From Bacteroidota bacterium (lineage in GTDB: Bacteria > Bacteroidota > Bacteroidia > Flavobacteriales_D > Crocinitomicaceae): 64,000 nucleotides of DNA. The notes beneath the pieces were generated by a model. That model had not been told where the DNA came from, did not search any database, and saw only the letters and a list, made by a program, of their open reading frames with translations. The stretch lies in assembly GCA_016192075.1 (NCBI GenBank), contig JACPUU010000002.1:186001-250000 (forward strand). Direction: 5' to 3'. The translations under genes and the position numbers were made by a program. The stretch's first letter is position 1, and the number at the start of each line of letters is the position of its first letter. This document shows positions 1-64,000 of this stretch, one piece after another.

Positions 1-1
1 A

Positions 2-3000
2 AAGGAAGCAGAGAAGAAAAAGGCTGAAGCAGATTTCAATGCTTACATGAAAGCAGGTAATGATGCCATGACAGCGACCAAATATGACGTGGCTATTTCA
101 CAATATGAGTTCGCCTTAAAAATCATTCCAAACGAACCAACGGCTGTTGCAAAACTGGAAGAGGCAAAGAAAAAGAAAGCAGAACTTGAAAAGGCCAATG
201 CAGATCAGAAAGCCTATTCAGATAAACTGGCTGCCGCAAAACTAGCCTATGATTCCAAAAAGCTGGAAGAGGCACTTACCTTGTACAAAGAAGCCAGCAC
301 GCTGAAACCGGCTGAGGCTTTTCCAAAAGAACGTATTTTGGCCATTGAGGCTGAAATTGCAAAACAAAAAGAACAGGTTGAACAGTTCAATAAACTGGTG
401 GCAGAAGGGGATGCTGCGGTTGGTTCAAAACTGTATGACGACGCTATCACCAAATATACGGCTGCATTGGCAATCAAAGCAGATCCCGCCGTTCAAACCA
501 AACTGGATAATGCCAAAAAACTGAAACTTGAAAAAGAACAGGGTGAAGCCAAGGCAAAAGAACTGGAGGCAAAATACACAGCCTTAATGAAAGAGGCCGA
601 TGTGGCTTTTAACGCGCAGAATTATACACTGGCAAAAACCAAATACACAGAGGCTCTGGCTGTAAAAGCCGGTGATCCAACTGCAACGGCGCAGCTTGCA
701 AAAATTGATGAAATTCTCAAAAAGAAACAGGAAGAATTGGATGCCGCCAATAAAAAGGAGGCTGATTACAAAAAATTAATGGCTGAAGGTGAAACACTGT
801 TTACACAGAAAAACTGGGAAGCAGCCAAACAAAAATATGTAGCCGCGCTGGAAATTAAACCAAACGATCCGCCTGCGTTAGCCAAAATTGATCTGATCAA
901 TAAAGAGCTCGAAAAACAAACACTGGAAACCAAAAAGAATGAAGATTACAACCGCCTGATGGCTGAAGCCAAAGTACTGTATGATCAGAAAAAGTATGCA
1001 GAGGCCAAACAAAAATACCAGGAGGCAAGCAATGTAAAACCGGACCAGGCTGACCCAAAAAATCAAATCATTGCCATTGACAAATTATTAGCCGACCAGG
1101 AAAAACTGGCCCTGCAGGAAAAAAACTACCAGGCCCTGATAACCGAAGGAAACAGCCTGAAAGACATTAAAGATTACACGGCTGCCCTTGACCGTTACAA
1201 CAAAGCCCTGCTGATTAAACCGGGAGATGTGACTGCCACGCAGAAAATTGCAGAGATTAATAAGATACTGGATGAGCAGAAAAAACTGGCTGAGCAGGAA
1301 AAATTGTTTGCAGATTATGTAACCAAAGGAGATCAGTCTTTCAACGCAAAAGACTACACAACGGCTAAAATGAATTATCAGAAAGCCCTTGAAATTAAAG
1401 CTGATCCAACGCTTACGGCAAAAATCAAAGAGATTGATGAGCTCATTGCCAAAAGTCAGAATGAGCAGCAGATTCAGGCTAAATACGATGCTGCTATAAA
1501 AGAGGCCGATGCATTTTACAAAGCAGGTGATTTAACCAAAGCGCAGGCTAAATACGAAGAGGCACTGGCTATAAAAAGTGCTGAAGTATATCCCAAAGAA
1601 AAAATTGCTGAAATCAAACAAAAACTTGCTGCTCAGCAGGATCAGGCACAAAAAGATCAGCAGTTCAAGGATTTTGTTGCTGCCGGTGATGCTGCCTATA
1701 CAGCAAAAGAGTACCAAAAGGCGCTGGCCAGTTACCAGGAAGCATTAAAGGTAAAACCAGACCCAACAATTACCCAAAAAATAGGTCAGCTCAACACCCT
1801 TATTGCTCAGCAAACGCAAGAGCAGCAGACAGAAGAACGGTACAAGGCAAAAATAGCAGAGGCAGATGCAGCTTACAATGCTAAGTCGTGGGATACAGCG
1901 CGGAACTTGTATCGCGAGGCGCTGACCATTAAAGTAAATGACACCTATGCCAACGGCCGCATTGCGGATATTGAGAAACAAATGCAGGCTGAGACCAATG
2001 CAGAAGTAGAACAGAATTACCAGAAAATTATTACCAAGGCTGACGGCTTAAAAACTGAAGAGCGTTATGATGAGGCCATTATCTATTACAACAATGCGTT
2101 GAAACTGAAACCATCTGACCCGTATCCAAAACAGCAGATTGAAGCCATTAATAAAATAAAAACAGACAAGGCAAATGCCCTGCAGGCGCAGGAAAAACTG
2201 ACGGCCGAATACAACGCACTCATCAAAGAGGCAGATGTTGCTTTTAATACTCAAAACTGGACCGTAGCCCTGGCCAAATACAAAGAGGCCTTGCTTAAAA
2301 AACCGGGAGAACCTTATCCGCAGGGACGAATTACCGAGATCAATGATAAAATGAACGTGCAAACGCAGGTTAACCAGACTGACGTGGAGTATAACAAGTA
2401 CATTTCTCAGGCAGATGCCCTTTTTGCACAAAAAAATTACCTGGAGGCAATAGGGGTTTATAAACAGGCACTGGGCGTTAAGTCCAACGATGCGTATGCT
2501 ACCAACCAGATTCAGGAAGCAACCCGGCTGGAGCAGGCAAAATCTGTAGAAGAAGAAGAAATACAGTATCAGAAAATCGTTACCGCCGGACAAAAGAAAT
2601 TTGATGAGGGAGATTATATAAAAGCACTGGAATATTATAAACGCGCTTTGGGCATTCGTCCAAACGATACCCTGGTTCAGAAAAAAATTGACGAAATCAA
2701 TCAGCTGCTTGCCAATCAAAAAGACGACGGCGAATTCAATACCCTGGTTCAGCAGGCAAACACCTATTTTGAAAAAGGTGACTGGAAAAATGCCAAGGTG
2801 TATTATGAAAAAGCATTGGCGGTTAAAGATGATACCTACTGCAAAAATCAAATTGACATCATCAATAAAAAGATGAAAGAAGAGAGTGGAAAAGAGGTGG
2901 ATGAGCAGTACCAGAAACTGATTGCAAAAGCAGATGAATATTACGATTCTAAAACCTATGACAAGGCAAAGGGACTTTACGAGAGAGCACTTTCCATTAA

Positions 3001-4696
3001 ACCATCGGATACATACCCGAAACAACGCCTGGATGAAATTGACCGCATCCTGAATCCGGGCAAGTATATGGCCAGTTCAGATGGATTGCCCGATTATGGA
3101 AAACCAGTCAATTCAACCGATGTAGACATTCAGGGAATGTTACTGGAGGCAGATGATCAGCGCCAGTTCATGGCCAACCAAAAGGTAGAGCAGCAGCGTG
3201 TGACGGCTGAAGATGTCAACCAGGAAAATGCGGTTGACCAGACCGATGAATCGTTTGTTACAGAGAAAGAAGCTAACCGGATTGACCAGGATATCGAAGA
3301 AAAAGACTGGAGTGCTGAGGTACACCGTACAGAAGCAAACCTGGAGGTAATAGACATGCAGATTCAGTTGGACGACAGGCAAAGTGACCTGGTAACAGCT
3401 AATGAAAATGATGTACAGCACACCAATCAGAATGTAACCAATCTCAATACCGAAATCAGTGTCAGAAATGAAAACGATGATTTGCCGCGTGAAGAATACC
3501 TGGCAGATGTAGAGCGTATTAAAGTAGAGGTGAACGAAGAGGATAAATCAAATGCAGACGTTCAGACAGATGGTGTACACGAGCAGACAAATTATGTTGA
3601 GCAGATTCAGATTGAACATGTTTCCAATGATCCGAATATGGACGTCGAACGCAAAAACGTTGAAGTGTATGTAGAAGATCTGAATGTTGTGCTTGATAAC
3701 AGAAACAATCAGGATGTCTGGAACCAGGAAGACCAGGTGATGGGCATTAAAGACAATACCGAGGTGCTGATTGATGAGCGCATTGCTGAAAATGTGAACA
3801 ACGACATTCCGCGTGAAGAAGGCATTGTTCAGCTTACCGATTATACCTTAAGTAAAGAAGATGCAGAAAGAAACAGGGCATCTGATCAATACGATGAAAC
3901 CATTGGTGCCAGAAATTACGAAGAAAACATGTCCATTGAAATTGAGATTAATAACATGGACAACGACATTCCGCGCCAGCAAACTGAAATCAAGATAGAA
4001 ACCAGTGAACTGCTGATTGAAGAAAACATCAGTGACATGTCCGGCTCCCAGAATTCGGTTGTCAATAACGCAGACGACGAACTGGATAATATTGAAATTG
4101 GTATTGGAAATGAAATGGTTCAGAATGACAAACCCCGTGAAAATTATGAAAACGATGTGGTGGCATTAAACCAGGAGTTAGAAGATTCCAAAACAAACCT
4201 GGGTGCGTTAAATGAAGATAACAGCCATGCCACCAAAGGTGATACTGAAACATTAATTAATCAGCAGCTTACATTCAATACCGCGGCAGATGTGAAAGCA
4301 ACCGAAAATTCAGACAATACCAATGAGGCTGTGGAAGGAATTGTAGAAGAAAACAAGACCATTGATGACGGAAATACTGAGGAGGTTAACGCGGTTGAAG
4401 ATTATGTAGATGAACTGAAACAAATTGACGCCATTAATGATAACGTTCCAATGAAAAATGAACTGGGCGCCAAATATCCGGAAGGGGTAACCGAAGAAAT
4501 TTTTACCATGAATGATGAAAACGGGCTGATGTCAAAATACATTGTCCGCCGCATTGTGGTTATTAATGGTACCGGTTATAACTACGAAAAAGTTCAAACC
4601 CGTTACGGTGGCGTTTCTTACACCCGCGACGGCCAGCCAATTGCTGAATACCAGTGGACAGATGAAACAGAAGCTGCCACACTGACCAGAAATTAA
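2..4696 (+). CDS. Giant TPR-like repeat protein, 5' end outside the window
   Basis: The frame is already open at base 2 and the first ATG (position 47) lies inside a repeat, so the N-terminus is missing. About 17 units of roughly 70 residues follow up to about 3.05 kb. Each starts with an aromatic residue, has a KAD/AEG-x-x-F/Y helix, a Y-x-x-AL-x-IKP helix and an I-x-EI-x-x-L helix, which is a TPR-like pattern with a charged linker. The rest is acidic and Asn/Gln-rich, low in complexity, with a recurring N-D-x-P-R-E motif about every 50-110 residues. The last 75 residues are compact and rich in Tyr and beta-type sequence. Bacteroidota encode such TPR proteins in the cell envelope, but the exact role is unknown. 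An ApbE gene follows after 4 bp, so the two are probably co-transcribed. The repeat architecture is certain; function is not assigned. Confidence 0.8.
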   Translation, partial: KEAEKKKAEADFNAYMKAGNDAMTATKYDVAISQYEFALKIIPNEPTAVAKLEEAKKKKAELEKANADQKAYSDKLAAAKLAYDSKKLEEALTLYKEASTLKPAEAFPKERILAIEAEIAKQKEQVEQFNKLVAEGDAAVGSKLYDDAITKYTAALAIKADPAVQTKLDNAKKLKLEKEQGEAKAKELEAKYTALMKEADVAFNAQNYTLAKTKYTEALAVKAGDPTATAQLAKIDEILKKKQEELDAANKKEADYKKLMAEGETLFTQKNWEAAKQKYVAALEIKPNDPPALAKIDLINKELEKQTLETKKNEDYNRLMAEAKVLYDQKKYAEAKQKYQEASNVKPDQADPKNQIIAIDKLLADQEKLALQEKNYQALITEGNSLKDIKDYTAALDRYNKALLIKPGDVTATQKIAEINKILDEQKKLAEQEKLFADYVTKGDQSFNAKDYTTAKMNYQKALEIKADPTLTAKIKEIDELIAKSQNEQQIQAKYDAAIKEADAFYKAGDLTKAQAKYEEALAIKSAEVYPKEKIAEIKQKLAAQQDQAQKDQQFKDFVAAGDAAYTAKEYQKALASYQEALKVKPDPTITQKIGQLNTLIAQQTQEQQTEERYKAKIAEADAAYNAKSWDTARNLYREALTIKVNDTYANGRIADIEKQMQAETNAEVEQNYQKIITKADGLKTEERYDEAIIYYNNALKLKPSDPYPKQQIEAINKIKTDKANALQAQEKLTAEYNALIKEADVAFNTQNWTVALAKYKEALLKKPGEPYPQGRITEINDKMNVQTQVNQTDVEYNKYISQADALFAQKNYLEAIGVYKQALGVKSNDAYATNQIQEATRLEQAKSVEEEEIQYQKIVTAGQKKFDEGDYIKALEYYKRALGIRPNDTLVQKKIDEINQLLANQKDDGEFNTLVQQANTYFEKGDWKNAKVYYEKALAVKDDTYCKNQIDIINKKMKEESGKEVDEQYQKLIAKADEYYDSKTYDKAKGLYERALSIKPSDTYPKQRLDEIDRILNPGKYMASSDGLPDYGKPVNSTDVDIQGMLLEADDQRQFMANQKVEQQRVTAEDVNQENAVDQTDESFVTEKEANRIDQDIEEKDWSAEVHRTEANLEVIDMQIQLDDRQSDLVTANENDVQHTNQNVTNLNTEISVRNENDDLPREEYLADVERIKVEVNEEDKSNADVQTDGVHEQTNYVEQIQIEHVSNDPNMDVERKNVEVYVEDLNVVLDNRNNQDVWNQEDQVMGIKDNTEVLIDERIAENVNNDIPREEGIVQLTDYTLSKEDAERNRASDQYDETIGARNYEENMSIEIEINNMDNDIPRQQTEIKIETSELLIEENISDMSGSQNSVVNNADDELDNIEIGIGNEMVQNDKPRENYENDVVALNQELEDSKTNLGALNEDNSHATKGDTETLINQQLTFNTAADVKATENSDNTNEAVEGIVEENKTIDDGNTEEVNAVEDYVDELKQIDAINDNVPMKNELGAKYPEGVTEEIFTMNDENGLMSKYIVRRIVVINGTGYNYEKVQTRYGGVSYTRDGQPIAEYQWTDETEAATLTRN

Positions 4697-4700
4697 TCCA

Positions 4701-5792
4701 ATGACAAACCGCTTATTGATCCTCTTTGCAGGAATTGCCCTGACTGCCTGCACCGGGAATGAAACCGCTGAAACAACACAACCTGAGAACAAACCTGCCG
4801 AACGACTTGAGTTTTATGGAAACACCCAGGGCACTACCTTCACGGTTGTCTGTAATGATAAAATAGATCTGACCATTGAAGAGATTGAAACCATTCTGCA
4901 CAATTTTGATCTGGCCTTGAGCGCCTACATTCCCAACTCAACCATTACCCGATTAAACGATGCCCCTGCAGGTGTTTTTGAATACCGTGATTCATTTAAT
5001 TATTTCAATCGCTGTTACCTGCTTTCACAGCAAATGTGGCAGATCTCAAACCGCACGTTTGACCCGACGGTTTACCCGTTGGTAGAAGGCTGGGGTTTTA
5101 TGAAAAACATTGAAAATGTCCCTGATTCAGCAACCGTAGATTCGTTGCGCGCACTTGTTGGTTTTGCAGACGGGGTGAATTTTACATTCAAAACCCATAC
5201 CGATTCTATCGGCAATATCATTCCCGATTTTAAAGTAGTTAAGCACAACGGGCGCGCAAAACTTGATTTTAACGCCATTGCACAAGGTATTGCGGTAGAT
5301 GTCATTGCTGAGAAACTGGAGAGTAAAGGGGCCGAAAATTATTTTGTTGAAATAGGTGGCGAAATCCGCGTAAAAGGGGTAAACACAGAAGGCCAGTTGT
5401 GGTCTGTCGGAATTGATAAACCTATTGAAAATTCCACCGCTGATGAGCGTGAACTGCAGGAAATAATTCAGCTGAAAGACCGCAGTGTGGCAACTTCAGG
5501 ATCATACCGCAAATTTTATGAAAAAGACGGAATCAAATATTCGCACACCATTGATCCAACCACCGGCTACCCGGTTCAGCATTCACTTTTAAGTGCTACC
5601 GTAGTTGCAGAAAATTGCGGCATTGCTGACGCCATGGCTACTGCGTTTATGGTAATGGGGCCTGACAAAGCCATTCAGTTTTTGACAGAACATCCTGAGC
5701 TCAACATTGAAGTCTACCTCATTTTCAACAATGATAAAGGCAGGCTCGAGACCTTCTATACCAAAGATTTCAGAGATCTGATTGTAGAATAA
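4701..5792 (+). CDS. apbE: FAD:protein FMN transferase, ApbE-family lipoprotein
   Basis: ApbE enzymes covalently attach FMN from FAD to Thr/Ser of periplasmic redox proteins such as Nqr and Rnf subunits. The 363-residue product has a lipoprotein signal with lipobox LTAC, giving Cys17 as the likely lipidated residue. Family hallmarks follow in order: YGNTQGTTF near the N-terminus, KLDFNAIAQGIAVD in the middle, the FVEIGGEIRVKG strand, SVATSGSYR, and HTIDPTTGYPV towards the C-terminus. The length is normal for the family. It starts 4 bp after the repeat protein and is probably translated from the same mRNA. No target flavoprotein gene is visible nearby. The family call is secure; the substrate is unknown. 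Confidence 0.93.
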   Translation: MTNRLLILFAGIALTACTGNETAETTQPENKPAERLEFYGNTQGTTFTVVCNDKIDLTIEEIETILHNFDLALSAYIPNSTITRLNDAPAGVFEYRDSFNYFNRCYLLSQQMWQISNRTFDPTVYPLVEGWGFMKNIENVPDSATVDSLRALVGFADGVNFTFKTHTDSIGNIIPDFKVVKHNGRAKLDFNAIAQGIAVDVIAEKLESKGAENYFVEIGGEIRVKGVNTEGQLWSVGIDKPIENSTADERELQEIIQLKDRSVATSGSYRKFYEKDGIKYSHTIDPTTGYPVQHSLLSATVVAENCGIADAMATAFMVMGPDKAIQFLTEHPELNIEVYLIFNNDKGRLETFYTKDFRDLIVE

Positions 5793-5853
5793 GTTCATCG
5801 GCGGGTACACGGTGTTGTTCCTGTGCGTTGAGATCAATTCAGAGTCCGGGTGA

Positions 5854-6372
5854 TTAAATCAGCGGAAAGTATTTTTCTTTCACCACGCCAAAATGATGTA
5901 TGCCATGCCCAATCATCATAAAGCCCAGGGCAATCACAGAGTTTTCCTGGCCGTTGGCCGTTCCGGTAAAAAACAACTGATCGTTGTCAAAGGTTTTATA
6001 CAGCGCAACGGTTGATTGTCGCACCGTCTGATAGTCGGCCAGGAGATCGTGAATTGACCGGTCGTTGGCTTTTGAAACAGCAGCCCATATATTTTCGTCA
6101 AAACCTGCAAGCGGTGTTTTATCCTGCCGGGCAAAACGCAATGCGCGATACTGGAATACCCGTTCGGCATCTGTGAGGTGTTCAATGATCTGGTGCACGG
6201 TCCACTTTCCAAGGGCATAGGTTTTGGTACCAATTTTTTCAAGTTGCGCCGCATGCTCTGTAAAAAGTGAAATGCCGGCGGTTGGCAGCTGAACCATCAA
6301 ATCTTCATCACTGGCCAGGTTGGTATAGTATAACCCGTATGACGGAATAACTTTTATTGCTGATTTTTTCAT
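5854..6372 (-). CDS. DinB-family (DinB_2) protein
   Basis: A 172-residue soluble protein with the DinB/YfiT-like four-helix fold signature. The segment WTVHQIIEHLTDAERVFQYR carries the first metal-ligand His, and the C-terminal GHGIHHFGVVKEKY supplies further His residues. This superfamily contains metal-dependent thiol transferases and many proteins of unknown function, often described as damage-inducible. It starts at an ATG and lies downstream of the DUF922 gene on the same strand with a 15 bp gap, so it may be the last gene of a small operon starting near 8.3 kb. The superfamily call is good; the reaction is not predicted. Confidence 0.82.
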   Translation of the reverse strand: MKKSAIKVIPSYGLYYTNLASDEDLMVQLPTAGISLFTEHAAQLEKIGTKTYALGKWTVHQIIEHLTDAERVFQYRALRFARQDKTPLAGFDENIWAAVSKANDRSIHDLLADYQTVRQSTVALYKTFDNDQLFFTGTANGQENSVIALGFMMIGHGIHHFGVVKEKYFPLI

Positions 6373-6387
6373 AGCTAAAAATTAGGT

Positions 6388-6924
6388 TTACTCAAAACGG
6401 TTCAGTTCATTGTGTACACGTTGGTGCCATCTGAGCTGACCTTCTTTATTTTTATGGTGTTCTGTTTCCTCATCATAAACCAGTTGTGTTTCCAGTAACG
6501 CTGCAAATGTCACTTCGTAAATTGAATCCACCTCGGCTTCTACATTCTCAGTAAATTCAAACCCGGCAATACGGTCTTTGAAATAGCGTGCGTGCATTTC
6601 ACTGATGTCAAAATGAAGCTGTTCATGAGCCAGTAACTCAGGTGTCATTTTACCCGTTTTGACCCATGATTGAGCTGGATCAAAAAATGCATAGGCATCT
6701 GCTGCTACCACAATTTCATCACCATTATAATTCCAGGTATAGGTATAATTAAAACCTGAAAAGGTCCATGCGTCGTAAGGGCTTTGTTCATCAATATTAC
6801 CACTGAAATCATGCCAGCGAAGAGGTGTCTGTGAATTCCATTCAACAATATCAGTCGATTTATCTGACTGAAATGACAGCAGCAGTAAGACAAAAAAAAG
6901 CGGGCTGAGGTGAAGAAATTTCAT
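6388..6924 (-). CDS. Secreted DUF922-like putative zinc protease
   Basis: The 178-residue product starts at the ATG at 6924 and has a signal peptide (MKFLHLSPLFFVLLLLSFQS). The open frame extends upstream to 7020, but that extension reads the Cys/Gly-tail region of the next gene in another frame and is rejected. The mature protein contains the segment LAHEQLHFDISEMHARYF, an HExxH zinc-protease-like motif typical of DUF922 proteins, and a W-N-S-x-T-P-L-R-W-x-D-F start typical of that family. It sits 22 bp after the TIGR04222 gene. The family assignment is moderately secure; proteolysis is inferred from the motif only. Confidence 0.75.
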   Translation of the reverse strand: MKFLHLSPLFFVLLLLSFQSDKSTDIVEWNSQTPLRWHDFSGNIDEQSPYDAWTFSGFNYTYTWNYNGDEIVVAADAYAFFDPAQSWVKTGKMTPELLAHEQLHFDISEMHARYFKDRIAGFEFTENVEAEVDSIYEVTFAALLETQLVYDEETEHHKNKEGQLRWHQRVHNELNRFE

Positions 6925-6946
6925 GCAATCAAATTTAGAAAATAGT

Positions 6947-8320
6947 TTAGGTTCCGCCGCAACCGCCACATCCACCGCACGAACTGCCGCAGCCTGAGCC
7001 GCAAGCGCTAAAGGAACCACTATTGTCAGTACTGGTTTTTTGACGCTCAGACCTTACTACCATTGGAATGAATGCAGTTGCAAACAGCGTTTTTCCGGTT
7101 AAAAAATAGTCCCACTCCCAGGTTCGGGTTTCTGTTTTTTCAGGAACCTCTTTTTTATAATACGCTATCAGGGTTTTCTTTCCGAATAATCCAATCAGTC
7201 GACTCAGGTGCAGCACCGACACAAAAATAAAACCGACCAGCACTATGCCTATAAAAACAACCGGCTTGTTATTCTGAATACCTGTGGTCATGCGGATAGC
7301 ACCGAGAATAAAAACCAGGGCCAGTGCAGCAAAATTTGCATAGAACAAGTTGCCAAAGAAGCGTGATTTAACAATGTGTTTTTTTAGGGCTTCCATGGAA
7401 CCGGCGTAATTTAAAAAGATTGCCTTTTTGGTTAGAAAATAAAGCAATGGCGGATAGGTCAGTTTTTTTTCAGTTTGAAGTGCATTCAGTACACTATACT
7501 CGCGTAGATTTTGAGCCTGCGCCCCAGGAACCATCTGTATGGAGTTATGTGTAATTTCAACTTTCTTTTCTTTAATCAGTTGATTAACGGTACCGTGAAT
7601 CACTTTGGATATATCCGTTGATTTAAGATAAACCAATTCAAGAGGTGTTAGTCTGAATATAAAAGACTCCGGGTGAAACCGTCTGAAAATGGTACGGAGG
7701 TAAGAGTTGTTAATCAATTCAAGAACTATAATGACCACTACAGCCAGGCCAATGAAGATGAGCAAAAAATCCGGATTATCGATGGTCAGATAGAAGGGGC
7801 GCAAAAGGTAGAAAAGCGGTATAAATACAAGTACCATGGCAGCAATTCCAACCAATAAAAACGTTCTGATTTTTAGTCTTGCTTTTTTCAGATTGAGTGA
7901 GGCATGCATATCCCGGTATTCCCAAATATCGGCGGGTTGCTTTCCAAAATGAGCCAGATATAATACATGGGTACGCTCTTTGGCTGCTTTAAATTTCTCA
8001 CGCTCTTCGCGGTTGTGTGTAGATGGGATGTGTTGAATACGTTTGCCAAGCACCTGACAAAAGTCGGTGTAAGAATTGGTAAAAATTAAATGTTGATGCC
8101 AAACAATGTCTACAATTTCTGAAGGGGAAACCATCAATTCATTGCCAGCCGCCAGAAACATGAATTTTTTATACTCAATAATTGCACGTTTGGTAAAGTC
8201 AAGTGTCCAGAAGTTTTCGCAGGCAAGCCGGGTAGAAAAACTATATTCACCCGCTGGTTGATCCAGATCAAAATTCAGAATCTCTTGCCATAACTTGCTA
8301 TTCAGCGAATCTCCGTTCAT
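6947..8320 (-). CDS. TIGR04222-type membrane protein with Gly/Cys-rich C-terminus
   Basis: This 457-residue membrane protein has an N-terminal soluble region with the motif IVDIVWHQHLIFTNSY, like GRDP-type glycine-rich domain proteins. Two hydrophobic segments lie near residues 150-200 and two more near residues 335-390. The tail alternates Cys with Gly/Ser (CGSGCGSSCGGCGGCGGT). That layout is known from TIGR04222-domain membrane proteins, whose function is not established. It starts at an ATG and heads a minus-strand run with the DUF922 and DinB genes. The last residues resemble a metal-binding or cross-linking tail; this is inference. Confidence 0.78.
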   Translation of the reverse strand: MNGDSLNSKLWQEILNFDLDQPAGEYSFSTRLACENFWTLDFTKRAIIEYKKFMFLAAGNELMVSPSEIVDIVWHQHLIFTNSYTDFCQVLGKRIQHIPSTHNREEREKFKAAKERTHVLYLAHFGKQPADIWEYRDMHASLNLKKARLKIRTFLLVGIAAMVLVFIPLFYLLRPFYLTIDNPDFLLIFIGLAVVVIIVLELINNSYLRTIFRRFHPESFIFRLTPLELVYLKSTDISKVIHGTVNQLIKEKKVEITHNSIQMVPGAQAQNLREYSVLNALQTEKKLTYPPLLYFLTKKAIFLNYAGSMEALKKHIVKSRFFGNLFYANFAALALVFILGAIRMTTGIQNNKPVVFIGIVLVGFIFVSVLHLSRLIGLFGKKTLIAYYKKEVPEKTETRTWEWDYFLTGKTLFATAFIPMVVRSERQKTSTDNSGSFSACGSGCGSSCGGCGGCGGT

Positions 8321-8514
8321 GTACTAAAGATAAGAAAAACAACATTTTTCTTCTAACGTTGCTTTAAGATATTTCAAGTTTTCTTTATTAATGCTCCATA
8401 ACATGCTTACACCCGAAACATTCGTATGCCGTGCATCTAAATATCGGTTGACAAATGGGCGCAGATGACACTAGTTGCAGGGCGTTCGCTGTTTTTGCTA
8501 ATTTGCTATAATGC

Positions 8515-9066
8515 TCAGTTACCGAGCAATTTAAAAGATTCAAAGGTCCTGTCAATAGTTGATTTCATTTTATCAAATTTCTCTAATTGAGTCGTTGAGC
8601 ATAATTCAAAGTAGTAGTTTGCGGTCTGGAACATGATTATTTTCCACTTTGAAGTCATACCCATAAATTCCGCAGTCCCGATAAATTCCAGCGCATTATA
8701 TTCCCGGAAAATCAATTCTCGCCTGGATATGATTTGTCCATTTTTTAAAGTACTATTATTGGTAATTAATGAGTCATAATTATTTCCAATTTCTTCAAGA
8801 CTAAGTTCTTTTTTTTGCGCTACGTCAACGTAAAAATTACTGATGAGAGAAAATGAAAGATTCTCTGTGTACTCCCTTGGTTCATTATTCCATGAAACAT
8901 AAATGGTCTGGGTGCCGGTTCCAAAGCCAACTTCCCATTCTTCAGGGTATTCGAATTTAAATTTGAATTCCCGATTTTTATATTTTACCCATTTATCGCT
9001 TGATGCACTTATAGATGAACATGTGATTATTGTTAAAACAAAAAGGAATATTCTGAAAATTCTCAT
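8515..9066 (-). CDS. Secreted hypothetical protein, PsbP/DUF1795-like
   Basis: A 183-residue protein with a signal peptide (MRIFRIFLFVLTIITCSSIS). The mature part begins with WVKYKNREFKFKFEYPEEWEV, a pattern shared by PsbP-like and DUF1795-like proteins, in which a strand precedes a Y-P-x-x-W motif. The C-terminus (STIDRTFESFKLL) is also typical of that fold. No catalytic residues can be seen. It is preceded and followed by short non-coding gaps and has no obvious partner. The fold assignment is tentative; the gene itself looks real. Confidence 0.65.
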   Translation of the reverse strand: MRIFRIFLFVLTIITCSSISASSDKWVKYKNREFKFKFEYPEEWEVGFGTGTQTIYVSWNNEPREYTENLSFSLISNFYVDVAQKKELSLEEIGNNYDSLITNNSTLKNGQIISRRELIFREYNALEFIGTAEFMGMTSKWKIIMFQTANYYFELCSTTQLEKFDKMKSTIDRTFESFKLLGN

Positions 9067-9198
9067 GGCAATTTAATTAAGCATATCGGCTACAGGCTAA
9101 AAGCGGCAGCGCCCACCTAAGATACAGAACTTAACGCTAACCCAAATAGCCCGGCAATTACTTTTTACCCTGGGATCAGCTTCAGTCTGATATTCTAA

Positions 9199-9600
9199 CT
9201 ATCCCTTTACCAGTGATTGAATGTATCTTCTGGCTTCGGTAATTTCTTTTTCTTTAAACCCACCCATGTCCAGTTTTATTTTCAGTTTACCTTCTGTAAT
9301 GATCAGTAATATGGAGTCAGATAGCGCTTTCACTTCGGTTATTTCATCGGTTAACAGTACTTTTCTTTCAAAAGGTATTTTCGGCTTGACAACCAATGCG
9401 TCCTTTTCCTGAATCAGTAAAGGGGTTGATAGCAGTAATACCGTGTGGACCAGTCCCAGTAACCCAACGGCTAACGCCACAATTGCCATTACCATGTTGT
9501 TCTTTACGAAGTGGTTGTAGCTGTAGTAAAACATCATTAATGAAACTGCAATGGAAATATAATTTGGTTTGCTTCTTGAAATTATTACTTTTCGATTCAT
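9199..9600 (-). CDS. Small membrane protein with PH-like C-terminal part
   Basis: A 133-residue protein with two closely spaced transmembrane segments in its first 65 residues, followed by about 65 soluble residues of alternating strand-like sequence ending in a helix (EARRYIQSLVKG). This two-TM plus small beta domain layout resembles bacterial PH-domain membrane proteins, but no specific motif confirms it. It starts at an ATG. Decayed gene fragments lie directly upstream. Function unknown. Confidence 0.55.
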   Translation of the reverse strand: MNRKVIISRSKPNYISIAVSLMMFYYSYNHFVKNNMVMAIVALAVGLLGLVHTVLLLSTPLLIQEKDALVVKPKIPFERKVLLTDEITEVKALSDSILLIITEGKLKIKLDMGGFKEKEITEARRYIQSLVKG

Positions 9601-9630
9601 TGGTTTATGTTTAAATTAAATGGGGAGTTT

Positions 9631-9944
9631 TTATTTTGGTTTTCGTTCAAAATTTTTCCAAATCTCATAGAGATCTTCTACATCACTTTTACTAAAATGC
9701 TTGTCCCAAAGCTGACATGTCGGTTTTAAGGTTGTCTTTTTAAATGCTTTATTACTTTTATTAGCGGTTATGGGTACTTCACATTAAGGTGATTTGTCCT
9801 TTCCAGGTTTTATTCTTCTACGAAAGTTTCCCATCCATCATAAATGCCATTGTATTCTTCAGCCAATTCAAAAAGCGGATGCGTAACATTATCTATTTCA
9901 CTGTAACTGACATATCTTTTTAAATAGCTGCTGACGGTTTGCCG
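9631..9944 (-). pseudogene. Decayed gene fragments, one resembling the RraB C-terminus
   Basis: Two short open stretches without start codons lie on the minus strand. The first (9810-9944) reads as a coherent 44-residue C-terminal piece containing FELAEEYNGIYDGWETFVEE before a stop. The GxYDGW motif resembles the C-terminus of RraB-type RNase E inhibitor domains. The second (9631-9783) ends in SDVEDLYEIWKNFERKPK and is not recognised. Stops lie just upstream of both, so neither looks like a complete gene. They are probably remnants left after a deletion or recombination. Confidence 0.45.
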
Positions 9945-10077
9945 CTACCCGAAGGCGGCAATAGTGTTCCGTCAGCCCAAATATAGCACAAAGGCTCTAT
10001 AGTAGTAACACTGTAGAACCTTTAATGCCAAGCCACCCTATTGCCAATACCTTTTCTAGTGGTAGTTGTTTTTTTTA

Positions 10078-10815
10078 TTACCAAGGTATCTCTCCCGTTT
10101 CAGGGTTGTTTTCTTCACTAAAAAATTTTCCTGTGGGCCCCTCTTTATCAATCAAAGCATATTTTACTATTCGTTTTCCGGCATCTTCAACGGCTCCGGT
10201 CCCGCGGTGTCCATTAAAATCTGTCTTTGTATATCCCGGGCAAATGGCGTTTACTTTAAAGTTGGTATCCTTTAGTTCGTAAGCTAAAACAACGGTGTAC
10301 ATATTCATTGCTGATTTGGAAGAAAGATAAACAGCTCCCTTGTAGTCGTAATACTTGTATGAAGGGTCGCTGTGCAACGTAAGTGAACCTTGACTTGAAC
10401 TTACATTTACAATACGAGGTTCAGGAGATTTTTTCAATAAATCAATAAATGCCTGAGTAACTCTTACAACACCGTAAACATTTGCATCATAGGTCGCTTT
10501 GAACTGGTCTATGGTTGTGTCAAGTGCACCCTGTGGGTAGCCACCGAAAATGCCTGCGTTATTAACGAGTATGTCCAGCGCTTTTGTTTTTTTACCTATT
10601 TCTGTGCGGGCATTTTTTACAGATTCATCATCTGTAATGTCAAGCTGAATAGCCTCTATATTACTAAGCCCCTCTGCCAATAATTTATTCACGGCTGCTA
10701 CACCATTTCCTAAAGTGCGACTGCCGAGGTAAACATAAATCCCTTTTTGAGCAAGTTGCCGTGCAACTTCAAAGCCTATACTTTTGTTAGCTCCTGTTAC
10801 TAATGCTGATTTCAT
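10078..10815 (-). CDS. Short-chain dehydrogenase/reductase (SDR)
   Basis: A 245-residue classical SDR. The Rossmann motif TGANKSIG begins at residue 7, the NNAG motif is near residue 87, and the catalytic Tyr-x3-Lys appears as YLSSK, with Ser in NVSSSQGSL upstream. The sequence resembles carbonyl-reductase-like SDRs that use NADPH to reduce aldehydes or ketones, though the substrate is not predictable. It starts at an ATG 76 bp downstream of an AraC-family regulator on the same strand, so the regulator is a good candidate for controlling it. The length is normal and the motifs intact. Confidence 0.9.
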   Translation of the reverse strand: MKSALVTGANKSIGFEVARQLAQKGIYVYLGSRTLGNGVAAVNKLLAEGLSNIEAIQLDITDDESVKNARTEIGKKTKALDILVNNAGIFGGYPQGALDTTIDQFKATYDANVYGVVRVTQAFIDLLKKSPEPRIVNVSSSQGSLTLHSDPSYKYYDYKGAVYLSSKSAMNMYTVVLAYELKDTNFKVNAICPGYTKTDFNGHRGTGAVEDAGKRIVKYALIDKEGPTGKFFSEENNPETGEIPW

Positions 10816-10891
10816 TTTTTTTTATTTAAATTGATGAAGCAAAAGTAGACAGCTGAAAAACAGAGGAGATGGACAAATCAATTTATTGTCT

Positions 10892-11755
10892 TCACGAATC
10901 TTGCTGAGCTTCTAAAAACTCACTTACGCTTTTTCCAGTACATTTTTTAAAAAATCTTGAAAAATAATCAGGGTCATTAAAACCCAATTCGTAAGCTAAT
11001 TCTTTTACAGAAAGAGGAGAGTACAGTAATTTTCGCTGTGCTTCAATCATTAAACGGTTGGTAAAAAAATCTTTAGGCGAAACTCCTGAATGTTCTTTTA
11101 CAATTCTGTATAAGCTGTTTGTAGTTAAAGCCAATTTCTCGGCCATTGTATTGATAGATGGATGTTCCGTAAGATGCGTTTCCACCATTAATTTGAACTC
11201 AGCAAACTTTGATAAATTAGCGTTTAAGGCAGTAACGGGTTCATTTTTAAAATACGCACTGTTCAATTCTGATAATAGTAAATTCAAGTAGGCTAATATT
11301 ATTTCTGAGTCGGTCAATTGTTTATCTGTATTGAGTATTTGATTTAAAATTTCAAAAACCTTTCTTACCCGTTCCCTGGCAGCATTGTCCAGGGTTATAG
11401 TTTGCGAGTTTAATGGATTAACCAAAAACGAAAAGCGTTGCGGTAGCAAAGCCAATGTATTTTCGTCAAACAGTACCTTGTAATATTTTAAATTGTCTGT
11501 TTTAGCAGGGGGTACAAAAATTTGATTGGGCATTGCAAAAAGCAAGTCTCCTTCAATAATGGTAATGTCTTGTAAGTCCAATTTGTAGGTGATAGATCCG
11601 TTGTCAATTAATACAACGAAATAAGAAGTCAACCTGCGGGGTTGAAGCAGTTTTTGTTGGATATCAGCAGAAGGATAAGGGTTGTCATTTGAGTTAACCT
11701 TAATCTTCAGCTTGTCATTCAGTAAGCCTTTGGATTTTTTGTTTGTTTCTTGCAT
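10892..11755 (-). CDS. AraC-family transcriptional regulator
   Basis: A 287-residue regulator with an N-terminal cupin-like effector domain (roughly residues 35-170) and a C-terminal AraC double helix-turn-helix. The latter shows MAEKLALTTNSLYRIVKEHS for the first HTH and LAYELGFNDPDYFSRFFKK for the second, the most conserved part of the family. I chose the ATG at 11755 because the frame's earlier start is a TTG only four codons upstream. It lies just upstream of the SDR gene on the same strand, and together they resemble an inducible detoxification module. The effector is unknown. Confidence 0.9.
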   Translation of the reverse strand: MQETNKKSKGLLNDKLKIKVNSNDNPYPSADIQQKLLQPRRLTSYFVVLIDNGSITYKLDLQDITIIEGDLLFAMPNQIFVPPAKTDNLKYYKVLFDENTLALLPQRFSFLVNPLNSQTITLDNAARERVRKVFEILNQILNTDKQLTDSEIILAYLNLLLSELNSAYFKNEPVTALNANLSKFAEFKLMVETHLTEHPSINTMAEKLALTTNSLYRIVKEHSGVSPKDFFTNRLMIEAQRKLLYSPLSVKELAYELGFNDPDYFSRFFKKCTGKSVSEFLEAQQDS

Positions 11756-11994
11756 GCGTGTATTCAAAGTTTGCAGGGTGGTGCTTTACAATTACCGCTA
11801 ATGGATACGGGCTAAAATTAGTTGCGCCGCTCTTAATCGAAGATACAAAGATGATGCTAACCGACAAGCCAGGCAAACAAATTTTTTAATTTCTTTTTAA
11901 TTAAATTTTGCTTGGCGCACTTGAGGTGAAAAATATCACTTAAATAACCCACTGCCGGTATAATTAATTTTTAGCCCATGTTAGCAGCAGGGCA

Positions 11995-12459
11995 TTATAT
12001 GTCCATGGAAAATACTACCCTGTCTTGTCCGGGTCCGGAATAATTTTGAATGATTTCAACTCCGTCCGGATTTTTATTTCCTAAAAGACTCATTCCGATT
12101 TTTTTATGGAAATTAATTGATAATAGATTAGTTGGAGTAGTAATCGCTTTAAGTTTATTACGCCCATTTTGCTTAGCATAGTTAATAAAGTGATTGTAAA
12201 GTATTGTGCCCAGTCCACTATTTTGATGCTCCTTGTGGACACCAACCAAATGAACATAAGCGGTTGATGAGGTTTGAGATAAAAAACCGAACAGGTAAGC
12301 TATTACCTTGGTATTTTCCTTTATAACGTATGATGTATTTCCAAATTCGTGAATAAACATTGGATGATGTATGCTTAAAGTTCTATCATTTCCCCAAAAA
12401 TCTACTATGTTTTCCAGTATTTGGGTGTAATCAGGTATTGTACAATTCTCAATTTTCAT
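11995..12459 (-). CDS. GNAT-family N-acetyltransferase
   Basis: A 154-residue protein with the GNAT core. The strand VHLVGVHKEHQ leads into the acetyl-CoA-binding loop QNSGLGTILYNHFI (Q-x-x-G-x-G), and the later segment TTPTNLLSINFHKKIGMSLL is the usual N/Y-x-x-F-Y region of the family. It transfers an acetyl group from acetyl-CoA to an unknown amine. It starts at an ATG 12 bp after a 55-residue gene on the same strand, suggesting a two-gene unit. Confidence 0.85.
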   Translation of the reverse strand: MKIENCTIPDYTQILENIVDFWGNDRTLSIHHPMFIHEFGNTSYVIKENTKVIAYLFGFLSQTSSTAYVHLVGVHKEHQNSGLGTILYNHFINYAKQNGRNKLKAITTPTNLLSINFHKKIGMSLLGNKNPDGVEIIQNYSGPGQDRVVFSMDI

Positions 12460-12471
12460 CTCAAATACAAG

Positions 12472-12639
12472 TTATAGTTCTTCAATTATTGACTTCCCTT
12501 CTGAATGGTCCCCCGATGTCCATTTCCACTCTTCATGTAATCTTATTTTTCCATTTTCGAGTACCCAACGAGATTTGTCCGTCTTATTATTTATAAGTCG
12601 AGCTATTAATTTGTCGTCTGTCCAATTTTTTCTACTCAT
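12472..12639 (-). CDS. 55-residue hypothetical protein
   Basis: A short ATG-started frame encodes 55 residues, beginning MSRKNWTDDKLIARLINNKT and ending in SIIEEL before a TAA. The opening resembles the N-terminus of some HEAT-repeat proteins (NWTDDKLxxRLxNNKT), so it may be a shortened relative or a remnant. It is 12 bp upstream of the GNAT gene and on the same strand. Composition looks coding. No function can be given. Confidence 0.5.
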   Translation of the reverse strand: MSRKNWTDDKLIARLINNKTDKSRWVLENGKIRLHEEWKWTSGDHSEGKSIIEEL

Positions 12640-12725
12640 ATTTTTCTTGGTAGTGTCGTTTTAGAATGCCGTATAATGGCTGCTGCTGTTAGCAGGTCGT
12701 AACTCTGCTCTGGTAAGTTAACATA

Positions 12726-13184
12726 TTAGTCGTTTCTGCTGAATTTTTTTCTGTTATTATCCCAGTACCAAGATTGTATGGTATTGTTAGTTTCTTCCCA
12801 GTTTATCGGAGAATTTTCAATATCGTTGAAACGGGATTTATCGGTCCTAGGAATATCAACTATGTCAAAGAATTTTTCATCCACTGTTCCAAAATCCACT
12901 AATTTCAAGTAATCTTCAATTGAGTCGTGTTCAATCATTACTTTTCCTCCCCCAGCCCAATGTCTGTCTTGACCATTTTTCTTAACACCTGATACCCAAT
13001 ATTCCTCACCAGTTTCAATGTCGAAATGATTAGCGTAAATTCCAGGTTTCTTCAATTTTTTTAGAGCGCTATTATTAAAATATAGAGTTCTTCCAGATTT
13101 TGAAAATTCTACTTTCCCGATCCACGCAGGGCCGTTATCAGAGAAGCCAGACTTTAATTCGAGGTACAAAATTTCTGATTTCAT
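12726..13184 (-). CDS. Conserved hypothetical protein, 152 residues
   Basis: A soluble protein starting at an ATG, with LKSGFSDNGPAWIGKVEFSK near the start and the segment EEYWVSGVKKNGQDRHWAGG in the middle. The sequence is ordered and rich in Trp and Tyr, as expected for a real folded protein, with no signal peptide or membrane segment. I do not recognise a characterised family. It stands alone between the GNAT unit and the ssb region. Confidence 0.65.
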   Translation of the reverse strand: MKSEILYLELKSGFSDNGPAWIGKVEFSKSGRTLYFNNSALKKLKKPGIYANHFDIETGEEYWVSGVKKNGQDRHWAGGGKVMIEHDSIEDYLKLVDFGTVDEKFFDIVDIPRTDKSRFNDIENSPINWEETNNTIQSWYWDNNRKKFSRND

Positions 13185-13749
13185 TTCTATTTATTCGATT
13201 CATTCTGGTTATGCCTGCTAACTAGTTTATACCCGACCCCCCATTTCGCCTACCCATCCAAAAATGGTCAGCTATGAGAAGTTTTGTTTCGTTTATTCAA
13301 ATATACCATTTTTCGCAGGCATTAAAAAGGGTAAGCTGCATTTCGAACGCTTTTGCACAGACCTGGGTATTCATACCATTCAAAAAACAATTCAATAGCA
13401 ACACGCTTTATTCTTTTACAGTCCCTTTTGGCATATAAATCCCGGTACAAAATTGCCCGTTCTTCGTTTTTTTTCGAAAAATAACTGAAAAATCATTTTG
13501 CTATAATTGACTAATAATCAATTGAAAAATCATTTGTAATCGTTTACAATCGTAAAATAGTCGTAAACAAACGAATAATAGACGGTTTGGGTTTTGAAGT
13601 CACCATTCCTTTGCCTCGTCGAAACAAACAACTACCGACATCATATTTGCTCTGACAGCTGCAGACAAGATGAATAAAAAAGAAACAAATTAAATTTTTA
13701 GTAACAAAACCTGCCTTCGCTAAGGCTAAGGCGGATAAAACAAACACGT
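13185..13749. other. Intergenic region upstream of the ssb cluster
   Basis: This 565 bp stretch has no supportable gene. It is AT-rich and contains a 13 bp direct repeat (TGAAAAATCATTT at 13486-13498 and 13523-13535). It also has a small inverted motif TTTAC-AATC-GTAAA (13543-13556) with a nearby GTAAAC (13563). Just before the first ssb start is a degenerate hairpin built on GCCTTCGCTAAGGC. The repeats could be regulatory for ssb, but nothing here identifies a known element. Confidence 0.5.
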
Positions 13750-14091
13750 ATGAACAACTTAAGAAACAAAGTACAATTGATCGGAAACCTGGGGCAGGCA
13801 CCTGAAATTCTGAAATTCGAAAACGGGAACAAAATGGCGAGATTCAGCATTGCCACCAACGAGTCGTATAAAAACGCAAAAGGAGAGCGCGTAACAGATA
13901 CACAATGGCACAATGTTACCGTATGGGGCAAACAGGCTGAAACCATTGAAAAATTTGTCACCAAGGGAACAGAGATTGCGGTAGAGGGGAAACTGGTGAC
14001 CCGCACCTATGAGACGAAAGAAGGGGAGAAACGGTGGAAGACGGAAATCGTCGCTCACGAATTCCTGCTGATCGGGAAAAAGGGCGCATAG
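13750..14091 (+). CDS. ssb: Single-stranded DNA-binding protein, copy 1
   Basis: A 113-residue OB-fold SSB that binds single-stranded DNA during replication, repair or recombination. It begins MNNLRNKVQLIGNLGQAPEI, the family's usual first strand, and has TQWHNVTVWGKQAE and the GKLVTRTYETKEGEKRW strand typical of SSB. The long flexible linker and acidic D-D-I-P-F-type tail used for partner recruitment in housekeeping SSB are absent, so this is a core-only protein. It is the first of three paralogues in tandem on the plus strand. Confidence 0.93.
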   Translation: MNNLRNKVQLIGNLGQAPEILKFENGNKMARFSIATNESYKNAKGERVTDTQWHNVTVWGKQAETIEKFVTKGTEIAVEGKLVTRTYETKEGEKRWKTEIVAHEFLLIGKKGA

Positions 14092-14386
14092 GGCGGAGGT
14101 TGGGACGGAGTGTGATGCCCGTGAAAAGGTGTCACGCTCCTCATCAACACAGCCGGAATCTGTGGGGCACATTCCCTGCTGCCCGCAGCGAAGAAGAAAA
14201 ACGATACATATAAAATACCCCGCTGCGCTGAAGCTTGTGCTGGAGATTCAGCATGGGAGTGCAGAGGATAAGCAATAACTAAATACAAACAAATTTAATA
14301 ATTAACAGACCCTCCTTCGCTGACCGCGTGCCGCCTATAACTTCAGCGGTGGCGAAAGCCTCGGAGGATATAAAAAACAAATCGCT
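14092..14386. other. Spacer between ssb copies 1 and 2
   Basis: No gene is supported in this 295 bp spacer. Just before ssb copy 2, at about 14308-14366, the sequence carries CCTCC...GGAGG arms and repeated TTCGCT/AGCGAA words that can form an imperfect hairpin. A related word sits ahead of copy 1. These may be a dispersed Bacteroidota intergenic repeat or a leader element of the ssb genes. Confidence 0.4.
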
Positions 14387-14746
14387 ATGAACAATTTAAG
14401 AAACAACGTACAATTAGTCGGAAACATCGGAAAAGCACCTGAAATCATTTCATTCGAAAACGGTAAAAAACTGACAAAATTCAGTCTTGCAACAAAGGAG
14501 TTTTTTAAAGATGCAAACGGGGAAAGACAAACCGAAACGCAATGGCACAACCTGGTAGCCTGGGGACGTCAGGCAGAAATCATTGAGCAATACCTCAAAC
14601 CCGGACAAAAAATTACCGTGGAAGGCAAACTGATGAACCGCACCTACGAAACCAAATCAGGCGAGAAAAGAACGCGTACTGAAATCCATATTCAGAAATT
14701 ACTGATGCTGATGAAATCGAAAATGAACGCCGAAACCAACAACTAA
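14387..14746 (+). CDS. ssb: Single-stranded DNA-binding protein, copy 2
   Basis: A 119-residue OB-fold SSB clearly related to copies 1 and 3. It starts MNNLRNNVQLVGNIGKAPEI and has ETQWHNLVAWGRQAEIIEQY and GKLMNRTYETKSGEKRTRTE in order. It ends in a short Lys/Asn-rich tail (MKSKMNAETNN) rather than the acidic SSB tip, so it probably lacks the usual partner-binding tail. Copy 3 starts 28 bp downstream, so the two are likely co-transcribed. Confidence 0.93.
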   Translation: MNNLRNNVQLVGNIGKAPEIISFENGKKLTKFSLATKEFFKDANGERQTETQWHNLVAWGRQAEIIEQYLKPGQKITVEGKLMNRTYETKSGEKRTRTEIHIQKLLMLMKSKMNAETNN

Positions 14747-14774
14747 TTTTTCAACTTCTAAAAATCATAAACGT

Positions 14775-15116
14775 ATGAATACGATTCAAAATACAGTCAA
14801 TTTAATTGGCAGAACAGGGGTAACGCCGACCATAAAAACGTTCGAAAACGGGGTGAAACTGGCTAAATTTTCGCTGGCAACAAATGAAACAGTGATTGAG
14901 CCAAACGGTAAATCGATAAAAACGCAGTGGCATCATGTGATTGCCTGGGGAGTCAAAGCAGAGCTGGTAGAGAAGTTCATCAAAAAGGGACAACTCGTTG
15001 CAGTGGACGGAAAATTGGTGAACCGGGTTTTCACAGATCCATCGGGATCGAGCAAAAAAGTAACCGAAATACAGGTGAACGAAATTATGCTGATCAATCC
15101 GCAGAAAACGGAATAA
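14775..15116 (+). CDS. ssb: Single-stranded DNA-binding protein, copy 3
   Basis: A 113-residue SSB-like OB-fold protein and the most divergent of the three. It begins MNTIQNTVNLIGRTGVTPTI and has KTQWHHVIAWGVKAELVEKF, where the other copies have WHN. It ends KVTEIQVNEIMLINPQKTE without an acidic tip. A strong hairpin and a likely rho-independent terminator follow, which close the ssb group. Whether it binds ssDNA, RNA or a partner SSB cannot be read from sequence. Confidence 0.9.
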   Translation: MNTIQNTVNLIGRTGVTPTIKTFENGVKLAKFSLATNETVIEPNGKSIKTQWHHVIAWGVKAELVEKFIKKGQLVAVDGKLVNRVFTDPSGSSKKVTEIQVNEIMLINPQKTE

Positions 15117-15146
15117 CGAACGTTCATAGTTGATTTTGTCTGTCTG

Positions 15147-15178
15147 CCTGTTTGTCTGCCTTGTCGCAGACAAACAGG
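15147..15178. repeat. Perfect inverted repeat, 13 bp stem
   Basis: The arms 15147-15159 (CCTGTTTGTCTGC) and 15166-15178 are exact reverse complements around a 6-base loop. It lies 30 bp after the third ssb gene and has no T tract, so it may be an mRNA 3' stabiliser or part of the terminator region just downstream. Confidence 0.7.
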
Positions 15179-15196
15179 TGGCCGGGCAGGGTTTAG

Positions 15197-15258
15197 AGCC
15201 GCAATGATAGCCGGGAGGTTTGGTAGAAGAAAATCCCGGAAGTCGTGCGGCTTTTTTT
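15197..15258 (+). terminator. Branched rho-independent terminator after the ssb cluster
   Basis: The outer stem AGCCGCA (15197-15203) pairs with TGCGGCT (15246-15252). An inner stem CCGGGA pairs with TCCCGG inside it. A run of seven T follows from 15252. Confidence 0.65.
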
Positions 15259-15356
15259 ATTGAACAAAACAAAACCCATCGTAAAATAATCACACCTGAA
15301 AATGCGAAACCGGTTCTGGAATACCGTATATTTGATTCATAACCAATTAGAAACTT

Positions 15357-16463
15357 ATGAAAAAAAATCTACCCGTTATTTTTTCCCTGTTTTCTGCCGC
15401 ATCATTTGCGCAGTTAAACACCAGTGAAATGGCCCCGGTTTATACCGGAGAGTCTGTTCCTCATACTACCACTGTTTCTGCTGAAACTTCAGGTGACAGA
15501 GCTTTCTGGACCATTCAGCTGGATGTAAATGTACTCACCATCAATGCCGGATTAGCAGCCTGCTATTGGACCGGTACCGAGTTCTGGGTGGCTAAATGGA
15601 GCAACGATACATTGCATACCGTTAGTGCCACCGGCGTTGTGCTGGATAGCTTTGTGGTTGCCGGTGTGTCAGGCACCCGCAGTATTACATCGGATGGAAC
15701 CAATATGTACCTGGGTGCTAATACAACAGACATTTATAAAGTTGACCCGGTGACCAAAACACTGACCAGTACAATTACAACATCGGTGGCAAACTGCCGC
15801 TATGTAACCTACGACCCTACTTTAGATGGTGGTGCCGGTGGTTTTTGGGCAGGCAGCTGGGGAACAGATATTACAGCAGTCAGTCTTACCGGAACAACAT
15901 TAAGTGCTATTACAGCTGCCACACATGGCCTGACCGGCGTTTACGGGATGGCGTACGACGGTGTTTCTCCAAGTGGTCCGTATCTGTGGGCCTACGATCA
16001 GGCTACCGGAACATCAACGGCTACGCTGGTTCAGCTTTCTATGAGCGGAACACCAACCGGATTGGTACACGATACACAAATGGACCTGGGTACTGCACCT
16101 CCAAACACTGGTTTGAGCGGCGGCCTTTTTGTGGCAAATGATTTTGTACCCGGTAAAAATACCATTGGCGGAATCAACCAGGGTGTTTCCCTGTTTGCGT
16201 ATGAACTGGCAGATTTGGCTGGTGTTGATGAAAATTCAACCACACACCTGACTGTTTATCCGAATCCGGCTACTGACGCTTTAACGCTTTCTACCAATGC
16301 TGCTGTTGAGCAAATTTCAGTGTACTCATGCAGCGGACAATTGATGCTTACGAGCAATTCAACTTCCAAAACAATCGATGTATCTTCCCTGAACAGCGGA
16401 ATTTATGTGGTGCAGGTGCGCACCGGAAATGGAATTGTGACAGAACGTTTTGTAAAAAACTAA
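15357..16463 (+). CDS. Secreted T9SS cargo protein, beta-propeller-like
   Basis: A 368-residue secreted protein with a signal peptide ending near FAQ. The central region shows repeated short strands with patterns such as ACYWTGTEFWVAKWSNDTLH and SDGTNMYLGANTTDIYKVDP, typical of beta-propeller or NHL-like folds. The last 80 residues form a type A T9SS sorting domain: LTVYPNPATDALTLS, then ISVYSCSGQL, then LNSGIYVVQV, ending in FVKN. The protein is expected to cross the outer membrane by T9SS and be anchored or released. A TATATTTG element at 15327-15334 fits a Bacteroidota -7 box. The binding target is unknown. Confidence 0.85.
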   Translation: MKKNLPVIFSLFSAASFAQLNTSEMAPVYTGESVPHTTTVSAETSGDRAFWTIQLDVNVLTINAGLAACYWTGTEFWVAKWSNDTLHTVSATGVVLDSFVVAGVSGTRSITSDGTNMYLGANTTDIYKVDPVTKTLTSTITTSVANCRYVTYDPTLDGGAGGFWAGSWGTDITAVSLTGTTLSAITAATHGLTGVYGMAYDGVSPSGPYLWAYDQATGTSTATLVQLSMSGTPTGLVHDTQMDLGTAPPNTGLSGGLFVANDFVPGKNTIGGINQGVSLFAYELADLAGVDENSTTHLTVYPNPATDALTLSTNAAVEQISVYSCSGQLMLTSNSTSKTIDVSSLNSGIYVVQVRTGNGIVTERFVKN

Positions 16464-16483
16464 ACTTGTTTTTTGTTAAAAGA

Positions 16484-16515
16484 ATCCCTGCCCGAAAAGG
16501 CGGGGATTTTTTTTT
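16484..16515. terminator. Rho-independent terminator between convergent genes
   Basis: ATCCCTGCC (16484-16492) pairs with GGCGGGGAT (16499-16507), with one G-T pair, and is followed by nine T residues. It serves the T9SS cargo gene and abuts the end of the convergent SpoIID-like gene. Confidence 0.8.
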
Positions 16516-17755
16516 ATAAGGTATACGCGTCTGAACTTTTTTGACGCAAAAATGCCCATTGCGAATAATCAAACAGTTCGATGCCGGTAAAATAAAACCG
16601 GAGAATCTGTTCATACTGATAACCCAGTACGGCCATACGCATGGCTCCCTCCTGGCAGAGGCCCACACCATGCCCGAAACCGCGGCCCTTTAAAACAAGT
16701 TCTTCTCCCTCCGGATAGCATGAGAACCAGGTGGATTTTAATTTGAATTCTTCACGCAGATCGCGCAGCGGAATGCCCAAGTGCGGTGAAATGTAAAAAG
16801 CGGTCCGAACCGGCTGATCGAAATAAAACATAACGCTGCTTAACAGGGAATCCGTTAGTGGAAAACCAAATTGTTCAACCAGGTAATTCTGCCATTTTGA
16901 TTGGGGAATCCGTTTTTCCCAGGTGGCTTGTTTGGAGTGAATACAAAACGTGTCACGCACACTTTTACAATACGGTACTGATACATTCCAGACAAAATCA
17001 GACTCACTGGTCTGGCCGCCGCAATTGGCAAAAAAGAACCCGTCTGCCAGTTTGAAATCAGGGCCAATCATGATAACACCATTGGTGGCATGAACGGCTT
17101 GCTGAATAGCCGGTGTAAAGCGCATCATACTCAGGTAAGCCTGGCAGTGTACTTCATCACACAACTGAAAACCATCTTTGAAATGTTTGGTCAGGTGATC
17201 AAGTGCATACGTTCTGCTCAGCACGGCCTGCACTTTATAATACTCGGCATGTTTTCCACCGCCGCCTTCACTTTCGATCACACCGGCCAGGTAATTTTCC
17301 ATTTCCACCTCGTTAATGATTTTGAGTTTTTCGGTACCCTCTGTATGAACCCTGAAATCATTCCGGTATTTGCGTACTTTTTTGCTGACCGGTAAAAGGC
17401 ATTGCATGGTCAGGCAACTGTTTTTAGTGAGTTCATGAATGTAAACAGATGTGTAGGTACCCATGGAGATTCCGTTTTTGTCAAACCGGATTCCCGGACC
17501 CTGCCGGGTAAGTGTAATTTTATCAGCTTTGGTGAGTTTGCAGATCAGGTTTGAGTCAGACAGGAATTCATATTCTCCGTCACCGAATGAAAACTGAACC
17601 GATGAAACTGAAAAGCCCCGCATGATTCCAATATCCAGCCGCTGACTCCAGACCTGAACCGTGAAGAAAAAAGTGAACACCAGCAGAACCGCTTTCCCGA
17701 AAAAAAGATTCTTCGGAATCAGATAACACCACTCGTTCCTGCCTCTTTTTATCAT
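16514..17755 (-). CDS. SpoIID/LytB-domain protein
   Basis: A 413-residue exported protein with a hydrophobic signal segment (AVLLVFTFFFTVQVWSQ). It contains the SpoIID core: ENYLAGVIESEGGGGKHAEY, the segment VLSRTYALDHLTKHFKDGF, and the C-terminal signature GRGFGHGVGLCQEGAMRMA. SpoIID proteins are lytic transglycosylases acting on peptidoglycan glycan strands; outside spore formers the role is less clear. I chose the ATG at 17755 because the earlier candidate start would overlap lpxB by about 35 bp, while this leaves a 4 bp gap. Probably co-transcribed with lpxB. Confidence 0.88.
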   Translation of the reverse strand: MIKRGRNEWCYLIPKNLFFGKAVLLVFTFFFTVQVWSQRLDIGIMRGFSVSSVQFSFGDGEYEFLSDSNLICKLTKADKITLTRQGPGIRFDKNGISMGTYTSVYIHELTKNSCLTMQCLLPVSKKVRKYRNDFRVHTEGTEKLKIINEVEMENYLAGVIESEGGGGKHAEYYKVQAVLSRTYALDHLTKHFKDGFQLCDEVHCQAYLSMMRFTPAIQQAVHATNGVIMIGPDFKLADGFFFANCGGQTSESDFVWNVSVPYCKSVRDTFCIHSKQATWEKRIPQSKWQNYLVEQFGFPLTDSLLSSVMFYFDQPVRTAFYISPHLGIPLRDLREEFKLKSTWFSCYPEGEELVLKGRGFGHGVGLCQEGAMRMAVLGYQYEQILRFYFTGIELFDYSQWAFLRQKSSDAYTL

Positions 17756-17759
17756 TTTG

Positions 17760-18899
17760 TCACGTGTCAGATTTTGTTTTTTGCAGGTAGTCAAAAATCA
17801 GGTCGGCTACTTTTTTGGATGCACCACCGCCACCCAGTTTTTCTTCAAGAATGGCGTAATTGGTTTTTAATTCAACCGATTTTTGATGCTGCGGATCTTC
17901 CAGTGATTTCAGTTCAGTGACAATTTGTGGTGCTGTCATGGCATGCTGAATCAGTTCTTTCACCACCAGCTTATCCATAATCAGGTTCACCAGTGAAATG
18001 TATTTAACCTTGATCAGGCGCCGGGCTATCTGGTAAGAAACCGCACTGCCTTTGTAACAAACCACTTCAGGCACTTTAAACAAAGCCGTTTCCAGTGTCG
18101 CCGTTCCGGAAGTAACCATTGCCAGATTTGCGTTGTTCAGCAGGTCATACGTTTGTCCGTGCAATACGTGAATGGGTTGTTTACCGGCAAGCTGCTGGTA
18201 AAATTCCTGCGGCATGTTGGGCGCGCCGGCAATCAGCACCTGGTAATTTTCAAAAGATTCAGCAGCTTTCAGCATAACCGGCAGTTTAATTTTTATTTCC
18301 TGCTTGCGGCTGCCGGGCAAAAGTGCCAGAATTTTTTTTGAATCAAGTTTATTTACGGAAAGAAAATCGTTCCTGCTCAATGCCTTTGCTCTGAACTGTT
18401 GAATGGCATCAACCAGCGGATGGCCTACATAATGCACATCCATGTCAAATTTTTTATAGAAGTCTTTTTCAAAAGGCAGAATGCAGTACATCTGATCCAC
18501 AATCCGCCTGATTTTGAAAACGCGGTTTTGTTTCCATGCCCACACCTGGGGTGAAATGTAATAGAGTACCGGAATGTGGTGTTCGGCGGCAAATTCAGCA
18601 ATGCGCAGGTTGAAACCCGGGTAATCAACCAGAATGAGGGCATCTGGTTTAAATTCCAGGATATCGTTTTTGCAAAACCGGATATTGGCTAAAATGGTTC
18701 GCAGGTTTGTCACCACTTCTAAAAAACCCATAAAAGCGAGATCACGAATGTGTTTGGCCGGGGCTCCGGCAACAGCGGCCATACGATCACCACCCCAGAA
18801 ACGAAACGTGGTTTGCGCATCATTCCCAAGCATTGCTTTCATCAGGTTACTGGCGTGCAGATCACCCGATGCTTCACCGGCTATAATGTAGAATTTCAA
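17760..18899 (-). CDS. lpxB: Lipid-A-disaccharide synthase
   Basis: LpxB joins UDP-2,3-diacylglucosamine and lipid X to form the disaccharide of lipid A at the inner face of the inner membrane. The 379-residue product opens with IIAGEASGDLHASNLMKAM and carries ALLPGSRKQEI and VTSGTATLETALFKVPEVV, all family signatures. The start codon is TTG: an in-frame stop lies five codons upstream and no ATG or GTG intervenes, while the family's N-terminus aligns exactly at this TTG. It is upstream of the SpoIID-like gene with a 4 bp gap. Function is secure. Confidence 0.97.
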   Translation of the reverse strand: MKFYIIAGEASGDLHASNLMKAMLGNDAQTTFRFWGGDRMAAVAGAPAKHIRDLAFMGFLEVVTNLRTILANIRFCKNDILEFKPDALILVDYPGFNLRIAEFAAEHHIPVLYYISPQVWAWKQNRVFKIRRIVDQMYCILPFEKDFYKKFDMDVHYVGHPLVDAIQQFRAKALSRNDFLSVNKLDSKKILALLPGSRKQEIKIKLPVMLKAAESFENYQVLIAGAPNMPQEFYQQLAGKQPIHVLHGQTYDLLNNANLAMVTSGTATLETALFKVPEVVCYKGSAVSYQIARRLIKVKYISLVNLIMDKLVVKELIQHAMTAPQIVTELKSLEDPQHQKSVELKTNYAILEEKLGGGGASKKVADLIFDYLQKTKSDT

Positions 18900-19075
18900 A
18901 GTCTGACAAATTAGTTATCCCTTCAATTCAGAACGCTGAATACCTGTTTGGTTGCACCCGGAATTCAGATCGTGCTGGTTTAATCTTTCAAAATTAGCTT
19001 AAAATAGCGCGTTCTTTGGTGTCTTAAGGGCTATTGAATTAACAGGTCAGTGTGGAATAAACCTGTGTTGACAGT

Positions 19076-19105
19076 TTGGCATAACCGAAGTGTTTTGTAA
19101 ATTTG
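19076..19105 (+). promoter_or_regulatory. Bacteroidota-type promoter for the NlpC/P60 gene
   Basis: TTG at 19076-19078, a 19 bp spacer, then TAAATTTG at 19098-19105 matches the TTG/TAnnTTTG consensus. The ATG at 19110 is so close that the transcript would have almost no leader. Confidence 0.45.
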
Positions 19106-19109
19106 AAAC

Positions 19110-19994
19110 ATGAAGCGGATTCTGTTTTTGCTCCTTGTATCTTCCGTATTTTCAGCTTTCGGGCAGGAAAAAAAAATTGATCAGCTGGAAATGTTTTATG
19201 CGCAGGGGTATTACGCCAAAGTGCTGCGCAAGGCAGATAAACTGCTGGCTGATCCGCTTTATGATTACAGCGGCCTGCCTTCTTTTTACCGCGCTATGGC
19301 CCTGTTCCGGCTCTCCGCTGATCCGTACTGGTTCAAACGGCATTCAACAGCAATTGACGACGCTGTGGCAGCGTATGATGATTTCCTGGAGAGTGAGCAG
19401 GTGAAAGATTACCTCTACGCGCATTATTTTGAAATAGCCGGTTTAAAAACATACCTCGGTAAACTGGAGACTTCATTCCGTGATAAAGGCATGAATGGCA
19501 CGGCAGACAAAGTAAATTCCTTTACTGAAAATCAGTTGAACGGAATTAAATCCAAACCTGATCTGCAGCCTGAAAAAGATCCGAAAGAAACAAATGAAAC
19601 GGCAACAACGGCTGATAACCTGCGTGATCAGATTGTAACGTATGCCAAACAGTTTATTGGTGTTAAATACGTTTGGGCCGGGGCTGATGAAAATGGTTTT
19701 GACTGCTCCGGATTTACCAGCTATGTCATGAAAAAGTACGGCATCGTTATTTCCCGCACAGCATCTGGTCAGCTGGCAGAAGCCAAAGAAGTCAAAATTG
19801 AAAATGCTGAAAAAGCGGACCTGGTTTTCTTTGGATCAGACGGCAAAATTACACATGTTGGTTTAGTTACTTCAGCAAAAGGAGCAGAGCTTGAAATGGT
19901 GCATGCTTCAACCAGCAAGGGGGTTATTGTTACCAACATTATTCAGTCTACTTACTGGAGCCCTAAGCTCAAAGCTACGGCGACTTATCTGTAG
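19110..19994 (+). CDS. NlpC/P60-family (C40) peptidoglycan peptidase
   Basis: A 294-residue exported protein with a signal peptide ending near FGQ. The first 145 residues form a helical region with TPR-like spacing, followed by an acidic Pro/Thr linker. The C-terminal NlpC/P60 domain begins at about residue 172, with the catalytic Cys in NGFDCSGFTSYVMKKYG and the catalytic His in KITHVGLVTS. Such enzymes cleave D-gamma-glutamyl-diamino acid bonds in peptidoglycan stem peptides. A Bacteroidota promoter directly precedes the start. The catalytic assignment is firm; the exact bond cleaved is not. Confidence 0.92.
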   Translation: MKRILFLLLVSSVFSAFGQEKKIDQLEMFYAQGYYAKVLRKADKLLADPLYDYSGLPSFYRAMALFRLSADPYWFKRHSTAIDDAVAAYDDFLESEQVKDYLYAHYFEIAGLKTYLGKLETSFRDKGMNGTADKVNSFTENQLNGIKSKPDLQPEKDPKETNETATTADNLRDQIVTYAKQFIGVKYVWAGADENGFDCSGFTSYVMKKYGIVISRTASGQLAEAKEVKIENAEKADLVFFGSDGKITHVGLVTSAKGAELEMVHASTSKGVIVTNIIQSTYWSPKLKATATYL

Positions 19995-20510
19995 GGTTTC
20001 TTCTCTCTTTCTCTTCTCCCTTGGAGAGGAAAAAATCCAATGTAGTATCAGTTTTTCATTCCAATAAAACACAAAAGCGAAGATTGCTTTTGAAGCTTTT
20101 TTGATCTGCTTGATCCATGTATTCGCTTAGCCGGTTGTGCTTGCGCAGATCTAGCCAAATCGTCCGCGTGTCGCTGAAGATTTAGCGTAGGTACAAGTTA
20201 GTTGCGCGAAGGAGCAAAGAGAGGGAAAGATGACTTCGTTGGGAAATTTTATGCGGCCATTGGCCTTCTTTTTTTGAAGTCTGCAAGTGTGTACAACCAG
20301 AAAGGGATGATCAGGAGGATATTCCTTTAATGAGGCATAAATGCTTTGACAGGCTTCATGAGTGAATTTACTTAGAGGTCAAAAATATTCTGGAAATGAA
20401 TGGGTTGTGGTGATTTTCGGTGGGAAAAAATGCTTTTTCCTTTCGGGAAAACTTCTATAAATTCATTTTTCACGTGAAAACGTTAGTCAGACTTTTAAAA
20501 ATAGGAATGC
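19995..20510. other. Intergenic region, no gene seen
   Basis: No coding frame is supported in these 516 bp. A weak terminator-like hairpin lies at 20072-20092 (CAAAAGC/GCTTTTG) with T residues following at 20097-20102, placed to end the NlpC/P60 transcript. A short GC-rich stretch near 20140-20220 contains words such as CTTGCGCAG and resembles the islands near 26.0 kb. Confidence 0.4.
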
Positions 20511-22184
20511 ATGAAAAATAGTAGAATTTACCAGTTCCTGATTTTCTTTTTGATTATATCAAATGGTTTGTTCTCTCAACCTGCAGGCTATGGTTTTGGA
20601 AAACAAATTTTAATTGATCCTTCACAGGTATCCGGAACGATTGACCACTTAAATTTCCCAATTCTTGTTTCCTTAACCGATCCGGATCTTAGAACTACAG
20701 CAAATGGAGGCAATGTTGAAAACGCTAATGGATTTGACATTCTATTTACTGGTGATGACTGTAATACAATTCTTGACCATCAATTAGAACGCTACAATCC
20801 AACTACAGGTGAATTAATTGCCTGGGTTAGAGTACCTGTATTAAGTGTCACCATTAATACAATTATCGTTATGTATTATGGCAATAGTACCATCACTGTT
20901 GATCCTTCTACTGCAAACACATGGAATGCTGATTTTTTTGGTGTATACCATTTTAATAATAGCATAAATGATGGCGCTGCCAGCGGAAATAATCTCACAA
21001 ATGTAAACACGACTAATTTAGCCACTTCCATTATTGGAGAAGGAAGAGATTTAAATAACAATACTGATGTTCTGTCTTCTAACGCTGCCGGGCAACACCT
21101 GGTTGTTCCTAACGGAGTATTTACCGGGATTACGAATTTCACCTGGTCAGGATGGGTGTATATGGATAGAGATGCTACCAATTGGGAGCGAATCTTTGAC
21201 TTTGGGCAAAGCACTACAATTAATTTCTTTTTTACCCCCAGTATAGGTACAGCATCACCTGAACAGACCAGGGCAAGAATCACAACCGGAGGAGGTGGCG
21301 CAGAACAAGGAGCAATTATAGCTAATTCGGAAGCTAATACAGGAGTTTGGATTTATTGGGCAGTGACCGTTGATCATGGAGCAAACACACTATCTGTTTA
21401 TAGAAATGGTGCTTTATATGGAACAGCTACCGGAGTTACTCTAAGACCCAATAATATGGAGGCTTCCACGGCTAATTATTTTGGAAGATCTAAATATGGG
21501 GCTGATCACTATATAGATGCTAAATTTGATGAGTTTAGACTTTCAAGCGCTACACACACGTTAGACTGGATAACAACCGAATATAACAATCAAAGCTCTC
21601 CGGCTATATTTTGCAGTATTTCAGACGAAGTGAATGCAGGTAATATCTGCGCAATTTTACCCATAGAATTAATCAATTTTAATGCTATTTCAATGCAAAA
21701 TAATGATGTCGAAATAGTATGGGCAACCGCCTCTGAAATTAACAATGCTTACTTTACCGTTGAGCGGTCTCAGGACGGAATTACCTGGGAAATAGTAAAA
21801 AAGATTAACGGGGCAGGAAACTCTTCGTCAGTATTAAATTATAATGCAATTGACAGTTATCCTTTCTCTGGAATATCATATTATCGATTAAAACAAACTG
21901 ATTTTGATGGACAGTCCTCCTATTCAGAAATAAGAAGTGTAACTATTCAGGATACTCAGATAACGATATATCCAAATCCCACTAACAATCATATTACCTT
22001 AACAGATAACAAAGCTGAATTGGGTCAAATTTTAATTTGCGATATGCTGGGACGGGATGTTACTCCTCAAACGCAACAAATTAACAAGACGGAATCAATA
22101 GTAGTAGTCGATTTGTCGAATCTTAATCCGGGAATATACATTGTAAAAACAAAGACTACTGCCAGCATTGTATATAAGGAATAG
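20511..22184 (+). CDS. DUF2341 and LamG-like T9SS cargo protein
   Basis: A 557-residue secreted protein with a signal peptide (residues 1-23). The first part has a DUF2341 pattern (GKQILIDPSQVSGTIDHLNF, then FPILVSLTDPDL). A concanavalin A/LamG-like domain follows (TNFTWSGWVYMDRDATNWER to KFDEFRLSSATHTLDW). Next comes a beta-sandwich segment beginning LPIELINFNAISMQNNDVEI, often found just before sorting domains. A type A T9SS sorting domain (ITIYPNPTNNHITL to LNPGIYIVKT) closes it. This suggests an extracellular carbohydrate-binding or adhesive protein. Codon use is more AT-rich than in neighbours. Confidence 0.88.
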   Translation: MKNSRIYQFLIFFLIISNGLFSQPAGYGFGKQILIDPSQVSGTIDHLNFPILVSLTDPDLRTTANGGNVENANGFDILFTGDDCNTILDHQLERYNPTTGELIAWVRVPVLSVTINTIIVMYYGNSTITVDPSTANTWNADFFGVYHFNNSINDGAASGNNLTNVNTTNLATSIIGEGRDLNNNTDVLSSNAAGQHLVVPNGVFTGITNFTWSGWVYMDRDATNWERIFDFGQSTTINFFFTPSIGTASPEQTRARITTGGGGAEQGAIIANSEANTGVWIYWAVTVDHGANTLSVYRNGALYGTATGVTLRPNNMEASTANYFGRSKYGADHYIDAKFDEFRLSSATHTLDWITTEYNNQSSPAIFCSISDEVNAGNICAILPIELINFNAISMQNNDVEIVWATASEINNAYFTVERSQDGITWEIVKKINGAGNSSSVLNYNAIDSYPFSGISYYRLKQTDFDGQSSYSEIRSVTIQDTQITIYPNPTNNHITLTDNKAELGQILICDMLGRDVTPQTQQINKTESIVVVDLSNLNPGIYIVKTKTTASIVYKE

Positions 22185-22357
22185 CGAAATAAGTACTAGA
22201 AGGAGAAGGGTGAATTTAAAATTATAAAGGACACTAATTTTTTTGCTTAGTACTTAAAACCTATCCAAAAAACCTTACACAAAATAGGATTCATTGCCTG
22301 ACGCAAATTTTAACATGAAGGAAATATTTGAATTTATGGACATTGAGGCAATGTATT

Positions 22358-23305
22358 TTAGTTTGATAAATTCTCAAAAATAAACTGTCGCATCTCCGCC
22401 TGACAGGAATCACATTCAAAATATGCAGAGTGACCTGCTCCTTCAATGGCGTGCAGGTAATTGATCAAACCAATGGCGTTGGCACGCAGATGTACCAGGC
22501 CAGAGCCTTCGGTACGAACGCCGGAGTCGCCGGATTTACCTATGTTGAATGGAACAATATCATCGGCTGTTCCATGTACGCTGAATAAACGCGGTTCGTT
22601 TGGATCAGCCATACTTGCTGCGTGAATGGAGCCAGCAATATTAAGTACGCCGCGTATTTCAGACGAGTAACCAGGATTTCCGCTGTCACCGGCATAACCA
22701 CCGTGAATGGTCATGTATACTACCAGCTGCGGACCGCCAATGGCAAAGACTTCGCGAGGTGTGGTGCAATAAGCATAATGCAAACTGGTTATCGCTCCGG
22801 CCGAATAACCGCCGATAAAAATATTGGAGGTATCCGCTTTGAAAAAATTCTGATTCGATTTATCGCGCCGGAAAAAACGCACCGCCGCCTTCATATCATT
22901 CACCGCATCAGCCGTTGCGCGTTTGTATGAACCTTGTGATTCAGACACATCAATCAGACGGTAATTAATAGATACGGCAATGTATCCTGCTTTGGCAAGA
23001 GTGATACAATCGTGTGAAAAATTTTCTTTGCTGCCGTATAAATAATAACCGCCGTGTGCTAAAATAACTACAGGTCGTGCTGCGCAGGTATCGCCGGCAG
23101 GCATGTACACATCCATATACAAATCAACCGGTGAGCCACTTTGTGTTTTGTTGGAGCCATACAGCACATTGCGTTTGATCTCAATAGTTTCGAAAACCAG
23201 TTCCCGGTAACGGACAGGTTTATTTTCAGTTGGATGGATGTTAAACGAAAGGCTTAAAACCGAAACAAGCAAAAAAATAAAAGACAAGGTTTGCCTGTTT
23301 TTCAA
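22358..23305 (-). CDS. Exported alpha/beta-hydrolase (esterase-like)
   Basis: I start this gene at the TTG at 23305, which gives a clean signal peptide (MKNRQTLSFIFLLVSVLSLS). The longer frame starting at 23437 would overlap the next gene and place 44 unlikely residues in front. The 315-residue product has a full alpha/beta-hydrolase set: HGGYYLYGS (oxyanion), GYSAGA with the nucleophile Ser, HGTADDIVPF with the acid Asp, and GAGHSAY with the His. It most resembles BD-FAE/esterase-lipase family enzymes that deacylate small or carbohydrate esters. The substrate is unknown. Confidence 0.85.
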   Translation of the reverse strand: MKNRQTLSFIFLLVSVLSLSFNIHPTENKPVRYRELVFETIEIKRNVLYGSNKTQSGSPVDLYMDVYMPAGDTCAARPVVILAHGGYYLYGSKENFSHDCITLAKAGYIAVSINYRLIDVSESQGSYKRATADAVNDMKAAVRFFRRDKSNQNFFKADTSNIFIGGYSAGAITSLHYAYCTTPREVFAIGGPQLVVYMTIHGGYAGDSGNPGYSSEIRGVLNIAGSIHAASMADPNEPRLFSVHGTADDIVPFNIGKSGDSGVRTEGSGLVHLRANAIGLINYLHAIEGAGHSAYFECDSCQAEMRQFIFENLSN

Positions 23306-23402
23306 GAAGATTAATTTCCGGTAAAGATACGCAGGTTTTTCTGCGAACAGGCATGGATCGGTTGAGATTCTGAAACAATCCCGAAGTTTTGGGACAGAAT
23401 GA

Positions 23403-23684
23403 CTACCGTATATTGGTGCGGTCGTTTTTAGCCTCACGCGGTTTGATTTCCTGTTTCACCTCGCCGTTTGGATTTGTCTGATTTTGATTTGCAGCGGGCG
23501 CTTTGGGTTTGAACCAGGAGTAGAGTCCAAGCCAGATTCCAATGGTTGCAAAGGCAACTACTTTAATAAACCGGTCACCGGTGCGTGACTCCAGCGCTTC
23601 AGTAATAAGTATGGCGGCTGCCACAACAAATACCAGACAAATAAGGGTGGCCACCAAACCGGCCATGAATTTAGATTTCATCAT
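23403..23684 (-). CDS. Small membrane protein, 93 residues
   Basis: Two transmembrane segments (residues about 8-28 and 41-58) are followed by a charged tail (PKAPAANQNQTNPNGEVKQE) predicted to be cytoplasmic or periplasmic. It starts at an ATG. No family is recognised. It lies 97 bp upstream of the esterase on the same strand. Confidence 0.55.
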   Translation of the reverse strand: MMKSKFMAGLVATLICLVFVVAAAILITEALESRTGDRFIKVVAFATIGIWLGLYSWFKPKAPAANQNQTNPNGEVKQEIKPREAKNDRTNIR

Positions 23685-23800
23685 AGACTCCGAAGATAGT
23701 AAATTTTGAAAATTCCGGAATGATTTTTTAAGGTCAGATACTTGTTTTTTCTCCCGCTGACAGACGCAGTTTTTTTCACTAAAACCGGTGAAGCAAAAAG

Positions 23801-25906
23801 CTAAAAATTCAGCACATTTTCAATACCCTGTTTCACTTTGTCTGCATTGTTCAGCATGGCTGCTTCCAAAATAGAGTTTAGCGGAATTGCGGGTGTATCC
23901 AGTGATCCGATAATTTCTACCGGGGCGTCAAGCGCGTTGAAACAGTTTTTCTGAATTTTGCCGGCAACACCTAATGTGAATGACGCTTCGCAGTTTTCTT
24001 CGGTCACCAAAACACATTTGCTGTGTTTGCGAACGGCATTGAAAACAGTTTCTTCGTCCCACGGTGAAAGGGTGCGCAGGTCAATGAGTTCAACCTGTCC
24101 GGGAAAATGCTGTGCTGCTTCCAGTGTCCAGTAAACCCCGCGGCCATACGTCACAACAACCACAGATTCACCCTTCTTCACACAGGCATCATCTGCCTCT
24201 AAAACCACGCGGGCCTTACCAAACGGAATGATGTAATCTTCATCCGGTTCAACGGTCATGGCACCTTCGGTTCCTTTAATTTTGCTCCAGTAAAGGCCTT
24301 TGTGTTCAAGCATCACAACCGGGTTAGGGTCATAGAACGCTGATTTCATAAGTCCTTTTAAATCGGCACCGGTTGACGGGTACGCTACTTTGATGCCGCG
24401 AATATTGGTGACAACTGATTCAACGCTGGATGAATGGTAAGGGCCGCCGCTGCCATAAGCGCCAATTGGTACGCGCAGAATAGCACTGACCGGCCATTTG
24501 CCGTTGGATAAATAATACGACCGGCTCAGTTCGGTGAACAATTGATTGAGGCCCGGCCAGATATAATCGGCAAACTGAACTTCTACAATAGGGCGCAATC
24601 CAACCGCAGACATTCCAACGGTGCTGCCAATTATAAATGCTTCCTGAATAGGTGTATTGAATACCCGCTCATCACCAAATTGTTGTGCCAGTGTTGCCGC
24701 TTCACGAAAAACACCGCCTAACCGGCGTCCCACATCCTGCCCATACAACAAAGCTTCCGGATGTTTTTCCATGATTTCACGAATACCAAACAAGGCACTG
24801 TCTACCATCACAGTTGGTTTTTTACCGGCAGGTGAACGTTGTCCTTTTTCTTCCGTAACGGGGGTAGGGGCCAATGAAAAATCCTGCACTGATTTTGGAT
24901 CAGGCTCTTCAGCATTCAGCGCCATTTCAAATTGTTCGTCAATCTGAATTCTGATTTTATCTTCGATTGAACTCAGTTCTTTTTCTGTAAGACCGGCTTC
25001 TTTTGCAAGCAGTTTAATTTTTGGATACGGATCACGTAAACTATGTTCTTTTAAATCATCACGATACCATTCCATACGCACGCCGGATGTATGGTGGCCC
25101 AACAGCGGAACTTTGGCATGAACAATAAACGGACGTCTTTCTTTACGGATAATTCCAATCACCTCATTCAGGGTTTGGTACGATTCGTCAAAATTGCTGC
25201 CATCAATGGTACGTACTTCAATTCCGTTAAACCCTTTGGCGTATTGTGTAATGTCCTGCGCACGCGTTTCTTTGGCGTTGGCTGAAATATCCCATTCATT
25301 GTCCTGCACCAGGTACAAAATCGGAAATTGTTTCAGCGCCGCCATTTGAAAAGCTTCTGATACTTCCCCTTCTGTGCACGAAGCATCCCCCAGGGAGCAA
25401 ACCACCACCGGATTTTCGCCTTTGTAATCAGGCGCCAGTCCTGTTTTTTCTTTATAGGCAATACCCATTGCAACGCCGGTGGTTGGAATGGCCTGCATAC
25501 CTGTTGCAGATGATTGATGTGGAATTTTAGGCATGTCATCACGGCGCAGGCTGGGGTGTGAATAATAGGTTCTGCCGCCTGAAAAAGGATCGTCTTTTTT
25601 AGCAAAAACCTGCAGCATTACCTCGTATGGTTTTAAACCGATGCTGAGCAGAATGCTGTCATCACGGTAATAGGGTGCTACCCAGTCTTGCGGTTTAAGT
25701 TGAATTCCCAGGGCAATCTGAACAGCCTCATGACCGCGCGAGGTGGCATGTACGTATTTAGACGTCATTTTAGCGTTGGCCTCGTATTTTTCAGCCATGG
25801 TTTTGGCTGTGCACATGAGCTCAAATGCCCGCAGAATTATTTTTGGATCTGTTTTTACAGCAGTCTTGTCAGTTGACTTACCTTTCTTTGAAACGGTTGC
25901 AGACAT
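23801..25906 (-). CDS. Fused E1 alpha-beta of a branched-chain 2-oxoacid dehydrogenase complex
   Basis: This 701-residue thiamin-diphosphate enzyme decarboxylates a 2-oxoacid and passes the acyl group to the E2 lipoyl domain. Residues 25-330 are the alpha part, with GDASCTEGEVSEAFQMAALK and QDNEWDISA of the ThDP/Mg motif. Residues 365-701 are the beta part, with EALLYGQDVGRRLGGVFREA and AYGSGGPYHSSSVES. The alpha and beta subunits are usually separate genes; the fused form is common in Bacteroidota. No E2 or E3 gene is adjacent. The class is secure; the choice of 2-oxoisovalerate rather than another 2-oxoacid is inferred from family resemblance. Confidence 0.92.
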   Translation of the reverse strand: MSATVSKKGKSTDKTAVKTDPKIILRAFELMCTAKTMAEKYEANAKMTSKYVHATSRGHEAVQIALGIQLKPQDWVAPYYRDDSILLSIGLKPYEVMLQVFAKKDDPFSGGRTYYSHPSLRRDDMPKIPHQSSATGMQAIPTTGVAMGIAYKEKTGLAPDYKGENPVVVCSLGDASCTEGEVSEAFQMAALKQFPILYLVQDNEWDISANAKETRAQDITQYAKGFNGIEVRTIDGSNFDESYQTLNEVIGIIRKERRPFIVHAKVPLLGHHTSGVRMEWYRDDLKEHSLRDPYPKIKLLAKEAGLTEKELSSIEDKIRIQIDEQFEMALNAEEPDPKSVQDFSLAPTPVTEEKGQRSPAGKKPTVMVDSALFGIREIMEKHPEALLYGQDVGRRLGGVFREAATLAQQFGDERVFNTPIQEAFIIGSTVGMSAVGLRPIVEVQFADYIWPGLNQLFTELSRSYYLSNGKWPVSAILRVPIGAYGSGGPYHSSSVESVVTNIRGIKVAYPSTGADLKGLMKSAFYDPNPVVMLEHKGLYWSKIKGTEGAMTVEPDEDYIIPFGKARVVLEADDACVKKGESVVVVTYGRGVYWTLEAAQHFPGQVELIDLRTLSPWDEETVFNAVRKHSKCVLVTEENCEASFTLGVAGKIQKNCFNALDAPVEIIGSLDTPAIPLNSILEAAMLNNADKVKQGIENVLNF

Positions 25907-26243
25907 GTTTTGGCTCCGGTTTTAGTTTTCCAAATATAAGGAATTTCTTAAGAGGCAAGAGCCATGGACGCTTGCGCCTTAGCTTATGCTTACGCCGTAG
26001 CTCATTGCCTTCGCGCAGCCGCTTGCGCACGGCATAGCAAGGTCAGCATAGGCGCACAGCGTTGGCGCAGGCAAGAGGGAAAAGGCAAAAAATAAATTTC
26101 CGTACTGATCCTCTTCCTTCTTCCCTGTATTTCCCCCTCATCGCTCTTCCCCATGCCTCTTCCCTCTAAAAAAACCGTTCGTCCATTCAAAACATTTGTT
26201 CTGACATTATTATTTCTATTTTTAGGCTCTTAAACGAATCGTC
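25907..26243. other. Divergent intergenic region with a GC-rich degenerate repeat island
   Basis: The first half (about 25960-26090) is unusually GC-rich, built from recurring words such as GCTTGCGC, CTTACGCC and TTGGCGCAG. It has no open frame of coding character. The second half is pyrimidine-rich. A possible promoter for the S9 peptidase combines TTG at 26196-26198 with TATTTTTA at 26217-26224. Confidence 0.4.
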
Positions 26244-28373
26244 ATGAAAAAACTCTTCAGCTTATTATTGGTAGGATTGACCGCACTTTCTGTATCTGCA
26301 CAGCTTAAAGAATTTACGCTGAAAGAAACCGTTATGCAGCAATACCGGTCTTTTTACCCGAAACATACCAACATGGTAAACTGGATTCCGGGGACGGATA
26401 CCTATTCGTACCTGTCAGACGATTACAAAACGCTGATGAAAAATACCGCCAAAAAAGATGCACCTGTAAGTATCATCACTACTGCTGAAATGAATGCGTT
26501 GACCGGGGAGACATTTTCAACCGTTAACGTATTGGAGTGGAAAGACGCCAATTCATTTTATACATCTGCCGGAGGCAACTATTTTCTGATAAATCTGAAA
26601 GAAAAAAAATCCACCCAAATTTATGAATTACCGGATGGAATAGCCAATGAAGAATGGTCTACCAATTTTCAACACATGGCTTATACGGTTGAAAACAACT
26701 TATTTGTGCGGCATTACGGCACCAATGAAGAACAACAGATCACCAATTTTCCAAAAGAAATTGTTTCAGGTCAGTCCATTGCGCGCAATGAGTTTGGTAT
26801 TGCCGACGGAATTTTCTGGTCACCATCCGGTAATTACCTGGCTTTTTATCAAAAAGATGAAAGTAATGTGGCCGATTATCCGCTGCTGGATATCACCACT
26901 CCAACCGGAAGCCTGATGAACATCAAATACCCGATGGCAGGTCAGGGCAGCGAAAAACCGGCTGTCGGAATTTTTAACCTCAAAACCGGTAAAACGGTCT
27001 ATATCAAACCAACCGGAAATGCAGATGATTACCTGACCAATGTTGGGTGGGGTATGGATGACAAATACCTGTACCTGGTTGAACTCAACCGCGGGCAGAA
27101 TCATGCAAAACTGCTTCAGTATGATGCTGAGTCCGGCGCGCTGGTAAAAGTATTGATTGAAGAAAAAAATGATAAATGGGTTGAGCCGGAACATGCACCG
27201 TATTTTGTAAGTGCTGATCAGTTTATCTGGATGAGTGAAAAAGACGGTTTTATGAATTTGTACCTCTATAAAACGGATGGAACACTGATAAAACAAATTA
27301 CGTCCAACAAATGGGTGACGCACGCCATTGTAGGACATGATGCTGCCGGTAATGTATACTTTTCCGGTACAGGTGAAAGCCCGCTGGAAACCAATTATTT
27401 TAAAGTAAATCTGAGTTCCGGTGAACAGGTGCGCCTGACACCTGAAAAGGGGACACACGACGTTCTTTTTTCATCCAATTTCACCCATCTTTTTGATACG
27501 TATTCGTCACACGATGTTCCAAACAGTGAAAGCATAAAAAACAGTACCGGTAAAGTAGTACGCGCTATTCGTACAGAAAAAAATCCGTATGAAGGCTATA
27601 AAATGGGAACAGCTGAAATTGGCACAATCAAAGCAGCCGATGACACCACCGATTTGTATTACCGTTTAATTAAACCGGCCAATTTTGACGCCACCAAAAA
27701 ATACCCGGTACTGGTTTATGTATACGGCGGCCCGCATGCACAAATGATTACCGATTCGTGGTTAGACGGCGCCAGTTTGTGGATGTATTGGATGGCAGAA
27801 CAGGGATACCTGGTTTATACCGTTGACAACCGTGGCTCTGAAAACCGTGGATTTGCATTTGAAAGTGTTATTCACCGCCAGTTGGGTACCATTGAAATGG
27901 CTGACCAGATGAAGGGTGTGGAGCATTTGAAATCCATGGCGTTTGTTGATCCGGCCAGGCTTGCCGTTCATGGCTGGAGTTTTGGCGGATTCATGACAAC
28001 ATCTCTGATGCTTAGAAATCCGGGCGTATTCCAGGTTGGTATTGCCGGCGGCCCGGTAACCGACTGGTCGTATTATGAAGTGATGTACGGTGAGCGCTAC
28101 ATGGATACCCCGCAGGAAAATAAAGAAGGGTATGACAAAAACCGCCTGATGAATTACGCCAAAAATCTGCAGGGTGATTTGTTGCTGATTCATGGTACCA
28201 TTGACGATGTGGTGGTGATGCAGCACAACTATGCCCTGGTAAAAGCCTTTGTGGAAGCAGAGGTTCAGATGGACTTTTTTCCATACCCGATGCATCCGCA
28301 CAACGTGCGCGGTAAAGATCGTGTACACCTGATGACCAAAGTGCTGACCTACGTGCTGGAGAACATGGAGTAA
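26244..28373 (+). CDS. S9-family prolyl oligopeptidase (dipeptidyl peptidase IV-like)
   Basis: A 709-residue exported serine peptidase that removes X-Pro-type dipeptides or cleaves after Pro. The signal peptide ends near VSAQ. Residues 30-460 form the DPP IV-type beta-propeller (start: MQQYRSFYPKHTNMVNWIPG), and residues 470-709 the alpha/beta-hydrolase domain. The nucleophile is Ser at about residue 579 in HGWSFGGFMT, the acid is in HGTIDDVV at about 654, and the His is in PMHPHNV near the C-terminus. It begins MKKLFSLLLVGLTALSVSAQ. The length and motifs are complete. Confidence 0.93.
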   Translation: MKKLFSLLLVGLTALSVSAQLKEFTLKETVMQQYRSFYPKHTNMVNWIPGTDTYSYLSDDYKTLMKNTAKKDAPVSIITTAEMNALTGETFSTVNVLEWKDANSFYTSAGGNYFLINLKEKKSTQIYELPDGIANEEWSTNFQHMAYTVENNLFVRHYGTNEEQQITNFPKEIVSGQSIARNEFGIADGIFWSPSGNYLAFYQKDESNVADYPLLDITTPTGSLMNIKYPMAGQGSEKPAVGIFNLKTGKTVYIKPTGNADDYLTNVGWGMDDKYLYLVELNRGQNHAKLLQYDAESGALVKVLIEEKNDKWVEPEHAPYFVSADQFIWMSEKDGFMNLYLYKTDGTLIKQITSNKWVTHAIVGHDAAGNVYFSGTGESPLETNYFKVNLSSGEQVRLTPEKGTHDVLFSSNFTHLFDTYSSHDVPNSESIKNSTGKVVRAIRTEKNPYEGYKMGTAEIGTIKAADDTTDLYYRLIKPANFDATKKYPVLVYVYGGPHAQMITDSWLDGASLWMYWMAEQGYLVYTVDNRGSENRGFAFESVIHRQLGTIEMADQMKGVEHLKSMAFVDPARLAVHGWSFGGFMTTSLMLRNPGVFQVGIAGGPVTDWSYYEVMYGERYMDTPQENKEGYDKNRLMNYAKNLQGDLLLIHGTIDDVVVMQHNYALVKAFVEAEVQMDFFPYPMHPHNVRGKDRVHLMTKVLTYVLENME

Positions 28374-28394
28374 GCCCCCTGTCTGTTAACACGG

Positions 28395-28419
28395 CGTAAC
28401 AATTCGTTGGATTGTTACG
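28395..28419. repeat. Hairpin after the S9 peptidase gene
   Basis: CGTAACAAT (28395-28403) pairs perfectly with ATTGTTACG (28411-28419) around a 7-base loop. No T tract follows, so it is at best a weak terminator. It may otherwise be an operator of the downstream gene, whose TATATTTG -7 element lies at 28446-28453. Confidence 0.4.
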
Positions 28420-28490
28420 GGTGATCATTGGATATACAAATAGTGTATATTTGATTATGTGTTACAGCCAACGCTATTTAATACCACGTT

Positions 28491-29105
28491 ATGTACAGTT
28501 ATATCCGGTTGATTTTTGTTTTTGGTGCATTGATGACGGCAGCCAATCCGGCTTGCGCTTTGAAAGTTGAAAAGCCGAATCACCCGGGCATTTTCATCTA
28601 TCAGAATGGAGCAGAGTTTCAGGTTAAAAATGATACCGTTTTTCAACTCCCGCGTAATCCATTTTCCATTCGTTACTTCAGCCGGATGTGGAATGAAAAG
28701 GCGAAAAAATTTTACACAGCACAGATTGCCGGCTTTGTAAATAAGTCAGAAATGCTGGCTGTCAGAACGGGTATGAAAACCGATCTTATTCCGTGTTTTA
28801 GTCCCGGAACGGGAATGGCGCCTGATCGCAGCGGTTTTTACACCGAATTTATCATTCGCAGTTATGCACACCATTACCTTTTGTATGAGAATGAACAAAA
28901 CCGCCGGGTTCAATTAATTTCAGCCGGACGTGATTTTTCGTATTTTGATTTTGCCATTGCGTCTTTTTACATAGATGATATGACGTATTCCGTCAACGAT
29001 TTTCCGTATCCTGAATTATTCCTGGTTGTCTTTATTGATGACAATCTGAACAATCGCACAGATGCCGGAGAGCTGACGCGTTTTACCATTCAGTTTAAGG
29101 CTTAA
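28491..29105 (+). CDS. Secreted hypothetical protein, 204 residues
   Basis: A signal-peptide protein (MYSYIRLIFVFGALMTAANP) that starts 37 bp after a TATATTTG promoter element. The mature part is rich in aromatic residues and contains FSIRYFSRMWNEKAKKFYTA and YFDFAIASFYIDDMTYSVND. No family is recognised and no catalytic motif is visible. It heads a plus-strand run of four genes (to 31447) that are mostly unknown envelope proteins. Confidence 0.6.
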   Translation: MYSYIRLIFVFGALMTAANPACALKVEKPNHPGIFIYQNGAEFQVKNDTVFQLPRNPFSIRYFSRMWNEKAKKFYTAQIAGFVNKSEMLAVRTGMKTDLIPCFSPGTGMAPDRSGFYTEFIIRSYAHHYLLYENEQNRRVQLISAGRDFSYFDFAIASFYIDDMTYSVNDFPYPELFLVVFIDDNLNNRTDAGELTRFTIQFKA

Positions 29106-29143
29106 TAAGCAACGGAAATGAGTCTTTAATCAGTCGTCAAAAA

Positions 29144-30073
29144 ATGATTTTACTAAATCTGCGCACCTGTTTTTTTGGAGTAACCCTGTTGTTTCTTTTT
29201 TCAGGATTCTCTCAAACCGATCGGGAAGAACAAAACTTCCAGGGTGCGGTTAAACTGGTGCGTGAAAAAGAATACGAAGTGCAGTTTGATACACAACAGC
29301 AACTGGCCAGAATCAAGATGAATCATGCCGTTGAATTTGAATTTAACGAGACCGGAAATTTAATTAACTGGGCTGATTTTTACCAGAATGAAATGCTTTC
29401 ATGGTATTATCATGTTGATTATGCGGAGGATGTTTTGCAGAAAATTGAGACATCGTACATGAATGAAAATTTTATTCTGTCTGTTTCTGTTTTTCAGTAT
29501 GATGCTGAAGGCCGTGAACTCAGCTGGAGCATGAAAAATGGCAGCAATGAAACCATTTACCTTTGGCAGCATACCTATTCCAAAAAAGGATTCCGGGTGC
29601 GGTCAGAAAGTTACCGCGGTTCGCCTGATTCGCTGGTGGTTGACCGGTACTACGTTTACAAGAATGATAAAAAAGGACACCGCATTTCAGAACATTGGTA
29701 TACCGCTGACGGGCAATGCCGGAAACTAATTGTCAATACCTTTGACAAGCGCGGCAATGTGGTAAAAGCCTGGCATTACGACGGTGAAAATAACCTGACC
29801 GGAAAATGGATTCAGGCCTACAACGAAAAAAATCAGTTGGTGGATGTCCGGCATTTTAAATCAGAAACAGTAATGGATTCGCGCTCAGAATACCGGTATG
29901 ATGATTACGGCAACGAACTGGAGATAAAGGTCTACAACGCCGCCGACAGCCTCGCCGCCACCTGGAGAAACACCTATCAATACGACAGCCTGCACAACTG
30001 GACAGAAAAAATACGGTATTATAATGATCAGCCCTTAACGCAGACTGAGCGCGAGGTGTTTTATTTTGAGTGA
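29144..30073 (+). CDS. Secreted YD-repeat-like protein
   Basis: A 309-residue secreted protein. After the signal segment (FFGVTLLFLFSGFSQ) it consists mostly of short beta-hairpin units of the Y-D-x-x-G-x type, such as YDAEGRELSW, FDKRGNVVKAWHYD, YNEKNQLVDVRHF and YDDYGNELEIKVYN. This resembles RHS/YD repeats. There is no RHS core domain, toxin tip or sorting domain. The next gene starts 1 bp after its stop codon, so the two are translated together. Possibly an envelope or wall-associated protein; function unknown. Confidence 0.65.
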   Translation: MILLNLRTCFFGVTLLFLFSGFSQTDREEQNFQGAVKLVREKEYEVQFDTQQQLARIKMNHAVEFEFNETGNLINWADFYQNEMLSWYYHVDYAEDVLQKIETSYMNENFILSVSVFQYDAEGRELSWSMKNGSNETIYLWQHTYSKKGFRVRSESYRGSPDSLVVDRYYVYKNDKKGHRISEHWYTADGQCRKLIVNTFDKRGNVVKAWHYDGENNLTGKWIQAYNEKNQLVDVRHFKSETVMDSRSEYRYDDYGNELEIKVYNAADSLAATWRNTYQYDSLHNWTEKIRYYNDQPLTQTEREVFYFE

Positions 30074-30074
30074 T

Positions 30075-30791
30075 ATGGGCTATCTCTTTATTTCGATATT
30101 GGGTTTGGTTTTTGTGCTGCTGGCGTTTTTGTTTCCTTTTCATCGTGAGGACAACTTTACGCGACTTTCCACTGATCAGTTAAAATCACTGTACAAGAGG
30201 TGGGAACAATTTGCTGCTTTTTTTTTCATAGCATTGATTTTAATGCTGGCGTGGCTGGTGGGGCATGTTTTGGAGTGGGTCTACGTTTTTACGACCCTGG
30301 TGCCGGAAGATGCTCTTTTTATTATTCAGTGCGCAGATTTTTTCTGGTATGTGAACGGAGCAATTCTGGCTTTTGCCATTACACCGTATGTTTTGGAATT
30401 TAGTTTTAAAAAGATAGTTGGGCCACAGCGTTACGGAGAATACCTCTATTATACAAATGAAAAACATGGTTTTGACGGCCGGAGACTGGCAAGACCACTC
30501 ACCTTAATTTGCGGTATTTTTTCACTCGGATGGCTGGTCCTGGCTATGGACAACAAGGTATTTATTTATGAAGACAGAATAGTGATTGATGATTTGTTCG
30601 GTTTTTTTGAAAAAGAATATACCTATGAACAGGTAAAATCGGTCAGGCTGTCTCATGAAAAAACACCGTCCGGATCGGTAGAAAGGTATGTTATCAGTTT
30701 TGCAGACAATGAAACATGGGATACCGGAAAGTGGTATGAGCTTGATGATAGTTCGGCTATTACATTTATTACAAAAAAAGCAGTCAAATAG
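30075..30791 (+). CDS. Membrane protein with four transmembrane segments
   Basis: I use the ATG at 30075 rather than the TTG at 30066, because it leaves a 1 bp gap after the upstream stop. The 238-residue product has four hydrophobic segments and a C-terminal region of alternating strands (KVFIYEDRIVIDDLFGFFEK, then YTYEQVKSVRL) like a small PH-type domain. Function unknown. It is closely coupled to the YD-repeat-like gene and to the hydrolase gene 11 bp downstream. Confidence 0.6.
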   Translation: MGYLFISILGLVFVLLAFLFPFHREDNFTRLSTDQLKSLYKRWEQFAAFFFIALILMLAWLVGHVLEWVYVFTTLVPEDALFIIQCADFFWYVNGAILAFAITPYVLEFSFKKIVGPQRYGEYLYYTNEKHGFDGRRLARPLTLICGIFSLGWLVLAMDNKVFIYEDRIVIDDLFGFFEKEYTYEQVKSVRLSHEKTPSGSVERYVISFADNETWDTGKWYELDDSSAITFITKKAVK

Positions 30792-30802
30792 ATTCATTCG
30801 GA

Positions 30803-31447
30803 GTGAAGCCCAAGGTATATATTTTCTCAGGTCTTGGAACAGATCATCGTGTTTTTAAAAAGTTGAATTTATCAGCGTTTGATGCTACATTTATTCACTG
30901 GGTAAAACCACATCCAAATGAGGCTATAACAGCTTATGCCAAACGTCTTTCAGCGCAGATTTCAGAACCTGGCGCAGTTTACATTGGTCTTTCTTTTGGC
31001 GGCTTAATGGCGGCGGAAGTTGCGAAACAAGTTGTACCCAAAAAATTGATCTTGCTGGCATCGGTTAAAACGTATCATGAAATTCCGCACGTTTATCGTC
31101 TGGTGGGTTGGTTAAGATTCCATAAGCTGATTCCGGTAAAATGGATGCTGACTTCCACCCGGGTGACCCGGTGGTTTTTTGGTGTTAAAACGGCTGAAGA
31201 GCGATTGCTTTTGAAGGAAATTCTGCATGACACAGATCCGGATTTTTTGAGATGGGCCATTCACACGATCCTGTTTTGGAAGAACGATCAGAAATTTAAA
31301 GACACCTGTCACATTCATGGAAATGCTGACCGTATACTGCCGTTCAGAAAGGTAAAGGCTGATTACCGCATTGAAGGGGGTGGTCATTTTATGACTGTTG
31401 CAAATCCTGAAAAGATTCAGCCATTGCTGGATGAGTTAATAGGTTGA
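30803..31447 (+). CDS. Alpha/beta-hydrolase
   Basis: The start is GTG. The 214-residue enzyme begins MKPKVYIFSGLGTDHRVFKK, has the nucleophile elbow GLSFGG, an acid region near HIHGNADRILPF and the His in GGGHFMTV, so the Ser-Asp-His triad is present. It is small for the fold and resembles thioesterase-like or lysophospholipase-like hydrolases. It starts 11 bp after the upstream membrane protein, which suggests co-transcription with that four-gene run. The substrate is not predictable. Confidence 0.82.
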   Translation: MKPKVYIFSGLGTDHRVFKKLNLSAFDATFIHWVKPHPNEAITAYAKRLSAQISEPGAVYIGLSFGGLMAAEVAKQVVPKKLILLASVKTYHEIPHVYRLVGWLRFHKLIPVKWMLTSTRVTRWFFGVKTAEERLLLKEILHDTDPDFLRWAIHTILFWKNDQKFKDTCHIHGNADRILPFRKVKADYRIEGGGHFMTVANPEKIQPLLDELIG

Positions 31448-31662
31448 CACAGATTCGAATAGCAATGGTATTTATTACCAGAGGTAAAATCCAGGGGTGC
31501 ATGATAGTGTGTGATAAAAACAAGCAGTGCGCAACAGCTAAAAGGTTTCCTGGATGATTTGAATACTTAGTAGATTTGGTAGGAAGTGTAAATGTTATGG
31601 TATACAATTAGTTACCGGTAATACCAAGCAAAATCTTCAATACAAAAAAAATCCAATTGTTC

Positions 31663-31693
31663 TTGCTTCTTGTTAACTTTATAGTTAACTTTG
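31663..31693 (+). promoter_or_regulatory. Promoter and inverted-repeat operator of the higBA-like pair
   Basis: TTG at 31663-31665 and TAACTTTG at 31686-31693 (20 bp spacer) match the Bacteroidota promoter. Two GTTAAC palindromes (31672-31677 and 31684-31689) lie between and across the boxes, as expected for autoregulation by an antitoxin. Confidence 0.55.
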
Positions 31694-31697
31694 CGGA

Positions 31698-32045
31698 GTG
31701 AAGACTGAAAGACAAATCATTTTCCATAAGCACTATTTTACAGAATTTTATCTTAATCAAAAGTTAAAGGTTCAAGAGAAAATAGAATATGTTTTTAAAA
31801 TTATCCGGACAGTAGACAAAGTTCCTAAGAAGTTTCTCGACCACATGACAGGAACAGACGGAATATATGAAATTCGTGTGGAAGTAGGAAGTGATATTTA
31901 TCGGATTTTCTGCTGCTTCGATAAAACTAATTTGGTTGTTCTTTTCAACGGGTTCCAAAAGAAAACGCAAAAGACACCCAAACAGGAATTGGAACTTGCA
32001 AAAAAATTAAAAAAGGAATATTTTGAAACTAAAAATAAAAAGTAA
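31698..32045 (+). CDS. higB: HigB/RelE-family toxin, mRNA interferase-like
   Basis: A 115-residue toxin-like protein with the phage-derived Gp49/HigB pattern: KVPKKFLDHMTGTDGIYEIR, then GSDIYRIFCCFD and VVLFNGFQKKTQKTPKQELE. HigB toxins cut mRNA on the ribosome. The start is GTG and it sits only a few bases from the promoter. The stop codon TAA overlaps the antitoxin ATG by 1 base. Toxin before antitoxin is the reverse of most type II systems but normal for higBA. Family confidence is high; activity is not tested. Confidence 0.88.
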   Translation: MKTERQIIFHKHYFTEFYLNQKLKVQEKIEYVFKIIRTVDKVPKKFLDHMTGTDGIYEIRVEVGSDIYRIFCCFDKTNLVVLFNGFQKKTQKTPKQELELAKKLKKEYFETKNKK

Positions 32046-32350
32046 TGGCAAAGAAAAGTATCAAATCAGCTAGAACATTTGACGAACTTCTTGATATTAA
32101 ATACGGGAAAATCGGAACATCTAAACGTGATCAATTCGAAGAAAAAGCGCAATATTTTGTGATCAGCGAAATGTTAAAAGAAGCGCGAAAAGAGGCAAAC
32201 ATGACGCAAGATGAACTGGCTGAAAAAGTTGGCACCAAGAAAAGTTATATCTCCAGACTCGAAAATGGAAAATGTGATATTCAACTATCAACACTTTATC
32301 GGATATTCGAACACGGCCTTGGCAGACCCATTAACTTGTTGATTGGCTAA
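32045..32350 (+). CDS. higA: HigA-like XRE antitoxin
   Basis: A 101-residue protein. A helix-turn-helix of the XRE/Cro type covers residues about 45-98, with ARKEANMTQDELAEKVGTKK followed by SYISRLENGKCDI. The N-terminal 45 residues would bind and cap the toxin. It would bind the GTTAAC repeats at the promoter to repress the pair. It starts in a 1-base overlap with the toxin stop, indicating translational coupling. Confidence 0.9.
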   Translation: MAKKSIKSARTFDELLDIKYGKIGTSKRDQFEEKAQYFVISEMLKEARKEANMTQDELAEKVGTKKSYISRLENGKCDIQLSTLYRIFEHGLGRPINLLIG

Positions 32351-32598
32351 AATACAACCGCAAGCAGTAATCCTATTGGAGTGAATAGGAGCAATGAAAG
32401 AAAAGTCGGGGTGTTTCAGACTGACATCAGGTCAAACCATGCTACACCACAATTAAAACAGGTGCCTGTACCGGATTTCCCTGATTCCCCTTCTGCCTGG
32501 TCGCCGGCTCAGGCCGGCTAACAGCGCAATCAATCTGTCAGAATCCCAAAAAAGGAAAACCCGAACCTTTCAACCCATAAAATCGTATATTTACTACA

Positions 32599-34809
32599 AT
32601 GAGAATCTGCTTGTCTCTTATCGTGGTATTTATTGTTCTGTCTGCATACGGACAGAAGGGAACCATTATTCTGACCAATGAAAACCTGGGGAATTCTTTT
32701 GGTGATAAGGTTCTTATTCTGAAAGATGCCGGGCATCAGCTTACGGTTGAGCAGGTTATTCAAAAACCAGACAGCGAATTTGAAACCCTGACTGATCCGG
32801 TTCCGAACCTTGATTTTACAACTGCGCGCTGGTGGATTAAGTTCTCGATAACCAACCAGAGTTCTAACCCCAATTTTATCCTGGAGGTGGCGCGGCCCAT
32901 TACCAATAAAGCGGCCTTTTACCAGGTGCGTGGTGAAATTATTGAGAATTCGTTTGTGAGTGGTGATGATTACGAATTCAGCACCAAAGCCATTCCGCAC
33001 CGCAAAAATTTATTTCCGATATACATTGAAACAGGTGAAACGCAGTCGTTCATCCTTGAATTGGAAAGTGACGGGGAGGTGATTACACTCCCGATCAAAA
33101 TCTACGACAAAATCAGTTTTTTTGAGTCTGATTATTTCTTCCAGTTTACGTACGGGTTTTATTTCGGGATGATGCTTTTGGTGGTATTCATTTATTTCTT
33201 TTTTTATGTGCTGCTGAAAGACCGGTCGTTTTTATTTTACATCATGTATGTGTTCTGCCAGGCCATCATGCAGTTTTCACTTGATGGCTATTCGTATCAG
33301 TATTTTCTGCCGCACGGAGGTTACCTGGCCAATCATATTGTGCTTATATCGGCATCACTGACCATTGTTTTTCTGCTCTTTTATGTGAGCGCCTTTTTAC
33401 ATTTGAAAGAGAACAGCCCGCGACTTTTGAGGGTATACCGGTATACCCTGGGCTTTGTTATTCTGGCCTTTATCCTATCTCTGATTCCGGGTGCCACTTA
33501 TACTATTTCATACCCGCTGATTAATGCTACCAGTCTGCTGAGTGTGATTCTCACGTTAGTCTCTATTTACATTCTTAAATCAAAAGGGTTTAAAATATGC
33601 AATTATTTTACCGTGGCTTTTACGGTTTTGATTCTGGGTGCCATCATTTTTATTCTCGGTAATTTTAATATTTTAGGTAATGCGGAACTGGCGCAGAATG
33701 TACTTAAATTTTCGTCGGCCATTGAGGTGGTTATTCTGAGTATTTCCATGTCCAACAAATACCGTGATCTGCAGCGTGAAAAAGAAGCGGCCCAGGCTGA
33801 GGCATACAAATCGCTCGAAGAAAAGAATGCCATGATGGACCAGATCAATGTAAAACTGGAACAGCAGGTAAAAGAACGGACCGCAAAAATTGAACATCAG
33901 AAAGAAGAACTGGCTGAAATCAATGAGGAAATTCTGAGCAGCATTAAATACGCCAAACGTATTCAGGAAGCTATTTTGCCGGCCAGGGAGTATGTGAAAA
34001 CATTACTCAGCGAATACCTGGTTTTTTACCGGCCGAAAGATGTGGTGAGTGGTGATTTTTATTTTATTGAATCAACCCATGTTTCCAATGAAGAGCAGAC
34101 ACCGCTTGTTTTATTTGCTGCCGTAGATTGTACGGGACACGGTGTTCCGGGAGCGTTTATGAGCATTGTAGGCAACAATTACCTGTCACAATCATTGACT
34201 GAAAAATCGGTCAATTCACCTGCTGAAGCACTGGACTTTTTGAACCAGGGTGTTTACAAAGCGCTGCGGCAGGATGGTTCCCAGAAAGAAAAAGGCGCTG
34301 CGGTGCGTGACGGAATGGACATTGCGCTGTGTGCCCTTGACCGGGAACGGAACCTGCTGTATTTTGCCGGTGCTAAAAATCCGGTTTATATTGTCCGGCA
34401 GAGTGGTGATGCTGCCTGTTTCGGAACTGAAATTACCGAAAAAAACCTGGTGAAATCAGAAAACGGTGAGGTGCATTTGTATGAGATTAAAGGAGACAAA
34501 CATCCGATTGGTGCGTTTATGGATGAAGAACTGATTCCGTTCACCAATAAAAAAATCAGCGTGCAGAAAGGGGATATGATTTATGTTTTCACCGATGGTT
34601 TTGCCGATCAGTTTGGCGGAACGAGTCTGCCGGAGAGTAAAGGAAAAGGAAAAAAATTCACTTACAAACGGTTTAAACAGCTGCTCATGAACATTGCTTC
34701 CAAACCGGCAGATGAACAGCATAAAATTTTGCGCAACGAGTTTGTTTCCTGGAAAGGGGAGACCGAACAGATTGATGATGTGCTGGTGATTGGGGTAAGG
34801 GTATCCTGA
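32599..34809 (+). CDS. 7TM-DISM sensor with SpoIIE-type phosphatase output
   Basis: A 736-residue membrane sensor. The signal peptide ends near AYGQ. Residues about 25-175 form an extracytoplasmic DISM-ED2-like beta domain (ARWWIKFSITNQSSNPNFIL). About 180-390 contain the seven transmembrane segments of the DISM type. About 390-450 is a coiled coil (QINVKLEQQVKERTAKIEHQ). About 455-736 is a SpoIIE/PP2C-like serine phosphatase with GDFYF, AAVDCTGHGVPGAF and FTDGFADQFGG. Such proteins turn an envelope signal into dephosphorylation of a partner, often an anti-anti-sigma factor. No STAS or anti-sigma kinase gene is near, so its partner must be elsewhere. Confidence 0.9.
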   Translation: MRICLSLIVVFIVLSAYGQKGTIILTNENLGNSFGDKVLILKDAGHQLTVEQVIQKPDSEFETLTDPVPNLDFTTARWWIKFSITNQSSNPNFILEVARPITNKAAFYQVRGEIIENSFVSGDDYEFSTKAIPHRKNLFPIYIETGETQSFILELESDGEVITLPIKIYDKISFFESDYFFQFTYGFYFGMMLLVVFIYFFFYVLLKDRSFLFYIMYVFCQAIMQFSLDGYSYQYFLPHGGYLANHIVLISASLTIVFLLFYVSAFLHLKENSPRLLRVYRYTLGFVILAFILSLIPGATYTISYPLINATSLLSVILTLVSIYILKSKGFKICNYFTVAFTVLILGAIIFILGNFNILGNAELAQNVLKFSSAIEVVILSISMSNKYRDLQREKEAAQAEAYKSLEEKNAMMDQINVKLEQQVKERTAKIEHQKEELAEINEEILSSIKYAKRIQEAILPAREYVKTLLSEYLVFYRPKDVVSGDFYFIESTHVSNEEQTPLVLFAAVDCTGHGVPGAFMSIVGNNYLSQSLTEKSVNSPAEALDFLNQGVYKALRQDGSQKEKGAAVRDGMDIALCALDRERNLLYFAGAKNPVYIVRQSGDAACFGTEITEKNLVKSENGEVHLYEIKGDKHPIGAFMDEELIPFTNKKISVQKGDMIYVFTDGFADQFGGTSLPESKGKGKKFTYKRFKQLLMNIASKPADEQHKILRNEFVSWKGETEQIDDVLVIGVRVS

Positions 34810-34838
34810 AATTAGTTCAGATCAGTTCCGGCAACCGG

Positions 34839-35255
34839 TCAATTTGCCAGTTTAATCCGTATCAGTTCTTTCAAATCCTTGAGGTTTGATTTGTCCCTGA
34901 CATCGATGCGGATTCCGCGCCCCTCAGCATAGGCTTTGGCAGCCATTAACTCTTCCCGGATGCTTTTTGAAACAATGCTTTCCATTACCTGGTCGGTTGC
35001 TTTTTGACCAAATACAAGGGCAACCTTGAAAAACCGGTCGCGCGGCAGCAGGTAAACCAGCACGCGTTTTTTATCGCTGATCCGATAACTCCAGCCGTAT
35101 TTTTCACTGGTAAAATGCCAGTCTTCCGTCGCTGCCGGATATTCTTTTCGGGTAAACTCAGCCAGTTCATTCCAGTATGGATAGGTGGTTCCCAAAGCCG
35201 CAGCAAGATCAGCGTCCGTAGGTTTTTTTGATTTGCCGGTGAAAATACTTTGCAT
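34839..35255 (-). CDS. DUF3788-family protein
   Basis: A 138-residue soluble protein with the DUF3788 pattern: LAAALGTTYPYWNELAEFTR, then WHFTSEKYGWSYRISDKKR, then LVYLLPRDRFFKVALVFGQK, and a C-terminal helix. The fold resembles small ligand-binding YdeI/DUF1801-type proteins, but no function is known. It is convergent with the SpoIIE-type gene. Confidence 0.85.
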   Translation of the reverse strand: MQSIFTGKSKKPTDADLAAALGTTYPYWNELAEFTRKEYPAATEDWHFTSEKYGWSYRISDKKRVLVYLLPRDRFFKVALVFGQKATDQVMESIVSKSIREELMAAKAYAEGRGIRIDVRDKSNLKDLKELIRIKLAN

Positions 35256-35320
35256 AATCCAAACGTTTCAGTGATACTTAAAGATACAAAAATCAATCAG
35301 GTTTCAGCTGTTTGGTGATG

Positions 35321-35870
35321 CTCTCTAAACCTTTGACATTTGAAATTTAATATTTGACATTCGATATTTCCTTTGTCCGCCCTGTAGCCTTGTACTCCCT
35401 CAAAACCTTTGACATTCGAAATTTAATATTTGATATTCGATATTCCCTTCGTCCACCCTGTAGCTCTTGTGCTCCCTAAACCTTCAACATTCAAAATCCG
35501 GTGTTCAATATTCGATATTTCCATGTCTACCTTGGAGCCCTTGTACTGCGCTCCCTCTAAACCTTCAACATTCGAAATTTAATATTTGATATTCGATATT
35601 TCCCTTTGTCTGCCCTGGATACCCTCTACTATCTAACCCTTCAACATGCAAAATCCGGTGTTCAATATTCGATATTTCCATGTCTACCTTGGAGCCCTTG
35701 TACTGCGCTCCCTCTAAACCTTTGACATTCGAAATTTAATATTTGATATTCGATATTCCCTTTGTCCGCCCAGTAGCCCCTGCTCTCTAACCCTTCGATA
35801 TTCAAAATCCGGTGTTCAATATTCGATATTTCCCTTATCTGCCTCTACTGCCGTGATATTCCCATTCGCC
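35321..35870. repeat. Tandem intergenic repeat array, about 7 units of 75-80 bp
   Basis: Units begin near 35321, 35396, 35471, 35550, 35629, 35707 and 35782. Two related types occur. One contains GAAATTTAATATTTGATATT (positions vary, for example 35578-35592 onward). The other contains AAAATCCGGTGTTCAATATT. Both end in a pyrimidine-rich CCCT/TGTCC stretch and a CTCCCTCTAAACC joint. The order is A A B A B A B. The units diverge by substitutions, so it is an old array. No cas gene or unique spacer is present, so it is not CRISPR. Similar short intergenic repeats are common in Bacteroidota. Confidence 0.85.
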
Positions 35871-35877
35871 CCCCGAT

Positions 35878-36603
35878 TCATTTCGCTCCTTTCAGCTTCA
35901 TGTAATGTTCCCGTTGTTTTTTATCCAGCTTTTCAATGGAATAACGCAGCAATGTACGCGGCATGGTAGCAGCATACTGATCCAGAAATTCCAGCAGCCG
36001 CTGACGGTTCACATCACCAGCAAAACGCAGCATCCAACCGGTACCTTTGTGTACCAGGTCTTCTTTGTCATGTACTAAAATTTCAGCCAGTTTAAATGTA
36101 TCATCAATTTCTTTTTTGCGAATGAAGTAGGTCGTACTGACGATCGCTGTGCGGCGTTCCCACAGGTTTTTGGATTTGGCTAATTTGTAGAGAACGTTGC
36201 GGGGTTTGTCAAAAAGATAATGCCCGGTCATGTGCAGGCAGCCCAGGTCCACGAGATCCCAGTTGTTAATACGGTCGTGCCGGTGCATGTATAGTTCGTA
36301 GACCTCTTTCAGCCGGTCAGGTGTTGTTTTTTTGTTGCGTGAAATTTTATCCATGATACTCACGGCACCAGCGCGTACTTCATGGATCGGACTTTCGAGC
36401 AATTTCTCTATTTCTTTCACCGGCATGTCCAGGAATTTTTTAGCCAGGTCAAATACCGTTCCCATACGCACCCCAATAAACTTATCGCCAGCACCGTATT
36501 GGCCTTCGTCGGTTTTAAAGTAGCGTTGGATTTTTTTCAGTTCATCGTCTGACTGAAAGGTTTTCAGTTGGGTGATGAATTGGGTGGAGGTGAGTTTGGG
36601 CAT
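35878..36603 (-). CDS. DNA alkylation repair protein (AlkD-like HEAT repeat)
   Basis: A 241-residue all-helical protein of the DNA alkylation repair/AlkD family, which excises N3- and N7-alkylpurines using HEAT-like repeats. It begins with TSTQFITQLKTFQSDDELKK and has IGVRMGTVFDLAKKF, the segment NNWDLVDLGCLHMTGHYLF and IVSTTYFIRKKEIDD, with the conserved WD-LVD residues. Length and order fit. It starts at an ATG. The repeat array lies between it and the DUF3788 gene. Confidence 0.88.
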   Translation of the reverse strand: MPKLTSTQFITQLKTFQSDDELKKIQRYFKTDEGQYGAGDKFIGVRMGTVFDLAKKFLDMPVKEIEKLLESPIHEVRAGAVSIMDKISRNKKTTPDRLKEVYELYMHRHDRINNWDLVDLGCLHMTGHYLFDKPRNVLYKLAKSKNLWERRTAIVSTTYFIRKKEIDDTFKLAEILVHDKEDLVHKGTGWMLRFAGDVNRQRLLEFLDQYAATMPRTLLRYSIEKLDKKQREHYMKLKGAK

Positions 36604-36652
36604 GGGGGGAAGTTTTGAGGAAATTATTTCTTTGTGAGATTTTAAGTGAGTA

Positions 36653-37351
36653 CTAACTCCAGAGTTTCCACCAGGGCTTTTTGGCTAAAACGCTGTTTGC
36701 ACGAGTTGGGGTAAACTGTTGTGTGGCATTAACTGATCCAATAGATGAAAAAGAATATCCGGTTAACGAGGTTTCAAATAATAATTCATCCGCCTGATCA
36801 AGCGGTTCACCAAAATAACGGCCGGTTATTGCAAATACAAAATTTTCTCCCACCTGGTCTTCAGTATAGCATTCATTCCCGGATGGGTTAAAACAATACG
36901 TTCTTTTTCCATTCGAATCAACAGTAGATTGATTCAATAAATCATTTTCTTCTGCCAAGGGTGCTCCGCTGTCAATGATTGTTCCGGAGTCAGCCGTTCC
37001 CATACGGACCCTGATTTTCTGTCCATCTTTTGAAACAGAATAGGCCCAGAAATTAATAACGCTTTGCAGACCAATTGCACAAACTTCAGATCCAGGAAAC
37101 AGGTCATTCAGGTAAGCTTCCTTTTCTGAAATGTGAGTGTCAAAGAATGGCATTGGAAACTCTTGCGCGCAAATCAGCAGGTTGTTCTTATAAAATCCGA
37201 CATAAACTTGATTGTCGTCCGGATAAATAGCACTTTCAACAGTTTCATCGTCAATGAGGGTAAGATTTTTAAACCCCAGCTGGCTGAGTACAGTTTCAAT
37301 ATCTGCATTATAAACGGGACTAACAATAATCGCTGAAGCTTTCCATCCCAT
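36653..37351 (-). CDS. Conserved hypothetical protein, 232 residues
   Basis: A soluble protein with no signal peptide or membrane segment, beginning MGWKASAIIVSPVYNADIET. It shows AICAQEFPMPF-like aromatic segments, AIGLQSVINFWAYSVSKDGQ and a C-terminal KKPWWKLW tail. I do not recognise a family. The start is an ATG and composition is coding. Its gene stands alone between the alkylation repair gene and the HD-domain gene. Confidence 0.6.
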   Translation of the reverse strand: MGWKASAIIVSPVYNADIETVLSQLGFKNLTLIDDETVESAIYPDDNQVYVGFYKNNLLICAQEFPMPFFDTHISEKEAYLNDLFPGSEVCAIGLQSVINFWAYSVSKDGQKIRVRMGTADSGTIIDSGAPLAEENDLLNQSTVDSNGKRTYCFNPSGNECYTEDQVGENFVFAITGRYFGEPLDQADELLFETSLTGYSFSSIGSVNATQQFTPTRANSVLAKKPWWKLWS

Positions 37352-37469
37352 GAGTGATACGTTTTTTCAAAATTATGAATTATTTCTTCAGCTTCATCAG
37401 AAACACTTCTTCAAACCATTCACGGCTTTCGGAAGATTAAACTTAAAACATTGAATTTCCACCCTGATT

Positions 37470-38093
37470 TCAGAGCAGATTTAGTTCCATTTTCAAATTT
37501 TCGCGCGCTTGTTTTTCGTAGCGGTTAAAAAAGAAATCGGTTTTGAAAATACGTGACATGTTCAGAAAGTGTTCGAGCACTTTTTTGCGGCCGGGTTTAT
37601 ACAGCAGGTCGGGGTAGATAGAATATTCCTTGCGCACATTTTTGAAATACGCGGTGTAGGTTCCGGCATCTTTGCCTAAGATCGATAGATCAGCATCGGT
37701 AAACAGGTTGGTATCGTAATCGGCATCGGTCTGATGACTTTTAGTGGCGAGAATCTGCTGTTTGCACCTGGCAATACATTCCGCCGGAACGGTGAGGGCT
37801 GTCATACGCGCTGCAGCCAGGTCGGCACTTTTTTCTTCGTTGTTGTTTTTGGATGCCTGGTAAACCACGTCGTGATAAAACAGTGTAAAAAGAATGGTGT
37901 CCCAGTCACGGATTTCAGCTTTGACAGCCGTAAGTTCGGTCAGCAGATTCTCCAGGTGGGTGAGTGTGTGATAATGTCTTTTTTTACCCGAATACTGTTT
38001 TTCGATTTCGGCCAGGCACTGTTCCATCATGCCGGAATTGCTGCAATAAGCGCCGGCAAGCTGGTAAAATGTATGCTGAAGTATGGGAGTCAT
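37470..38093 (-). CDS. HD-domain metal-dependent phosphohydrolase-like protein
   Basis: A 207-residue protein with an HD-like core: the His in KRHYHTLTHLENLL, the HD pair in LFYHDVVYQ followed by NNEEKSADLAAARM, and the downstream Asp in LFTDADLSILGKD. This pattern is shared by a family of predicted metal-dependent HD phosphohydrolases, whose substrate is unknown. It starts at an ATG and is transcribed divergently from the LytTR regulator. Confidence 0.85.
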   Translation of the reverse strand: MTPILQHTFYQLAGAYCSNSGMMEQCLAEIEKQYSGKKRHYHTLTHLENLLTELTAVKAEIRDWDTILFTLFYHDVVYQASKNNNEEKSADLAAARMTALTVPAECIARCKQQILATKSHQTDADYDTNLFTDADLSILGKDAGTYTAYFKNVRKEYSIYPDLLYKPGRKKVLEHFLNMSRIFKTDFFFNRYEKQARENLKMELNLL

Positions 38094-38241
38094 TTACCAG
38101 GTAAAGATAGTGCGGTTTTGCAAGGAAAAGGTTAGTTGATGACGATAAAATACGTTAGAGCAGATTTCACAAACGGGGATAAATTTTAAAAATAACGCCC
38201 ATCCTCGCGGGCCTCTTCACTGTTCTTTGCCGGTATCTTCG

Positions 38242-39030
38242 ATGAAACCACTTCCGCTCCCGTGGATAGAGAAGACAGGTTTTCCAATATTTAAGGTAAA
38301 TTCACCCTCAAAATCCGTTTTTCTGTCCGATCAAAAGTTTAACATACTGGTTGTAGAAGATGATCTGTTGATTGCTGAAATGCTCAAAGAGATGTTGCAG
38401 GATCTGGGCTATGAAGTACCATTTGTGGCGCGTAATTTTGACGAGGCGCTGCAGGCATTGAATGATTTCCCAAACCTGGATCTATGTTTCCTGGACATTA
38501 ACCTGGAAGATGTCAAAAACGGGTTTGATGTGGCTGAACAGGTAAAATCCCGCAGCAGGTTACCCATTATTTTTTTGACATCCTATGCTGATAAAATGAC
38601 CATTGGTGAAGCAGTTAAATATCAACCTGAAGCCTACCTTGTTAAACCTTTTTCACAAACTGATTTGTATGCAACGGTTGAAATTGTACGCGGTAAAAAA
38701 CAAGTATCGGGGCAATCAACCCAACCGCCGCTGGTGATTAAAGACGGCTTACTAACGGTGAAAGTGAATCGCCATGACATTTTCTGGATTAAGTCTGATA
38801 ATATTTATGTGGAGCTGGCAACAGCACAGAAAAAATACCTGGTGCGCAGCAGCCTTGATAAATTTCTGGAACAACTTGATGATGTTTCTTTTTCACGTAC
38901 GCACAGGTCGTATGCAGTGAACCTGCAGCATGTAAAAGCAGTAAACGGGCAATACCTGGTGGTGAACTCAGAAAAAATACCCCTGTCACGCAAGTTCCGC
39001 GACGAAATTCTGGAGCGTTTCAAAAAATAA
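38242..39030 (+). CDS. LytTR-family response regulator
   Basis: A 262-residue two-domain regulator. The receiver domain (residues about 30-150) has ILVVEDDLLIAE with the acidic pair, the phosphoacceptor Asp in FLDINLED, the Thr/Ser region FLTSYAD and the Lys in YLVKPFSQTD. The C-terminal LytTR DNA-binding domain (about 165-262) has FSRTHRSYAVNLQHVKAVNG and IPLSRKFRDEI. I use the ATG at 38242 rather than the TTG five codons upstream. The histidine kinase gene starts 82 bp downstream and is the likely partner. Confidence 0.92.
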   Translation: MKPLPLPWIEKTGFPIFKVNSPSKSVFLSDQKFNILVVEDDLLIAEMLKEMLQDLGYEVPFVARNFDEALQALNDFPNLDLCFLDINLEDVKNGFDVAEQVKSRSRLPIIFLTSYADKMTIGEAVKYQPEAYLVKPFSQTDLYATVEIVRGKKQVSGQSTQPPLVIKDGLLTVKVNRHDIFWIKSDNIYVELATAQKKYLVRSSLDKFLEQLDDVSFSRTHRSYAVNLQHVKAVNGQYLVVNSEKIPLSRKFRDEILERFKK

Positions 39031-39112
39031 TTGGTCAAACGTGTACAAAAAAAAGTCATTCTCAACTTCGTACCGGTTTCATTGGCTATTAATGATTTAG
39101 TTTGCAGGTCAG

Positions 39113-41119
39113 GTGGTGTACAGGTATAATTTATATTCAACAGGTTTCAGAGCCGGTTCTTTTTTAAAGTGCGGCAACACCCTGTTGTTGGTTTTGCTTT
39201 TTTCACCGGCTGTTTTTTCGCAGGCTGAGACAGAAAAAACCAAAGACCTTCTCCACCAGCTGGAGCTGGTTGATCATGATACCAGCCGGGCCCGCATTTA
39301 TGGTTTGCTCGCATGGGAATACCGGTTTATCAATACGGCATTGGCGTTAGATTATGCTGACCGTGAACTGGCAACAGGCAGGCAGTATTATCACCCGCTA
39401 TTACTGGCAGACGGGTACCGGATCAAAGCACTGGCTTATGTGATTGAAGAAAAAATAGTAGCCGGTTTGGCCCTGTACGATTCAAGCCTGACCTATGCCC
39501 GCCAGGCGAATAGTCTCGCCATTGAAGCCAGCTGCTATAGTTTAATTGCAGGTATGTATGGTGATCACGGTGATTTTCACAAATCCATTGAATATTATTC
39601 CATGGGGCTTGAAGTGGCTGAAAAGTTACAGGATCCGGCACTGATTGCCTCTTTGAGTAATAACCTGGCAGAGGCATTTCAAAGTTCCGGACGCAACCCT
39701 GAACTTTCTCAAAAATATTTTTTACAGGCACTTTCCAATTCCATGCAAATTGAAAACTGGCCGCTGGCGGGTATGAATTCAGCCAACCTGGCGCAGGATT
39801 ATATCAATTCAGGAAATAGGGTACTTGCCCTGCAGGAACTGAAACGTGCTGTTGATCTGGTTTACCGGGATACCACAAACCGCTATCAGTTTGCTACCAA
39901 TTGTCATATACTGGCTTCGGTTTATTTTGATCTTGACAGTCTGGAGCGGGCTGAATTTCTGGCACTGAAATCGCTAAGCGGTATGACAGAACTGAATAGA
40001 CCGGCCAATGCGCTGCGCCCGCTTTCAACATTGACCAATTTGTATGTGCAGAAACGTGATTTCAGTTCAGCCCGTATTTATGCCGCGCGTATGTTGGATT
40101 TTGCTGAATTTCAGGGAGCCAAATTGTATATCCGCGATGCGTATAAAGCACTTTCTGAAATTGCGCGCATTGAAGGGGATTATAAAACCGCCCTGGATTA
40201 TTTTGAAAAATACAAGGTGTGGAATGACAGCGTTTTTGAAGTTGGGCGTGAACAAAGTATTGCCAATGTTGAGCTCAAAGCCGAACTGGCCCGGCAGGAA
40301 CTGGAAATCAAATACGAAACAGAAAAAAAAACAGTAGAAAATCAAAACCTCTCTGACAAAAATCAAAACCTGGTTTATACAATTGTGCTGGTTATTTTTA
40401 CCGGTGCAGCGTTTCTGGCGCTGACAGTTCTGTTGTATTTTTCCAATCAGAAAAAGAACCGCATCAATGCAGAATTGCAGGAACAAAAAAAGAAAGTAGA
40501 GCAGCAGGCTGTTGAAAAAGGAATGTTGGTACATGAGATCCATCACCGGGTAAAAAACAACCTTACCATGCTTAAAAGTTTGCTCTACCTGCAGGCTAAA
40601 TCAGCACAGGATGAATTTGCGCAAAAAATTCTGGCTGAGACGCAGGCACGGATTCAGAGTATGGCCCTGGTGCATCAAAATCTCTATGAAGAAGGCAACA
40701 ATGGCCGGCTTGATTTTGTAGAATTTCTGGAGAGTCTTTTCGCTGAATTGATGACAGGTTTTGACCGGTCAGATCCTGAAATTGAATTTAAGGTCAGTGG
40801 TACCTGTGATGAATTGACAATTTCACAAGCCATTCCGCTGGGTTTGATCATGAATGAACTATGTACCAACTCGCTGAAGTACGCATTTCAGAAAGTTGAA
40901 AACCCGGTAATTCAGGTAGTCCTTACACAACGTGCCAACGTTCTGGAAATTCAGTATTCAGACAATGGGCCGGGTTTGGGTGAAGCAGCAGCTCAGGGCA
41001 AAGGCGGATTTGGTTTTAAACTGTTGCAGATTCTGACACGCCAGCTTGACACCCGGCTGGTTTACACCAAAACAGATCAGCTTTCAGTCTTCACCCTGCG
41101 GCTGGAAATTCACCCGTAA
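39113..41119 (+). CDS. TPR-containing HisKA_2 sensor histidine kinase
   Basis: A 668-residue membrane sensor starting at a GTG. After a signal segment (NTLLLVLLFSPAVFSQ) come several TPR units to about residue 385, a coiled coil, then one transmembrane segment near 422-442 (YTIVLVIFTGAAFLALTVLL). The HisKA_2 H-box is VHEIHHRVKNNLTMLKSLLY at about residue 475, the N-box is MNELCTNSLKYAF and the G-box is DNGPGLG. This family pairs with LytTR or other receivers, and the adjacent regulator upstream is probably its target. The periplasmic TPR part would sense a protein or peptide ligand; this is inference. Confidence 0.93.
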   Translation: MVYRYNLYSTGFRAGSFLKCGNTLLLVLLFSPAVFSQAETEKTKDLLHQLELVDHDTSRARIYGLLAWEYRFINTALALDYADRELATGRQYYHPLLLADGYRIKALAYVIEEKIVAGLALYDSSLTYARQANSLAIEASCYSLIAGMYGDHGDFHKSIEYYSMGLEVAEKLQDPALIASLSNNLAEAFQSSGRNPELSQKYFLQALSNSMQIENWPLAGMNSANLAQDYINSGNRVLALQELKRAVDLVYRDTTNRYQFATNCHILASVYFDLDSLERAEFLALKSLSGMTELNRPANALRPLSTLTNLYVQKRDFSSARIYAARMLDFAEFQGAKLYIRDAYKALSEIARIEGDYKTALDYFEKYKVWNDSVFEVGREQSIANVELKAELARQELEIKYETEKKTVENQNLSDKNQNLVYTIVLVIFTGAAFLALTVLLYFSNQKKNRINAELQEQKKKVEQQAVEKGMLVHEIHHRVKNNLTMLKSLLYLQAKSAQDEFAQKILAETQARIQSMALVHQNLYEEGNNGRLDFVEFLESLFAELMTGFDRSDPEIEFKVSGTCDELTISQAIPLGLIMNELCTNSLKYAFQKVENPVIQVVLTQRANVLEIQYSDNGPGLGEAAAQGKGGFGFKLLQILTRQLDTRLVYTKTDQLSVFTLRLEIHP

Positions 41120-41256
41120 AACCGGGTAGATTTTTTTAGCGGTTTACACTAAGAATGACAGCCTTGTGTCAAACTCATACATATCCCGGTCGAACTCAAC
41201 ATTTAAAAAAGAGGGCAGCATTGTTCACCTACATTTGATTCGTAATAAAAAAAAGT

Positions 41257-44013
41257 ATGAAAGAAAAACTACATCTGATTGGAATTTGTGGCTTGCTCAG
41301 TTTTGCACTGTTGCTGAATTCACAAAGTGCTTCGGCTCAATCACGCGGATTGAACGGAGACGGAATAAATGACCGCGTATCGGTTCCGCATTCACCATCA
41401 CTCAACGTTGAAAATAGCTTCACGGTTGAGTGCTGGTTTAATACCAACGAACTGCTCAATGAAACGGTATTGGTTGAAAAAGGACGCTGGGTTGGTAACT
41501 GGCTTTTTTTCATCAAACCCAAACCGGCTGAAGGAACAAAAATCTGTCTGGCATCCTGGGCATGGGGGCCGGTTGAACTTTGGGGTACAACAGATCTTCA
41601 GACAGACACCTGGTATCATTTTGCCGCAACCTGGGATGGAACAACACGCAAAGTGTACCTGAACGGTGTACTTGAGGCGCAGGATATACCCTCGGGTGAT
41701 CCAATTGGTAATACAGATGTTATGGGAGTTGGTGCGGCAAGTGGTGGAACCTATGAATTTAACGGAACCATTGATGATGTGCGCATCTGGAATTACGTAC
41801 GCACACCGTCAGAAATTGCATCCAGTTATGCTGTTTCGTTAAGCGGTCCGCAGCCAGGTTTGGTATTGCATTACCAGTTTCAGGAAGGTGTTTCTTTTGG
41901 TGACAATACTGCGTTAACTACGATCAATGATTTGAGTGGAACAGGCAACAACGGAACACTTACCAATTACGCCCGGATTGGGTGTACATCCAATTATGTC
42001 TGTGGTGCGCCGGCTTTGGGTGGTGTTTGTATCACCAGCGGAATTTTGACACCCACGTTACCTGATTTGACCAGTGCATGTGCATTCACCATTCCTACAG
42101 CTACAACAACAGATGCCTGCATGGCAATAACCATTAATGGCACAACCGGTGATCCGTTATTTTATGATACTCCCGGTGCGTATGTTGTTAACTGGACCTT
42201 TGATGATGGCAGCGGAAATACTACCACCGCTTCACAAAATGTAACCGTTGGAAACGGTCCCGGGCTGATAAATGGAGTTGAAACACCAGTCGTGTGTAAC
42301 GGCGAAACGGCAGCTGTAGAATTTGAAATTTCAGGCGGCGTTGGTCCGTATACCTATGATTTTGGCGGTATTCAATCTGGTTTGGCCGGTATTACAGATA
42401 CCGTTTGGGCAAGCAGTGTGATCGAATACAGTACACAATATACGACCGGCAGTTGGGCAGCAATGCAGGCGTTGGGTGCTCCGGATACTTACCCAACCTA
42501 CGGAGATATTCCTTCCGCATGGGCCAGTGCAGGTGCAGATAATCAGCGTGAATACCTGGTGCTGGGTTTTGCTCCAACGTTTGCTCAAAATGTATTAAGT
42601 TATGAAACATTTGCCGTAGGCGCGGTTGATACAGTTTATGTGCGCCAGGTAAGCACCGGTACATGGATTACTATTTTTACAACCACCGCCGCAGGCGGAC
42701 CATCTGCAGCCGTAATTCAGCAATATCCGATTCCGACCATTATCGGTGAAATTGATGCGGTTCGGCTCGCCATTAACTCACCTGCAGTGGGTAGCTGGAA
42801 TGAAATTGATGCGATTGGACTTGAGGTAAATTTATCAACGGTTATTACCATTTCAGGGCTGGCTGCAGGAAGCTATAATTTTACTCTGACTGATGACAAT
42901 GGATGCCCGTTTGATTCTACGTTTGTAATCACAGAACCAGCTGAAATTATTGTTGACCAGGTTGCCGTTTTATGTCCTGGCGAATCTATTACGGTTGGAA
43001 CAAATACCTATAGCACAACCGGTGTATATACCGATTTGCTTGTGGCGGTTAACGGCTGTGACAGTACGGTTAATACAAACCTGACTATAAATCCTGATTA
43101 TTCGGTTGCGCAAACCATCAACATCTGTAATGGTGAAACGTATGTGATCGGTGCTAGCAGTTATACTACGGCAGGAACGTATGTAGATGTTTTGAGTTCT
43201 GTTTTTGGATGTGACAGCACCGTAACAACAACACTGAATGTGCTGCCGGTATATTCAAATACGCAGACATTAACTATTTGTGACAACGAATCAGTAACCG
43301 TTGGTTCCAATACTTATACAGTGTCCGGAACGTATGTTGATGTACTCACCGCAATGAACGGTTGTGACAGTACAGTTACCACAAATCTGACTGTCAATCC
43401 TGTCCTGACAACTGCGCAGAATGTTACGCTTTGTGAAGGTGAATCAGTTACTGTAGGCTCAAATACCTATACCGCGTCGGGTGTCTATACGGATGTATTG
43501 ACCGCTTTAACAGGCTGTGACAGTACCGTTACCACTACCGTGGATGCTGTTGGAACAATTGATGTTTCTACTTCCGTAACCGGTATTACAATTACGGCAA
43601 ACGCTACGCTTGCAGCTTATCAGTGGATTGATTGCAACAACGCAGGTGCTGAAATCACCGGAGAAACAAATTCCGTTTTTACACCGTCGGCTAACGGAAG
43701 TTATGCTGTAGTTATTTCATACGGTTCGTGCAGTGATACCAGTAATTGTGTAACCATCAGTACGATTGGAATAAACGAAAATCAGGGAATTGGTGTGCGG
43801 GTGTACCCAAATCCCGGTAATGGAAATTACCTGATTGACCTTTCTGCCGGGGCTCATGTGGTGGTGACCAATGCCGCCGGTCAAACCATATTGGAGCGTA
43901 ATTTTGCTGCAGGAACGTCTTCTCTTTCAATAGAAGATTGCGCAGACGGAATCTATTTTATGACCATACAGACGAATACATTTACACAGACCCAAAAACT
44001 TATAAAGCGATAA
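41257..44013 (+). CDS. LamG and Cys-repeat T9SS cargo adhesin
   Basis: A 918-residue secreted protein. After the signal peptide (ends near ASA), a LamG/concanavalin-like domain covers residues about 30-205 (ENSFTVECWFNTNELLNETV). A HYR-like segment with paired Cys follows near 250-330. Four tandem repeats of about 46 residues fill 42961-43545; each has C-x-G-E-S-x-T-V-G-x-N-T-Y and G-C-D-S-T-V-T-T. The end is a type A T9SS sorting domain (RVYPNPGNGNYLIDLS). This is a surface protein, probably adhesive. The terminator follows directly. The target is unknown. Confidence 0.88.
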   Translation: MKEKLHLIGICGLLSFALLLNSQSASAQSRGLNGDGINDRVSVPHSPSLNVENSFTVECWFNTNELLNETVLVEKGRWVGNWLFFIKPKPAEGTKICLASWAWGPVELWGTTDLQTDTWYHFAATWDGTTRKVYLNGVLEAQDIPSGDPIGNTDVMGVGAASGGTYEFNGTIDDVRIWNYVRTPSEIASSYAVSLSGPQPGLVLHYQFQEGVSFGDNTALTTINDLSGTGNNGTLTNYARIGCTSNYVCGAPALGGVCITSGILTPTLPDLTSACAFTIPTATTTDACMAITINGTTGDPLFYDTPGAYVVNWTFDDGSGNTTTASQNVTVGNGPGLINGVETPVVCNGETAAVEFEISGGVGPYTYDFGGIQSGLAGITDTVWASSVIEYSTQYTTGSWAAMQALGAPDTYPTYGDIPSAWASAGADNQREYLVLGFAPTFAQNVLSYETFAVGAVDTVYVRQVSTGTWITIFTTTAAGGPSAAVIQQYPIPTIIGEIDAVRLAINSPAVGSWNEIDAIGLEVNLSTVITISGLAAGSYNFTLTDDNGCPFDSTFVITEPAEIIVDQVAVLCPGESITVGTNTYSTTGVYTDLLVAVNGCDSTVNTNLTINPDYSVAQTINICNGETYVIGASSYTTAGTYVDVLSSVFGCDSTVTTTLNVLPVYSNTQTLTICDNESVTVGSNTYTVSGTYVDVLTAMNGCDSTVTTNLTVNPVLTTAQNVTLCEGESVTVGSNTYTASGVYTDVLTALTGCDSTVTTTVDAVGTIDVSTSVTGITITANATLAAYQWIDCNNAGAEITGETNSVFTPSANGSYAVVISYGSCSDTSNCVTISTIGINENQGIGVRVYPNPGNGNYLIDLSAGAHVVVTNAAGQTILERNFAAGTSSLSIEDCADGIYFMTIQTNTFTQTQKLIKR

Positions 44014-44040
44014 GTAAGTTCAGAAACAATCGTTTCGAAA

Positions 44041-44072
44041 ATCCTGCCGGTGATTCCGGCAGGATTTTTTTT
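44041..44072 (+). terminator. Rho-independent terminator after the T9SS adhesin
   Basis: ATCCTGCCGG (44041-44050), a 5-base loop, CCGGCAGGAT (44056-44065) and eight T residues form a strong terminator. Confidence 0.9.
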
Positions 44073-44147
44073 ACCCCATGGTGATTATCCATTTTGCTTG
44101 CAGATGGCTGTAAAATCAGTGAAAAATAAATTTTTTCAATTTTTCTA

Positions 44148-44194
44148 TTGCGTAACCAAAAGGTTTCCTATATATTTGTAACCGATTAGTTACA
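44148..44194 (+). promoter_or_regulatory. Promoter and operator of the ArsR/SRPBCC operon
   Basis: TTG (44148-44150) and TATATTTG (44171-44178), 20 bp apart, match the Bacteroidota promoter. A perfect inverted repeat TGTAAC-N6-GTTACA (44177-44194) covers the transcription start side. An imperfect second copy, GTAACC-AAAA-GGTTTC (44152-44167), lies between the boxes. These are the expected sites for the ArsR-family repressor encoded next. Confidence 0.7.
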
Positions 44195-44219
44195 TATTGA
44201 ATCTGATTTAAAATACTTT

Positions 44220-44624
44220 ATGAGAAGAGACGTTTTTCAGGCCATTGCCGATCCCACCCGCAGGGCTATTATTCACATGCTGGCCTCGCAGGATTTGAAC
44301 CTGAATGCCGTGGCAGAAAATTTTGATGTCAGCCGGCCTGCCATTTCAAAGCACATCAAAATTCTGACTGAATGCGGGTTAGTGACTATCCGGCAAGAGG
44401 GGCGCGAACGCTATTGCGAAGCCCGACTTGAAAAACTGAATGAAGTGTCAGACTGGGTAACGCAGTATAAAAAATTCTGGAATCAGAAACTGGATGCGCT
44501 GGAACTTTACCTGGAGCAATTGCAAAAAAAAGAAACAGCGCCGGTTCAGGGAAGGACTAAGAAAACAGCAGCGGCAAAACCAAAAAAATCACCGGGAAAA
44601 AAGAAAAAATTAAAGAAGAACTAA
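44220..44624 (+). CDS. ArsR-family transcriptional regulator
   Basis: A 134-residue regulator with a winged helix-turn-helix. The first helix is QAIADPTRRAIIHMLASQDL, and the recognition region is NFDVSRPAISKHIKILTECG. The family's metal-binding Cys pair (CxC) is absent, as in non-metal members that repress operons with AHSA1/SRPBCC proteins. The basic tail (AKPKKSPGKKKKLKKN) is unusual and could add non-specific DNA affinity. It starts just downstream of a promoter with inverted-repeat operators and is 1 bp from the next gene. Confidence 0.92.
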   Translation: MRRDVFQAIADPTRRAIIHMLASQDLNLNAVAENFDVSRPAISKHIKILTECGLVTIRQEGRERYCEARLEKLNEVSDWVTQYKKFWNQKLDALELYLEQLQKKETAPVQGRTKKTAAAKPKKSPGKKKKLKKN

Positions 44625-44625
44625 C

Positions 44626-45060
44626 ATGAACAAGCTAAAAGCAGAACCGTTTGTGATTGAACGGACACTTAATGCAACCGTCAGAAAAGTGTGGGATGCC
44701 ATTACACAGAAAGAGCAAATGAAACAATGGTATTTTGACCTGGCACAGTTTGAACCTGAGGTAGGATTTGAATTCAGTTTCACAGGCGGCACACCGGAAA
44801 TGCAGTATAAACACAATTGCCGCATAACCGAACTGGTGGTGTTTAAGAAAATATCCTATACCTGGGCGTATGAGGGATATGCCGGCGAATCTGAAGTGAC
44901 GTTTGAACTTTTTGCTGAAGGTGATAAAACACGAATCCGGTTAACGCACACCGGACTTGAAACCTTCCCGGAAAATAATCCGGATTTTGCGAAGAAGAAT
45001 TTTGAAGCCGGCTGGACCGAATTGATCGGAAAACTTCTACCGGAATATGTGGAGAAATAA
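44626..45060 (+). CDS. SRPBCC (AHSA1-type) protein, first copy
   Basis: A 144-residue START/SRPBCC-fold protein. It begins with VIERTLNATVRKVWDAITQK and has QWYFDLAQFEPEVGFEFSF and LTHTGLETFP, typical of the AHSA1 (Hsp90 co-chaperone-like) group, which forms a ligand-binding cavity. It starts 1 bp after the ArsR stop codon, so it is co-translated with its likely regulator. The ligand is unknown. Confidence 0.88.
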   Translation: MNKLKAEPFVIERTLNATVRKVWDAITQKEQMKQWYFDLAQFEPEVGFEFSFTGGTPEMQYKHNCRITELVVFKKISYTWAYEGYAGESEVTFELFAEGDKTRIRLTHTGLETFPENNPDFAKKNFEAGWTELIGKLLPEYVEK

Positions 45061-45065
45061 TTTAT

Positions 45066-45113
45066 CCATAGGGATCAGTCCTGATAGCTATCGGGAGCGA
45101 CCTGACCCTATGG
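45066..45113. repeat. Inverted repeat between SRPBCC genes
   Basis: The outer arms CCATAGGG (45066-45073) and CCCTATGG (45106-45113) extend over a bulge to ATCAG/CTGA. The centre holds the perfect palindrome GATAGCTATC (45083-45092). Such GATAGCTATC hairpins recur in Bacteroidota genomes. It may stabilise or partly end the transcript. Confidence 0.65.
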
Positions 45114-45132
45114 CATGTTTTATAAAAAATAA

Positions 45133-45579
45133 ATGGACATGAACCAAAAAAACAACGGGGTCACAACAACCCGCTTAATAAATACACCGGTTGAACTGGT
45201 GTGGAAAGCATGGACTGATCCAACTCACTTAATAAACTGGTGGGGCCCAAACGGATTCAGAAATACGTTTCACGTTTTTGATCTCAAACCCGCTGGCTTG
45301 TGGGAATTTACAATGCACGGTCCGGATGGTAGCGATTTCCCGAACACCTGTCAATTTGTGGAAATTATTCGAAATCAAAGCCTGGTTTTTGATCATTTAG
45401 GAGGCATGCATAAATTCAGAGTCACTGCAACATTTGAAAAATCCGGCGAAAAGACGCAGCTGAGTTTCAGGATGATTTTTGATGCCGCAGAAGAATGGGA
45501 AAAAGTAAAGGCCTATGTCCCAAAAGCCAACGAAGAAAATTTTGACCGGCTGGAGACTGAACTAAAAAAAATGAATTGA
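45133..45579 (+). CDS. SRPBCC (AHSA1-type) protein, second copy
   Basis: A 148-residue protein of the AHSA1/SRPBCC family: VELVWKAWTDPTHLINWWGP, then NTFHVFDLKPAGLWEFTMHG, then PDGSDFPNTCQFVEII. It is much closer to the third copy than to the first, with the same WWGP-x-GF and MHGPDG motifs, suggesting a recent duplication. A short inverted repeat separates it from the first copy. The ligand is unknown. Confidence 0.9.
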   Translation: MDMNQKNNGVTTTRLINTPVELVWKAWTDPTHLINWWGPNGFRNTFHVFDLKPAGLWEFTMHGPDGSDFPNTCQFVEIIRNQSLVFDHLGGMHKFRVTATFEKSGEKTQLSFRMIFDAAEEWEKVKAYVPKANEENFDRLETELKKMN

Positions 45580-45597
45580 ACCTAAAAACAAACGTAT

Positions 45598-46065
45598 ATG
45601 ATTACAGCAAGTAACACAGATGAACGTGAAATCGTTCTGTCACGAACCCTGAATGCTCCCCGGGAGCTGGTTTGGGAAGCCTGGACAAACCCGGAACATG
45701 TTAAGATCTGGTGGGGTCCTGACGGGTTTACCAATACCTTTCATGAATTTGAACTAAAGCCCGGTGGTGTATGGCGTTTTATAATGCACGGACCGGACGG
45801 AACCGATTATCCGAACAAAATTGTCTTTACCAAAGTGGAAAAACCATCACGCCTGGAATACAGGCAAGGTTCTGATGAGGACAACGCAGGCATGTTTGAA
45901 GCCATTATTTTGTTCACTGAAAAAGATGGAAAAACAGAATTGACGATGCGAAGCATTTTCAAAACCAAAGAAGCGCGTGATTTTGTGGTAGAGAAGTACG
46001 GCGCTGTTGAAGGCGGGAAACAACACCTGCGTCGCCTGGAAAATTATTTGCAGAAGATGGCTTGA
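45598..46065 (+). CDS. SRPBCC (AHSA1-type) protein, third copy
   Basis: A 155-residue AHSA1/SRPBCC protein with VWEAWTNPEHVKIWWGPDGF, ELKPGGVWRFIMHGPDGTDY and TELTMRSIFKTKEARD. It starts 18 bp after the second copy and closely resembles it. It ends the ArsR operon. The function of this duplication is not known. Confidence 0.9.
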   Translation: MITASNTDEREIVLSRTLNAPRELVWEAWTNPEHVKIWWGPDGFTNTFHEFELKPGGVWRFIMHGPDGTDYPNKIVFTKVEKPSRLEYRQGSDEDNAGMFEAIILFTEKDGKTELTMRSIFKTKEARDFVVEKYGAVEGGKQHLRRLENYLQKMA

Positions 46066-46105
46066 TTTTTTTAGCGCACGTTCAGGTGTTTCCAAAAAGA
46101 GAACC

Positions 46106-46357
46106 AAAATTTACCACATAGAATCATAGTTCACATAGAAAGAGCACATAGCGATTACGTTGCTGGTTTCAGTTTTAGCCCTATGTGAACTCTATGTTTT
46201 CTCATGTGCCTATGTGTTTCAAAGAGAGGCTAAAATTTACCACATAGAATCATAGTTCACATAGAAAAGGCACATAACGATTACGTTGTTGGTTTTTAGT
46301 TTTTGAGAAACCCTATGTGAAACCTATGTTCTCTACTGTGCCTATGTGTTTCAAAGA
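46106..46357. repeat. Two direct copies of a 126 bp palindromic intergenic repeat
   Basis: Copy 1 starts at AAAATTTACCACATAG (46106) and copy 2 at 46232. Each has a left arm rich in CACATAG and a right arm rich in CTATGTG, so each copy can form a long imperfect hairpin. The gap between the SRPBCC operon and the next gene (46066-46486) otherwise holds no gene. Related CACATAG repeats are dispersed in many Bacteroidota. Confidence 0.85.
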
Positions 46358-46486
46358 GTGGTTAAAAAGAAACCTGAATTTTCTACTGCGCCCGGATAGT
46401 TCCAAAAAAGCCTGATTTCACCTGGAGTTTTTTCAATAAGAGAGCTCTGCATTGAGTCTCTGAATTTGATGTCCGGTATTTTAGGA

Positions 46487-47155
46487 TCATTCAGAAACCG
46501 GTTTTAGCTGCCGCAGAAAAATGCCTGTAATTAGTCCTACAGAAATACCTGCCAGCAGGCCGCCCAAAATGCCACCGCCAATAATCAGGTAACGCGGCGT
46601 GTTTTCATCCGGCAGCGTTGCAAAAATAAAGATGCAGCACATACCCAGTGCCCATCCCAATGCGTTGGCAAGAATCCATCGGTTGGCCGGTGTGGCATAT
46701 TTTCGCAAGGCAAAAAACTGGAACAAACCAAACAGCGCTCCCAGGATTAGTCCCATTCCCATGCTCAGTGCAATGAAGAGCAGGGGATGAATTTCCGGCA
46801 CCGGGGCTTCAGCTGCCTGTGCGTTTTCGGGAATAAAAAAGAGTGATGGAAGCATGCCCAAAAACCATCCTGAAACGGCTACTGAAATTGTCCAGGCCAT
46901 AAATGTTTTTTTTGGCAGCGAATGGAATTTACGAACCAGGATGCGCCACTGGAAATAACCGAGCACTGTTCCTTCCAGGGCACCGGCCAGCATCATCAGA
47001 AACAGTACCACAAATTTTTCAGACAGTGATTCGGGTTCACCCATTAACACGGTTGTGCCTACAGCAATGGCCCCGGCGGCTCCAATACCTATCAGTTCAC
47101 CCAGGGCACAGTTCAGAATCCAGTGAATAAACAAATGTCTGTCCGGATTTTTCAT
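46487..47155 (-). CDS. Multi-pass membrane protein, 222 residues
   Basis: A polytopic protein with about six hydrophobic segments: LIGIGAAGAIAVGTTVLMG, LFLMMLAGALEGTVLGYFQW, TISVAVSGWFLGMLPSLFF, LSMGMGLILGALFGLFQFFA, ILANALGWALGMCCIFIFA, and GGGILGGLLAGISVGLITGI. The internal Gly-rich repeats suggest an ancient duplication. I use the ATG at 47155; the GTG two codons upstream is less likely. Function unknown; no catalytic residues are visible. Confidence 0.65.
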   Translation of the reverse strand: MKNPDRHLFIHWILNCALGELIGIGAAGAIAVGTTVLMGEPESLSEKFVVLFLMMLAGALEGTVLGYFQWRILVRKFHSLPKKTFMAWTISVAVSGWFLGMLPSLFFIPENAQAAEAPVPEIHPLLFIALSMGMGLILGALFGLFQFFALRKYATPANRWILANALGWALGMCCIFIFATLPDENTPRYLIIGGGILGGLLAGISVGLITGIFLRQLKPVSE

Positions 47156-47241
47156 GAACACAGATTTTAAGGTGATAACTGCGCTGGGTTGTACCGGAAA
47201 TTTTGATACTGCATTTGCGCAGCAAGGTGTCTGGTTTTACC

Positions 47242-47712
47242 CTAATGGCATTTAAAATAATTAAACGGTTCCAGGCATTTGTTGCAGGAATAGAGTGCCT
47301 GGCACGGTGTGGATCCAAATGCTGAAATCATGCGTGTATCGGTTGATTTGCAATGCGGACACTGAATGATTTTGTTTTCAGCGGTTGGCGGTGAAATACC
47401 TTCTTTCAGCAGTTTGGCTTTGGTTTCTTCGGTCAGCCAATCGGTGGTCCATACCGGATGAAGTTGTGAAACAAGCTCCACATTTTTATACCCGTTTTCA
47501 TAAAGTTTTTCAAGGATCAGATCGTTGAATAGCTTTTTGGCCGGGCAGCCGGTATAGGTTGGTGTAATGGTGATAACAACTTTATCCTGGTCGGGTTTTT
47601 CTTCAATTTTCCGGATAACTCCAAGCTCTACCAGGTTGATCACCGGTATTTCGGGATCAGGAATCTGGCTAAGTAATTCCCAGAGATGGCCGAATTCTTT
47701 TTGAATTACCAT
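47242..47712 (-). CDS. paaD: Phenylacetyl-CoA epoxidase subunit PaaD
   Basis: A 156-residue PaaD/PaaJ-type protein needed for maturation of the phenylacetyl-CoA epoxidase. The DUF59/MIP18-like N-terminal part shows IPDPEIPVINLVELGVIRKI and the CxxxK motif in TYTGCPAKKLF. The C-terminal part has a Cys cluster (IIQCPHCKSTD and YSCNKCLEPFNYFKC) that fits metal binding. It overlaps paaC by 7 bp, so the two are translationally coupled. It is the last gene of paaABCD here. Confidence 0.95.
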   Translation of the reverse strand: MVIQKEFGHLWELLSQIPDPEIPVINLVELGVIRKIEEKPDQDKVVITITPTYTGCPAKKLFNDLILEKLYENGYKNVELVSQLHPVWTTDWLTEETKAKLLKEGISPPTAENKIIQCPHCKSTDTRMISAFGSTPCQALYSCNKCLEPFNYFKCH

Positions 47713-48458
47713 TTGGCATCCGGATACGCACGCGGCAAAAATTGCATTTCGCTCAGGATATGTCCCAGGTATTCTGAATGGAATCCCTCGCGGTAATCAC
47801 GCATGTAAATCTTGTGGATTTCAGGCTGTTTGACATTGGCTTCAGCCAGCGTCAATGCAACGGCTGATTTCCATCCCTGTTCCAGTTTTGTAATATCGCT
47901 GAGAAATTTTTTGTCAATACTGTCGAAGGCAAACAGTTCACCCGCGTATTTGAACAGGTGATCAACTGCAGCCTGCAAACGCCGGTTGCTTTCTGGTGTA
48001 CCAATTCCCAGGCGGAACATCCAGTCTCTGGCATGCACATGACTGTAAGTAATTTCTTTCAAAACTTTTTCAGAAAGACCGGCAACCTTGTCAATTTTAC
48101 TGCTGAGTAACTGGGTGAAAATTTCTTTCACATACACATCGTGTAAATACTGGCGGGCAATAACCCACGCAAAATCAGTATTAGGCTGTTCAACCAGTTT
48201 TATACTGAAGTACTCGCGCTCATTTCTGCGATAGGCATAGTCATCAGCAGATAATCCTTTTCCTTCAATTTCACTGATCAGAATATAAAGCTGTTCGGCC
48301 CGGCCAATCAGGTCAAGCGCAATATTGGAAAGCGCAATATCTTCTTCCAGAAAAGGACCATTGCTACACATTTCGCAGAGCCGTTGTCCAAGAATCATTT
48401 CTGTATCAGCAAGTCTGACCAGGAATTGTGCTTGCTCTTTATCAATCGTAATTGCCAT
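47706..48458 (-). CDS. paaC: Phenylacetyl-CoA epoxidase structural subunit PaaC
   Basis: A 250-residue ferritin-like helical protein of the PaaA/PaaC type. PaaC is the structural partner of the di-iron subunit PaaA in the multicomponent epoxidase of the aerobic phenylacetate pathway. It has LGQRLCEMCSNGPFLEEDIA, then NIALDLIGRAEQLY, then YREGFHSEYLGHILSEMQFL, where the C-terminal FHSEYLGHIL segment is typical. It starts 14 bp after paaB and overlaps paaD. Confidence 0.95.
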   Translation of the reverse strand: MAITIDKEQAQFLVRLADTEMILGQRLCEMCSNGPFLEEDIALSNIALDLIGRAEQLYILISEIEGKGLSADDYAYRRNEREYFSIKLVEQPNTDFAWVIARQYLHDVYVKEIFTQLLSSKIDKVAGLSEKVLKEITYSHVHARDWMFRLGIGTPESNRRLQAAVDHLFKYAGELFAFDSIDKKFLSDITKLEQGWKSAVALTLAEANVKQPEIHKIYMRDYREGFHSEYLGHILSEMQFLPRAYPDAKW

Positions 48459-48472
48459 GTAAAATGTCTTAA

Positions 48473-48757
48473 TTAAAGATTTTCAACGCCATCAGGGATG
48501 ACATAAAAAGTCGGGTGACGGTAAATTTTATCTTCCTGCGGATCAAAATAGGCTTCTGCTTCGTCCATTGGAACTGAAACAATACAATTAGCCGGCACAA
48601 CCCACAACTCACGGCCTTCACCTCTGCGGCAATACGCATCACGTGCGTTTTGTACAGCCATTTTTTTATCATATCCATGCACACTTCCTGCATGTTTAAA
48701 CGGGAGTCCTGATTTTTTCTGAATGAATACTTCCCAAACTTTATCTCCTGATTCCAT
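48473..48757 (-). CDS. paaB: Phenylacetyl-CoA epoxidase subunit PaaB
   Basis: A 94-residue PaaB, a small subunit bridging the PaaA-PaaC dimers of the epoxidase. It begins with KVWEVFIQKKSGLPFKHAGS and includes MAVQNARDAYCRRGEGRELW and the C-terminal YRHPTFYVIPDGVENL. The order paaA-paaB-paaC-paaD on the minus strand is the standard one. It starts 23 bp after paaA. Confidence 0.96.
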   Translation of the reverse strand: MESGDKVWEVFIQKKSGLPFKHAGSVHGYDKKMAVQNARDAYCRRGEGRELWVVPANCIVSVPMDEAEAYFDPQEDKIYRHPTFYVIPDGVENL

Positions 48758-48780
48758 ATACTTTATTTCTCAATTATAAA

Positions 48781-49710
48781 TTAAACGAGTGAACCTTCTG
48801 TTTTTTTGGCATAGGCAACTGCCGCATCTCTGACCCACGCATTGTCATTGTGCGCTTTTTTGTGGTGGTCAAGCCGTTCGGTATTACATGGGCCGTCACC
48901 GTTGACTACTGCCCAGAATTCGTCCCAGTTAAACGGGCTGTGATCATAATGCCCGGTTGTTTCATTCCATTTGCAGTTTGGGTCAGGCACAGTGAGTCCT
49001 AAAAATTCAGCCTGCGGCACGGTTTTATCAATAAATTTTTGCCGCAGCTGATCGTTTGATTCACGTTTGATTTTCCATTCCATGGCTTTGGAAGAGTGGG
49101 CAGAATCTGCATCGTGTGGTCCAAACATCATCAGTGACGGAAACCAGAAACGGTTCAGGGCATCCTGCGCCATTTCTTTTTGTTCTTTCGTTCCGCGGGC
49201 CATGTGCAGCATAATTTCATATCCCTGGCGCTGGTGAAAACTTTCTTCCTTGCAAATGCGCACCATTCCCCGTGAATACGGTCCGTACGACGTTTTTTGA
49301 AGGGATACCTGGTTTACAATAGCGGCGCCGTCAACCAGCCAGCCAATAGCACCCATATCTGCCCAGTTTAATGCCGGGTAATTAAAGATGCTGGAATATT
49401 TGGCTTTACCTGCATGCAATTGGTTAATCATTTCTTCACGGGACATGCCAAGCGTTTCTGCAACACTGTATAAATAGAGTCCGTGTCCGCCCTCATCCTG
49501 AATTTTAGCCAGTAATACCTGTTTAGACCGCAGAGACGGTGCACGTAACAGCCAGTTACCTTCAGGCTGCATTCCAATAACTTCTGAATGCGCATGCTGT
49601 GATACTTGTCTGAGAACGTGTTTTCTATATTCTTCAGGCATCCAGTCGCGCGGCTCAACTTTCAGATCTTTTGCAATAATGTCATTAAACGCTGCTTCAA
49701 ATTTGTCCAT
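48781..49710 (-). CDS. paaA: Phenylacetyl-CoA epoxidase catalytic subunit PaaA
   Basis: A 309-residue di-iron monooxygenase subunit that converts phenylacetyl-CoA to its 1,2-epoxide. Ferritin-like metal ligands sit in the segments [20 protein letters not shown] and [19 protein letters not shown]. Other family marks are [11 protein letters not shown] and [15 protein letters not shown]. It starts at an ATG; a TATATTTG -7 element on the minus strand (49736-49743) lies just upstream. The reductase subunit PaaE and the later pathway genes are not in the window and must be elsewhere. Confidence 0.96.
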
Positions 49711-49735
49711 GATTTGGAATGGTTTGATTTTTTCC

Positions 49736-49743
49736 CAAATATA
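49736..49743 (-). promoter_or_regulatory. Candidate -7 element of paaABCD
   Basis: TATATTTG on the minus strand, 26 bp before the paaA ATG, matches the Bacteroidota -7 box. No clean TTG element lies at the ideal distance, so confidence is limited. Confidence 0.4.
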
Positions 49744-49799
49744 ACGTTTTTATACCAAAAAATAGTGACGAGAATCACATAGAAAATGATCCATGTCAT

Positions 49800-49828
49800 T
49801 TGTATTTAATAAGGATTTGCGACCTTTG
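49800..49828 (+). promoter_or_regulatory. Candidate promoter of the U32/ferredoxin pair
   Basis: TTG (49800-49802) is followed after 18 bp by GACCTTTG (49821-49828), close to TAnnTTTG. It faces the paaA promoter in the same divergent gap. Confidence 0.4.
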
Positions 49829-49853
49829 CAGGTTATTCTTACAAATTCACAGC

Positions 49854-51098
49854 ATGACTCAGGTTGAATTAATGGCACCGGCAGGTAATTGGGAATCGCT
49901 CGCAGCAGCATTGAATGCCGGCGCTGATTCGGTTTATTTTGGTGTTGAACAGCTCAATATGCGTGCCCGCGCGTCAATGAACTTTACACTGGATGATTTA
50001 CCTGAAATTGCAAGGATTTGTGGTGAAAAAAAGGTAAAAACCTACCTCACATTAAATACCATTATTTACGATCACGATCTCTCGGTGATAAGAACCCTGG
50101 TTGATGCCTGTAAAAATGCCGGAATTACAGCCGTTATTGCATCAGACCAGGCTGTTATTAATTATGCTTTTTCGCAAGGGGTAGAGGTACACATTTCTAC
50201 CCAGGTGAATATCACCAACATTGAAACGGTAAAGTTTTATGCGCATTTTGCAGATGTGATGGTATTGTCCCGTGAATTAAGCCTGAGCCAGGTTAAAAAA
50301 ATTACAGATCAGATTAAAAAAGAAGCCATTTGCGGACCCAAAGGCCGGTTGATTGAAATTGAAATTTTTGCGCACGGTGCTTTGTGTGTCGCGGTATCGG
50401 GCAAATGTTACATGAGCTTACATACCTACAACGCCTCAGCTAACCGCGGGGCCTGCCTGCAGAATTGCCGTAAAACCTATACGGTTATTGATAAAGAAAC
50501 AGGTGTAGAGCTGGAGATTGACAATGAATATATCATGTCTCCCAAAGATTTGTGTACCATTGATTTTTTAGACCAGGTGCTGGATTCTGGTATTTCAGTG
50601 TTGAAAATGGAAGGCCGCGGCCGTGCACCGGAGTATGTAAAAACAGTAACTGAAAATTACCGCAAAGCCATTGATGCTTATACAAAAGGTGTTTATACTG
50701 TGCAACTGGGTGAATCCCTGAAAGAAGATTTACGGCGGGTGTATAACCGTGATTTCTGGGCGGGGTATTACCTGGGTCAGAAATTGGGAGAATTTAATAA
50801 CACCAACGGTTCCAAAGCAACACAGAAAAAGGTGTTTATAGCAAATGCGCTGCATTATTTTCCAAAAGCGGCAGTGGCACAATTTAAAGTAGAAGCACAA
50901 TCCATTTCAGTTGGTGATAAAATTCTGATTACGGGTCCTACCACCGGAGTTATTGAGCATGAAATTACCTCGCTGATGGTCAATGATAAACAGGTTGAAA
51001 AAGCGGTTAAGGGTGATGAATTTACATTTCCGGTTGCAGAGCGTATCCGCAAATCAGACAAACTTTACAAACTGGTAAAAACTGAATTTGCCACATGA
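49854..51098 (+). CDS. U32-family peptidase-like protein (TrhP-like)
   Basis: A 414-residue protein of the U32 family. It begins MTQVELMAPAGNWESLAAAL and has VEVHISTQVNITNIETVKFY. The Cys-containing family signature follows: IEIFAHGALCVAVSGKCYMS and ANRGACLQNCRKTY, where four Cys can hold an Fe-S cluster. Characterised relatives, such as TrhP, take part in 5-hydroxyuridine formation at tRNA position 34, rather than in proteolysis. I use the ATG at 49854; the TTG 18 codons upstream gives an extension unlike the family. A ferredoxin gene overlaps its stop codon. Confidence 0.88.
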   Translation: MTQVELMAPAGNWESLAAALNAGADSVYFGVEQLNMRARASMNFTLDDLPEIARICGEKKVKTYLTLNTIIYDHDLSVIRTLVDACKNAGITAVIASDQAVINYAFSQGVEVHISTQVNITNIETVKFYAHFADVMVLSRELSLSQVKKITDQIKKEAICGPKGRLIEIEIFAHGALCVAVSGKCYMSLHTYNASANRGACLQNCRKTYTVIDKETGVELEIDNEYIMSPKDLCTIDFLDQVLDSGISVLKMEGRGRAPEYVKTVTENYRKAIDAYTKGVYTVQLGESLKEDLRRVYNRDFWAGYYLGQKLGEFNNTNGSKATQKKVFIANALHYFPKAAVAQFKVEAQSISVGDKILITGPTTGVIEHEITSLMVNDKQVEKAVKGDEFTFPVAERIRKSDKLYKLVKTEFAT

Positions 51099-51316
51099 TA
51101 GCCATAACCCTTCAGCGGCAAAAATGCATTGGATGTAATTATTGTGTGGAGTTGTGTCCTGAATTATTCCGCATGTCCAAAAAAGATGGAAAATCAGTTT
51201 TGCTCAAGAGCGTAGATAAAAAAGGATTTTACACCGTTCGTGTCAACGACCTTTTTTCAGATTCATCCAAAGCCGCAGCTGAAGCCTGTCCGGTAAAAAT
51301 TATTTCAATTCGCTGA
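51095..51316 (+). CDS. Small ferredoxin
   Basis: A 73-residue ferredoxin with one Cys cluster, CIGCNYCVELCPELF (Cys11, 14, 17, 21), and a distant Cys65 in EACPVK. This is the pattern of a single [4Fe-4S] ferredoxin with a fifth Cys. The ATG overlaps the U32 stop codon (ATGA), so both proteins are made from one mRNA. It is a good candidate electron donor for, or cluster partner of, the U32 enzyme; this is inference. Confidence 0.9.
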   Translation: MIAITLQRQKCIGCNYCVELCPELFRMSKKDGKSVLLKSVDKKGFYTVRVNDLFSDSSKAAAEACPVKIISIR

Positions 51317-51341
51317 TGCTGGTCACCTGGAGTGGTTTTTA

Positions 51342-52298
51342 CTACAACGCTGCCACGTAACTGCCAATTAGTATACCGGTGAAAATAAGCGCTTCCAGAA
51401 TGAGTACACCATTCAGGCATCCTTTTAGCGGCGGTGTACCCAGGTTTTCAGTAAATTTTGAATTTTCAGGCGATTGCGGCATGTAAAAAATTTCACGCGC
51501 TTTCAGGGTTGGTAAAAGACCAATTTCAAGTTTACCAATTACAATAGCATCTTCACCCTGGTGGTTATTTCCGTTTTTATCAGTGAAGGTGTAATAGAAT
51601 TTTACCTTGGGGTTGTCGTTGATGGTCACATTGGTATCTTCATACCGGGTAACAGTGGCCATGGTTTTTTCACCGTAAAATTTCAGTTCACGGTCAGACA
51701 CTTTTTTCTTTGTCGATCCTATCGTTTGAATAAAACGAAACAGAAACCACTGAAAAATTAATGCTGCTGTAAAAGCAATTCCAATAGCGGGCATGGCTTC
51801 ATTGGTGGCAAACAATTCGTCAATCCGGCTCCAGTCACCCTGAATTCTGGCAATCGTCAGTTTGTAGAGAAACCACGATCCGTACAAAGCGGTTGAAAGT
51901 AAAATGGCTGAAAGCAAAATAAATCCTTTGCCAATGACTGTTTTTCCGCCGGCCAGTTTAACTACAGGACCGTTTTTTGCGTTTTCATCAATCAGGATAG
52001 TCACCCGGCGCCCTTCATCATACCGGTTTTCTTCAGGCTTGCTGTCAACAAAACGAAATTCTTCCTGGATGGGAGTTTGCGCCAGATTCGGAAATTCTAT
52101 TTTCAGCCGCATCATTTTAAATCGCCCGCCTGATTTTTGAGCTGAGACAATCGTTCCCTGAACCGGCCTTCCACTTTCAGCATCATCTGCCTGTTTTCGT
52201 ATTTTGAAATAGCGAACCACGGTTATTTTAAAAACAAGCCCCAGCCAGAAGAGGACCATTGCGGCAAGAATAATCAGTGAGATGTAGGAAGAAATCAT
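51342..52298 (-). CDS. DUF3592-like membrane protein
   Basis: A 318-residue membrane protein with about four hydrophobic segments (residues about 5-27, 130-150, 170-190 and 298-316). Two beta-rich domains lie between them: one with RPVQGTIVSAQKSGGRFKMM and one with GEKTMATVTRYEDTNVTIND. DUF3592 proteins have this arrangement and no known function. It is convergent with the ferredoxin gene. Confidence 0.7.
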   Translation of the reverse strand: MISSYISLIILAAMVLFWLGLVFKITVVRYFKIRKQADDAESGRPVQGTIVSAQKSGGRFKMMRLKIEFPNLAQTPIQEEFRFVDSKPEENRYDEGRRVTILIDENAKNGPVVKLAGGKTVIGKGFILLSAILLSTALYGSWFLYKLTIARIQGDWSRIDELFATNEAMPAIGIAFTAALIFQWFLFRFIQTIGSTKKKVSDRELKFYGEKTMATVTRYEDTNVTINDNPKVKFYYTFTDKNGNNHQGEDAIVIGKLEIGLLPTLKAREIFYMPQSPENSKFTENLGTPPLKGCLNGVLILEALIFTGILIGSYVAAL

Positions 52299-52413
52299 AA
52301 GGACCAGTTTCTGCCCAAATATACGAATCCCCTGATTTTGCGGAATATCCGGCCGTAACTGAAAATTTTATATCTTTAGCCCTTCATTTTACGATTTTAA
52401 AAACGGGTTGAAT

Positions 52414-53583
52414 ATGCCAAGAATTCTCATTATTGACGACGAGCGCAGTATCCGGAGAACGCTCCAGGAAATTCTGGAGTTTGAAAAATACGATGTAGAG
52501 GCTGTTGAAGACGGTATTGCAGGCGTTAACGAAGCCAAATCCGGAAATTACGATGTCATTTTCTGTGACATCAAAATGCCGCAGATGGATGGTATGGAAG
52601 TGCTTGCCAAATTGAGAAACGACGGCCTTCAAACACCTATTATCATGATCTCAGGGCATGGTAACATTGAAACGGCTGTAGAGGCAATCAAAAACGGAGC
52701 GTACGATTTTATTGAAAAACCATTGGATTTAAACCGTATCCTGGTAACCATTAAAAATGCGCTGGAGAAAAACAGCCTGATTGAAGAAACGGCTGTGTTA
52801 AAATCACAGATTAAAAAACAAATTGCCAACTCAAATATCATTGGTGAATCAAAACCTATTCTGGCAATCCGTGAAATGATTACCAAAGTAGCCGCATCGG
52901 ACGCACGCGTTATGATTACCGGTCCAAACGGATCAGGGAAAGAACTGGTTGCACGGCAGCTGCATGAACAGAGCAACCGCAAAAAAGCGCCGTTTATTGA
53001 AGTGAATTGTGCGGCTATTCCGTCTGAACTGATCGAGTCTGAATTATTTGGTCATGAAAAAGGGGCCTTTACATCTGCCGTTAAAACCAAACAGGGAAAA
53101 TTTGAGTTAGCCGATGGCGGCACACTTTTTTTGGATGAAATTGGGGATATGAGCGCTTCTGCCCAGGCAAAAGTACTGCGTGCCCTGCAGGAAAACAGGA
53201 TTACCCGGGTAGGCGGTGAAAAAGACATTAAAGTAAATCCGCGGGTGGTGGCAGCAACCAATAAAGACCTGCGCCAGATGATTGAAGAAGGGAAATTCCG
53301 TGAAGATTTGTATCACCGTTTGAGTGTAATTGTCATTGAGGTACCTTCTTTAAATGAGCGTAAAGATGATATTCCGCTGCTGGCGAATCATTTTATTGAC
53401 ATGCTTTGCAAAGAGCACGGTATGCCGGCTAAAAAATTTACAGATGCAGCCCTGAAAGAATTGCAAAACGTAAACTGGACCGGAAATATCCGCGAGCTGC
53501 GCAATATTGTAGAGCGTTTGATTATTCTCTGCGGCAATACCATTTCTGATAAAGACGTGAAAACGTTTGTACCTTCTAAATAA
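52414..53583 (+). CDS. NtrC-family response regulator lacking a DNA-binding domain
   Basis: A 389-residue regulator. The receiver domain (residues 1-120) has ILIIDDERSIRRTL, the phosphoacceptor Asp in VIFCDIKMPQMDG and the Lys in DFIEKPLDL. The sigma-54 AAA+ domain (about 145-385) has a Walker A-like GPNGSGKE, and GGTLFLDEIGDM as Walker B. The sigma-54-contact loop reads GAFTSA instead of the usual GAFTGA. The protein stops after the AAA+ C-terminal helices, so the usual Fis-type helix-turn-helix is missing. I use the ATG at 52414; the TTG two codons earlier is less likely. It may act without binding specific DNA. Confidence 0.92.
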   Translation: MPRILIIDDERSIRRTLQEILEFEKYDVEAVEDGIAGVNEAKSGNYDVIFCDIKMPQMDGMEVLAKLRNDGLQTPIIMISGHGNIETAVEAIKNGAYDFIEKPLDLNRILVTIKNALEKNSLIEETAVLKSQIKKQIANSNIIGESKPILAIREMITKVAASDARVMITGPNGSGKELVARQLHEQSNRKKAPFIEVNCAAIPSELIESELFGHEKGAFTSAVKTKQGKFELADGGTLFLDEIGDMSASAQAKVLRALQENRITRVGGEKDIKVNPRVVAATNKDLRQMIEEGKFREDLYHRLSVIVIEVPSLNERKDDIPLLANHFIDMLCKEHGMPAKKFTDAALKELQNVNWTGNIRELRNIVERLIILCGNTISDKDVKTFVPSK

Positions 53584-53697
53584 GAGTTGGACAAAGGCAA
53601 TAGGTACAATTATCATTTCGAACGAAGTGAAGCGCAGTTAGAAACCTGTCCCGGTTGCGCAAAAATTAGTAAAGGAATTTGAATAGAACTTCTGCTT

Positions 53698-54582
53698 ATG
53701 TTAAGCTTTACCTCCGATAACCAACTTACCGAATCCACCAAAAAAGAAATTCTGGAAGTAATTGATTTTGCCATTCGTGAAGACATTGGTGAAGGAGATC
53801 ATACCTCACTTGCAACCGTTCCAGCTGATGCAAAAGGCAAAGCCAGGCTGTTGGTTAAAGATTTTGGAATACTGGCCGGTGTTGAACTGGCTGAACTGAT
53901 TTTTCACCGCATTGACCCTGAGCTGAAACTGACCATTCATTTAAAAGATGGCGAAAAAGCAGAGCCGGGTCAGGTTGCTTTTGAAGTAGAAGGATTATCG
54001 CGTTCTATTTTAAGTGCCGAGCGCCTGGTATTGAATTTTATGCAGCGCATGAGCGGTATTGCTACCAAAACAGATCAGCTGTCATCTATCATCAACCATT
54101 TGCCAACACGGCTTTTGGATACGCGTAAAACAACACCCTGCGTGCGGCTTATGGAAAAATGGGCAGTTAAAATCGGTGGTGGAAACAACCACCGGTTTGC
54201 GTTGTATGACATGATCATGATCAAAGACAATCACGTTGATTATGCCGGCGGAATTAAACAGGCTATTGAACGTACCAACAACTACCTGAAAGCGAAAAGC
54301 AAAAATCTAAAAATAGAAATTGAGGTACGCAACATGCATGAATTAAAAGAAGTTTTGGGTGTTGGAAATGTACACCGCATCATGCTGGATAATTTTTCAC
54401 CCAATCATTTGAAAGAAGCGTTGACCTTAATTGATCGTACCAAATACGAAACAGAGGCGTCCGGCAAAATTAACGAGCACAACATTTTAGAGTACGCTGA
54501 AACAGGCGTGGATTTTATTTCATCCGGTTCCATAACACACTCTTACAAAAGTATGGATCTGAGTTTGAAGGCGGAATTTTGA
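53698..54582 (+). CDS. nadC: Nicotinate-nucleotide pyrophosphorylase (carboxylating)
   Basis: NadC makes nicotinate mononucleotide from quinolinate and PRPP in de novo NAD synthesis. The 294-residue product has LLDTRKTTPCVRLMEKWAVK with the Arg/Lys substrate-binding residues, and GGGNNHRFALYDMIMIKDNH with the His and Lys of the active site. GVDFISSGSITHS closes the barrel. It stands alone between the NtrC-type gene and the convergent acyl-CoA ligase. Confidence 0.97.
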   Translation: MLSFTSDNQLTESTKKEILEVIDFAIREDIGEGDHTSLATVPADAKGKARLLVKDFGILAGVELAELIFHRIDPELKLTIHLKDGEKAEPGQVAFEVEGLSRSILSAERLVLNFMQRMSGIATKTDQLSSIINHLPTRLLDTRKTTPCVRLMEKWAVKIGGGNNHRFALYDMIMIKDNHVDYAGGIKQAIERTNNYLKAKSKNLKIEIEVRNMHELKEVLGVGNVHRIMLDNFSPNHLKEALTLIDRTKYETEASGKINEHNILEYAETGVDFISSGSITHSYKSMDLSLKAEF

Positions 54583-54699
54583 TAGCGGGTTATTTCTGAA
54601 TGGCAACTTCCGTGAGAATCAATTTTCCAGGAGGTCTGGTATAAATTTGATCCAACCCGCTGCTTTTCGAGCTTAGATTCGTTTTAAACCAAAGACAAT

Positions 54700-56460
54700 T
54701 TACCCGTAAATCTTCTTAAACAAATCATCATGTTTAGCCATAATGACTTTGCGTTTTAACTTGAGTGTTGGGGTCATTTCACCGGTACCAATGCTCCACT
54801 GGCAGTCTGTCAGTTCAAAGCGTTTTACTTTTTCCCAGTCGCCAAAAAAGGTATTGTAATGATCTACTTCTTTCTGGAATTGTTCAATCACTTTTCCGTT
54901 TTTGATCATTTCCTGCTGGGTGGCGCCGCAATCAATGGCATTGTGTTTACACCATTCTTTAACAACGTCAACAGCCGGTACAATAAAGGCTGCCGGCATT
55001 TTTTGATTTTCACCAATAATCATGATTTGTTCAATGAAGCGTGACTCCTTGAACTTGTTTTCCATTAGCTGCGGTGCAATGTATTTGCCGCCCGAAGTTT
55101 TAAAAATTTCTTTTTTACGGTCGGTAATTTTTAAAAATTTTCCCTCTACAAATGTTCCGATATCACCTGTATGGAACCAGCCATCGGCATCAATGACTTC
55201 AGCTGTCTCTTTTGGCATGTTGTAATACCCCATCATGACATTGGGACCCTTCACAAGTATTTCACCGTCTTCAGCAATTTTTACAGTAACACCTTTGATA
55301 ACGGTTCCGGTAGTTGCAATACGCACCAGGTTGTCTTTTTCCCAGTTTACACTGATAACAGGAGATGTTTCAGTTAATCCGTAGCCTTCCATAACGGGCA
55401 CCCCTGCCGCCATAAAAATACGTGCCAGGCGGGGTTGCAATGCGGCGCTGCCTGATGCCACCACCTCTACATTTCCACCCAGTGCCGCCTGCCATTTACT
55501 GAAAACCAGTTTGCGGGCAATCCCCAGTTTGAATTTATACATGGCTGATTTTCCAATTACATCGTATTCTTCACCCAATGCCAGAGCCCAGAAAAACAGT
55601 TTGCGTTTTATTCCGCTGAGTTCTTCCCCTTTTGCCATGATTTTATCAAAAACCTTTTCCAGTAACCGCGGAACAGCGGTAAAAACATTTGGTTTAACCT
55701 CTTTGAGATTGTCACCAATGGTATCCATGCTTTCAGCAAAATAGACCGAAACACCGGTATATTGGTACAAATAAAGCAGCATGCGTTCGTAAATGTGACA
55801 AACCGGCAGAAAACTCAGGGCAACTGCGTCTTTGCCAACAGGGAGACGCTCTTCACAGGCCAGTACGTTACTGAGAATATTGTTGTGTGAAAGCATCACC
55901 CCTTTTGGATTTCCGGTTGTGCCGGAGGTATAGATCAGCGTAACAAGGTCTTCCGCTTTAATAGCCGCTTTGCGTTTTTCAACTTCCTGGTCAAGAGCGG
56001 TGTCTGCATCAGCGTGCAGTTCTGTCCATGGTTTTGCGCCGTTTACCGATGTATAGGAATATACTTCATTCAGGGTTGGTACTTTGGAAATAATGCGGTT
56101 TACCTTATCGAAAAGTTCCTGGTCACTGACAATGCAGAGTTTTACACGGGCATCATTAAAAATATAGGCATAAATATCTTCGGTAATGGTTGGGTAAACA
56201 GGTACCAGAATACCCCCAACCTGCTGAACTGCAATATCTGAGATGTTCCATTCAGAACGGTTATTGGAAATAATGGCAACTGCGTCGCCCGGCTGAATTC
56301 CTTTTTTAATCAGCCCGCGGCTCATGGCATTGGCTTTTTCAATGTATTCTTTGGTGCTGGTTTTTAGCCATTTACCATTCTTTTTGTCACAAAAGGCATC
56401 TGGCTGAGGGTATTTTTCCAGCTGGTAATATGCAACATCGAAAAGTCTTTTTACGTCCAT
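54700..56460 (-). CDS. Long-chain fatty acid-CoA ligase (AMP-forming)
   Basis: A 586-residue acyl-activating enzyme. The AMP-binding motif is LIYTSGTTGNPKGVMLSH, followed by GYGLTETSPVISVN and GWFHTGDIG, and the C-terminal Lys region lies in DRKKEIFKTSGGKYI. It forms acyl-CoA from fatty acid, ATP and CoA. It most resembles bacterial FadD15-like long-chain ligases rather than PaaK. It is transcribed divergently from the ECF sigma operon; no link with paaABCD is shown. Confidence 0.9.
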   Translation of the reverse strand: MDVKRLFDVAYYQLEKYPQPDAFCDKKNGKWLKTSTKEYIEKANAMSRGLIKKGIQPGDAVAIISNNRSEWNISDIAVQQVGGILVPVYPTITEDIYAYIFNDARVKLCIVSDQELFDKVNRIISKVPTLNEVYSYTSVNGAKPWTELHADADTALDQEVEKRKAAIKAEDLVTLIYTSGTTGNPKGVMLSHNNILSNVLACEERLPVGKDAVALSFLPVCHIYERMLLYLYQYTGVSVYFAESMDTIGDNLKEVKPNVFTAVPRLLEKVFDKIMAKGEELSGIKRKLFFWALALGEEYDVIGKSAMYKFKLGIARKLVFSKWQAALGGNVEVVASGSAALQPRLARIFMAAGVPVMEGYGLTETSPVISVNWEKDNLVRIATTGTVIKGVTVKIAEDGEILVKGPNVMMGYYNMPKETAEVIDADGWFHTGDIGTFVEGKFLKITDRKKEIFKTSGGKYIAPQLMENKFKESRFIEQIMIIGENQKMPAAFIVPAVDVVKEWCKHNAIDCGATQQEMIKNGKVIEQFQKEVDHYNTFFGDWEKVKRFELTDCQWSIGTGEMTPTLKLKRKVIMAKHDDLFKKIYG

Positions 56461-56653
56461 AACGTTTAAATTGGGAGGATTGCTCAGTGCTAAAATAGGA
56501 TAAAATCACTTTCCCAGCGTACCGTTCTTTAATATTTTCGTAACTTGTCAAAAAATTATCGTTAAAAAAAATGTACCAGGTGTAACTTTTTAAGAAGTTA
56601 GATTGTTTTAGCTGTTTGAAAGGGACCTGTAGTATTGATTTAAAAACCAGATT

Positions 56654-57142
56654 TTGGATAGAACAGAGTACAATATCGCAGTAAAAGAATTCTCCGGAAG
56701 GCTTTATGGCTATTGCCTGAAGTATCTTCAGAACAGAGAAGATGCAGGTGATATTGTACAGGATGTTTTTGAAAAACTCTGGGAGAACAGGAAAAAGGTT
56801 GATTTTGAAAAGGCAAAACCCTGGCTGTTTACCTGTGCACACAATGCGCTGCTTAACTTGATCAAAAAGAACAGTAAGATTACTTACGTTGACAAGTTTA
56901 CAGCTCAGGAAAGCTCAGAAAGTCAGTCAAAAGCTTTTGAAATCAACGAGGTGGTTGAGCGTTGTTTAGCCACGCTGCCTCCGGTTCAAAAATCAGTAGT
57001 TCTTCTGAGAGATCTGGAAGGATACAACTACATTGAGATTGGTGAGATCCTTGGGCTGTCTGAGCCCCAGGTGAAAGTCTATCTCTTCAGGGCCCGTAAC
57101 AAAATTAAAAAACAGCTTAAAGATCTTACCCTGGTGATATGA
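56654..57142 (+). CDS. ECF-type RNA polymerase sigma factor
   Basis: A 162-residue ECF sigma factor. Region 2 reads NREDAGDIVQDVFEKLWENR with a following AKPWLFTCAHNALLN, and region 4 reads LPPVQKSVVLLRDLEGYNYI with IGEILGLSEPQVKVYLFRAR. The start is TTG: a stop codon lies in the frame just upstream with no ATG or GTG between, and the family N-terminus fits this point. The downstream gene overlaps by 4 bases (ATGA), a typical arrangement of a sigma factor and its anti-sigma factor. It probably directs transcription of this operon or of other envelope genes; that link is inferred. Confidence 0.93.
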   Translation: MDRTEYNIAVKEFSGRLYGYCLKYLQNREDAGDIVQDVFEKLWENRKKVDFEKAKPWLFTCAHNALLNLIKKNSKITYVDKFTAQESSESQSKAFEINEVVERCLATLPPVQKSVVLLRDLEGYNYIEIGEILGLSEPQVKVYLFRARNKIKKQLKDLTLVI

Positions 57143-58818
57143 AAATATCGAATAATTTTGATCGGTGGATGTTTGATTACAAGGAGGGAAATCTGTCACC
57201 TGAAGAGGTGGAAGAGTTCGAAAAATTCCTTTTAAACCATCCTGAATACGAGGTTGACGCTGATGCCTGGGATATGGCATTTGTTCAGAATGAACCGGTT
57301 GAATACCCGTATGCTGAAAAACTGGAGAAAAAACGCCGTGTGGCGGGCTGGTACTACTGGAGTGCTGCAGCCATGCTGGTACTGCTCCTTGGTTCATCTT
57401 CACTTTACCTGTTTAATACAACCGATCAACTGGAAAGCGCCGTTACCGGTGAAGAAAGTTTATCAGGTCATCATAACGACCGTACCTTGCCGCTGGTTGA
57501 TTCGTTCAACTCGATCAATAACCGCGCCGGGATACTTTTCAGTGAACTGACCGATGGAGTAACCGATTCCTATACCAATGCCGGAAACACTACCGGAAAC
57601 AACAATCAGCTGGCTCAAAATCAATTAAATGCAGCGGTGTCAGGCAATGTGGTTTCAGGCTCAGATCCAAACCTTGCCAATTCAACGCATGCTGACAATT
57701 TGCCTTATGCTAACGGGGCTAAAAAATCGCAGGCCGGGCTGATTGATCTGGAGGCCAATAAAGTAGAAGGTAAAACGCATGTTGGAAAATATGCCGGCAA
57801 TCCGGATTCGAAAGGGTTGGCTTTTGATGTGACCAAAAAAACAACCGTTAAATCCGGTTCTTCTTTCAGCGCCCTTAAAAAAGTATATCACCGTGTAGAA
57901 CGCATGCTGGGCTATCCGGTTGGTTTGACTAACCTGCGTGACCCGGAATTGTTGCTGCCGCAGAGCACCCTGCTGTCATTCAACTCAGCCTTTGCCGGCG
58001 GTATGTTGAAACCACGTTTTGAAATGAACTACCGCAACCAATGGCTGGGGTCTGACCAAAACTCGTCTGAACTAAATGTGTCGTATGACAATTACTCGTA
58101 TGGTATCCGCGGTGGTGCCGGAATTCTCATCAATGCGCAGGATTATGGTTATGGCCGGTTTGGTGATTATAATGTAAGTCTGCTTTATTCCCCAAAACTG
58201 GTGGTTGGAAGAAACATTGTCGTTGAACCTTCCGTTAAACTGACCATGGGATCAATGATAGCAAACGGAGACAAGTTATCAGCAAACAGCTCATTTGAAA
58301 TGGACCGCGGACGGGTGCTGAACACCATTGCCGATAATCAGATGAATGGCATCACCACTCAGTGGTACAAAGACTATGGCCTTGGTCTTATGATCAATAC
58401 CAAATGGTTTTATGCCGGATTCAGCTCCGATAATTTAAGCAGGCATTATGAAAATGTTTATGGAAATGAATTATATTCACCGGCTAAAACTCCGGTTAAA
58501 CTTTCCGGAATTATAGGTACTGACTACGAATCCAAGACAAAAACCATGACTTACAGTCCGTTTGTGGCATATCAGCAATATGGAAATCAGCCTGAACTCT
58601 GGGCCGGGATGAATTACCGCCTGGGCTGGATGACTGTAGGGGGAGGCCTCTCAACCAACAAGGAATTTACCGCATCGGTAGGAATGAAGTTTGATACGTT
58701 CAAACTTGTTTATCACTACGATTATACTGAATCCGCTCTTACCCAAACCCACATGGGATCACACAATGTCGGAATCAGATTCAATGCAAAACGTAAAAAT
58801 CAGAGATTAACACATTAG
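57139..58818 (+). CDS. Transmembrane anti-sigma and PorP/SprF-like fusion protein
   Basis: A 559-residue protein with no cleavable signal peptide. Residues 1-75 are acidic and helical (DYKEGNLSPEEVEEFEKFLL) like the cytoplasmic part of anti-sigma factors, and the start overlaps the sigma gene. Residues about 78-96 form one transmembrane helix. A Ser/Asn/Gly-rich linker follows. From about residue 255 the sequence turns into a PorP/SprF-like beta domain: STLLSFNSAFAGGM, MNYRNQW (also in the next gene), YGIRGGAGILIN and GDYNVSLLYSPKLVV, ending in a Phe/Tyr-rich strand. The N-terminal half would hold the sigma factor and the C-terminal half would sit in or contact the outer membrane; this topology is inferred. 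Confidence 0.78.
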   Translation: MKISNNFDRWMFDYKEGNLSPEEVEEFEKFLLNHPEYEVDADAWDMAFVQNEPVEYPYAEKLEKKRRVAGWYYWSAAAMLVLLLGSSSLYLFNTTDQLESAVTGEESLSGHHNDRTLPLVDSFNSINNRAGILFSELTDGVTDSYTNAGNTTGNNNQLAQNQLNAAVSGNVVSGSDPNLANSTHADNLPYANGAKKSQAGLIDLEANKVEGKTHVGKYAGNPDSKGLAFDVTKKTTVKSGSSFSALKKVYHRVERMLGYPVGLTNLRDPELLLPQSTLLSFNSAFAGGMLKPRFEMNYRNQWLGSDQNSSELNVSYDNYSYGIRGGAGILINAQDYGYGRFGDYNVSLLYSPKLVVGRNIVVEPSVKLTMGSMIANGDKLSANSSFEMDRGRVLNTIADNQMNGITTQWYKDYGLGLMINTKWFYAGFSSDNLSRHYENVYGNELYSPAKTPVKLSGIIGTDYESKTKTMTYSPFVAYQQYGNQPELWAGMNYRLGWMTVGGGLSTNKEFTASVGMKFDTFKLVYHYDYTESALTQTHMGSHNVGIRFNAKRKNQRLTH

Positions 58819-58822
58819 AACG

Positions 58823-59803
58823 ATGAAAAAGTTAATATACATATTCGCGATTTTGATTTCATTCCAAAGCCTGGCGCAGGACCCTGAATTCACTCAATTC
58901 TATGCTAATCCGATTTACCTGAATCCGGCTTTAGCGGGTACACATGGTTGTCCGCGTTTGAACATGAACTACCGCAATCAGTGGCCATCACTGAGTGGTG
59001 CGTTTATTACAAACAGTATTTCGTATGACCAGTTTGTCAATACCATGCAAGGTGGTGTGGCCTTATTGATTACCAATGACATGGCCGGAAAAAACACCCT
59101 GAACTGGACAACCGTTAACCTGGCTTACTCCTACCATCTTCAGGTGACGCGTGAGTTTTCATTCCTTTTTGGTGTGCAGGCAGGCTGGAATCAGAAGTTT
59201 TTGGACTGGAGCAAATTGAGTTTTGGAGATATGATTGATCCGCACAGAGGATTTATTTACCAGACCGGAGATTTGCCACGCGGTAAACTGAACGGAAGTT
59301 GGGGTACCAAAGGATTTTTTGATGCACAGGCCGGAATTGTAGGATATTCAAAAAACTTCTACTTTGGTTTTGCAGCAAAACACCTGAACCGGCCTGAAGA
59401 AAGCTTGATTCTGAATCCACAGGGAGACAGCCGCCTTCCAATGCGTTTCACTGGTCACATGGGGGCAAATATTGTTTTTGGTAAAGGATCACAATATCAG
59501 AATGTAACTGCAATTTCTCCAAACATAATTTACTCATACCAGGATGGTTTTATGCAGTTAAATGTTGGTACCTATGTTAAATACGGTGCTTTCACAGCAG
59601 GTGCGTGGCTGCGTGCACGTGATGCCTTTATTCTGCTGATTGGTATTGATAGCGGATCATTTAAATTCGGATACAGCTATGACGTAACCGTATCTAAACT
59701 GACAAACGCATCAGGTGGTTCACATGAGTTATCAATGGGTTTCCTGTTTAACTGTAAAGAACCGGTAAAAAGATTCAGAACAATTTCATGTCCGTCATTC
59801 TAG
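58823..59803 (+). CDS. PorP/SprF-family T9SS membrane protein
   Basis: A 326-residue outer-membrane beta-barrel-like protein with a signal peptide ending near SLAQ. It has the family opening QDPEFTQFYANPIYLNPALA, then GCPRLNMNYRNQWPSLSGAF, then SYSYHLQ-type strands, and ends in KLTNASGGSHELSMGF and a Cys-containing tail. PorP/SprF proteins are needed for T9SS export or attachment of specific cargo proteins. It starts 4 bp after the fusion gene, and a terminator ends the operon. Confidence 0.92.
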   Translation: MKKLIYIFAILISFQSLAQDPEFTQFYANPIYLNPALAGTHGCPRLNMNYRNQWPSLSGAFITNSISYDQFVNTMQGGVALLITNDMAGKNTLNWTTVNLAYSYHLQVTREFSFLFGVQAGWNQKFLDWSKLSFGDMIDPHRGFIYQTGDLPRGKLNGSWGTKGFFDAQAGIVGYSKNFYFGFAAKHLNRPEESLILNPQGDSRLPMRFTGHMGANIVFGKGSQYQNVTAISPNIIYSYQDGFMQLNVGTYVKYGAFTAGAWLRARDAFILLIGIDSGSFKFGYSYDVTVSKLTNASGGSHELSMGFLFNCKEPVKRFRTISCPSF

Positions 59804-59946
59804 TAAATGCATTCACAACGGTGAAATGCTGAATAACGGTTAAAAAAGACTGGCAATTACAAAAAACTACTGCTCTGTTAATTGCTATGTAAATCAGGGG
59901 TGGTTCCCTGTTCCGATTGTTATCGGATGGTTTTCTTTGTTTTGTG

Positions 59947-59989
59947 AAAAGCGGTGTGCTGAAGTTTCAGTACACCGCTTTTCTTTTTT
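59947..59989 (+). terminator. Rho-independent terminator after the PorP operon
   Basis: AAAAGCGGTGT plus CTGAA (59947-59963) pairs with TTCAG plus ACACCGCTTTT (59966-59982) with one G-T pair, and is followed by a T-rich tract. Confidence 0.85.
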
Positions 59990-60147
59990 GTATATTCTTA
60001 CTAAGCAATCACCGTATTTTTTCAGTCTGATTTTTTTAGTTGTGTAAGTTCCTGTTTGCAAACAAAAAAGCCGGACGTCTGATCGGTTAATTAAAGACGG
60101 AACTTCCCGGGTGTTGACTTAGGGGGGGCTTCGCTCCGTTACACTTC

Positions 60148-60262
60148 GCTCAGAAAGACAAGGGCCTCAGATGTAGGTCCAAGGGGTGAGGAGTGTTATG
60201 CGCCGCAGGCGCATAACACTCCTCACCCAATATATTCCTTTGGGGCCCTTGTCCTTCTGAGC
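60148..60262. repeat. Large nested inverted repeat (MITE-like)
   Basis: The inner stem is perfect over 21 bp: 60184-60204 pairs with 60208-60228 around a 3-base loop. Outside it, 60148-60166 pairs with 60244-60262 with one mismatch, and CCAAGG/CCTTTGG adds more pairs. The whole can fold as one long hairpin. It has no ORF. It may be a dispersed non-autonomous element. The rest of the gap 59804-60657 holds a second small hairpin (59913-59925) and no gene that I can support. Confidence 0.85.
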
Positions 60263-60657
60263 ACAGCAAAGAAGCTGCTTCTAAAATTTAAACAGTTTCC
60301 AGGTATGTTCTTTGCATTCCCCGGATTCTTTGCGGGCGATGGTTTTCTTTTTACAGTCTAAATCTGCAATCACAGTGTTTTTTATCAATTGCAGCTTTAG
60401 TGAGGATTGACACTCTGAATCTCTGCGGTTAAAATTTATGTTTCATTCTATAAATTACAGATCATCACGGCTATTTTTTTGCCCTGCATTTTATCCACGT
60501 TCCAATCAACCTGATCTAAATCACATGCGATCAGCAATTAAAAACAGCAGTACATTTGAATGCCCGGGAAGAGCTTAATCAGGACAATTAAATCAAACTT
60601 GCGTTAAACAATCTGCTTTCAACAATTTTTAGTTCAACACGTGAATTACTCTGATTG

Positions 60658-61932
60658 CTATTGCACAACAATCCGTTTGGCTGTTTGCTGATCGACAAAA
60701 AGTAAATAAGTGCCTTTTTGGAAAGTACTCAGATCAAGTTGTGACATTCCCTGCGCACTGTTTTGCATTACAATTCTTCCGGTAAGGTCGGTAACAATCC
60801 ACTGGTGTATTTCAGTATCATTGAAAACAAGGTTAACCAACCCGTCTGTAGGGTTTGGATAAACAGTAAACGAATCAGCCGTTGCATTATCCGGTATCGA
60901 AAGTTCAGTTGGTTCAGCGTTTGAGATAATGGCGGTAGTGTCACATTGTGAAATAAAAGACTCACTGTTCAGCGGGTGCAGTGTCTGCCATTCTGAATAA
61001 ATATCCATGATACCTTTGTATTCCATTCGCCCATCCAGAATATAGGGCTTGATGAGATTGAGCACCGTTCCGATTTTATCGATGTATCCGCTTTCGGGCA
61101 GGTATCTGAAATTGAACATGATTTTCATGTTGAAAAATGCGTCCGGATTACCATCATAGTGTGTGTGCAGGCTGTCCACAAAATTCATAACGCGGTATGC
61201 AAAAAGGGTAGCATCGGTGGTGTCATCAATCACAAAATCCTGACCGCAGCCGGTACCAAAATTTACCAGCGTTCCAAATTCATTGTGTGTTCCAAATCCG
61301 GCATCGGTGGCATCAGTTGGTCTCCAGATACCGTAAGCCTCGTAATCATTTACGTGCATGGGAGAACCCCCGCCCCAAAGTAAAGTAGGCTGCCAGAACG
61401 GGGCATTGGCAAAAACAGCACCGGGCTGCGGGGTTTGCCATTGCGTCCAATCTTCAGGTGCTACTGCCGGACTGGTAAAATCTTTCCAGATAAAACCACC
61501 TAACACGTATGCTGTATCTACACCGCAGCTGTCCAGCAGGTACACCAGGTCTGTTGAATTATACGGATTTGGTGGAACATCTGTAGGGGCAAAATGGTTG
61601 TGACTCTGAACTTCAATGTTGGGTTGATTATCGGCCCATTCAATAATATCGGTTGATGAAAGATAGGCATTGTCATTGGACAGCGTTGCCAGAATAAAAT
61701 TGCTTTCCAGCATCATTTCATACGTAGCCTGGTAGTAGCTAATGGTGTCACAGGCTTTCTGCACATAGGTTTTCATGGTAGCAAAATCAACGGGGTTAGA
61801 ATAATTCAGCCCGTGGTAGGTCACATCATCCATTTCATTGTGACTGGCAAAATAAATGTAAATGGGTACGGTTTGTGATTTTGCAGTGGTCAGCGCAGCT
61901 ATGGCAGCCAGTGCAAGTAGTCTTTTTTTCAT
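60658..61932 (-). CDS. Secreted T9SS cargo protein
   Basis: A 424-residue secreted protein with a signal peptide (MKKRLLALAAIAALTTAKSQ). The mature part includes VPIYIYFASHNEMDD near the start, NIEVQSHNHFAPTDVPP and YGIWRPTDATDAGFGTHNEF, with several His/Asp residues that could suit metal-dependent carbohydrate deacetylation, but no classical catalytic motif is complete. The last 80 residues form a type A T9SS sorting domain (SFTVYPNPTDGLVNLVF to FQKGTYLLFV). No specific enzymatic family is assigned. Confidence 0.8.
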   Translation of the reverse strand: MKKRLLALAAIAALTTAKSQTVPIYIYFASHNEMDDVTYHGLNYSNPVDFATMKTYVQKACDTISYYQATYEMMLESNFILATLSNDNAYLSSTDIIEWADNQPNIEVQSHNHFAPTDVPPNPYNSTDLVYLLDSCGVDTAYVLGGFIWKDFTSPAVAPEDWTQWQTPQPGAVFANAPFWQPTLLWGGGSPMHVNDYEAYGIWRPTDATDAGFGTHNEFGTLVNFGTGCGQDFVIDDTTDATLFAYRVMNFVDSLHTHYDGNPDAFFNMKIMFNFRYLPESGYIDKIGTVLNLIKPYILDGRMEYKGIMDIYSEWQTLHPLNSESFISQCDTTAIISNAEPTELSIPDNATADSFTVYPNPTDGLVNLVFNDTEIHQWIVTDLTGRIVMQNSAQGMSQLDLSTFQKGTYLLFVDQQTAKRIVVQ

Positions 61933-61997
61933 AGGAATAAGTATTGGTTGATTTTTCAGACCAGAATTAAAGAGAAAGGTTTAATCCGCAGTTAAAA

Positions 61998-63632
61998 TTA
62001 TTCTGCGCTATAAACCTCAACGCCATTTAAATAGGTTTTTTCTACAAACGTTTTTAGAATTTCAGCTGCAGGAATTTCCATAATGTCTTTGGTCAGTATT
62101 ACAAAATCTGCCGCGTGTCCGGCAACCAGTGATCCCTTTTTATGTTCTTCAAAATTGGAGTAGGCCGCCCAGCGGGTCATACCCAGTAGCGCTTCTTCAC
62201 GGGTTAAAACCTGGTCCGCATAAAATCCGCCGGCCGGGTTTCCGCTTTTGTCCTGCCGGGTTATGGCCGCATAAAATGTTTCAAGGGGTGAAATATTCTC
62301 AATGGGAAAATCAGTTCCCAGGGCAATAAGTCCGGCATGCTGCAGCAGTTTTTTATAGGCATAGGCATTCAGGATACGCGTTTTACCTAATCGCTCTTCA
62401 GCCCAGCGCATATCTGAAGTACAATGGGTGGGTTGAACCGATGGAATAATGCGAACGGTTTCAAAAAAATGAAAATCTTCAGGTGCCACCAGTTGTGCAT
62501 GCTCAATTTTCCAGCGGTGATCCTGTTTGCCCTGAACAACATCTGCATAAATTTTCAGAATTACCCGGTTGGCTGAATCACCTATGGCGTGCGTGTTTAC
62601 CTGGTAACCAATTTCAGCGGCAAACGAAGCAATTTCTAAAATTTCATTGGGGTTGCGCAAGAGCATTCCGTAATTGGCTGAATCGTCGTGATAGGGTTCT
62701 AATAAACAGGCGCCGCGTGATCCCATAGCACCATCGGCAATAATTTTAAACGAGCGAATAGTCAGGTTCCCGCTTTCAAAAATACCGGTATCAGCTGCAA
62801 ATTTCAGGTTGTTTTCATCCGGAAAAAGCATCATATAATTTTTTATAAGCAAATCACCATTGGCATACCAGCGCATGAACAAATCACGGTCATGACTTGC
62901 AACACCGGCATCATTAATGGAAGTTAGTCCCTGCTCAAAGAGTTTGTATTGCGCATCCTGCAGGTAATTAAGCTTGAGTGCAGCATCAGGCTCCGGCACA
63001 AATTTAGTCACTGAATCAAAGGCATTGTCCAGCAAAATTCCGGTGAGTTTTCCCCATTCATTTTTTTTGATTTCACCGCCTGAAATGGCTGTTTCTGTTG
63101 TGACCCCGGCAATCTCAAGCGCTTTTGAATTGGCAAGTGCAGCATGGCCGTCTATGCGTCGTATCAGAACCGGGCGATTGGGAAACAAACTATCCAGTGC
63201 CTCATTTGTTGGAAATTCACCACCCGGCCAAAGGGTCTGATCCCATCCGCGGCCGGTAATCCAATCTCCTTTATAATTTTGACTGTAGTCAACCAGGCGG
63301 GTGCAAACTTCATCCCACGATGCTGAACCGGTCAAATCAACTTCTGCCAGTGTTTGGGCATAGGCCCAGAAATGACAATGCGCATCGTGAAACCCGGGGT
63401 ACACCGGTTTTAACTGTGCATCAATGATATTGTCACAATCATAACCGTTCAGAATTTCGCGCTCAGGACCCAGCTGCAGAATTTTACCATCTTTAACCGC
63501 CATGGCTTCATAAATGGTAAAATTTTCATCACATGAGTAGATTCTGGCATTATAAACAATCAGGTCAGCACGCTGACCCTGGTAGCATGAACTCAGTGTG
63601 GCAATAAGAATCAGAGCGAAAAAAAATCTCAT
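61998..63632 (-). CDS. Amidohydrolase-family lipoprotein (YtcJ-like)
   Basis: A 544-residue protein with a lipoprotein signal (lipobox LSSC, Cys16) followed by a TIM-barrel amidohydrolase. Metal-ligand motifs are GFHDAHCHFWA (HxH), HAQLVAPEDFHF and ALGTDFPIENISP, with RGACLLEPY between. YtcJ-like enzymes hydrolyse cyclic amides or related bonds; the substrate is unknown. It starts at an ATG whose bases overlap the upstream stop codon (ATGA), so it is co-translated with the membrane protein gene that runs off the window. Confidence 0.88.
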   Translation of the reverse strand: MRFFFALILIATLSSCYQGQRADLIVYNARIYSCDENFTIYEAMAVKDGKILQLGPEREILNGYDCDNIIDAQLKPVYPGFHDAHCHFWAYAQTLAEVDLTGSASWDEVCTRLVDYSQNYKGDWITGRGWDQTLWPGGEFPTNEALDSLFPNRPVLIRRIDGHAALANSKALEIAGVTTETAISGGEIKKNEWGKLTGILLDNAFDSVTKFVPEPDAALKLNYLQDAQYKLFEQGLTSINDAGVASHDRDLFMRWYANGDLLIKNYMMLFPDENNLKFAADTGIFESGNLTIRSFKIIADGAMGSRGACLLEPYHDDSANYGMLLRNPNEILEIASFAAEIGYQVNTHAIGDSANRVILKIYADVVQGKQDHRWKIEHAQLVAPEDFHFFETVRIIPSVQPTHCTSDMRWAEERLGKTRILNAYAYKKLLQHAGLIALGTDFPIENISPLETFYAAITRQDKSGNPAGGFYADQVLTREEALLGMTRWAAYSNFEEHKKGSLVAGHAADFVILTKDIMEIPAAEILKTFVEKTYLNGVEVYSAE

Positions 63633-64000
63633 GGTTTGACAGGTTTAAGTGGCTTATAAAGTATAAAAAGACTGATCAGTAAAAAAATATCTACCGGTAC
63701 CTTGTAACGGACAATGGCACCAAATACCGGGGTTGTCCACCCAATTACCAAAAGTAAAATGAACGACGCCGTAAGCAGAATAAAAAGCCAGTAACGTTCA
63801 AAAGCAGAAAGCACTTTTTTTCTGAAAAAAACCAAACCGGTAAAAATAAGAAGGGCCCAGTTTTGAAAAATAGTTACAAACTTGAGTATACTCCCCGGGT
63901 CGTTGGGGAAAGGCCTCACCAGGGTATTCAGCAAACATTCAGGAATGGTTTTAACCAGGTTAATGCCCTGGTAGTTGATAGCCGTTGTTTCAAAATAACT
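63629..64000 (-). CDS. Partial membrane protein, N-terminus beyond the window
   Basis: The frame is open to the window edge at 64000, so only the C-terminal 123 residues are visible. At least three hydrophobic segments are seen: FQNWALLIFTGLVFF, YWLFILLTASFILLLVIG and VDIFLLISLFILY. The TTG near 63934 is not a likely true start because coding sequence continues upstream. It overlaps the amidohydrolase ATG by 4 bases. Family not recognised. Confidence 0.7.
   Translation of the reverse strand, partial: SYFETTAINYQGINLVKTIPECLLNTLVRPFPNDPGSILKFVTIFQNWALLIFTGLVFFRKKVLSAFERYWLFILLTASFILLLVIGWTTPVFGAIVRYKVPVDIFLLISLFILYKPLKPVKP

Follow-up and report, generated by a model that had tools for sequence, protein, structure and literature searches.

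A conserved fusion of an anti-sigma-like domain and a PorP-type barrel encoded with an ECF sigma factor and a PorP, a candidate outer-membrane sensor in Bacteroidota

The window analysed here, a contiguous stretch of 64,000 nucleotides from a member of the Crocinitomicaceae (contig JACPUU010000002.1), holds a cassette of three genes that encode an ECF sigma factor, a fusion protein and a PorP. A predicted promoter precedes the first gene. Positions below are those of the window and residues are those of the fusion protein.

56581 to 56610, forward strand: predicted ECF promoter of the cassette, TGTAAC-N16-TTGTTTTA, based on a motif in the upstream regions of relatives and suggestive of autoregulation
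56654 to 57142, forward strand: 162-aa ECF sigma factor that starts with TTG; Pfam Sigma70_r2 and Sigma70_r4_2 both above cut-off
57139 to 58818, forward strand: fusion gene, 559 aa, ATG start, no internal stops; anti-sigma region, membrane helix, linker and PorP-type barrel
57139 to 57324, forward strand: helical anti-sigma-like domain, residues 1-62 (alignment, AlphaFold, weak fold matches)
57340 to 57414, forward strand: single membrane helix, residues 68-92 (AlphaFold model and hydropathy)
57415 to 57924, forward strand: S/N/T-rich linker, residues 93-262, predicted to be disordered from its pLDDT, with a helix at 242-257
57925 to 58785, forward strand: PorP/SprF-type barrel with a FadL fold and 14 strands, residues 263-549 (PF11751 and structure comparison)
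58024 to 58044, forward strand: motif MNYRNQW, residues 296-302 (direct reading), common to the next PorP
58823 to 59803, forward strand: cassette PorP, 326 aa (PF11751 at 205.2 bits), judged from its sequence to duplicate the core T9SS PorP that is linked to GldK

According to the original prediction, the bases from 57139 to 58818 encode a single protein whose gene overlaps an ECF sigma gene in the classic sigma/anti-sigma way, and which shares MNYRNQW with the PorP encoded next. Direct reading of the window bore this out, as the frame is intact, the sigma and fusion ORFs share 4 bases (ATGA) and the motif is present in both proteins. The cassette PorP gene begins 4 bases past the fusion gene.

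Relatives were collected by scanning one genome per species (84,980 species) with an alignment of 13 sequences, which yielded 199 pattern matches and 128 relatives. The counts that follow cover the best 80 of these 128, all found through one pattern in the N-terminal part of the protein, which biases the sample. The same single-frame fusion was present at all 80 public-genome loci, and separately encoded anti-sigma and barrel halves were found at none of them. A genome survey for this domain order beside ECF sigma genes, the check suggested at the outset, found a sigma gene immediately before the fusion at 79 of the 80 loci; the fusion at the remaining locus lies at a contig end. The junction between sigma gene and fusion was a 4-base overlap at 67 loci, a 1-base overlap at 11, an 18-base gap at 1 and a contig end at 1. 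PorP was encoded directly downstream at 70 loci, and at the remaining 10 the fusion is followed by at most 183 bases of contig. The closest relatives have titles such as Crocinitomicaceae bacterium, Crocinitomix, Fluviicola, Brumimicrobium and Lishizhenia, and the cultured Crocinitomix catalasitica ATCC 23190 (L073) and Lishizhenia tianjinensis (L113) are among the carriers of the cassette. A survey of the order, in which frames of at least 480 residues were counted (G084 and G154 were judged on a long frame plus barrel), found the fusion in at least 34 of 150 genomes from five families; in two of them, G127 and G150, the fusion has one in-frame stop each. Extension to the class (295 genomes) added one further family, with 8 fusion-bearing genomes that are among the best loci.

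The N-terminal part of the protein had been described as anti-sigma-like. In an alignment of 60 fusions, W10, F12, EGNL at 16-19, P35 and W44 were invariant. The AlphaFold model has three N-terminal helices (residues 7-16, 21-33 and 35-47), and a model of the N-terminal domain gave a mean pLDDT of 88-97 in blocks across residues 1-60. When this domain alone was submitted to Foldseek, six weak matches were returned, two of them to known anti-sigma factors, RslA at E 4.0 and ChrR at E 4.6. Structural comparison with RslA (VIA Z 4.7, rmsd 4.3, 58 aligned) and ChrR (VIA Z 2.5, rmsd 2.9, 49 aligned) was likewise weak, and Z values as low as these may simply reflect a common helical arrangement; we take the two matches as a hint that points to anti-sigma identity.

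One membrane helix, also foreseen, was placed at residues 68-92 by the model and by hydropathy, which reached its maximum of 1.65 at residues 74-92 of the window fusion. Across 81 fusions (the 80 best relatives and the window), every protein had a hydropathy peak that reached 1.4 or more and whose first residue fell between 68 and 80, and the linker never rose above 1.36. Because the helix is placed behind a cytoplasmic-type domain, we infer that it stays uncleaved. The linker that follows was 149-263 aa long in these 81 fusions, S/N/T-rich and with 0.0% Cys; in the AlphaFold model, pLDDT at residues 98-238 was mostly below 50.

Profile searches placed the C-terminal half among proteins of the PorP/SprF kind, as predicted. 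Pfam PorP_SprF (PF11751) matched residues 279-548 with an E of 8.6e-21 and a score of 75.1 bits, where 22.3 is the cut-off, and TIGR03519 gave 81.2 bits, under its cut-off of 90.55. In the AlphaFold model a 14-strand barrel occupies residues 293-549 with pLDDT mostly above 90, and Foldseek on the whole model returned FadL, OmpU and other barrels at the top. The predicted barrel aligned with FadL (3pgr; Z 22.6, rmsd 3.1, 250 aligned) and with chain F of two T9SS translocon entries, which we take to be PorV (8gl6, Z 22.5, rmsd 3.2, 252 aligned; 6h3i, Z 22.2, rmsd 2.9, 247 aligned). Chains of Bacteroidota BAM complexes, presumably BamG-like, gave Z 19.8 to 18.8. Solved relatives were also sought by sequence, with no meaningful match.

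The window genome contains 21 PorP-type stretches, the fusion counted. When the PorP-like proteins of this genome were compared by BLAST, the fused barrel matched the core and cassette PorPs at E 1e-4 and none of the 18 others. By this measure the fused barrel is nearest to the core, GldK-linked PorP, and an SprF-type origin is not favored. In a tree of 92 rows, the fused barrels formed a single group (SH-aLRT 100) and the core and cassette PorPs were intermixed; the tree is midpoint-rooted and leaves the closest kin of the fused group, core or other PorPs, unsettled.

PorP works with PorK/PorN. The fusion shares with core T9SS PorP and the PorP/SprF proteins a PorP_SprF barrel that scores over the Pfam cut-off, but differs from them in that an anti-sigma domain, a membrane helix and a linker replace the signal peptide. 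Core PorP has an N-terminal TQF-N motif and a C-terminal CPSF tail; neither was present in any of 78 fusions (of the 81, the truncated L076, L134 and L143 were excluded). The fused barrel therefore perhaps makes no contact with the partners of PorP, and since the cassette PorPs keep both features, it is an unlikely substitute for PorP.

The cassette PorP was 77% identical to the GldK-linked PorP of the window genome and 23-30% identical to the 18 other PorP-like proteins. We take the neighbor of that GldK-linked PorP to be GldK, as recognized from its sequence, and the GldK-type neighbor matches between genomes by BLAST. The CPSF tail was found in 46 of 49 cassette PorPs and in all 27 core PorPs, a set that had been selected by this tail, while the TQF-N motif was found in 49 of 49 and 25 of 27, respectively. 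Judged by these comparisons, the cassette PorP is a second core T9SS PorP.

The history of the two copies was examined in 18 of 21 genomes; G008, G143 and G157, from which a full cassette PorP is absent, were excluded. With these 18 same-genome pairs, a single clade of cassette PorPs was rejected (p-AU 3e-7). The test was rerun without the divergent G054 and G025, because G054 is a long branch and no gldK was seen by its "core" PorP, and one clade was still rejected (p-AU 1e-5; 10 of 16 pairs were sisters). Both p-AU values are unlike those of a blind test, because the cassette group was named after the 92-row tree. In the full set, the cassette and core copies were mutual sisters in 10 of the 18 genomes and were not sisters in the other 8, including the window genome, whose two PorPs fall in the same small clade as two other genomes, yet not as sisters. 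In five genomes (G004, G006, G128, G146 and G042), most 90-base segments of the PorP pair were 89-100% identical, and the outermost flanking segments were at most 48% identical. Among the 80 loci, 34 contigs end within 990 bases past the fusion and 4 start within 990 bases before the sigma gene, a pattern that repeats would cause. Gene conversion between cassette and core porP fits these sequence patterns best, and repeated duplication into the same place is a possible alternative.

The motif GTAAC-N16-TTGT was present before the sigma gene in 77 of 79 upstream regions, compared to 0.15 expected from shuffles (of 81 regions, the window included, L095 and L141 were dropped for too little upstream sequence). 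The two regions in which the N16 motif was missing were L073, with a spacing of 15, and L127, which reads N. In the window genome the exact promoter pattern occurs five times, one of them before the cassette; when one mismatch was allowed there were 7 places, and also 7 for the reversed control. The stricter pattern TGTAACWWWW-N12-TTGTTTTA gave 28 sites in all, spread over 14 of 19 fusion-bearing genomes, and none in 16 genomes in which the fusion was not found (Fisher p 1e-5, kinship ignored). Its reversed control gave 1 site per genome set. Of the five fusion-bearing genomes from which the strict pattern is absent, four lie outside the family of the window.

Ten of the 28 strict sites lie before a cassette and 18 elsewhere, and each of these 18 stands within about 210 bases before an ORF. 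By a simple rule, 16 of the 18 non-cassette targets were predicted to be exported (17 if L187 starts at GTG), compared to 14 of 51 window genes (binomial p 9e-8; because the genomes are related, neither the promoter counts nor the target counts are independent). The exception among the targets is L202, which is another ECF sigma gene. Five target families recur across genera, one of them a small lipoprotein found in three genomes, and in one predicted target a sorting domain of T9SS type B was recognized, for which the NCBIfam cut-off was passed by 0.9 bit and that of Pfam by 16 bits. Most of the predicted targets belong to the outer membrane or the lipoproteins in general and are not parts of the T9SS machinery. 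Among the upstream regions of core-type PorPs, 24 of 28 of which have gldK in view, the motif occurred in one (L167, with a spacing of 15 and gldK not seen nearby).

The window sigma factor scored 131.5 bits as a protein and 128.4 in the genome search against NF058625 (the PG0214/GFO_1088 sigma; cut-off 130). In the sigma tree, 8 of the 9 NF058625 members used share a clade from which it is absent. Membership in the PG0214/GFO_1088 family was not supported; at the loci read, the anti-sigma factor that accompanies most members is 139-264 aa long. The window-type sigma grouped with those of OMP_b-brl_2 fusions and split systems (support 99/98), and the sigmas of the Dma type, a known trans-envelope family taken up below, formed a clade of their own (100/100) on a long stem, apart from the window type.

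One split sister system lies in the window genome itself (L032, G000:C19). Its sigma factor is in the same clade (43% identical) and its anti-sigma domain is related, but the anti-sigma factor ends without a barrel and an OMP_b-brl_2 protein is encoded as a separate adjoining gene. In the class survey, another family has a related anti-sigma domain whose barrel is of the OMP_b-brl_2 type (L250 and L252, with a sigma gene at L250). A related anti-sigma domain with OMP_b-brl_2 in place of the PorP type indicates that the barrel has been exchanged.

Sequence comparison documents how the domains are ordered and conserved, the make-up of the cassette, the common promoter motif with its predicted targets, and the close kinship of the two PorP copies. 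The most likely reading is an autoregulated sensor of outer-membrane/T9SS status, sensing and release being the steps that we infer. The fusion protein probably starts in the cytoplasm, passes through the inner membrane and ends in a barrel seated in the outer membrane. Its N-terminal helices would hold the ECF sigma factor encoded upstream, the one membrane helix would anchor it in the inner membrane, the linker of about 170 residues would cross the periplasm, and the diverged PorP-type barrel in the outer membrane would act as the sensor. The signal may be a disturbance of, or a demand for, assembly of the outer membrane or of the T9SS where PorP sits. Either the barrel's state or cleavage of the barrel would then free the sigma factor, which would transcribe its own cassette (sigma, sensor and PorP) as well as exported barrel and lipoprotein genes. 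The original prediction was right about an anti-sigma-like N-terminus, one membrane helix and a PorP-type barrel, and the route from outer membrane to sigma factor that it raised is plausible. We consider it fairly probable that the protein is a trans-envelope anti-sigma factor that reads the outer-membrane/T9SS state and releases its sigma factor for the cassette and envelope genes. Support for the T9SS link is indirect and consists of a barrel that appears nearest to core PorP, a putative second core PorP in the cassette and one predicted target of type B. To our knowledge there is no clear account to date of how cells sense the state of the outer-membrane parts of the T9SS. Candidate sensor, sigma factor, promoter and predicted targets form one compact cassette, which makes the question testable.

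The barrel might also serve as a sensor of outer-membrane assembly in general. It would be folded by BAM, and its unfolded or stalled form would lead to proteolysis of the anti-sigma factor; T9SS would be irrelevant and PorP would be one of several barrels supplied. We regard this as unlikely, though well short of far-fetched. The predicted targets are exported barrels and lipoproteins at large, and the sister systems, whose sigma factor and anti-sigma domain are related to those of the window, have an OMP_b-brl_2 barrel. A described analogue points the same way. For the Phocaeicola vulgatus pair M0N98_03761/03760, the available text of a 2022 report predicts an anti-sigma factor that spans the periplasm and has an outer-membrane barrel, names cell envelope stress as the likely signal, and states that the pair is also induced by bacteroidetocin A, a BamA inhibitor, and that treatment with toxin raises the NigD lipoprotein genes (PMC9308784). 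By description, its span and barrel are like the layout of the window fusion, and it too is linked to envelope stress; a PorP-type barrel or PorP gene goes unmentioned in that text. What argues against a general sensor is that the fused barrels form one PorP-type group with BLAST matches to core-type PorPs only, and that a core-type PorP is always part of the cassette where the contig allows (best 80 of 128 relatives).

If the fusion were always cut between linker and barrel, the barrel would act on its own as a PorP-like protein, and the anti-sigma half would be an ordinary one-membrane regulator. The long, disordered linker of variable length would be compatible with this, as would the related system L032, in which anti-sigma factor and barrel are separate genes. 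Nonetheless, we hold regular cleavage to be improbable, given that all 81 fusions have a linker of 149-263 aa and that the halves are separate genes at none of the 80 loci (best 80 of 128).

The Dma family was reportedly founded by a paper in PNAS in 2024. According to the available text of a report on this family in thetaiotaomicron, its members consist of an anti-sigma domain, a membrane helix, a long disordered tether and a barrel, with an adjacent ECF sigma gene; the cognate sigma is of group ECF21, the proteins are located in both membranes and vesiculation is under their control (PMC13088901). The original prediction knew of no described precedent, and here it failed, since both the P. 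vulgatus anti-sigma factor (PMC9308784) and the Dma family (PMC13088901) have this architecture as far as those texts describe it. The layout of the window fusion is that of these systems, and the architecture was therefore already known. Whether the fusion is also a Dma protein was judged, in place of the named Dma1-3, against five Dma-like proteins (family f70), which were chosen by layout, OMP_b-brl_2 barrel and, in four of them, a lipoprotein gene beside the sigma gene, and whose genomes are taken to be from Bacteroidaceae because they carry NigD_N.

Membership in the Dma family would account for the four-part layout and the adjacent ECF sigma gene, which are common to both in the available description and both found in Bacteroidota, yet we consider it very improbable. 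The Dma-like proteins have an OMP_b-brl_2 barrel, whereas that of the window fusion is PorP_SprF. No HMM match of the window anti-sigma domain or barrel was found in the five proteins. The one BLAST match to a Dma-like protein (E 4e-4) spans the region of the membrane helix, and profile-profile comparison aligned the membrane helix alone. At the loci read, no Dma genes stood beside the sigmas most like that of the window; the Dma-like proteins were found via the OMP_b-brl_2 family. Descent from Dma was rejected on these sequence grounds (HMM, profile-profile comparison and the separate sigma clade, for the five Dma-like proteins). The lack of detectable homology to these proteins and the separate clade of their sigmas suggest that the window system probably arose separately from Dma.

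Among the matches listed in a full-text literature search, which took in few subscription papers and no bioRxiv, there was no PorP/SprF-fused anti-sigma factor. What appears to be new here is a fused barrel nearest to core PorP, a neighboring gene for a second core PorP, and a predicted promoter common to the cassette and to genes for exported proteins. The cassette also suggests that barrel-tethered anti-sigma factors arose on more than one occasion within Bacteroidota and that their barrel is exchangeable. Where the PorP copies pair by genome (10 of 18), a gene of a secretion system and its regulated counterpart seem to have undergone gene conversion. A fuller reading, which we offer tentatively and hold to be somewhat less probable than not, is that a PorP look-alike joined to an anti-sigma factor reads the PorP site of the T9SS, that the sigma factor refills this site from a second porP that conversion keeps similar to the core one, and that the layout is independent of Dma, with barrels of PorP or OMP_b-brl_2 type exchangeable on one sigma/anti-sigma module.

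A frameshift, a misassembly or the chance joining of two genes, for which nothing was found in favor, is excluded for practical purposes by the single unbroken frame in all 80 relatives (best 80 of 128) and in the one-contig genome G004, where the fusion is likewise one open frame.

The genome of the window also carries a split sister system (contig C19, locus L032), in which the barrel is encoded separately:

L032:1368-3915, sigma gene, then a gene for a 349-aa anti-sigma factor, then a gene for a separate OMP_b-brl_2 protein.

This anti-sigma factor has its domains in tandem and lacks a barrel. The tail at its end contains GNFEFERKK, and anti-sigma factors of this type, whose C-terminal tails are alike, might contact the barrel through them. 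At two loci (L250:1501-3030 and L252:92-1825), an OMP_b-brl_2 barrel replaces PorP and is fused to a related anti-sigma domain; a related sigma gene accompanies the fusion in L250. Proteins of 547 and 567 aa, encoded by L332:763-2406 and L335:571-2274 respectively, have a sigma-like N-terminus followed by a membrane helix and barrel, a layout that matches the description of Dma3.

A single in-frame TAA was present in each fusion of G127:C509 and G150:C71 (L055, L057). The 283-aa frame at L019:565-1416 starts like a sigma factor, the remainder looks unrelated and a PorP gene follows immediately; L019 is perhaps a decayed cassette.

In the window, the cassette PorP gene is convergent with this gene:

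60658-61932, (-), its product scores 39.4 bits for a T9SS type A sorting domain, against a cut-off of 23.

Six loci (L082, L092, L098, L125, L126 and L140) come from bins titled Chitinophaga pinensis or Chryseobacterium gleum. Their cassette is the same as in Crocinitomicaceae loci, and these titles may be wrong.

A promoter of the cassette type was also seen, with a spacing of 15, before a PorP gene at L167:1978-2967; neither gldK nor a sigma gene was found within the L167 stretch around it. A further ECF sigma gene (L202:870-1445) has a cassette-type promoter upstream, and a sigma cascade via this gene is possible.
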